Virus record (IMG/VR): IMGVR_UViG_3300044701_001823
Location: 1-25,783 of that record
Origin: a virus
Length of the DNA stretch: 25,783 nucleotides
Reading direction: 5' to 3' (one strand)
The notes under the pieces are model-generated. The model was not told the origin of the DNA. It was given only the letters and a program-made list of their open reading frames with translations, and ran no database searches. The translations under genes and the position numbers were made by a program. Each line of letters begins with the position of its first letter. Positions within the stretch are counted from its first letter, which is position 1. Below, piece after piece: positions 1-25,783 of the stretch.

Positions 1-513
1 GGTACAATGGCAGCTGGATATCAAGGTTTGAATGAGATTGTATCATTTGCTGGTTTTATGAGGGGAACCTCAATATCAACAATTCCATCGGATTTGTTTC
101 AATATGCAACCAGAGTATCCGTTTTTTCCGATATTTTCTCATTTACAACAATTACTTCTATTCCTTCGGGATTATTTGATAATTGTGGTGATGCAACTTC
201 ATTTGCATCGGCATTCAACCAATGTACTTCATTGAGTTCATATCCATCGGATTTGTTTGATAATTGTCCAAATGTGGTAAACTTTTCATCAACATTCCGA
301 AACTGCCGTTCACTAACTGCACCACTTCAATTTACCAATAATACTGCGGTAACTGTATTTACTAATGTGTACAATATGGTTTCTTCTACAAACTCAATGG
401 CTGGAACTGCACCTGAAATTTGGTTAAGGGTTCCAACTCCAATTGGAACTGATGCATTTAACAATTGTTTTGGATTATCAAACTACGCAGCAATACCTTC
501 TAACTTCAAATAA
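1..513 (+). CDS. C-terminal part of a BspA-like leucine-rich-repeat protein, probable tail fibre/adhesin (5' partial)
   Basis: The reading frame is open from the first base (GGT ACA ATG...), so the ATG at position 7 is probably internal and the true start lies upstream. Counting from that ATG, residues 26-105 hold three repeats of 26-27 residues: IPSDLFQYAT..., IPSGLFDNCGDAT... and YPSDLFDNCPNVV.... Each has the pattern (I/Y)PS.LF followed by F...F..C.SL, with a degenerate repeat after them and an ending FNNCFGLSNYAAIP. This resembles BspA/LRR_5-type surface repeats, which are known in phage adhesins and bacterial surface proteins. It lies 2 bases before a tail-fibre-assembly-like gene and upstream of a giant tail fibre, so a receptor-binding role is likely but inferred. 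No enzymatic motif is visible. Confidence 0.7.
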   Translation, partial: GTMAAGYQGLNEIVSFAGFMRGTSISTIPSDLFQYATRVSVFSDIFSFTTITSIPSGLFDNCGDATSFASAFNQCTSLSSYPSDLFDNCPNVVNFSSTFRNCRSLTAPLQFTNNTAVTVFTNVYNMVSSTNSMAGTAPEIWLRVPTPIGTDAFNNCFGLSNYAAIPSNFK

Positions 514-515
514 AG

Positions 516-962
516 ATGATGTATTTAAGAATTAAAGATGGAGTTATTACTTATCCATATTCAGTTCAACAATTGAAAGTGGATGAGTATAATACATCCT
601 TTCCAAAAGATTTGACAACTCAAATATTAGAAGAGTGGGGAGTTTATAAAGTTAGCAGAACTCCAAAACCAAACGATTACACAAAAACAATAACCGAAGG
701 AACTCCACAATTAGTAGATGGTTCTTATGTTCAGATTTGGGATGAAGTGGATGCAACTCAATCGGAAATTGATGCAAGAATAGAAGATAAGTGGGAAGAG
801 GTTAGACTATTGAGAAACGAACTACTTTTAGAGTGTGATTGGACCCAATTGGCGGATATCCCAACCGAAACAAAAGAGTTGTGGCAAACTTATAGACAGG
901 GGTTAAGAGATATAACATCACAATCAAATCCATTCTCAATTGTATGGCCTGTAAAACCATAA
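516..962 (+). CDS. Phage tail assembly chaperone-like / tail fibre assembly protein
   Basis: 148 residues, starting at ATG 516 (a second ATG follows at 519), 2 bases after the previous stop, so the two genes are probably co-translated. The N-terminal half has the pattern YPYSVQQLKVDEYNTSFP, then GVYKVSRTPKPND, then EGTPQLVDGSYVQIW. The C-terminal half has an Arg-rich helix (VRLLRNELL) followed by CDWTQLADIP...W..YRQGLRDITSQ and a WP ending. This DWTQL-D-P ... YRQxLRDI ... WP signature is that of the Phage_tail_APC-type domain (PF16778, from memory) found beside tail fibres. The probable role is to help fold or attach the adjacent fibre proteins; whether it is also a virion component cannot be told. 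Family assignment is fairly secure, exact partner inferred. Confidence 0.8.
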   Translation: MMYLRIKDGVITYPYSVQQLKVDEYNTSFPKDLTTQILEEWGVYKVSRTPKPNDYTKTITEGTPQLVDGSYVQIWDEVDATQSEIDARIEDKWEEVRLLRNELLLECDWTQLADIPTETKELWQTYRQGLRDITSQSNPFSIVWPVKP

Positions 963-978
963 AGAAAGATAAACTTTT

Positions 979-987
979 ATATTTATA
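979..987 (+). promoter_or_regulatory. Putative late promoter element ATATTTATA
   Basis: ATATTTATA lies in a 40-base intergenic gap, 15 bases before the ATG at 1003. The same nonamer, or one with a single change at its last base, occurs in every other clear intergenic gap before a structural gene in this window. No -33 TTTG or -7 TAnnTTTG host-type pair is present here. Confidence 0.45.
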
Positions 988-1002
988 CAAAAGTAGTTCA
1001 AA

Positions 1003-1332
1003 ATGAGAATAGATAATCCCAGTTTTTCGGGCTCAATTACACAAGCACCCTCCGCTTATGCTGCATTGAGTGGCTCATTTACTGGTTCTTTCACAGGTTC
1101 ATTTAAGGGTGAAATTGAAGTAACGGAAGCTGCTTTTGAACGATTGACCGTAACAAGGGAACTTACATTAGGTTCTTTTTCAAATGATATACAACTAATA
1201 ACCGGCTCAATGTTAATGAGTGGTTCAGTAGAGTTAGATGGTAATATAAATGTTATAAACGGAGGACAAGTACAAGTAGAAGGAGTAAATGTTTTGGATT
1301 CAGCCATAGCATTTGCAATAGCATTAGGATAA
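1003..1332 (+). CDS. Small probable virion/fibre-associated protein, unknown function
   Basis: 109 residues. The N-terminus has a Gly-Ser-Phe repeat (SGSFTGSFTGSFKGE, about residues 23-37) and the rest is predicted beta-rich with ITGSMLMSGSVELDGNINVING. These GSFTGSFKG and SGS(V/L).(V/L).GN segments resemble the N-terminal part of the giant fibre encoded 350 bases downstream (SASFFKGDGSQ, GSLGVSGNANIVGNL), which suggests a shared fold or an ancient partial duplication. It follows a putative late promoter and precedes another small gene by 10 bases. A fibre-base or fibre-trimerisation role is only inference; the family was not recognised. Confidence 0.65.
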   Translation: MRIDNPSFSGSITQAPSAYAALSGSFTGSFTGSFKGEIEVTEAAFERLTVTRELTLGSFSNDIQLITGSMLMSGSVELDGNINVINGGQVQVEGVNVLDSAIAFAIALG

Positions 1333-1342
1333 AAAATAAGAA

Positions 1343-1675
1343 ATGGCAAATACTTTTAAAAATAGTGTAACTGGTTCAATTGGAACAACAACCACAACAG
1401 TATATACGGCACCAAGCCAAACTGTGGCAACTGTAATTGGTGTAAATGTGGCAAATGTAATTTCACAAAATATTAGTGTAAGTGTTATCATAGTTGATAC
1501 TTCGGCATCACAAACACGATATTTAGTGAAGGATGCTTTAATAGTTCCTGGCAGTTCCACTGTATTGGTTGGGGGTGACCAAAAATTGGTTTTAGAAACA
1601 GGTGACTTGTTGAGGGTGGTTTCATCCGCAGCGGTATCGGCTGATGTTGTAGTTTCTGTTTTAGAAATATCATAA
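1343..1675 (+). CDS. Small beta-rich probable virion structural protein
   Basis: 110 residues, starting at ATG 1343 after an A-rich stretch (AAAAAATAAGAA) of the kind usual before Bacteroidota starts. The sequence is almost wholly beta-strand-like: alternating hydrophobic segments TVATVIGVNVANV, ISVSVIIVDTS, TRYLVKDALIVPGSSTVLV, QKLVLETGDLLRVVSSA and ADVVVSVLEIS. The pattern 'YLVKDA..P.GSS.V..GG.QK.VLETGD...V.SS...D...S.LEI' resembles small conserved virion proteins of T4-like phages; that comparison is from memory. No signal peptide or membrane segment. It sits 8 bases before the giant fibre gene and is probably co-expressed with it. The specific role (decoration or fibre attachment) is unknown. 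Confidence 0.7.
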   Translation: MANTFKNSVTGSIGTTTTTVYTAPSQTVATVIGVNVANVISQNISVSVIIVDTSASQTRYLVKDALIVPGSSTVLVGGDQKLVLETGDLLRVVSSAAVSADVVVSVLEIS

Positions 1676-1686
1676 AGTTCTGATTG

Positions 1687-4600
1687 ATGAGTATAGGTAA
1701 AAGTCCTAATGGTTTAAATCAGATTTCCGCTAGCAAGATTGAATTATTTGTTAGCGGAAGTTCTGTTGTAGGGTTTACATCCGAAAGTGTAAACATAGTT
1801 GGTAAGGTATCTGCATCAGCAGTTCAAACATATGAAATTGGAACTCCACAATCCCAAACTTTGGATATTAAATCCAATACTAAAATTACAGGTTCTCTAA
1901 ATGTATCTTCATCTCTAAATGCAGCAACTGCATTTATAAGTGGAACGGTATCCGCTTCATTTTTTAAAGGAGATGGTTCTCAAATATTTAACATTCCAGC
2001 TTCAGCAATTGGTGATATTGATAGATTAAAATCGGGTTCAGTAGAAGCTGTTCTTTCACCAAATAAAGGTTTAGAAGTTAAAACCGGTGTAACTGTAAAA
2101 GATTTCTTAATTGTAACGGGTTCATCTCAACTCAAAGGTAATGTAAGAGCTGAAGATGGAGTTGCTGTAACTGGAAGTTTGGGAGTTTCTGGAAACGCTA
2201 ATATTGTTGGTAATCTAAATGTAGGTGGAAAGATTACTGCAACTGAAATTCACACAACTTACATTTCATCATCGGTATTATTTTCATCTGGTTCAAACAA
2301 ATTAGGTGATAATGTATTAGATATTCAACAAATTACTGGTTCTTTAAGAATTAGTGGTAGTGTATTTGTTGATGGAAACACAATTCCAACGGATGAAACT
2401 ACAAATGAAGTATTGGTAATTAACCAAACTACAGGTAGAATTAGTAGAAGATTTGCAGCTGCAACTTCTGGTACATCTGGTACATCGGGTAGTAGTGGTT
2501 CTTCTGGTTCAAGCGGAAGTTCTGGTAGTGGTGGTACAAGCGGTAGTGGTGGAACATCTGGTTCAGGTGGTACAAGCGGAACATCTGGTTCTGGTGGTAC
2601 ATCTGGTAGTGGAGGTACTTCTGGCTCAAGCGGTAGTAGTGGTACTTCTGGTAGTGGGGGTTCTTCTGGTACTTCTGGTAGTGGAGGTTCAAGCGGAACA
2701 AGCGGAAGTGGTGGTTCATCTGGTACAACGGGTACTGGTGGTACTTCTGGTAGTGGTGGAACCTCTGGTTCGGGTGGTTCATCTGGAACAACTGGTTCAG
2801 CAGGTACGAGCGGAAGTGGTGGAACTTCAGGTAGTGGTGGTACAAGTGGAACTGGTGGTTCTGCTGGTACAAGCGGTAGTGGTGGAACCTCTGGTTCTAC
2901 TGGAACCGCTGGTTCATCTGGTAGTGGTGGAACATCTGGAACTGGTGGTACAAGCGGAAGTGGTGGAACCTCTGGTAGTGGCGGTACATCTGGTATAACT
3001 GGTGCTGGTGGTACTGCTGGTACAAGCGGTAGTGGGGGTACGAGCGGAACTTCTGGTTCGGGTGGTACTTCTGGAACCTCTGGTTCGGGTGGTACTTCGG
3101 GTGTAAGTGGAGCTGGTGGTTCGGTTGGTACATCTGGTACTTCAGGTAGTGGTGGTACAAGCGGAACATCTGGTTCTGGTGGTACATCTGGTAGTGGTGG
3201 TACATCTGGTAGTGGTGGTACTTCGGGTACATCATCAACCGCAGGTACGGGTGGTACGGCTGGTACTTCGGGTAGTGGTGGTACAAGCGGAACTTCTGGT
3301 TCAGGTGGTACTTCTGGTACAAATGGAACCGCTGGTAGTGGAGGTACGACTGGTTCTGCTGGTACATCTGGTAGTGGTGGTACGACTGGTTCTGCTGGTA
3401 CATCTGGTAGTGGCGGTACTTCAGCAACCGCAGGTAGTGGTGGTACTTCGGGAACTGGAGGAACCTCCGGAACTGGTGGTTCTTCGGGTACAAGAGGAAC
3501 CGCTGGTAGTGGTGGTACAAGTGGAACTGGTGGTACATCGGGCACTGGGGGGACATCTGGTAGTGGGGGTTCTTCGGGTACAGCAGGAACCGCTGGTAGT
3601 GGTGGTACTTCGGGTACATCTGGTAGTGGAGGAACTTCAGGTACTTCTGGTAGTGGTGGTACATCGGGTAGTGGTGGTACATCTGGTACATCTGGTTTAT
3701 TATCTCTTACTGGAACAACCGATAATGGTGTAATTACTCTTAATGGAACTGCTCCAAACGCAACTGTTGAGCAAAATCTTACTTTCAATGGAACTTTATT
3801 GACAGTAACTGGTAATGCAACCATTACTGGTGATTTGACCGTAAGTGGAACTACAACATATATTAATACAACAACTCTTAATATTGGTGATAACATCATC
3901 ACCCTAAATGCGGATGTAACTGGAACACCATCTCAAAATGCTGGTATTGAAATTGAAAGAGGAACTTCCGCAAATGTTTCATTCTATTGGAATGAATCAA
4001 CCGATAGATGGTATGCGGATAACACATTGGAAGTAAATGGTAATGTAATTTTAAGTGGTACAATTGATACGGGTCAAGGTGCTACTGAAGTTTACCTAAT
4101 GAACCAAAACATTAGAACCACAGACAATGTTCAATTTAGTACTGTTAATGCATCAAACTTTAGAGATGGAACTGGTACATATAATGTAAACTTAGGTAGT
4201 GGTGGTTCGGAAGGTAGAGGTTTAGTTGCGGGTTATAGTGGTGGCTCATATGGTGGTATTGGTTACAACATCAGACATACTGGAACTGGTGCAACTTATA
4301 CATCACCATTGGGAGATACTGCAACATATTTGTTATTTAATCAAGGATTTACTTTTTACAATGATGGTGGTACAACCGCTGGTAGAACCACATCTCTTAC
4401 TCAAATAGGTAGATTAGATAATGTAGGTACGTTTACAATTCCTGGTAATTTAGTAGCAGCTCAAGTTAATACTGGACAAGGTTTGACAGAGGTTTATTTA
4501 ATGGACCAAAATGTTCGTACAACTGATGGTGTAACCTTCGCAACAGTAAACACTGGGCAGGGTGCTAATGAGTTGTACGCTATGAACCAAAATGTTAGAA

Positions 4601-7600
4601 CTACCGATAATGTAACATTTGCTAATATAACAGGTAACAACTTTATATTACCACAAAATCCAGTTGGAACAACTTATGGTAATGGTGTATCAACTACACC
4701 ATCATATATGATTTCTCAAACTGTTGGTGATAACGATGGTTGGAGATTGTATGGTGAAACATCTACAACTAATGCCGTTAGAATGGTATTTGAATTGGTT
4801 GATGATATTGAAACTGCATTTACGGACCAATGGGTATTCAGAAATAAACAAACATATTCATCTTATACGGCTAGAAACGAATTCCAAATTTCTGGTGATG
4901 GTGATGCGCAGGCTCGTTCATCAATGAGAGCACCAATTTTCTATGATTCAGCGGATACAAACTATTATATTGATGCTAACTCAAATTCAAGATTAGTAAA
5001 TCTTGGTTTGGGTGGTGTAACTCCTGATTTGAGATTAAGTGTGAGTGGTGATATCCATATGAGTGGATACATCTATCAAGGTGGAACTGCTGGTGTTGTT
5101 AATAGTTGGGGTTCAAGAACTTTGGTAAGTAGTGGTAACTATGTATCAAATGCTCGTTCTTTCCGATTTGATAACGTAGGATATGGTTCAACTTGGGCAT
5201 TAGATATAAACTCTAGCGGAAATGTTATAGCTAGTGTTGATATGAGAGCTCCAATCTTTTATGACCAAAACAATACTGGATATTATTTAGACCCAAATGG
5301 TACATCAAATCTAGTTAATGCTGACTTTAACGGTACTGTAACTTTAAGAAGTGGTAATGAATTAAGATTTTATACATCTGCAGGAAGTTTAAGAGGATAT
5401 ATACAGGCAACTGATACGGATGATAATCACTTAATAATTGCAACCTCTGGTGGTGAAGATATTGTATTTAAAGATGGTGGAGTTGCTGGTAGTGTTAATA
5501 TGGTTATTAGAGGTAATGGTACTGTTCAGGCATATGATGACTTTAGAGCACCAATTTTCTACGATTCCGCAGATACTGGATATTATGCAAACTTAAATGG
5601 ATTCTCACAACAAAGATGGCTTCGTTTATTAGGTGATTGGGCTTCAAGTGGAGTACATTCAGAAACATTAACAATCAGAGGAACATATCCATCCATTACT
5701 TTAAGAGCAACAAATGGTTCTCAACCTGTGTGGTTATTCCACAACGATGCTGGTTCAACTTTATACTTCTACAACCAACAGGGTTCGGTAGATGGTGAAT
5801 CTTGGGATTGGAGAGGATATGTAAATAATAATGGTACGGTTGGTGCAAGAACTGATATGAGAGCACCAATTTATTATGATTCTGCTGATACTGGGTATTA
5901 TGTAGACCTTAATACAACTGGAACTGCTGGTAGATTTAGAGGAGAAATTCTTATAGGTCCAAATACTTCTGGAAGGTATACTAGAATTGGTGGAAATGGC
6001 GGTGCAACCGATGAGGCAACACTATCATCATCAAATGGAAACTTACACATTGATAGTAAAATGGGTAATGGTTTATATTTAAACCACTATTCCAATGGAG
6101 ATATCTATATGAATAATGGTGGTGGATATGCATTCTCATATACTTCATTAAGAGCGCCAATTTTCTACAACTATTCTGATACAGCATATTATTTAGATGC
6201 GGATTCATATTCACGTCTTAATAGAATAGTATTAAACCAAGCAAGAGTTGATTCAAGTAGATACCCAATTGGACATACCGATGTGGGTGAGGCAATATTT
6301 GAGTTTGACCCAACTTGGACAAATGACCAACTTCAAGCATACTTTAATAGTGGTAACGTAAGTTGGGTGGCTGATTCATCTGCACCTGGTGGATATGCGA
6401 TATCTATTGCTGGTGCTGTAAACGTAGGTGGTGTTTATGGTAGTGGTTTCCCATACATAGCGGTTGACCAAGACGATGTATTCTATATGGAGGTTTGGAT
6501 AAAGAGTGTATCTGGAACAAACACCCACTATATGGGTTCTATTGATTTTAACCACAACTTTAGTTCATTGGGTGGTAACCCTGGTTCATTTGGTTATTGG
6601 GTAATGTCAAACTCAAATCCTGGCAGTAGCTGGACAAAATATAGTGGATATATTGGTGGATTTGGTAACTCAACGGGTCAATTTGAAACTGGAACTAAAT
6701 ATTGGACTCCACAAGCACTATTCAACTACACTGGTGGTGGAACATCATACATTAGTGGTTGGAAGGTAATTAAAGTAAACGTACCTGGTAATAGAACATT
6801 CAGAGGTAATGTAACGGCACCTATCTACTACGATTCAAACCAAACTTACTTTGGTGATTTTGGTTCAGAAATCAGAATGCCATACGCTAATGGTGGGACA
6901 ATGAGATTCAGAACCAATACCCATTGGGATTCTCAATCTGGTATTGATTTGATTGGCGGAGCTGGTGAATTCAGAATGAGTTCGGATAGTGGTAACTTAA
7001 ACCTAAGAATAGATGGTTGGATTATAGGATATGATTATGTTCAATCATTAGGGGCAGTTTATGGTACAATTTACTATGACCAAAATGATACATCATACTA
7101 CGGAGATTTTAATTCACAAAGTAGATTAAATACTTTAAGAACAGCAGGATATGTTGTAGTTGGTGGAACATTTGAAAACAATGCATATAATTCAACTACT
7201 GGTGCACGATTAATGTTTGGTGGTGGAGATGGTGATGCTCAAAGTAATTACTATATCGGAACCAATCTTAATAACTATAATGGTAATTACAACAAATTAG
7301 ACCTTCGTTGGCACACCGGTATCCGTATGGGTGCTCAACCTTCATATGGTGGTATCCGTATTTTTAATAATGAAGATTTAGATTCTCGTATTGCATCATT
7401 TGGTGAAACAGATGCAAACGTAAGAATTGATAATATATTGTATGTATTTGGTGATGCAAGAGCACCAATTTTCTATGATTATAACGATACAACTTATAGA
7501 GTTGACCCTAATGGTAATTCAACATTAGTAAACACATTTGCTAGTAGATACTTTACTCTTTACAATAACTTTGGTGATACGATAAACAACGCACCTTGGT

Positions 7601-10600
7601 ATGGATTAGGTGGTTCAAATATTGGCGGACCATTTGGTGGACTAATGGTTCAGGTTGCTGGGTATTATGGTTTAAGATTACGTTCAGCAAATGTTATCCT
7701 TGAATTAGATAGTCCAAACTATTCTACTAGTTGGGCATGGTTTAGTGCACCTGTTGCTGTAAACAATCAAATAAGAGCTCATTCATTCTATGATTATAAC
7801 GATACTGCATATTATTTAGACCCTAACAGTACTTCGGTATTAAACTACACACGTCTTAGAAACTTATATGATTGGGAAGAGAGAAGATATACTTCTCCTC
7901 AAGGTGGTACATACACAACTTCTACATCTTCTATAACCGGAGCAATACAAATTTTCTTACCAGCAGATAGAAGACGTTCATACACTATGTTGAGATTAAC
8001 GGTTAAAGTTTATGAATATAATACTGGTAATTCTCATACATTTAATGTTGGTGGATACAACTATGGTGATGGACAATGGTATAATGTATTTGCAACTCAA
8101 TTAACCGATGGTGGTAAAGGTCAATTACTTGTTAGATTTGGTGATAATGGAAGTAGACAGTGGATTACCATTGGTGAAGCCGGTACGGGATGGACTTACC
8201 CACAAGTTCACATCACCGATGTTCAAGTTGGATATAGTGGATTTTCTACAAACTGGGGACAGGATTGGGTAGTTGACTTTGGTAGTATACCTGGTGGTCA
8301 AAACCAATCAAGAAGTGCATCATTAATATTGACTAGTAATAATGCTAGTAATTTTGCATTTCCAATGTATGCTACTATTTACTATGATGCAAACAATACG
8401 GCATATTATGGTGATTTTGCATCAACATCTCGTATAAACGCCATTGTTTATGATAATTTATATTGGGCAGGTGACCAAACTTATGGTTTTATAGGTAGAA
8501 ATGTATATGCTGATACTGTAAATGGTAGAGGTGGTGACCCATTGGAATTAAACTACTATGATGGTGGTGATGTTTACATCGGCCCCGGTGGTGGTAATAA
8601 AAATTTAAGAGCTAATCTTTACTATGATTATGCTGATACTGGATATTATGTAGACCCTAACTCAACTACACAACTTCATTATGTATTGGCAAATAACTGG
8701 TTTAGAGCACAAAATGATACCGGATTTTATTTCCAAACATATGGATATGGAATTTGGTCAGCTCACTCTGCTGGTAATGGGTATGGTAATGTTGCAACTT
8801 ATGGAACTGGTAGAAATGGTTGGAGTGGTTATGGTATAGGTTCTCGTTGGGTATTAATGAGTACCGGTGGTGATAACATTGGTATTCACGATAATAACCG
8901 AACTTGGATGTATTATTGGGATGGTGGATATCACCGATTCAATTATGGATACGTTCAGGCCGAAGGTTCAATGAGAGCACCTTTATTCTATGATTCAAAT
9001 GATACTAACTACTATGTAGACCCGACTGGAAACTCCCGTTTATCTCATGGTAGATTTACTGGTTCTGGTGGTTACTACTCATTATTGTTAGGACCTGATA
9101 CTCTTTCAACTAATGGTTCAACATCGGTTTATCCTGATTCAGACCGATATGGTTTAGTTCTAAACGCACCATACTATCCACACCTATATATCAACGCATA
9201 TGCGGATAATGGTAACACAACACATGGTGCTGTATTATCAATGACAGGTAACTTAACTTCAGGTGGATATAGAAGATTTGTAATGGGTATTGCAAACCGA
9301 AATCCAAATGAGATGTCATTTGGTTGGCATGATAATAACTATAATCCTCACTATGGAGTTGGTATTAACTGGTCTTATCCAGCATCTGTATGGTACGATA
9401 CTTCACACAACTGGTACACCAGAGGTAGTGTTTATACCTATCAAGTTTATGATAGAGATGATACATCATATTATGTAAATCCACAAGGAACATCAGTTCT
9501 TAACTACCTTTACACTCGTAGAATTGAATTCTTCTACCCTGGTGGTGATTCTGGTTTGGGAACTCAGGCATATGCAATCTATCAAGAACAAGGTGGTTGG
9601 TCATATCCATATCCCGACCTTCGTATTGCATACCACGTTGGTATTAAGTTAGGTGCAAACTCATCATATCAAGGTATCCGATTCTATACGGATTATGATA
9701 TGAGTGGGCAGGTTATGTCTGTAAACAATGGTTCTGACCCATTGGGTGGTGGAAACGTATATGTAAACAGTTCATTACAGGCAGGTTCATCTTTAAGAGC
9801 ACCAATCTTCTACGATTCAAATGATACTGGATATTTTGCAAATCCAAATGGACGTTCTCGTTTAGTAGAGATTGATTATGGTGATGGTTCATACTACTTC
9901 AGAGGTGGTTCTTGGGGTTGGAGACACCAAACTCCAAGTGGATACATTGAATTCGGACCTGCTAACTCATCACACGCTCACATCTATACTGACCGTTCAA
10001 ACTTCTACTACAACGTAGATGATTCTTACCTAAATGGTAGAAGAATCATTATGGAAAACCGTTGGGTTGGAAATACATACTACGGAACAGGTGGTGATGT
10101 TTACGCAACCATTTGGTATGATGCAAACAATAGTGGATACTATTCAGACCCTGCATCAACCTCTCGTTTGAATGCAATTTCCGCAAACAATATATACATC
10201 AACCCAGGTTATATGTTATATGGTGATCCTGGTGGATGGACTGGAGAATACTATAAAATACAATGGCATTCATCTCACCTATACGCTCAAGTATATGGTA
10301 ATGGATACTTCATTATGAGGTATGGTTCTGATGGATTAGAATCCCATCAGTTCGCAAGGGATGGAAACTATTGGAACCGATATATGGGTTGGATGAGTAA
10401 CTACATCAACCAAAATGTCAGAACGGATGCTGGACCTACTTTCCAAGAAGTTTATACAAATGGGTGGTTTAGAAACAACAATAACAACCAAGGATTATAC
10501 AATCAGGCAAATGGAAACCACTGGTCTTCGGATGCAACGTATTGGAAAGCGGGTAATAACAATTCTGGTGCTGGTGGTATTCAACTGAGATACCAACATG

Positions 10601-12117
10601 AAGGTGCATTAAAAGGATATGTTTATTGGGATGGTAGTGGATTTGGATTACTCAACTCATCGGGTAACTGGCAACTTCGTATGGATCCTGGTAATGGAAA
10701 TATGGAGTTTTATCGTGTTACTTATCTGAACGATTCAAGAGCATACATTTGGTACGATAGAGATGATACGAATTGGTATTCCGACCCTAATGCTAATTCT
10801 AACTTTGCAAGATTTACTCAAAGAACCCATGCTTCAATGAATAGGGGTTACCATTGGATTACTCAAAGAGGTGATTACACTGGTGATGTAAACTATTGGA
10901 CTGGTACTTTTGGATGGGGAACATCTGCTGGAACATGGGCAAATGCTTGGAAAGCTGGTTTTTCTGGTTGGGATATTTGGGGAGGTGGTACTGACCACCC
11001 ACAAGGTGGTGGATATGTTCACGCTCAAGGTATCGTATCCGGTCAACACTACGCAACTTCCGATGGCGGTGCCGCATATGGTTGGATGATGGTAGGTGCT
11101 CACGATGCTGGAAACCGTTGGTGGTTGAGAGGTAAGTGGGGAGGAACTACTCGTCCTTGGGTTGAAATGATTACTACCGATAACATTGGTTCACAAGATG
11201 TAAACACATCTCAGTTTTTAAGACAATTTAATGTTGTTTATGGTGATAACTGGAATGATGTTTACACTGCTAGCGTATTAAGATTTGGACAAGGACACAA
11301 CATTAGTGGAGCAAACGGACCGCAAGCAATAGGTGCATACACATATGGTTCATACATGTCATTCAGATTTTTGGGAAGTTCAATGTTCCAATTCTGGATG
11401 CCTGAAAACTCATTCAATGGTGAACGTACTGGTGCCATCCACTACCGAAGTGGTTGGAACGGAAGCTGGAGTAACTGGTATAGATTACTTTGGTTAAGGC
11501 CAGACCATACCGATGGTAATGGTAACTATATGGGTGATGCATCCTATACTTCGGGTGGAGCAACCACTGGACATAGAGTTGATTCTGGAACTTATTATAA
11601 CGGACCAACGAGTGCATATTTAGAACTTCACCCACAATCTGATAACTGGGCAACTACTGCGTATAGATTTAGAGCATATTCAGCGGATGCACTTGGTTCT
11701 TGGTTATACTTTGAAAGATACAGTGTAAATGCTGGGCAGCAAATAATGGGATTTGTAGATAGAAATACCCAAAATCTATATTGGTATGGAAGTATAACTG
11801 CAAACTACTCCGATATCCGATTAAAGAAAAACATCTCAATAATCAAAAACCCAATTGAAAAACTTTGGGGATTGCATGGTGTTCATTTTGAGTGGGTTCC
11901 TAATAAGGAAGCAAACAACGAAAGAGATTACAAAGATGTTGGTTTAATAGCACAAGAAGTTCAAAAAGTTCTTCCTGAAGCTATAAGACCTTTCCCTAAC
12001 GGATATTTGAGTGTAAATTATGATGCAGTTGTGGCATTGTTAGTTGAAACAGTTAAACAGCAGCAGATACTTATAGACAATTTAACTCAAAGAATTGAAA
12101 ATTTAGAAAATAACTAA
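1687..12117 (+). CDS. Giant tail fibre protein with collagen-like region and C-terminal S74 intramolecular chaperone
   Basis: 3476 residues from ATG 1687; an in-frame TTG one codon earlier is a less likely start. Residues 1-260 are beta-rich GSL.VSG.. segments typical of fibre shafts. Residues 262-670 are an uninterrupted Gly-X-Y collagen-like tract (GTSGSG, GSSG, GTAG) without proline. From about 790 come three LM(N/D)QN(I/V)RTTD repeats. Residues 1080-3043 carry about 16 copies of RAPIFYDxxDTxYYxDPN. Near 3240 a knob-like segment (GAIHYRSGWNGSWSNWYRL) resembles pyocin-knob domains. The C-terminus has the S74 signature SDIRLKKNI (S3375, K3380), then VGLIAQEVQKVLPEAI and a VNYDAVVALL helix, ending in a coiled coil. 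In S74 proteins the Ser/Lys dyad cleaves just before the Ser after trimer folding, which here would release about 102 residues. Role: receptor binding at the tail. Confidence 0.95.
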   Translation: MSIGKSPNGLNQISASKIELFVSGSSVVGFTSESVNIVGKVSASAVQTYEIGTPQSQTLDIKSNTKITGSLNVSSSLNAATAFISGTVSASFFKGDGSQIFNIPASAIGDIDRLKSGSVEAVLSPNKGLEVKTGVTVKDFLIVTGSSQLKGNVRAEDGVAVTGSLGVSGNANIVGNLNVGGKITATEIHTTYISSSVLFSSGSNKLGDNVLDIQQITGSLRISGSVFVDGNTIPTDETTNEVLVINQTTGRISRRFAAATSGTSGTSGSSGSSGSSGSSGSGGTSGSGGTSGSGGTSGTSGSGGTSGSGGTSGSSGSSGTSGSGGSSGTSGSGGSSGTSGSGGSSGTTGTGGTSGSGGTSGSGGSSGTTGSAGTSGSGGTSGSGGTSGTGGSAGTSGSGGTSGSTGTAGSSGSGGTSGTGGTSGSGGTSGSGGTSGITGAGGTAGTSGSGGTSGTSGSGGTSGTSGSGGTSGVSGAGGSVGTSGTSGSGGTSGTSGSGGTSGSGGTSGSGGTSGTSSTAGTGGTAGTSGSGGTSGTSGSGGTSGTNGTAGSGGTTGSAGTSGSGGTTGSAGTSGSGGTSATAGSGGTSGTGGTSGTGGSSGTRGTAGSGGTSGTGGTSGTGGTSGSGGSSGTAGTAGSGGTSGTSGSGGTSGTSGSGGTSGSGGTSGTSGLLSLTGTTDNGVITLNGTAPNATVEQNLTFNGTLLTVTGNATITGDLTVSGTTTYINTTTLNIGDNIITLNADVTGTPSQNAGIEIERGTSANVSFYWNESTDRWYADNTLEVNGNVILSGTIDTGQGATEVYLMNQNIRTTDNVQFSTVNASNFRDGTGTYNVNLGSGGSEGRGLVAGYSGGSYGGIGYNIRHTGTGATYTSPLGDTATYLLFNQGFTFYNDGGTTAGRTTSLTQIGRLDNVGTFTIPGNLVAAQVNTGQGLTEVYLMDQNVRTTDGVTFATVNTGQGANELYAMNQNVRTTDNVTFANITGNNFILPQNPVGTTYGNGVSTTPSYMISQTVGDNDGWRLYGETSTTNAVRMVFELVDDIETAFTDQWVFRNKQTYSSYTARNEFQISGDGDAQARSSMRAPIFYDSADTNYYIDANSNSRLVNLGLGGVTPDLRLSVSGDIHMSGYIYQGGTAGVVNSWGSRTLVSSGNYVSNARSFRFDNVGYGSTWALDINSSGNVIASVDMRAPIFYDQNNTGYYLDPNGTSNLVNADFNGTVTLRSGNELRFYTSAGSLRGYIQATDTDDNHLIIATSGGEDIVFKDGGVAGSVNMVIRGNGTVQAYDDFRAPIFYDSADTGYYANLNGFSQQRWLRLLGDWASSGVHSETLTIRGTYPSITLRATNGSQPVWLFHNDAGSTLYFYNQQGSVDGESWDWRGYVNNNGTVGARTDMRAPIYYDSADTGYYVDLNTTGTAGRFRGEILIGPNTSGRYTRIGGNGGATDEATLSSSNGNLHIDSKMGNGLYLNHYSNGDIYMNNGGGYAFSYTSLRAPIFYNYSDTAYYLDADSYSRLNRIVLNQARVDSSRYPIGHTDVGEAIFEFDPTWTNDQLQAYFNSGNVSWVADSSAPGGYAISIAGAVNVGGVYGSGFPYIAVDQDDVFYMEVWIKSVSGTNTHYMGSIDFNHNFSSLGGNPGSFGYWVMSNSNPGSSWTKYSGYIGGFGNSTGQFETGTKYWTPQALFNYTGGGTSYISGWKVIKVNVPGNRTFRGNVTAPIYYDSNQTYFGDFGSEIRMPYANGGTMRFRTNTHWDSQSGIDLIGGAGEFRMSSDSGNLNLRIDGWIIGYDYVQSLGAVYGTIYYDQNDTSYYGDFNSQSRLNTLRTAGYVVVGGTFENNAYNSTTGARLMFGGGDGDAQSNYYIGTNLNNYNGNYNKLDLRWHTGIRMGAQPSYGGIRIFNNEDLDSRIASFGETDANVRIDNILYVFGDARAPIFYDYNDTTYRVDPNGNSTLVNTFASRYFTLYNNFGDTINNAPWYGLGGSNIGGPFGGLMVQVAGYYGLRLRSANVILELDSPNYSTSWAWFSAPVAVNNQIRAHSFYDYNDTAYYLDPNSTSVLNYTRLRNLYDWEERRYTSPQGGTYTTSTSSITGAIQIFLPADRRRSYTMLRLTVKVYEYNTGNSHTFNVGGYNYGDGQWYNVFATQLTDGGKGQLLVRFGDNGSRQWITIGEAGTGWTYPQVHITDVQVGYSGFSTNWGQDWVVDFGSIPGGQNQSRSASLILTSNNASNFAFPMYATIYYDANNTAYYGDFASTSRINAIVYDNLYWAGDQTYGFIGRNVYADTVNGRGGDPLELNYYDGGDVYIGPGGGNKNLRANLYYDYADTGYYVDPNSTTQLHYVLANNWFRAQNDTGFYFQTYGYGIWSAHSAGNGYGNVATYGTGRNGWSGYGIGSRWVLMSTGGDNIGIHDNNRTWMYYWDGGYHRFNYGYVQAEGSMRAPLFYDSNDTNYYVDPTGNSRLSHGRFTGSGGYYSLLLGPDTLSTNGSTSVYPDSDRYGLVLNAPYYPHLYINAYADNGNTTHGAVLSMTGNLTSGGYRRFVMGIANRNPNEMSFGWHDNNYNPHYGVGINWSYPASVWYDTSHNWYTRGSVYTYQVYDRDDTSYYVNPQGTSVLNYLYTRRIEFFYPGGDSGLGTQAYAIYQEQGGWSYPYPDLRIAYHVGIKLGANSSYQGIRFYTDYDMSGQVMSVNNGSDPLGGGNVYVNSSLQAGSSLRAPIFYDSNDTGYFANPNGRSRLVEIDYGDGSYYFRGGSWGWRHQTPSGYIEFGPANSSHAHIYTDRSNFYYNVDDSYLNGRRIIMENRWVGNTYYGTGGDVYATIWYDANNSGYYSDPASTSRLNAISANNIYINPGYMLYGDPGGWTGEYYKIQWHSSHLYAQVYGNGYFIMRYGSDGLESHQFARDGNYWNRYMGWMSNYINQNVRTDAGPTFQEVYTNGWFRNNNNNQGLYNQANGNHWSSDATYWKAGNNNSGAGGIQLRYQHEGALKGYVYWDGSGFGLLNSSGNWQLRMDPGNGNMEFYRVTYLNDSRAYIWYDRDDTNWYSDPNANSNFARFTQRTHASMNRGYHWITQRGDYTGDVNYWTGTFGWGTSAGTWANAWKAGFSGWDIWGGGTDHPQGGGYVHAQGIVSGQHYATSDGGAAYGWMMVGAHDAGNRWWLRGKWGGTTRPWVEMITTDNIGSQDVNTSQFLRQFNVVYGDNWNDVYTASVLRFGQGHNISGANGPQAIGAYTYGSYMSFRFLGSSMFQFWMPENSFNGERTGAIHYRSGWNGSWSNWYRLLWLRPDHTDGNGNYMGDASYTSGGATTGHRVDSGTYYNGPTSAYLELHPQSDNWATTAYRFRAYSADALGSWLYFERYSVNAGQQIMGFVDRNTQNLYWYGSITANYSDIRLKKNISIIKNPIEKLWGLHGVHFEWVPNKEANNERDYKDVGLIAQEVQKVLPEAIRPFPNGYLSVNYDAVVALLVETVKQQQILIDNLTQRIENLENN
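2470..3696 (+). repeat. Collagen-like Gly-X-Y coding repeat, about 136 triplets
   Basis: 1.2 kb of 9- and 18-base near-repeats built from GGT-(ACA/ACT/AGT)-(TCT/TCG/GGT) encode 409 residues with Gly at every third position. X and Y are almost only Ser, Thr, Ala and Gly, and proline is absent. Synonymous codons vary freely from copy to copy (GGTACATCT, GGTACTTCG, GGAACCTCT, GGTACAAGC). The protein pattern is therefore kept while the DNA repeats have diverged. The tract makes long artefactual open frames on both strands. Confidence 0.95.
4924..10815 (+). repeat. About 16 dispersed copies of a RAPIFYDxxDTxYYxDPN fibre motif
   Basis: A roughly 25-residue motif recurs every 60-200 residues. Examples are RAPIFYDSADTNYYIDANS (from 4927), RAPIFYDQNNTGYYLDPNG (5245), RAPIYYDSADTGYYVDLN (about 5860), APIYYDSNQTYFGDF (about 6817), TIYYDQNDTSYYGDF (about 7066), RAPLFYDSNDTNYYVDPTG (about 8973) and AYIWYDRDDTNWYSDPN (about 10741). 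Each is followed by S.L(N/V) and a stretch of variable beta-rich sequence. The pattern suggests modular shaft or blade units joined by conserved linkers, as seen in other phage fibres. Confidence 0.85.
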
Positions 12118-12119
12118 AA

Positions 12120-12485
12120 ATGGCTATACAACATAACATATCAATCTATGATGAGGAATACTATGATGTGTATTCCAGAATTGGAGATTGTACTTACGCT
12201 AGTGTTTATAAAAAAAATTATGAACCTATGAGGGGTGATTATTCAGACCCAGAAAATCCTGTTTACATTTATCCTGTAGATGAGGATATTAAAACTAGGA
12301 TTTACAAAGCAAATGTTCATACATTTAGAAATGGTGATACATTTACTTCTGAATCAAAACCAATCAGAGTTAAAGAATACTCTCTTGAATTAACAGGTAG
12401 TACATCCGCATCTGATAGTATTTTGGAAGTAATGTATAATTATTTAAAAACCTTACCTGAATTTTCGGGTTCAATTGATTTATAA
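12120..12485 (+). CDS. Hypothetical phage protein, probable small virion protein
   Basis: 121 residues, ATG 12120, only 2 bases after the fibre stop, so translation is probably coupled. It is acidic and Tyr-rich: ISIYDEEYYDVYSRIGDCTYASVYKKNYEP at the start, PVYIYPVDEDIKTRIYKANVHTFRNGDTF in the middle, and an ending LELTGSTSASDSILEVMYNYLKTLPEFSGSIDL that should form a helix. No transmembrane segment, signal peptide or catalytic motif is seen and the family was not recognised. Its position between the fibre and the tail sheath suggests a structural or fibre-attachment part, but this rests on context alone. Confidence 0.7.
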   Translation: MAIQHNISIYDEEYYDVYSRIGDCTYASVYKKNYEPMRGDYSDPENPVYIYPVDEDIKTRIYKANVHTFRNGDTFTSESKPIRVKEYSLELTGSTSASDSILEVMYNYLKTLPEFSGSIDL

Positions 12486-12488
12486 ATT

Positions 12489-12779
12489 ATGATTTCAGCT
12501 ATAATAGAATCGGCAAATGTATTAGGAAACGAAGTAAATGTAGTTTCTACAAATATACTAAATTATGATTTGGGTAATGATGATTGCCGTTTAAGATATG
12601 AACTACGATTTAGAGACCCAAACAGGCAATCGGTAGCAATTCCAGACACTATTGTATCAAATGGTGAGTGGAAAGTTCCAACAAATGTATTAAATTCATG
12701 GAGTGGTAGTAACACTTATTTAGTTGAATCATTATGTTCACACTTTGGATTTACACCAATATCATTTGAAAATCGTTAA
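12489..12779 (+). CDS. Hypothetical small phage protein
   Basis: 96 residues, ATG 12489, 3 bases after the previous stop. The N-terminal part (SAIIESANVLGNEVNVVSTNILNYDLG) and the middle (CRLRYELRFRDPNRQSVAIPDTIVSNGEWKVP) look beta-rich, and the C-terminus SNTYLVESLCSHFGFTPI is probably helical. No known motif was recognised. The tight spacing to both neighbours places it in the fibre-downstream operon, which ends here before a new putative promoter. A minor virion or neck role is possible but unsupported by the sequence itself. Confidence 0.7.
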   Translation: MISAIIESANVLGNEVNVVSTNILNYDLGNDDCRLRYELRFRDPNRQSVAIPDTIVSNGEWKVPTNVLNSWSGSNTYLVESLCSHFGFTPISFENR

Positions 12780-12784
12780 AACCA

Positions 12785-12793
12785 ATATTTATA
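12785..12793 (+). promoter_or_regulatory. Putative late promoter element ATATTTATA
   Basis: ATATTTATA lies 18 bases before the ATG at 12812, in a 32-base gap. It is identical to the elements at 979, 15612, 16215 and 17240. Confidence 0.45.
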
Positions 12794-12811
12794 TAAAAAC
12801 TAATTTCAACT

Positions 12812-13168
12812 ATGGAATATACTTGGAAAATTAAAAGCTTGATTAAGCAAAACACCGATGATTTAGATAATGTAATCATTGGAACTAGATGGACAGTAAC
12901 TGGTACTAATGAAGATGGAATCACTGGTGAATTTCAGGGAGCAACTCCATTTGAGTTAGCAAGTGCTGACCCAAATAACTTTACCGCATTTGAAGATTTG
13001 ACAGAATCTCAAGTGTTGGGATGGATTCAATCAAAAGTTAGTGGTTCGTTATCTACCTCATATTGGGACCATATTAGTGAAAGAATCAACAAACAAGTTC
13101 AGGAAAAAACTCACGTTAGAATTGATGTGAATGAAACTGAACTACCTTGGAGTGGTTCGGCAGAGTAA
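12812..13168 (+). CDS. Conserved small phage protein, unknown function
   Basis: 118 residues, ATG 12812. The sequence has the layout YTWKIKSL....DLDNVIIGTRWTVTGTNEDGITGEFQGATPF, then FEDLTESQVLGWIQSKVSG, and ends with a helix and ELPWSGSAE. This W-x-(V/I) ... G-x(2)-EDG-x(2)-G ... LTE..V.GWI ... LPW layout resembles a small uncharacterised family I recall from T4-like cyanophages and other myoviruses; no function is known to me. It stands as its own unit between a putative promoter at 12785 and the sheath promoter region, next to the major tail genes. A virion or assembly role is an inference. Confidence 0.75.
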   Translation: MEYTWKIKSLIKQNTDDLDNVIIGTRWTVTGTNEDGITGEFQGATPFELASADPNNFTAFEDLTESQVLGWIQSKVSGSLSTSYWDHISERINKQVQEKTHVRIDVNETELPWSGSAE

Positions 13169-13279
13169 TAGCTGAAAAAGCTGTTCCGCTGTTTTAAATT
13201 GTGTTTTGAACTTTTACTTTATATTTATTGATGTATTATTATCTTATAATACGTCTATATAACAACAATTGGAAATAAA
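13169..13279 (+). promoter_or_regulatory. Sheath gene leader with variant late motif
   Basis: This 111-base AT-rich gap holds ATATTTATT at 13221-13229, 50 bases before the sheath ATG. That is a longer distance than at the other genes, so the leader would be longer. A TTATAATA stretch follows at about 13253. The segment AGCTGAAAAAGCTG just after the previous stop can form only a 4-bp stem, so no convincing terminator is present. Confidence 0.35.
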
Positions 13280-15586
13280 ATGGCAGAAAGAATCGTATCA
13301 CCAGGTGTATTTACAAGAGAGAATGACCTATCTTTCTTAGCACAAGGTGTTGGTGAAATTGGAGCAGCGTTCATTGGACCTTTTAAGGAAGGACCTGCAT
13401 TCGTACCAACAATCGTAAGAAGTCAATCAGAATTTGCAGAAAAGTTTGGTACTCCCGATGGAACCTACTATACTGAATATGCAGTTCAGAACTATTTGAG
13501 AGAAGCAGGAACTGCAACTATCGTAAGGGTAGCTGGTGTTGGTGGATACCAACAGGCGGCTCCTTTAGCAATTTTGGCCTCTGGTTCTGCTGGTCTTGGT
13601 GAAAAAATAGTTGGTGTATTATTTAACACCGAAAATGGAGCACAAGAGTATGGATTTACTGGTGCAACTGTATCAGATGCATTGTTAAGTTCAGGTTCAT
13701 TTGCAGTATCTGCTTCTGGATTATTCAATAGTGCATCAATTCTACCATCAGCAACAAACGACCTTTCTGATGTATGGGGAACTTCTCCATTCGGAACTAA
13801 AGCAGCATATACTTACGCTTACTTTGAAAACTCAACAGCAAACTACACTGGTTCAGCTGCTAGTGAAACTGTAATATCTGGTCAAGTTCTTCCAACTCAA
13901 GACTTTGCATTTGATGCACAAGCCGCAGAAACTCCAATGGTTAAATCACAACTTATTAGTAGTGAAAGATATGATTTGTTTAAGTTTGTAACTTTAGGTC
14001 ATGGTACTACTTACAACACTAAATTCAAAGTTGGAATTTCTAACGTAAAGGCAGCTGGTGAAGATGGTTCAACCGATTACTCAACCTTTACTGTAACTAT
14101 CCGTTCATATTCGGATACTGATAAGAGAAAAGTTGTATTAGAAACATTCAACAACGTAAATTTAGACCCAGCATCTCCTAACTACATAGCTAGAAGAATT
14201 GGTGATAGATACTTTACAATTGGAAATGATGGTAAGATTACTGAATATGGTGATTACACTAATCAATCAAAGTATGTAAGAGTTGTAGTTTCTGAAGCAG
14301 GTTCGTTCCCTGTATCAGCTGCACCATTTGGACATGGTGAATATACAAATCCAATTAAAGCAACTAATGCTGCACAAGCTCTTAAAGTTCCAGCAGTAAC
14401 TTATCAAACAAACTCAACTGGAAACTCATCATCATCTCCAATCTATTATGCTGGATTTGACTTTGAAACAACCGGTGTATCAATTGATAACAAACAATAC
14501 TTAAAACCAATTCCAACAAATGCAGAAACTGGTTCAAACGTAGTATTTGCATTTGATTCACAACTTACATACCAAATGACCGGTTCAAACTCGGCAGATA
14601 TGGTTAAGAGACAGTTTGTATTAGGATTCCAATTTGGTTTTGATGGAACTAACCCAACTACAAAAGTTAATTTAGGTTCTGATATTACCAATGCAAACTC
14701 ACAGGGATTCAATCTTTCAACTTCAACCGCTAGTGGTTCGGTTGCATACACAAAAGCAATCGCAGCAATTTCAAACGCGGACGAGTATGATATCAATATG
14801 GTGGTAACTCCAGGTATCGTAAGAAGTTTACACCCATCAGTAACTACGGCAGTTATTGATATGGTAGAAGATAGACAAGATTGTTTCTACATCGCTGACT
14901 TCAACGGAATCAATGATACAATCACACAAGCTACTGAACAAGCAAATGCAGTGGATACAAACTACGCAGGAACTTACTACCCTTGGGTTAAGACAATTGA
15001 TACTAACACCAATAAGTTGTTAAGTGTTCCACCATCAGTATTGATGCCAGCTGTATTCGCTTCAAACGATAGATTGGCAGCTGAATGGTTCGCACCTGCT
15101 GGTTTGAATAGAGGTGGTATCACTGGAGCAGTTAGTGTATTGAATAGATTAACGCACTCTGAAAGAGATACACTCTACGAAAACAAAGTAAACCCAATCG
15201 CAGCATTCCCTGGACAAGGTATTGTGGCATTCGGACAGAAGACATTGCAGGATAAGGCATCTGCACTTGATAGAATCAACGTAAGAAGATTACTTATCAA
15301 TGTGAAGAAGTTTGTAGCATCTACTTCTAGATTCTTAGTATTTGAACAAAACACCGCTCAGACTAGAAATAGATTTATCAACACTGTAACTCCATATTTG
15401 GAAGCAATCCAACAAAGACAAGGTTTATACTCATTCAGAGTAGTAATGGATGAAACTAACAACACTCCTGATGTAATTGATAGAAACATTTTGGCTGGCC
15501 AATTGTTCCTACAACCTACAAAGACCGCTGAATTCATCGTAATTGACTTCAACATCTTACCAACTGGAGCATCGTTTACGGCTTAA
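13280..15586 (+). CDS. Contractile tail sheath protein (gp18-like)
   Basis: 768 residues, longer than T4 gp18 (659). The start MAERIVSPGVFTRENDLS, followed by GEIGAAFIGPFKEGPAFVPTIVRSQSEFAEKFG and an NYLREAGTATIVRVAG strand, is the classic sheath N-terminus. Residues about 500-768 carry the conserved C-terminal sheath domain: a D.VEDRQDCFYIADF segment, YPWVKTIDTNT, PPSVLMPAVFASNDR, WFAPAGLNRGGI, NPIAAFPGQGIVAFGQKTLQD, INVRRLLINVKKFV and the ending FVIDFNILPTGASFTA-type strand. The product polymerises around the tube and contracts to drive it through the envelope. The middle 130-480 insertion-like part is probably exposed on the virion. The tube gene follows 50 bases downstream. Assignment is secure. 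Confidence 0.97.
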   Translation: MAERIVSPGVFTRENDLSFLAQGVGEIGAAFIGPFKEGPAFVPTIVRSQSEFAEKFGTPDGTYYTEYAVQNYLREAGTATIVRVAGVGGYQQAAPLAILASGSAGLGEKIVGVLFNTENGAQEYGFTGATVSDALLSSGSFAVSASGLFNSASILPSATNDLSDVWGTSPFGTKAAYTYAYFENSTANYTGSAASETVISGQVLPTQDFAFDAQAAETPMVKSQLISSERYDLFKFVTLGHGTTYNTKFKVGISNVKAAGEDGSTDYSTFTVTIRSYSDTDKRKVVLETFNNVNLDPASPNYIARRIGDRYFTIGNDGKITEYGDYTNQSKYVRVVVSEAGSFPVSAAPFGHGEYTNPIKATNAAQALKVPAVTYQTNSTGNSSSSPIYYAGFDFETTGVSIDNKQYLKPIPTNAETGSNVVFAFDSQLTYQMTGSNSADMVKRQFVLGFQFGFDGTNPTTKVNLGSDITNANSQGFNLSTSTASGSVAYTKAIAAISNADEYDINMVVTPGIVRSLHPSVTTAVIDMVEDRQDCFYIADFNGINDTITQATEQANAVDTNYAGTYYPWVKTIDTNTNKLLSVPPSVLMPAVFASNDRLAAEWFAPAGLNRGGITGAVSVLNRLTHSERDTLYENKVNPIAAFPGQGIVAFGQKTLQDKASALDRINVRRLLINVKKFVASTSRFLVFEQNTAQTRNRFINTVTPYLEAIQQRQGLYSFRVVMDETNNTPDVIDRNILAGQLFLQPTKTAEFIVIDFNILPTGASFTA

Positions 15587-15611
15587 TGATATGAGAAAAA
15601 CTGATATCTGA

Positions 15612-15620
15612 ATATTTATA
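15612..15620 (+). promoter_or_regulatory. Putative late promoter element ATATTTATA
   Basis: ATATTTATA lies in the 50-base gap between sheath and tube genes, 16 bases before the tube ATG. It would give the abundant tube protein its own transcript. Confidence 0.45.
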
Positions 15621-15636
15621 ATAAAATAAACGCAAA

Positions 15637-16131
15637 ATGGCAGAGATTTTAGAATTCAACGATATGTTCTTTACGAACTTTGAACCAAAGATGAAGAACA
15701 GGTACTATATGGAGTTTACCGATATAGCCCTTCCGGCATATTTGGTAAAGGCAGCAAATAGACCTACAATCACTTTTGAAACTGTGAAGTTAGACCATAT
15801 CAACATTTACCGTAAATTGCAAGGAAAAGGTGAATGGCAGGATATTACAATTACATTGTATGACCCTATTGTTCCTTCAGCAGCACAAGCGGTAATGGAT
15901 TGGGTTCGTTTAGGACACGAATCTATCACTGGTAGAAGAGGTTACGCTGAGTTCTATAAAAAAGATATTCAGTTCTATATGTTAGGACCTGTTGGTGATA
16001 AGATTGAACAATGGACTTTAAAAGGTGCATTCATTCAATCAGCAAACTTTGGTGACCTTTCGTTTGATTCTAATGAACCTGCTCAAATTGAGTTAACTCT
16101 AACATACGATTACGCTATATTAGAATACTAA
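15637..16131 (+). CDS. Tail tube protein (gp19-like)
   Basis: 164 residues, almost exactly the length of T4 gp19 (163). It shows the family pattern: FEPKMKNRYYMEFTDIALPAYLVKAANRPTI near the N-terminus (tube subunit strand and 'RP' turn), then KLDHINIYRKLQGKGEWQDITITLYDPIVPSAAQAVMDWV, GRRGYAEFYKKDI and the C-terminal GAFIQSANFGDLSFDSNEPAQIELTLTYDYAILEY. The product stacks as hexameric rings into the inner tail tube. The gene directly follows the sheath gene, as in T4, has its own putative promoter and is closed by a strong intrinsic terminator, as expected for a very abundant protein. Assignment to the gp19 family (PF06841) is secure. Confidence 0.96.
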   Translation: MAEILEFNDMFFTNFEPKMKNRYYMEFTDIALPAYLVKAANRPTITFETVKLDHINIYRKLQGKGEWQDITITLYDPIVPSAAQAVMDWVRLGHESITGRRGYAEFYKKDIQFYMLGPVGDKIEQWTLKGAFIQSANFGDLSFDSNEPAQIELTLTYDYAILEY

Positions 16132-16161
16132 AATATATCCTTTTGGACGCTACCTAAGGAT

Positions 16162-16195
16162 AACCCTCATCAGAAATGGTGGGGGTTTTTTATTT
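16162..16195 (+). terminator. Intrinsic terminator after the tail tube gene
   Basis: An 11-bp stem, AACCCTCATCA paired with TGGTGGGGGTT (16177-16187, with two G-T pairs), closes a GAAA tetraloop at 16173-16176. It is followed by a T-rich tract (TTTTTTATTTT). It lies 30 bases after the tube stop codon and before the next promoter motif. Confidence 0.9.
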
Positions 16196-16214
16196 TCAAC
16201 TTTTTTGGAATAGT

Positions 16215-16223
16215 ATATTTATA
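16215..16223 (+). promoter_or_regulatory. Putative late promoter element ATATTTATA
   Basis: ATATTTATA lies just after the tube terminator, 21 bases before the ATG at 16245. Its place between a terminator and a start codon makes a promoter role likely. Confidence 0.5.
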
Positions 16224-16244
16224 TATAAACAAATTATTATTGTT

Positions 16245-17015
16245 ATGGCAGAAAGAAATTTTGAGTTCCCAACGGAAGTAATTGAACTACCTTCAAAAGG
16301 ATTAGTTTATCCACAAGGACATCCTTTAAGTAAGGGAACTGTTGAAATCAAATATATGACAGCAAGAGAAGAAGATATTCTTGCTTCTCAAAATTTAATT
16401 AAAAAAGGAATCGTATTAGATAAACTTTTTGAATCGGTAGTTGTAGAACCCGGTGTAAGTGTAAATGATATTTTCATTGGTGATAAGAACGCTATTCTTT
16501 TGGCAACTCGTATTTTGGGTTATGGTAAGGATTATGAAGTGGAGATTACTGACCCATTTACTTTGGAAAAACAAAAGGTTGTAATTGATTTGGCAAAGGT
16601 TCAAACCAAAGACATTGATGAAAAGTTGTTAAATTCGGAAAACCGATACACATTTAAATTACCAAAAAGTGGTAAAGAGATTGTATTTAAACTTCTAACT
16701 CATGGTGATGAGTTGGAAATCTCAAAAGATGTTCAGGCATTAGAAAGAATTAACAAAAATTCAGCAGTAGCATTTGATGTGACAACCCGATTCCGTTATA
16801 TGATTCAATCCGTGGATGGAAATGAAGATAAAGGATTCATTACTAAATGGATTCAAAACGGATTCCTTGCATTGGATACACAAGCTTTCAGAAAGTATGT
16901 AAAAGAGATAACACCTGATTTGGATTTGAAATTTGAATTCACATCAGATTTGACCGGTGAAGTGGAGGCACTGGACATTCCGTTTGGAATTAACTTTTTT
17001 TACCCTACCATCTGA
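16245..17015 (+). CDS. T4_baseplate-family protein (gp26/gp51-like), probable tail assembly chaperone, 0-frame product
   Basis: 256 residues from ATG 16245 (MAERNFEFPTEVIELPSKG). The upstream in-frame ATG at 16176 falls inside the terminator hairpin and before the promoter motif, so it is not used. Residues 8-110 carry the family pattern: LPSKGLVYPQGHPLSKGTVEIKYMTAREEDIL, NLIKKGIVLDKLFESVVV, and a GDKNAILLATRILGYGKDYE core, resembling PF12322 (T4 gp26/gp51). The rest has LLTHGDELEISKDV and TRFRYMIQSVDG. The frame ends DIPFGINFFYPTI at 17015. The same region is open in the +1 frame, which continues with a related-looking domain to 17214. The gene lies just before the tape measure region, the usual place of tail assembly chaperones. 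T4 relatives act in baseplate hub assembly. Confidence 0.88.
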   Translation: MAERNFEFPTEVIELPSKGLVYPQGHPLSKGTVEIKYMTAREEDILASQNLIKKGIVLDKLFESVVVEPGVSVNDIFIGDKNAILLATRILGYGKDYEVEITDPFTLEKQKVVIDLAKVQTKDIDEKLLNSENRYTFKLPKSGKEIVFKLLTHGDELEISKDVQALERINKNSAVAFDVTTRFRYMIQSVDGNEDKGFITKWIQNGFLALDTQAFRKYVKEITPDLDLKFEFTSDLTGEVEALDIPFGINFFYPTI

Positions 17016-17214
17016 TTATAGTATTCAGTTACATACTCAAATTTGGGAACTTATACAATTTGGTAATGGATTTAATTGGGGAGATGTTTACTCAATGCCA
17101 ATTCACTTACGAAACTTCTACTTTAAAAAGTTAGTTGATTTAAAGAAGAAAGAAGCGGAAGAAATCAAACAGGCACAATCCAAAGCAAAATCATCATCGG
17201 TGAGGAGAAGGTAA
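16957..17214 (+). CDS. C-terminal chaperone domain, probably read by frameshift from the preceding gene
   Basis: This frame, +1 relative to the preceding gene, opens at a GTG at 16957 but has no ATG until the SMP codons near 17095, well inside the conserved part. The part after the T7 run reads TLPSDYSIQLHTQIWELIQFGNG, then FNWGDVYSMPIHLRNFYFKKL, then a charged helix EAEEIKQAQSKAKSSSVRRR. The YxMPxxLRxFY pattern resembles the ends of T4-like baseplate/chaperone proteins (from memory). Joining the frames at 16995-17001 gives DIPFGINFF followed directly by TLPSDYS, a 322-residue (+1) or 323-residue (-2) protein. A separate GTG-started 85-residue protein is possible, but its first 15 residues would be an unlikely WRHWTFRLELTFF. 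A homopolymer sequencing error would also explain the split. Confidence 0.7.
   Translation: MKWRHWTFRLELTFFTLPSDYSIQLHTQIWELIQFGNGFNWGDVYSMPIHLRNFYFKKLVDLKKKEAEEIKQAQSKAKSSSVRRR
16995..17001 (+). other. Candidate programmed frameshift site (T7 run)
   Basis: Seven T bases follow AAC. The 0 frame reads AAC TTT TTT TAC and stops 12 bases later at TGA 17013. The downstream frame begins ACC at 17002, so a +1 skip or a -2 slip on the Phe codons joins the two coding regions. -1 would not do so. Confidence 0.5.
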
Positions 17215-17235
17215 AATCTCCTCACTTTTTGTTTT
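17200..17235 (+). terminator. Intrinsic terminator with the stop codon in its loop
   Basis: A perfect 9-bp inverted repeat, GTGAGGAGA (17200-17208) and TCTCCTCAC (17217-17225), encloses an 8-base loop AGGTAAAA and is followed by TTTTTGTTTT. The TAA stop of the preceding frame is in the loop, so the last Arg codons form the stem. Confidence 0.92.
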
Positions 17236-17239
17236 ATAG

Positions 17240-17248
17240 ATATTTATA
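17240..17248 (+). promoter_or_regulatory. Putative late promoter element ATATTTATA
   Basis: ATATTTATA follows the terminator directly and lies 14 bases before the ATG at 17263. Confidence 0.5.
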
Positions 17249-17262
17249 GAAAACGTAAGAAG

Positions 17263-17481
17263 ATGGCTAAAAAAGTAATAAATGAAGGTTTATTTGGAGC
17301 AGCTAAGAAATTTTCCGATGCATTCTTTGATGGTTTAAAGAATAATGCAGTTGATTCGGTAATCAACCAAGCAAAAAAAGCCAGAATGGAAAAGGATGTG
17401 ATTGAAAAAATGGAAAGAATTAAAAGACAAAAAGAGGAGTTAGATGCTATTTTAGCTAAAATTCCAAAAGCAAGCAAATAA
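17263..17481 (+). CDS. Small helical phage protein of unknown function
   Basis: 72 residues, ATG 17263. It appears all-helical: an amphipathic N-terminal part (MAKKVINEGLFGAAKKFSDAF..) and a strongly charged C-terminal helix (QAKKARMEKDVIEKMERIKR, continuing QKEELDAILAKIP) with coiled-coil character. No membrane segment or catalytic motif. It is the first gene of the unit that continues with the tape measure protein 8 bases downstream. It could bind the tape measure or act as a second small chaperone, by analogy with genes in this position in other tailed phages. The family was not recognised. Confidence 0.75.
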   Translation: MAKKVINEGLFGAAKKFSDAFFDGLKNNAVDSVINQAKKARMEKDVIEKMERIKRQKEELDAILAKIPKASK

Positions 17482-17489
17482 ATCAATAA

Positions 17490-19970
17490 GTGGCTGAAGA
17501 TTTAGGTAAAGAGAGGTTAAAGATATTAGGTGAGATTGCTAATCTCACTAAGCAAATTAATGCCTTCAAACAAGCTGGAATCCAAGATGAACAAAAAGCA
17601 AATGATTTAGATAAAAAACGATTAAAGTTAGCTAAAGAGTTAAGGTCTGTAAATGAGCAGATACGAAACGAACAAAGACAATTGTATGTTGATGCAACTA
17701 CCTCTGTAAAAGGATTGGGTTCACTTTATGATAATCTCAAAAAATCCGAAATGAAAAGGATTGAGATGATGAGAAGTGCTGGTGATTTATCTGATATAGC
17801 TGTTGAGAGAGGAAATACTTTATCTGAAATAAATCAAAAGATAGCTCAATTAACGGCTGACCAAAGTTTAGAAAGAGAAATACTTCAAGACCAATTTGAT
17901 GCTGAAATCAAAAAGTTTAAAAGACAAAAAGGTATATCAGAGGAAATTCTAAATAACCTCAGAGAACAAAACCAAACAGCAAGAGCATATTCAGATTTAA
18001 CCGAAGGACAAAAAGAACAATTGGAAGCTCAATTAGAAGCTTACGATACTATTAAGAAAACTATAGGTGGGATTTTAGATACCGCATCTTTATTGACAAA
18101 AGGTCCCGCTGGATTTTTTGGTAGTGCTTTAATAGGAGCTGGTATATTTGCTAATAAATTAGGTGAAGTACGTTCTCAATTAGGTGGAATATCTGATATT
18201 GGTGCAACTGCTCTTTCCTTTATAGATGATAATGCAGTTGAAAATGTGAAAGCATTATCGGATGAATTTGGTGGTATATCAAACGTATCGGCTCAACTTC
18301 AAGCATCAACATCATTAATATCCACAAATATGGGTATTGCTGGAACAGAAGCGGCTTCGTTAGTTGGTTCGTTTGCAAGATTAAATGGAAACTCACAAGA
18401 TGTTGCATTGGATATGACCAAAACCACACAAGAGTTTGCAAAACAAAACGGAATCATACCATCTAAATTGATGTCAGATTTGGCTCAATCAACCGAAGAG
18501 TTTGCATTATTTGGTAAAGATGGTGGTGATAATATTCTAAGAGCAGCTGGATATGCACAAAAGTTAGGTGTTAATGTGAAAACCCTAACTGGAATTGCCG
18601 ATAATCTATTAGATTTTGAATCATCAATAACCAAAGAATTAGAATTGAGCGCCCTAATGGGTAAAAATATCAATTTAGATAGAGCAAGAGCATTGGCATA
18701 TTCTGGTGAAATTGAAGAAGCAACCAAAGAAACTTTAAATGCATTAGGTGGTCAAGCTGCATACAATAAAATGGATTATTTCCAAAAGAAAGCATCAGCT
18801 GAATTATTAGGAGTTTCAGTTGCTGAACTTGATAAGATGGTTAAAAACCAAGAAAATGCAGATACATTGGGGGCATCTATAAACGAAAAGTTCTCTATGG
18901 TTGGTGAAAGCATTAGTGCTGGAATGAACAAATATTTGGGTGTTGGACTTGAAGGTTTGGGAGGTATGGTTATAGCAGCTGGTCAATTAAATGGTGGATT
19001 TGCAGCATTTGGTGGTAGTTTAAAAGGAGCTATAACCGGTACTGCACAAATACTTAAAAATCTATTAGGTATGGTTGCTGGACCGGTATTAAAAGGAATC
19101 AAAGTAGTAGCATCAACTCTTTCGGATAGTAAATTGGGAAAGGGTATAAAATCAATCAAAGATAAATTGTTAGAAGGAGTTGGTTCAAAACCACAAGTAC
19201 CTGAAGCAGATGCAGCAGCTAGTGGACCTAGTAAATTTATGGAAAGTGTATCCAAAATCAAAATGAGTGAAGTTCTAAAAGGAGCAGCAGCTTTATTGGT
19301 TGTGGCAGCAGCGGTATTTGTATTTGGAAAGGCAGTGCAAGAATTTATGAAGGTAAGTTGGGATGCGGTTGGAATGGCTGTGGTATCTATGTTAGCTTTA
19401 GTTGGAGCAGTTGCACTATTGGGTGCTATTATGACTAGTGGAGTTGGTGCAGTAGCTATATTAGCTGGAGCAGCGGCAATGTTAGTTGTGGCAGCATCGG
19501 TATTAGTATTGGGATATGCTCTTCAAGCTATCGGAACTGGATTTGAAATGTTATCAGCCGGTTTAACAACATTAGTTCCAAATCTAACATTAGTAGGAGA
19601 GGCAGTATCATCTATGGTAATGTTTATTCCAGCTATTGCAGCCCTTTCAATATCTCTTATGGGATTAGCGGGAGCGCTTACCGCAGTTGGTGTAGCGGGG
19701 ACTGTTGCCCTACCGGGTCTATTAGCTATTCAAGCAGCAGGAGCTGTGGCTGGAGTAGTTGGTGGAGTTATTGAAGGTATCTTTGGTGGTGGAGAAACTG
19801 GAGGTGGGACTGAAGGTGGTGAGATGTCCGCATTGTTGGATGAAATCAAAGGTTTGAGAGCGGACTTGAATAGTGGTAAAGTAGCAGTTTATTTGGATGG
19901 TAAGAAGGTTACATCTACGGTGGCAAGGGTAGCAAATACTTCATCGGTAAACACTTATAGTAAGAGATAA
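17490..19970 (+). CDS. Tail tape measure protein
   Basis: 826 residues starting at GTG 17490 (GTG GCT GAA GAT); no nearby ATG fits better. Residues 1-190 are charged, Lys/Glu/Gln-rich helices with coiled-coil character (LTKQINAFKQAGIQDEQKANDL...). Residues 190-520 are Ala/Gly/Ser-rich helices with tape-measure style segments such as VKALSDEFGGISNVSAQLQAS and DMTKTTQEFAKQNGIIPSKL. Residues about 590-760 contain several hydrophobic helices (GAAALLVVAAAVFVFGKAV, VGAVALLGAIM, VAILAGAAAMLVVAASVLVLG), which in such proteins may insert into the host membrane during injection. A Gly-rich linker (IFGGGETGGGTEGG) leads to a short C-terminal domain. It sets tail length and occupies the tube lumen. The 826-residue length would suit a tail of about 120 nm at roughly 0.15 nm per residue. 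Confidence 0.9.
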   Translation: MAEDLGKERLKILGEIANLTKQINAFKQAGIQDEQKANDLDKKRLKLAKELRSVNEQIRNEQRQLYVDATTSVKGLGSLYDNLKKSEMKRIEMMRSAGDLSDIAVERGNTLSEINQKIAQLTADQSLEREILQDQFDAEIKKFKRQKGISEEILNNLREQNQTARAYSDLTEGQKEQLEAQLEAYDTIKKTIGGILDTASLLTKGPAGFFGSALIGAGIFANKLGEVRSQLGGISDIGATALSFIDDNAVENVKALSDEFGGISNVSAQLQASTSLISTNMGIAGTEAASLVGSFARLNGNSQDVALDMTKTTQEFAKQNGIIPSKLMSDLAQSTEEFALFGKDGGDNILRAAGYAQKLGVNVKTLTGIADNLLDFESSITKELELSALMGKNINLDRARALAYSGEIEEATKETLNALGGQAAYNKMDYFQKKASAELLGVSVAELDKMVKNQENADTLGASINEKFSMVGESISAGMNKYLGVGLEGLGGMVIAAGQLNGGFAAFGGSLKGAITGTAQILKNLLGMVAGPVLKGIKVVASTLSDSKLGKGIKSIKDKLLEGVGSKPQVPEADAAASGPSKFMESVSKIKMSEVLKGAAALLVVAAAVFVFGKAVQEFMKVSWDAVGMAVVSMLALVGAVALLGAIMTSGVGAVAILAGAAAMLVVAASVLVLGYALQAIGTGFEMLSAGLTTLVPNLTLVGEAVSSMVMFIPAIAALSISLMGLAGALTAVGVAGTVALPGLLAIQAAGAVAGVVGGVIEGIFGGGETGGGTEGGEMSALLDEIKGLRADLNSGKVAVYLDGKKVTSTVARVANTSSVNTYSKR

Positions 19971-19973
19971 GAA

Positions 19974-22241
19974 ATGGGCAAAACGATATTAGAACTTTTT
20001 CAGACCCAACCACTAAACCAAGGCCCATTTGTTGGGCAAACGGCTGAGGTTGCTTATGAAGTAAGAGATTTTAAGAAGGAGAACCCCATATCAGGTCCAT
20101 CTCCATTATTGAACGCAACTGGATTTGCCGTAGCTAATATAGCAAGAAAAAACTTATCCAATAGATTAAATGAAACCCTATTAGAAGGTGAAACAACTGG
20201 TGTACGAGTAATCAGAGCCGCATCGGAAGCTGTAATATACGGAACTGAAATAGGTAGAATTACCCAAAGAACTACCAACATATTAGATGTGATGAAATCC
20301 GCATCTAATAATGGTGAAGCACCTAATCAAGGATTGATTGGAAATGCTATAAACCGATTGGAAAAAGCAGCAACTAATTTTGCATCTAAATTAGGTATAG
20401 AGTTTCCTGAAAAATTGATTCCAACGAGAATAGCAACTAATGGTAAATTTTTAAAAAGTGAAGAGCCAAATACTATGGCTGTTTTGGCTGAAATTAAAAA
20501 AGATGGTGCTGGTAATTTAGTTGGAAAATTTTTGGCTAAAAACGTAAAAGGAACTCCACAACAAATAAAAAACGCAGTTTTGGGTGATGTAGTTGATGGT
20601 GCAAAAAACGCTGTTAGAAAAAAACTATTTGGTTCAAGAACTGAAGCTGGGCAAAATCTGGCAAAAAAATCTGATAATGAAGTTCAATATAGTAGTAAAG
20701 AACCATACTCAAAAACAGTTGATGTCACCAATGATGATATAATTGGTAGAAACGATTTATCTTCCAAAGCTGAGGCAATTACTTTGTTAGATAATGCTGG
20801 TATAGTTGATAATAATAACAAAGTTGTAGATGGGAGATATAGTAGGGGTGAATTAAGTGGATTAAATCCTGAATCGGATGATGTATTTGATAGAAGGGAT
20901 TTATCTACTCAATTGGAAATGGAAAGGGGATTATATGAAGCAAATATTGATGCTGGACTTCCTATTTTAACAGTCCCAACTTTCCCTAACCGAAATAACC
21001 GAAACAAATACTTCTATACTGATGATAAGCAACAAAGATATGCATACAAAGGTATCAGTAATTTTAGTGATGATAACATTAGAGATGTTGTAATAACTGG
21101 TGAAAAGAGGGGAATAAATTATGGGGCTGATGCAATCAACAAATATAGTGTTGGTGTAACCGATTCAACTGAAAAAATTGATTTTGTTACATTAAAGTTT
21201 GATAAAACTCAATTCAGAGCAACCATTACAGGTCTAAACGAAAACTACTCTCCATCTTGGGATTCAAATAAATTTATTGGTTCACCATTTAATTACTACA
21301 CATACACTGGAATTGAACGAAGTGTGACTTTTAACTTTAAGGTATTTTCACTAAACATAGATGAGCACAATAAAGCTTGGAACAAAATACAATCTTTGGC
21401 TAAGAAAACATATCCAAAGGGATATACATCATATGGTGTGGTTGCACCAATAATTGACTTTACAATGACGGATTTATATAAATCTAAAAAGTCATTTATT
21501 GAATCACTATCATTTACAATTGATGATTCGTATCCTTGGGAAGTTTATTTGGAAGGAATGAGATTACCTCATATTATTGATGTAGCAATTACATTGAAGT
21601 TTATTGAACAAAGAGGTGATGAAGATAAACTTTATGATTTTGAAAATGCTGCTTTGGAAAGAGTTAAAAGACCTGCTAAAACAAGTCAACAAAAAATTCA
21701 AGATAAGGCAACTTTATCTAATGCTGAAATTGAAGATGGGTTTAGAAAAGATGTTAATGGACTTCCACCAATTCCACCAACCGAAGAGGTTAATACTGAT
21801 GATGGTGAAGATTTTGTTCCATTGATGGCATCTACAACTGTATTACCTCCAAAACCAATTGGAAATATTCCACCAGCAACTATGCCTGCTGGAAATGTTC
21901 AAAGAACTCCTACTTTACCACCACTTCAAAACGATGATGAGGGTAAGGCTGCACTAGCTGAAAAATCAGGCAAAAACTCTGCAAAAGTTAGAAGATTAGA
22001 AAATTCACTTAGTAATTCAAATGATTCTTTGAGTGGTGGTAGTAATGAACGAAGAATTAATAGACAAGCAGAAAGGGATAGAAGAGAAAGAGGCCAATTT
22101 AACCAAACTATTAGTGAAAATAGAAATACTGCTTGGTATTTATTAAGGGGACAGGGACGTTCTCAAAGTATTGGAGCTGCAAATAGAAGAGGAGATTCTA
22201 ATCAATTTTTAAGAACTGGCGGAAGAAGCCGTAGATTCTAA
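19974..22241 (+). CDS. Probable baseplate hub / tube-initiator protein (gp48/gp54-like)
   Basis: 755 residues, ATG 19974, 3 bases after the tape measure stop. The N-terminal 130 residues are helical. Residues about 390-550 form the recognisable part: KIDFVTLKFDKTQFRATITGL, then TGIERSVTFNFKVFSLN, a helix DEHNKAWNKIQSLAKKTYPKGY, then FIESLSFTIDDSYPWEV and IIDVAITLKFIEQ. Alternating strands with an RSxTFxFKV ... YPxGY ... SFTIDDxxPWEV pattern are typical of tube-cap or baseplate proteins that resemble a tube subunit. The C-terminal 190 residues are low-complexity, Pro-rich (PPIPPTEE, VLPPKPIGNIPP) and then Arg/Asn/Ser-rich, likely disordered. The gene order tape measure, then this, then LysM-like, then hub fits a baseplate part. 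The exact T4 counterpart is uncertain. Confidence 0.75.
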   Translation: MGKTILELFQTQPLNQGPFVGQTAEVAYEVRDFKKENPISGPSPLLNATGFAVANIARKNLSNRLNETLLEGETTGVRVIRAASEAVIYGTEIGRITQRTTNILDVMKSASNNGEAPNQGLIGNAINRLEKAATNFASKLGIEFPEKLIPTRIATNGKFLKSEEPNTMAVLAEIKKDGAGNLVGKFLAKNVKGTPQQIKNAVLGDVVDGAKNAVRKKLFGSRTEAGQNLAKKSDNEVQYSSKEPYSKTVDVTNDDIIGRNDLSSKAEAITLLDNAGIVDNNNKVVDGRYSRGELSGLNPESDDVFDRRDLSTQLEMERGLYEANIDAGLPILTVPTFPNRNNRNKYFYTDDKQQRYAYKGISNFSDDNIRDVVITGEKRGINYGADAINKYSVGVTDSTEKIDFVTLKFDKTQFRATITGLNENYSPSWDSNKFIGSPFNYYTYTGIERSVTFNFKVFSLNIDEHNKAWNKIQSLAKKTYPKGYTSYGVVAPIIDFTMTDLYKSKKSFIESLSFTIDDSYPWEVYLEGMRLPHIIDVAITLKFIEQRGDEDKLYDFENAALERVKRPAKTSQQKIQDKATLSNAEIEDGFRKDVNGLPPIPPTEEVNTDDGEDFVPLMASTTVLPPKPIGNIPPATMPAGNVQRTPTLPPLQNDDEGKAALAEKSGKNSAKVRRLENSLSNSNDSLSGGSNERRINRQAERDRRERGQFNQTISENRNTAWYLLRGQGRSQSIGAANRRGDSNQFLRTGGRSRRF

Positions 22242-22256
22242 TTAAATTAATATAAA

Positions 22257-22541
22257 ATGGTAAGTAGGTATAGAAATATTGAAACTAAAAAGACGGTAGA
22301 CGGAAGAACAGTTTATAGAACTTCATTACTACCCAATATTCCTCTTTCCGATGATGATATTTATGTAGCAACGGAAACTGGAGATAGATTAGATACTCTT
22401 GCTTTCCAGTTCTATGGTAATTCTTCACTTTGGTGGATTATAGCATCTGCTAACAACATTCACAATGCCGTTTTTGGATTTGAAGATGGGACAGTGTTAA
22501 GAATACCTGCAAATTATCTTGATGTGATAAATCAAATATAA
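22257..22541 (+). CDS. LysM-like baseplate protein (gp53/tail protein X-like)
   Basis: 94 residues, ATG 22257. The central part YVATETGDRLDTLAFQFYGNSSLWWIIASANNI followed by GTVLRIPANYLDVI is a LysM-type fold signature: (G)DRLDxLAxxFYGxxxLWWxIAxAN ... G..LRIP. In phages this appears in T4 gp53-type wedge proteins and in P2 gpX-type proteins next to the hub. The N-terminal 30 residues (RYRNIETKKTVDGRTVYRT) form a strand-rich arm. It sits between two large baseplate proteins, 15 bases after one and 9 bases before the next. LysM domains bind peptidoglycan in other settings, but in baseplates the fold is mainly structural. Confidence 0.85.
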   Translation: MVSRYRNIETKKTVDGRTVYRTSLLPNIPLSDDDIYVATETGDRLDTLAFQFYGNSSLWWIIASANNIHNAVFGFEDGTVLRIPANYLDVINQI

Positions 22542-22550
22542 AAATGAGTT

Positions 22551-24806
22551 ATGAATATATTTCCTGCTTTTTCAAATATTCATCCATATGTAACTAGCAA
22601 AATAAATTCAAGGTTTGAAAACTTAATTCAAACTTCTGGATTAAATGCTTGGGTTAGTATTGCATCTGCCAAATCTCCTGGTCTGGCTTTGTATTCAAAT
22701 AGAGATGGTGGATTCGCTTCACACTATGGTTCACAAACTACTGCTGGTATAACAGGTGAAACTTGGGGTGGTGGTGATGTTGGTGGCGGTGATGAAGGAT
22801 ACAAACCATCACCATATGTATCAGCTATGGAAATTGAAGAAAATGTTGGTTCAATATCCAGAAAAGCATCATTTACAATTGTAGCTCATACTCAACAACA
22901 ATGTAATGTATTAATTAATCACTTTTTGGAACCTGGTTACACTGTGTTCCTACAATGGGGATGGAATACTCCATTAGCAAATGGAAAATTGTTAAAACCC
23001 GGAGATGGTTTAAGTGCTGATAGTGTAGCTAATTATGCTGATTTTGCAAATACATCAACCGCAAGAAGTGCAACTGATGGTGAATATGATAACTATTTAG
23101 GATTTATAACTGGTGGTGGTGTTAGTAGAGTTGGTGATAAATGGGAAATTAATGTAAAATTAACTGGATTTACCGAACTACCTGCTTACTTAAACGCAGC
23201 GGATACTGCAACAAAAGATTCGGCTGTTGCAGAAAGAGGTGGTAAGTATTTTCCACAATCTCAAATTGAAAATGAAACATCATTGGATAAGAAACGATTT
23301 ATGATGATGTTTAATGAACTACCATCAAACCGAAGAACAAACGAAGTAGCAAAAAGGTTGTTGGAAGAACCTTATATGTTAGATGCTAAAAACTACATAA
23401 ATTTTGATATGTCAGTTGTGGAAGAATTGACAAATAAAACCGCAGGTAGTTGGTTAGCTCAAGGTTTATCATTTTTAGGAATTGAAACCGATACATCCGC
23501 AAATGTAGATGGAAAAGAAGTTGATTTAGTTGCTGGAACTAAATTAGTTCATGAAGAAAAATTTATCCGATTTGGTGCCCTTATGAAAATATTCAATTCA
23601 TTGGGAGCTGAAGGTTATAAGTTAAAAAATGGAAAAATAATAAAATTTAGTGTAGATACTGAAGATGTTGCAATATCAGCATTTGAAAGAATGTTCTCAT
23701 TGGATAGAACTAAATTATTTATTCCAAATTCAAGAACTCCAAATTTTTCAATATCATTTGCATTAGAAAACACAACACCACAAACTGATTTTAGAAAAAA
23801 TAAAGATAATACTGTTTACTATAATGGTGGTGAAGTTAGATTCCCAAAGAGAACATCATTGGTATATAAAGATAATGAATCTGGGGTTAGTGAGGGTATT
23901 AGTAGAGCAGCTGGAGAATGGGGATATTTAGATGATTTGTACATTAATTTTGATTTTGCAAAATCAATTATAGAAACTAAAAACTTTTCCATAAAAGATG
24001 CTATGTATCAGTTACTAAATGGAATATCGGCAGCCGCAGGTGGACAATGGGACTTTCAATTGCAAGAAAGTAATAAAAATGGAAATCTACAATTAAGGGT
24101 TGAGGATTTTAATATGGTGACCACTGGAAATAAACCATCGGTATCCGCTGTATTTAACATATCTGGAACTCAATCACCATTTATTGATAACTCTTTGGAT
24201 TTGGATATTGGTGGTGCTAAAATGAACCAAATAATTGGTGAACGATTAAGTGCTAAATTAAACTCATCATCTGGTGTATCTGAATCGGGTAACATTGGAA
24301 CTGATGGCGTTGATATGGTAATGGTAGAAGTTTCGGCAAGACAACCAGCCGAAGAAACAACAGGAACTCCACAAACTGATTCTGCTGTAGAATCTAATCC
24401 GGATGAAGAAGAAGAATTAAGAAAGAAAAACTTTGACTTATTTATGGAGAAAGTTGGAATTTATCCAAAAGTTGAATTAACGAAAGATAATATAGATTCT
24501 AGTGTAGATTTTGATGAGTTGGTTTATATTGGTGCATTAAATGATTTGGAAGTTTTTGAAACTCAAAAATTGACAGAAGAAAAAAGAACTGATAAGCAAG
24601 GTGTTGGTGCACTTACAAATATTAAATTTTCATTTAGTGTGCATGGTGTAAGTGGTATTAAGAGAGGTGATAAGTTTAGAATTAATGGACTACCATCTGA
24701 ATATTCAAATAAAGGATTTTTTCAGGTTATGGATGTAAAACATACTATTGATGGAATGTTGTGGAAAACCGAAGTAACTGGTGGTTGGAGGCCATTTAGA
24801 GTATGA
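22551..24806 (+). CDS. Baseplate hub protein (gp27/gpD-like)
   Basis: 751 residues, ATG 22551. The ATG at 22544 is in another frame. Residues about 75-140 hold SPYVSAMEIEENVGSISRKASFTIVAHTQQQCN and then HFLEPGYTVFLQWGWNTP, the start of a hub tube-like domain (strand, helix, 'G..V.L.WGW'). Residues 260-560 include EEKFIRFGALMKIFNSLG and a helix-rich insertion. The C-terminus (about 650-751) has LTNIKFSFSVHGVSGIKRGDKFRINGLPSEYSNKGFFQVMDVKHTIDGMLWKTEVTGGWRP. The pattern G.SGI..GD.F.I..LP..Y...G.F.V..V.H.I....W.T.V corresponds to the final domain of phage hub proteins. The product should form the trimeric hub at the tube tip. No lysozyme domain is seen in it. The next gene overlaps its stop by ATGA. 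Confidence 0.82.
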   Translation: MNIFPAFSNIHPYVTSKINSRFENLIQTSGLNAWVSIASAKSPGLALYSNRDGGFASHYGSQTTAGITGETWGGGDVGGGDEGYKPSPYVSAMEIEENVGSISRKASFTIVAHTQQQCNVLINHFLEPGYTVFLQWGWNTPLANGKLLKPGDGLSADSVANYADFANTSTARSATDGEYDNYLGFITGGGVSRVGDKWEINVKLTGFTELPAYLNAADTATKDSAVAERGGKYFPQSQIENETSLDKKRFMMMFNELPSNRRTNEVAKRLLEEPYMLDAKNYINFDMSVVEELTNKTAGSWLAQGLSFLGIETDTSANVDGKEVDLVAGTKLVHEEKFIRFGALMKIFNSLGAEGYKLKNGKIIKFSVDTEDVAISAFERMFSLDRTKLFIPNSRTPNFSISFALENTTPQTDFRKNKDNTVYYNGGEVRFPKRTSLVYKDNESGVSEGISRAAGEWGYLDDLYINFDFAKSIIETKNFSIKDAMYQLLNGISAAAGGQWDFQLQESNKNGNLQLRVEDFNMVTTGNKPSVSAVFNISGTQSPFIDNSLDLDIGGAKMNQIIGERLSAKLNSSSGVSESGNIGTDGVDMVMVEVSARQPAEETTGTPQTDSAVESNPDEEEELRKKNFDLFMEKVGIYPKVELTKDNIDSSVDFDELVYIGALNDLEVFETQKLTEEKRTDKQGVGALTNIKFSFSVHGVSGIKRGDKFRINGLPSEYSNKGFFQVMDVKHTIDGMLWKTEVTGGWRPFRV

Positions 24807-25156
24807 GTATAGAAAGATACAACCGATTAAAAGTGTTGGATAGAAGTTTTGTTCCTGTTAAAACAAAAACATTTATTCCATCTCCAACTGATGATGATTA
24901 CAAAAGAGGATACATCACACGATACTTTGTTCAAAAGACAAACGATAAGAACGCTCCTATAATTGAAGTTAATTCAAAAGGATACTCAAATTATAATAAT
25001 AATCCATTTTATACCACATCATCTTTGGATTGGGTTGTTGTAGGTGAGGTTAGTTTAGTTGAAGAATCAAATTTAAAATCTATTAGATTTGCATCTCAAA
25101 AGTTAAAAGCACTTACATTCTATCTACAAAATTTGACTCAATTCCTAAAAAAATAA
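24803..25156 (+). CDS. Hypothetical phage protein, probable baseplate-associated
   Basis: 117 residues. The ATG at 24803 overlaps the previous TGA (ATGA), so translation is probably coupled to the hub protein. The sequence is strand-rich: RYNRLKVLDRSFVPVKTKTFIPSPTDDDYKRGYITRYFVQKTND, then FYTTSSLDWVVVGEV, and it ends with a helix ALTFYLQNLTQFLKK. No enzymatic or membrane features; the family was not recognised. As the last gene of the baseplate unit and stoichiometrically tied to the hub by overlap, a structural role is likely but unproven. Its stop codon directly adjoins the promoter of the tmRNA gene. Confidence 0.75.
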   Translation: MSIERYNRLKVLDRSFVPVKTKTFIPSPTDDDYKRGYITRYFVQKTNDKNAPIIEVNSKGYSNYNNNPFYTTSSLDWVVVGEVSLVEESNLKSIRFASQKLKALTFYLQNLTQFLKK

Positions 25157-25188
25157 TTTGGTAGTTCCAAATATTTATCGTATATTTG
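25157..25188 (+). promoter_or_regulatory. Bacteroidota-type promoter of the tmRNA gene
   Basis: -33 element TTTG at 25157-25160 and -7 element TATATTTG at 25181-25188, with 20 bases between. This fits the Bacteroidota consensus TTG-N(17-23)-TAnnTTTG. Transcription would start about 10 bases before the mature tmRNA 5' end at 25207, leaving a short leader for RNase P to remove. The TTTG begins right after the upstream stop codon. The spacer contains ATATTTATC, close to the late motif. Confidence 0.8.
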
Positions 25189-25206
25189 TGGAGTTCTTTG
25201 AATTAT

Positions 25207-25583
25207 GGGGTAGACATGGAATTGATTGGCAGTTGCATGATAATGAGTGATACAAGTAGGGTTAGATGGAAATCCTTAAAAACCTATCAAAACAACAAAC
25301 GGCAGAGAAATCTCCACTTTCACCTTTGAGGATGCTATGGCATTCGTAGGTGCTGAAGAATACGCCTTAGCAGCGTAACTTCTCCCCGCACTCATCGTGG
25401 GGTGTTAACAAGAATGAGAACTATGGGTGGAAAACCAACTGAACCCTAAAACCGAGTTGGGACATTGATGATACTACAATGTAAAGGAGTATCTATTTTG
25501 TCCGTTAAGAAAAATGGACTAAACTTGTGAGGGAGCTGTTTGATTGGCTGAGCAAGACGTGGGTTCGACTCCCACCTACTCCA
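25207..25583 (+). ncRNA. ssrA: Transfer-messenger RNA (tmRNA), phage-encoded
   Basis: About 377 nt. The 5' end GGGGTAG pairs with CTACTCC (25576-25582) as a 7-bp acceptor stem with the G3-U70 pair that marks alanine acceptors and discriminator A25583; CCA is not encoded (ACA follows). The T arm is GTGGG, loop TTCGACT, CCCAC. A D-like region GGAATTGATTGG lies near the 5' end. PK1 spans 25258-25288: AGGGTT pairs with AAATCCT-side bases 25271-25276, and loop bases GATGG (25265-25269) pair with CC(T)ATC 25283-25288. After the tag stop come a hairpin (CCCCGC/GTGGGG, 25384-25402), PK2 (GGGT/ACCC and CCAACT/AGTTGG, 25425-25460), PK3 (CATTG/CAATG and GATACT/AGTATC, 25463-25493) and a possible weaker PK4. 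It rescues stalled ribosomes with SmpB. All parts look intact. Confidence 0.96.
25301..25378 (+). other. tmRNA tag reading frame, 25 codons plus TAA
   Basis: The resume codon is probably GGC at 25301, nt 95 of the RNA (nt 90 in E. coli), 12 bases after PK1 and preceded by AACAACAAAC. The frame then runs 25 codons without a stop to TAA 25376. The peptide begins GREISTFTF, continues through EDAMAFVGA and ends EEYALAA. The end matches Bacteroidota tags of the GE..YALAA kind and keeps the LAA degron. If a later GGT at 25349 (nt 143) were the start, the tag would be the usual 9 residues, but no pseudoknot lies at the right distance before it. Confidence 0.75.
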
Positions 25584-25587
25584 CAAA

Positions 25588-25619
25588 TTTGGATATGTTA
25601 AATATTTTTCGTATCTTTG
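25588..25619 (+). promoter_or_regulatory. Bacteroidota-type promoter of the last gene
   Basis: -33 element TTTG at 25588-25591 and -7 element TATCTTTG at 25612-25619, again with 20 bases between. It matches the tmRNA promoter at 24 of 32 positions. It begins 4 bases after the tmRNA 3' end, and the -7 element ends 4 bases before the ATG at 25624. Confidence 0.8.
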
Positions 25620-25623
25620 TAAA

Positions 25624-25783
25624 ATGGTTATAGTAGAATCCGATAAAGAGGTTGGAGAATTCCTCCAGCTATGGAACACCGAATCATCGGTTGTAATACC
25701 CATTTGGGTTGATTTGGATAAACACCCACTAAACAACGAATTGGCGTTCTTATACGTTAAATTTGGGGGTAGTGAGTATGTTA
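25624..25783 (+). CDS. N-terminus of a protein, possibly 3'-5' exonuclease/DNA polymerase (3' partial)
   Basis: 53 codons are visible from ATG 25624 to the window end. The sequence starts MVIVESDKEVGEFLQLW and continues VVIPIWVDLDKHPLNNELAFLYVKFGGSEYV. A strand with an acidic pair (WVDLD), then HPLNNE and a second strand (LAFLYVKF), resembles the beginning of the exonuclease-like domain of family A DNA polymerases in Bacteroidota phages. The resemblance is from memory and only the first strands are visible, so it is tentative. It has its own host-type promoter and the mRNA would have almost no leader, unlike the late genes. This fits an early or middle replication gene and puts the tmRNA at the border of the structural module. 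Confidence 0.7.
   Translation, partial: MVIVESDKEVGEFLQLWNTESSVVIPIWVDLDKHPLNNELAFLYVKFGGSEYV

Follow-up and report, generated by a model that had tools for sequence, protein, structure and literature searches.

When a phage tmRNA encodes a proteolysis tag far longer than those of its probable hosts, are the extra residues translated, and what keeps them? The question is raised by a tmRNA gene near one end of the window, our term for the whole 25,783-nucleotide stretch of viral DNA that was analysed (record IMGVR_UViG_3300044701_001823). A preliminary description, made from the window alone, had proposed that translation resumes at the glycine codon GGC 25301 and that about 16 extra residues precede the YALAA end; it suggested that this insert could alter handling by an adaptor or protease, lengthen the unfolded handle for ClpXP or mark peptides released in phage infection. 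Phage tmRNAs have been reported before, in mycobacteriophages Bxz1, Wildcat and others and in Bacillus phage G (PMC4131195); like these, the tmRNAs described here are carried by dsDNA phages, although the hosts differ. As far as its relevant passages go, the 2025 tmRNA database paper, whose scope is bacteria, archaea, organelles and RefSeq viruses, describes no long conserved viral tags, and 10 residues is the tag length that it reports as commonest (PMC11915505).

The window encodes a standard one-piece tmRNA

ARAGORN and the Rfam RF00023 covariance model both detect a tmRNA in the window, a standard one-piece ssrA gene at 25207..25586. The covariance-model match, a check suggested in the preliminary description, scores 66.2 bits (E 5.5e-24), above the gathering score of 47, and on sequence grounds the RNA is a tmRNA by family membership. 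The gene, its parts, its promoter and its two neighbours described below all lie on the plus strand. The acceptor contains G3-U70, the alanine identity pair, which is conserved as G-U in 35 of 36 aligned sequences and is A-U in the remaining one; a T arm is present, and the 3' end is CAA, with CCA not encoded. PK1, placed from the sequence and the alignment of 36 sequences, spans 25257..25288 (start approximate), and 12 bases separate its last base, C25288, from the putative resume codon at 25301-25303. From this codon a frame of 25 codons, GREISTFTFEDAMAFVGAEEYALAA, extends to a TAA stop at 25376-25378 (25301..25378 in all), assigned from the open frame, the homologous frame in relatives and dN/dS; its YALAA end carries the hydrophobic -AA terminus seen in tmRNA tags. 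PK2, located by inspection of the sequence, follows immediately 3' of the stop at approximately 25382..25418. By these assignments no part of a working tmRNA is missing, the alanine identity pair included, and the coordinates and tag letters given previously are correct. The tRNA-like end, PK1, tag frame with an -AA end, PK2 and T arm are shared with bacterial one-piece tmRNAs (RF00023); in contrast to these, the phage tags are 23–26 residues long, contain an STxTFEDxMxFVG core and have a predicted hairpin at either end of the tag frame.

Upstream of the gene lies a candidate promoter at 25157..25188, consisting of TTTG (25157-25160), a 20-base spacer and TAtaTTTG (25181-25188), a motif that we take to be the Bacteroidota promoter form. 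This motif preceded 16 of 47 representative long-tag tmRNAs compared to 14 of 940 random 72-base stretches. The tmRNA is flanked by a tail-module gene on one side and a DNA polymerase A-like gene on the other. The upstream open reading frame at 24803..25156 encodes a 117-aa protein, function unassigned, and neighbour clustering found a related gene upstream of the tmRNA in 45 loci. Downstream, the polymerase-like gene begins at 25625 and the window ends inside it (25625..25783); it is whole in contig L002 (9074-10348), and its match to Pfam PF00476 is weak (E 1.3e-4, under the curated cut-off). Searches of the window with PHROGs revealed sheath, tube, baseplate and wedge genes and a Pfam search revealed a T4 baseplate protein; the window belongs to a contractile-tailed, T4-like phage, and its host is probably a member of the Bacteroidota. 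A 3477-residue tail-fibre-like protein is also encoded in the window (1684-12117); it contains a long stretch of GTSGSGGTSG-type repeats, and its C terminus looks, by eye, like an intramolecular chaperone. Elsewhere, a gene with a signal-peptide-like start, DNA/RNA endonuclease G-like by inspection, lies near the tmRNA in 32 loci, at a median of 1.8 kb downstream.

Translation of the tag very probably resumes before the extra residues

For the window, ARAGORN begins the tag at 25352 and reports AEEYALAA. If this call were right, translation would resume at or near GGT 25349 or GCT 25352, the RNA would encode a short host-like tag only and the sequence upstream would be untranslated. Relatives of the window tmRNA make this extremely improbable. 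Homologous open frames under purifying selection extend upstream of 25352 in these RNAs, and ARAGORN's own call is the long form for 101 of 125 distinct long-tag tmRNAs among the relatives. Moreover, a resume codon at 25352 would stand 63 bases after PK1, compared to 12 for GGC. We rejected the short tag because of the conservation upstream of its start, and on these comparisons the 25352 start is a product of the ARAGORN heuristic.

The homologous long tag was found in 293 loci (114 distinct sequences, with some loci representing overlapping or repeated records), gathered from viral contigs using the neighbouring proteins, the PK1 sequence and the tag as queries. The tag was itself a selection criterion in several of these searches, and a fair test is therefore provided by 14 tmRNAs detected by the covariance model alone in records picked by sheath or neighbouring protein, and all 14 contain a homologous long open frame. 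A stop or frameshift within the extra segment, which the preliminary description had named as evidence against its reading along with a late start at GGT 25349, was seen in none of the homologues examined. The long tag of the window tmRNA is very well supported by these sequence comparisons; the exact resume codon, GGC 25301, is assigned from spacing and homology, and an error of one codon is possible.

Two features of other long-tag tmRNAs were recorded in passing. In a subgroup (L115, L117, L119, L121 and others) the tag called by ARAGORN is false (VNKPEHYLSAP, for example) and lies past the true long one, and in L183 (c1166-1615) and L192 (c197-670) roughly 80–100 extra bases precede the tag frame.

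The tag peptide is under purifying selection

The tag consensus in relatives is xVELSTxTFEDAMAFVGADYAVAA, with lengths of 23–26 residues and a YALAA/YAVAA-type end in almost all of them. In the window, the conserved peptide core comprises 13 codons at 25316..25354, TFTFEDAMAFVGA by frame. For 76 distinct cores, dN/dS was 0.215 in the tag frame, compared to 1.05 and 1.64 in the two alternative frames, which are interrupted by stops in 69 and 27 of the 76 cores, respectively; mean pairwise identity was 77% for the tag, the most conserved part of the RNA, and 46–70% elsewhere. The sequences behind these dN/dS and identity values are related, making the values descriptive, but the frames differ greatly from one another. 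Core residue D7 (Ser = 1) is invariant and is encoded by GAT in 39 cores and GAC in 37, and M9 is present in 74 of 76. A dN/dS value of 0.21 in frame and values above 1 in the other frames argue that the peptide itself is selected. A profile search of the PDB with the tag gave a best E of 1.7, as expected by chance.

Predicted hairpins occur at the start and the end of the tag frame

Some of the extra sequence is predicted to form an RNA hairpin, a feature absent from the preliminary description. In the window this 5' hairpin, GG(C)AGA-GAAA-UCUCC, lies at the resume codon (25301..25315), and the tag start is predicted to fold in all 53 distinct sequences with enough flank. The mean energy is −4.0 kcal/mol and every sequence reaches −2.5 kcal/mol or lower, a level attained at the tag start by 7% of mononucleotide shuffles and 31% of host sequences. 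Within the VELST/EELSS class, 99% of pairing in the stem is kept, with compensatory changes on both sides (U-A, A-U and C-G at one pair, and A-U and U-A at the next) and a covariation of 0.280 compared to 0.050 after shuffling.

The window fold places a 3' hairpin, UACGC-CUUAGCA-GCGUA, over the YALAA codons and stop (25361..25377). Most relatives instead have GCWG-UAG-CWGC, a stem to which the window is an exception. The wobble bases of the two Ala codons before the stop covary, being T-A in 58 and A-T in 45 of 114 sequences, and this covariation is an RNA signal because both changes are synonymous. A Fisher test on the A/T cells gave p 2e-27, a value inflated by relatedness. We found no comparable Ala wobble covariation in the sampled host tmRNAs. 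A conserved hairpin mid-tag was also sought; pairing there is weak, and the one that the window folds is not common to all relatives. Folding predictions and covariation together support two hairpins inside the tag frame.

Could the extra sequence be retained for its RNA structure, for example for loop size or the hairpins, with the peptide as a passenger? Having two covarying hairpins inside the frame fits this explanation, as do changes in the first residues, V/T and E/S, that follow base pairing. The middle codons, however, have weak conserved pairing and yet vary mostly synonymously, as the GAT/GAC alternation at D7 and the in-frame dN/dS illustrate. This explanation is already weakened, and we regard it as unlikely.

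The long tag is confined to viruses in the collections searched

Searches with the tag alignment confirmed homologous tags of 23–26 residues in at least 276 viral contigs and in none of about 85,000 bacterial and archaeal species, each represented by one genome; the peptide pattern differed slightly between the two scans. A host origin of the long tag was rejected, as the bacterial and archaeal scan produced 48 pattern matches and no relatives. In the collections searched, the long tag is restricted to viruses; prophages in unsampled strains, or unsampled lineages, could carry it too. From 75 loci in sampled Bacteroidota genomes we obtained 72 tmRNA calls, nearly all with tags of 8–11 residues; the few longer calls had 14, 15 and 19 residues, and the 14-residue call is likely false. 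The window tag resembles those of Bacteroidota hosts, such as GENNYALAA and DNNYSYRLAA, in having its first Gly after AAAC and a YALAA end, but differs in its length of 25 residues. Sequence comparison indicates that the long tag is a trait of a large virus-only family, and of the in-frame insert proposed earlier the extra residues are upheld by the relatives, but the idea of an insertion private to this phage is not.

Blastn of the tmRNA region against known phage records gave short chance matches only, and tblastn of the consensus tag against 50,697 phage records at E 10 gave no match, in a search whose sensitivity is limited for 24 residues. Judged by the sheath, the nearest named phages are Flavobacterium phage immuto and Microcystis phage Mel-JY01, neither of which contained a tmRNA above the cut-off. 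The parts of the literature searched held no report of such long, conserved tags. A long, conserved, virus-only tag with predicted hairpins at both ends of the frame appears neither in the literature that we reached nor in annotated phage records.

Other tmRNA matches came to light during these searches. An uncultured phage of 484 kb contains two matches, a full tmRNA-like one whose sequence does not include the conserved tag core (L511; LR756508.1, 92434-92880) and one of 112 bases, possibly a reduced form (L513; 414804-414915). A metagenome bin named Limnohabitans (L417) contains a Bacteroidota-type tmRNA tag, probably through a binning error.

Discussion

We lean slightly towards a working phage tmRNA that would use host SmpB and append a two-part degron, with a docking segment in the middle and a ClpX-type end, while hairpins would keep the longer loop compact. 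The RNA would be charged with alanine and, together with host SmpB, would take over ribosomes stalled on broken mRNA, which should abound during infection. Resumption at GGC 25301 would then add Ala plus 25 residues, compared to roughly 9 for the host's version. The final residues, YALAA here and YAVAA in relatives, would act as what we take to be a ClpX-type degron. STxTFEDxMxFVG would form the other element and most likely serves for docking, with a conserved host or phage protein binding there to deliver the tagged product to the protease or prioritise it. The two in-frame hairpins probably hold the mRNA-like loop compact, with the resume codon in place, until the ribosome unwinds them.

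The decoy alternative holds that the RNA binds alanine, SmpB or ribosomes and blocks host trans-translation, adding no tag. A phage form with the tRNA-like part only (DS6A), described in a passage of PMC11915505, inhibits tmRNA when expressed in E. coli, as a decoy would. We nevertheless consider this very unlikely for the window RNA, which is complete in PK1, PK2, open tag and stop and whose tag peptide is under strong selection.

Which protein might dock on the middle of the tag? SspB docks on the first residues of the E. coli ssrA tag. The degron proposed here shares with that system the idea of an adaptor-binding part joined to a ClpX-binding end, but its docking sequence is different, and an SspB homologue was found in 0 of 32 large related viral records. 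SmpB was likewise found in 0 of these 32 records, and host SmpB would therefore be needed. ClpP is encoded in 3 of the 32, as a ClpP-type protease (E about 1e-28) in L245, L268 and L328 (records G060, G066 and G076, respectively); in G060 this gene lies about 4 kb from the long-tag tmRNA. Neighbour clustering of related loci yielded no constant gene partner adjoining the tmRNA. With no SspB, no constant neighbour and ClpP in three records, these searches therefore name no partner for the middle of the tag. A binding partner is still the best explanation that the sequences suggest for the conserved middle, and we infer a docking role for the TFEDxMxFVG segment by analogy.

The tag might instead be more than a degron, its middle inhibiting, titrating or redirecting a host factor (a protease, an adaptor or a defence sensor), or stabilising or relocating the products, to the benefit of the phage. 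Its virus-only distribution is consistent with such a role, as is conservation of the middle in sequence, beyond composition and length, across phages with different gene neighbourhoods. On the other hand, retention of the ClpX-type end in almost all relatives argues for degradation, and there is no known target; we regard this role as possible but rather unlikely. Returning to the two-part degron, we tentatively propose, with less than even confidence, a virus-only tmRNA class in which STxTFEDxMxFVG recruits a protein and, with the ClpX-type end, lets the phage control which truncated proteins are destroyed and how.

These tmRNAs offer a natural case of selection for protein and for RNA structure on the same 75 bases, and a standard annotation tool, ARAGORN, can overlook the true tag in such genes. 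The tag is also a short, defined peptide that can be used to seek its binding partner. Its residue-by-residue conservation in many viruses, together with its absence from the bacterial genomes that were searched, marks the phage RNA as no mere spare copy of the host's. Such conservation says that the tag has a function of its own, which bears on why phages carry tmRNA, and a separate version of this basic cellular clean-up system has probably evolved in viruses.
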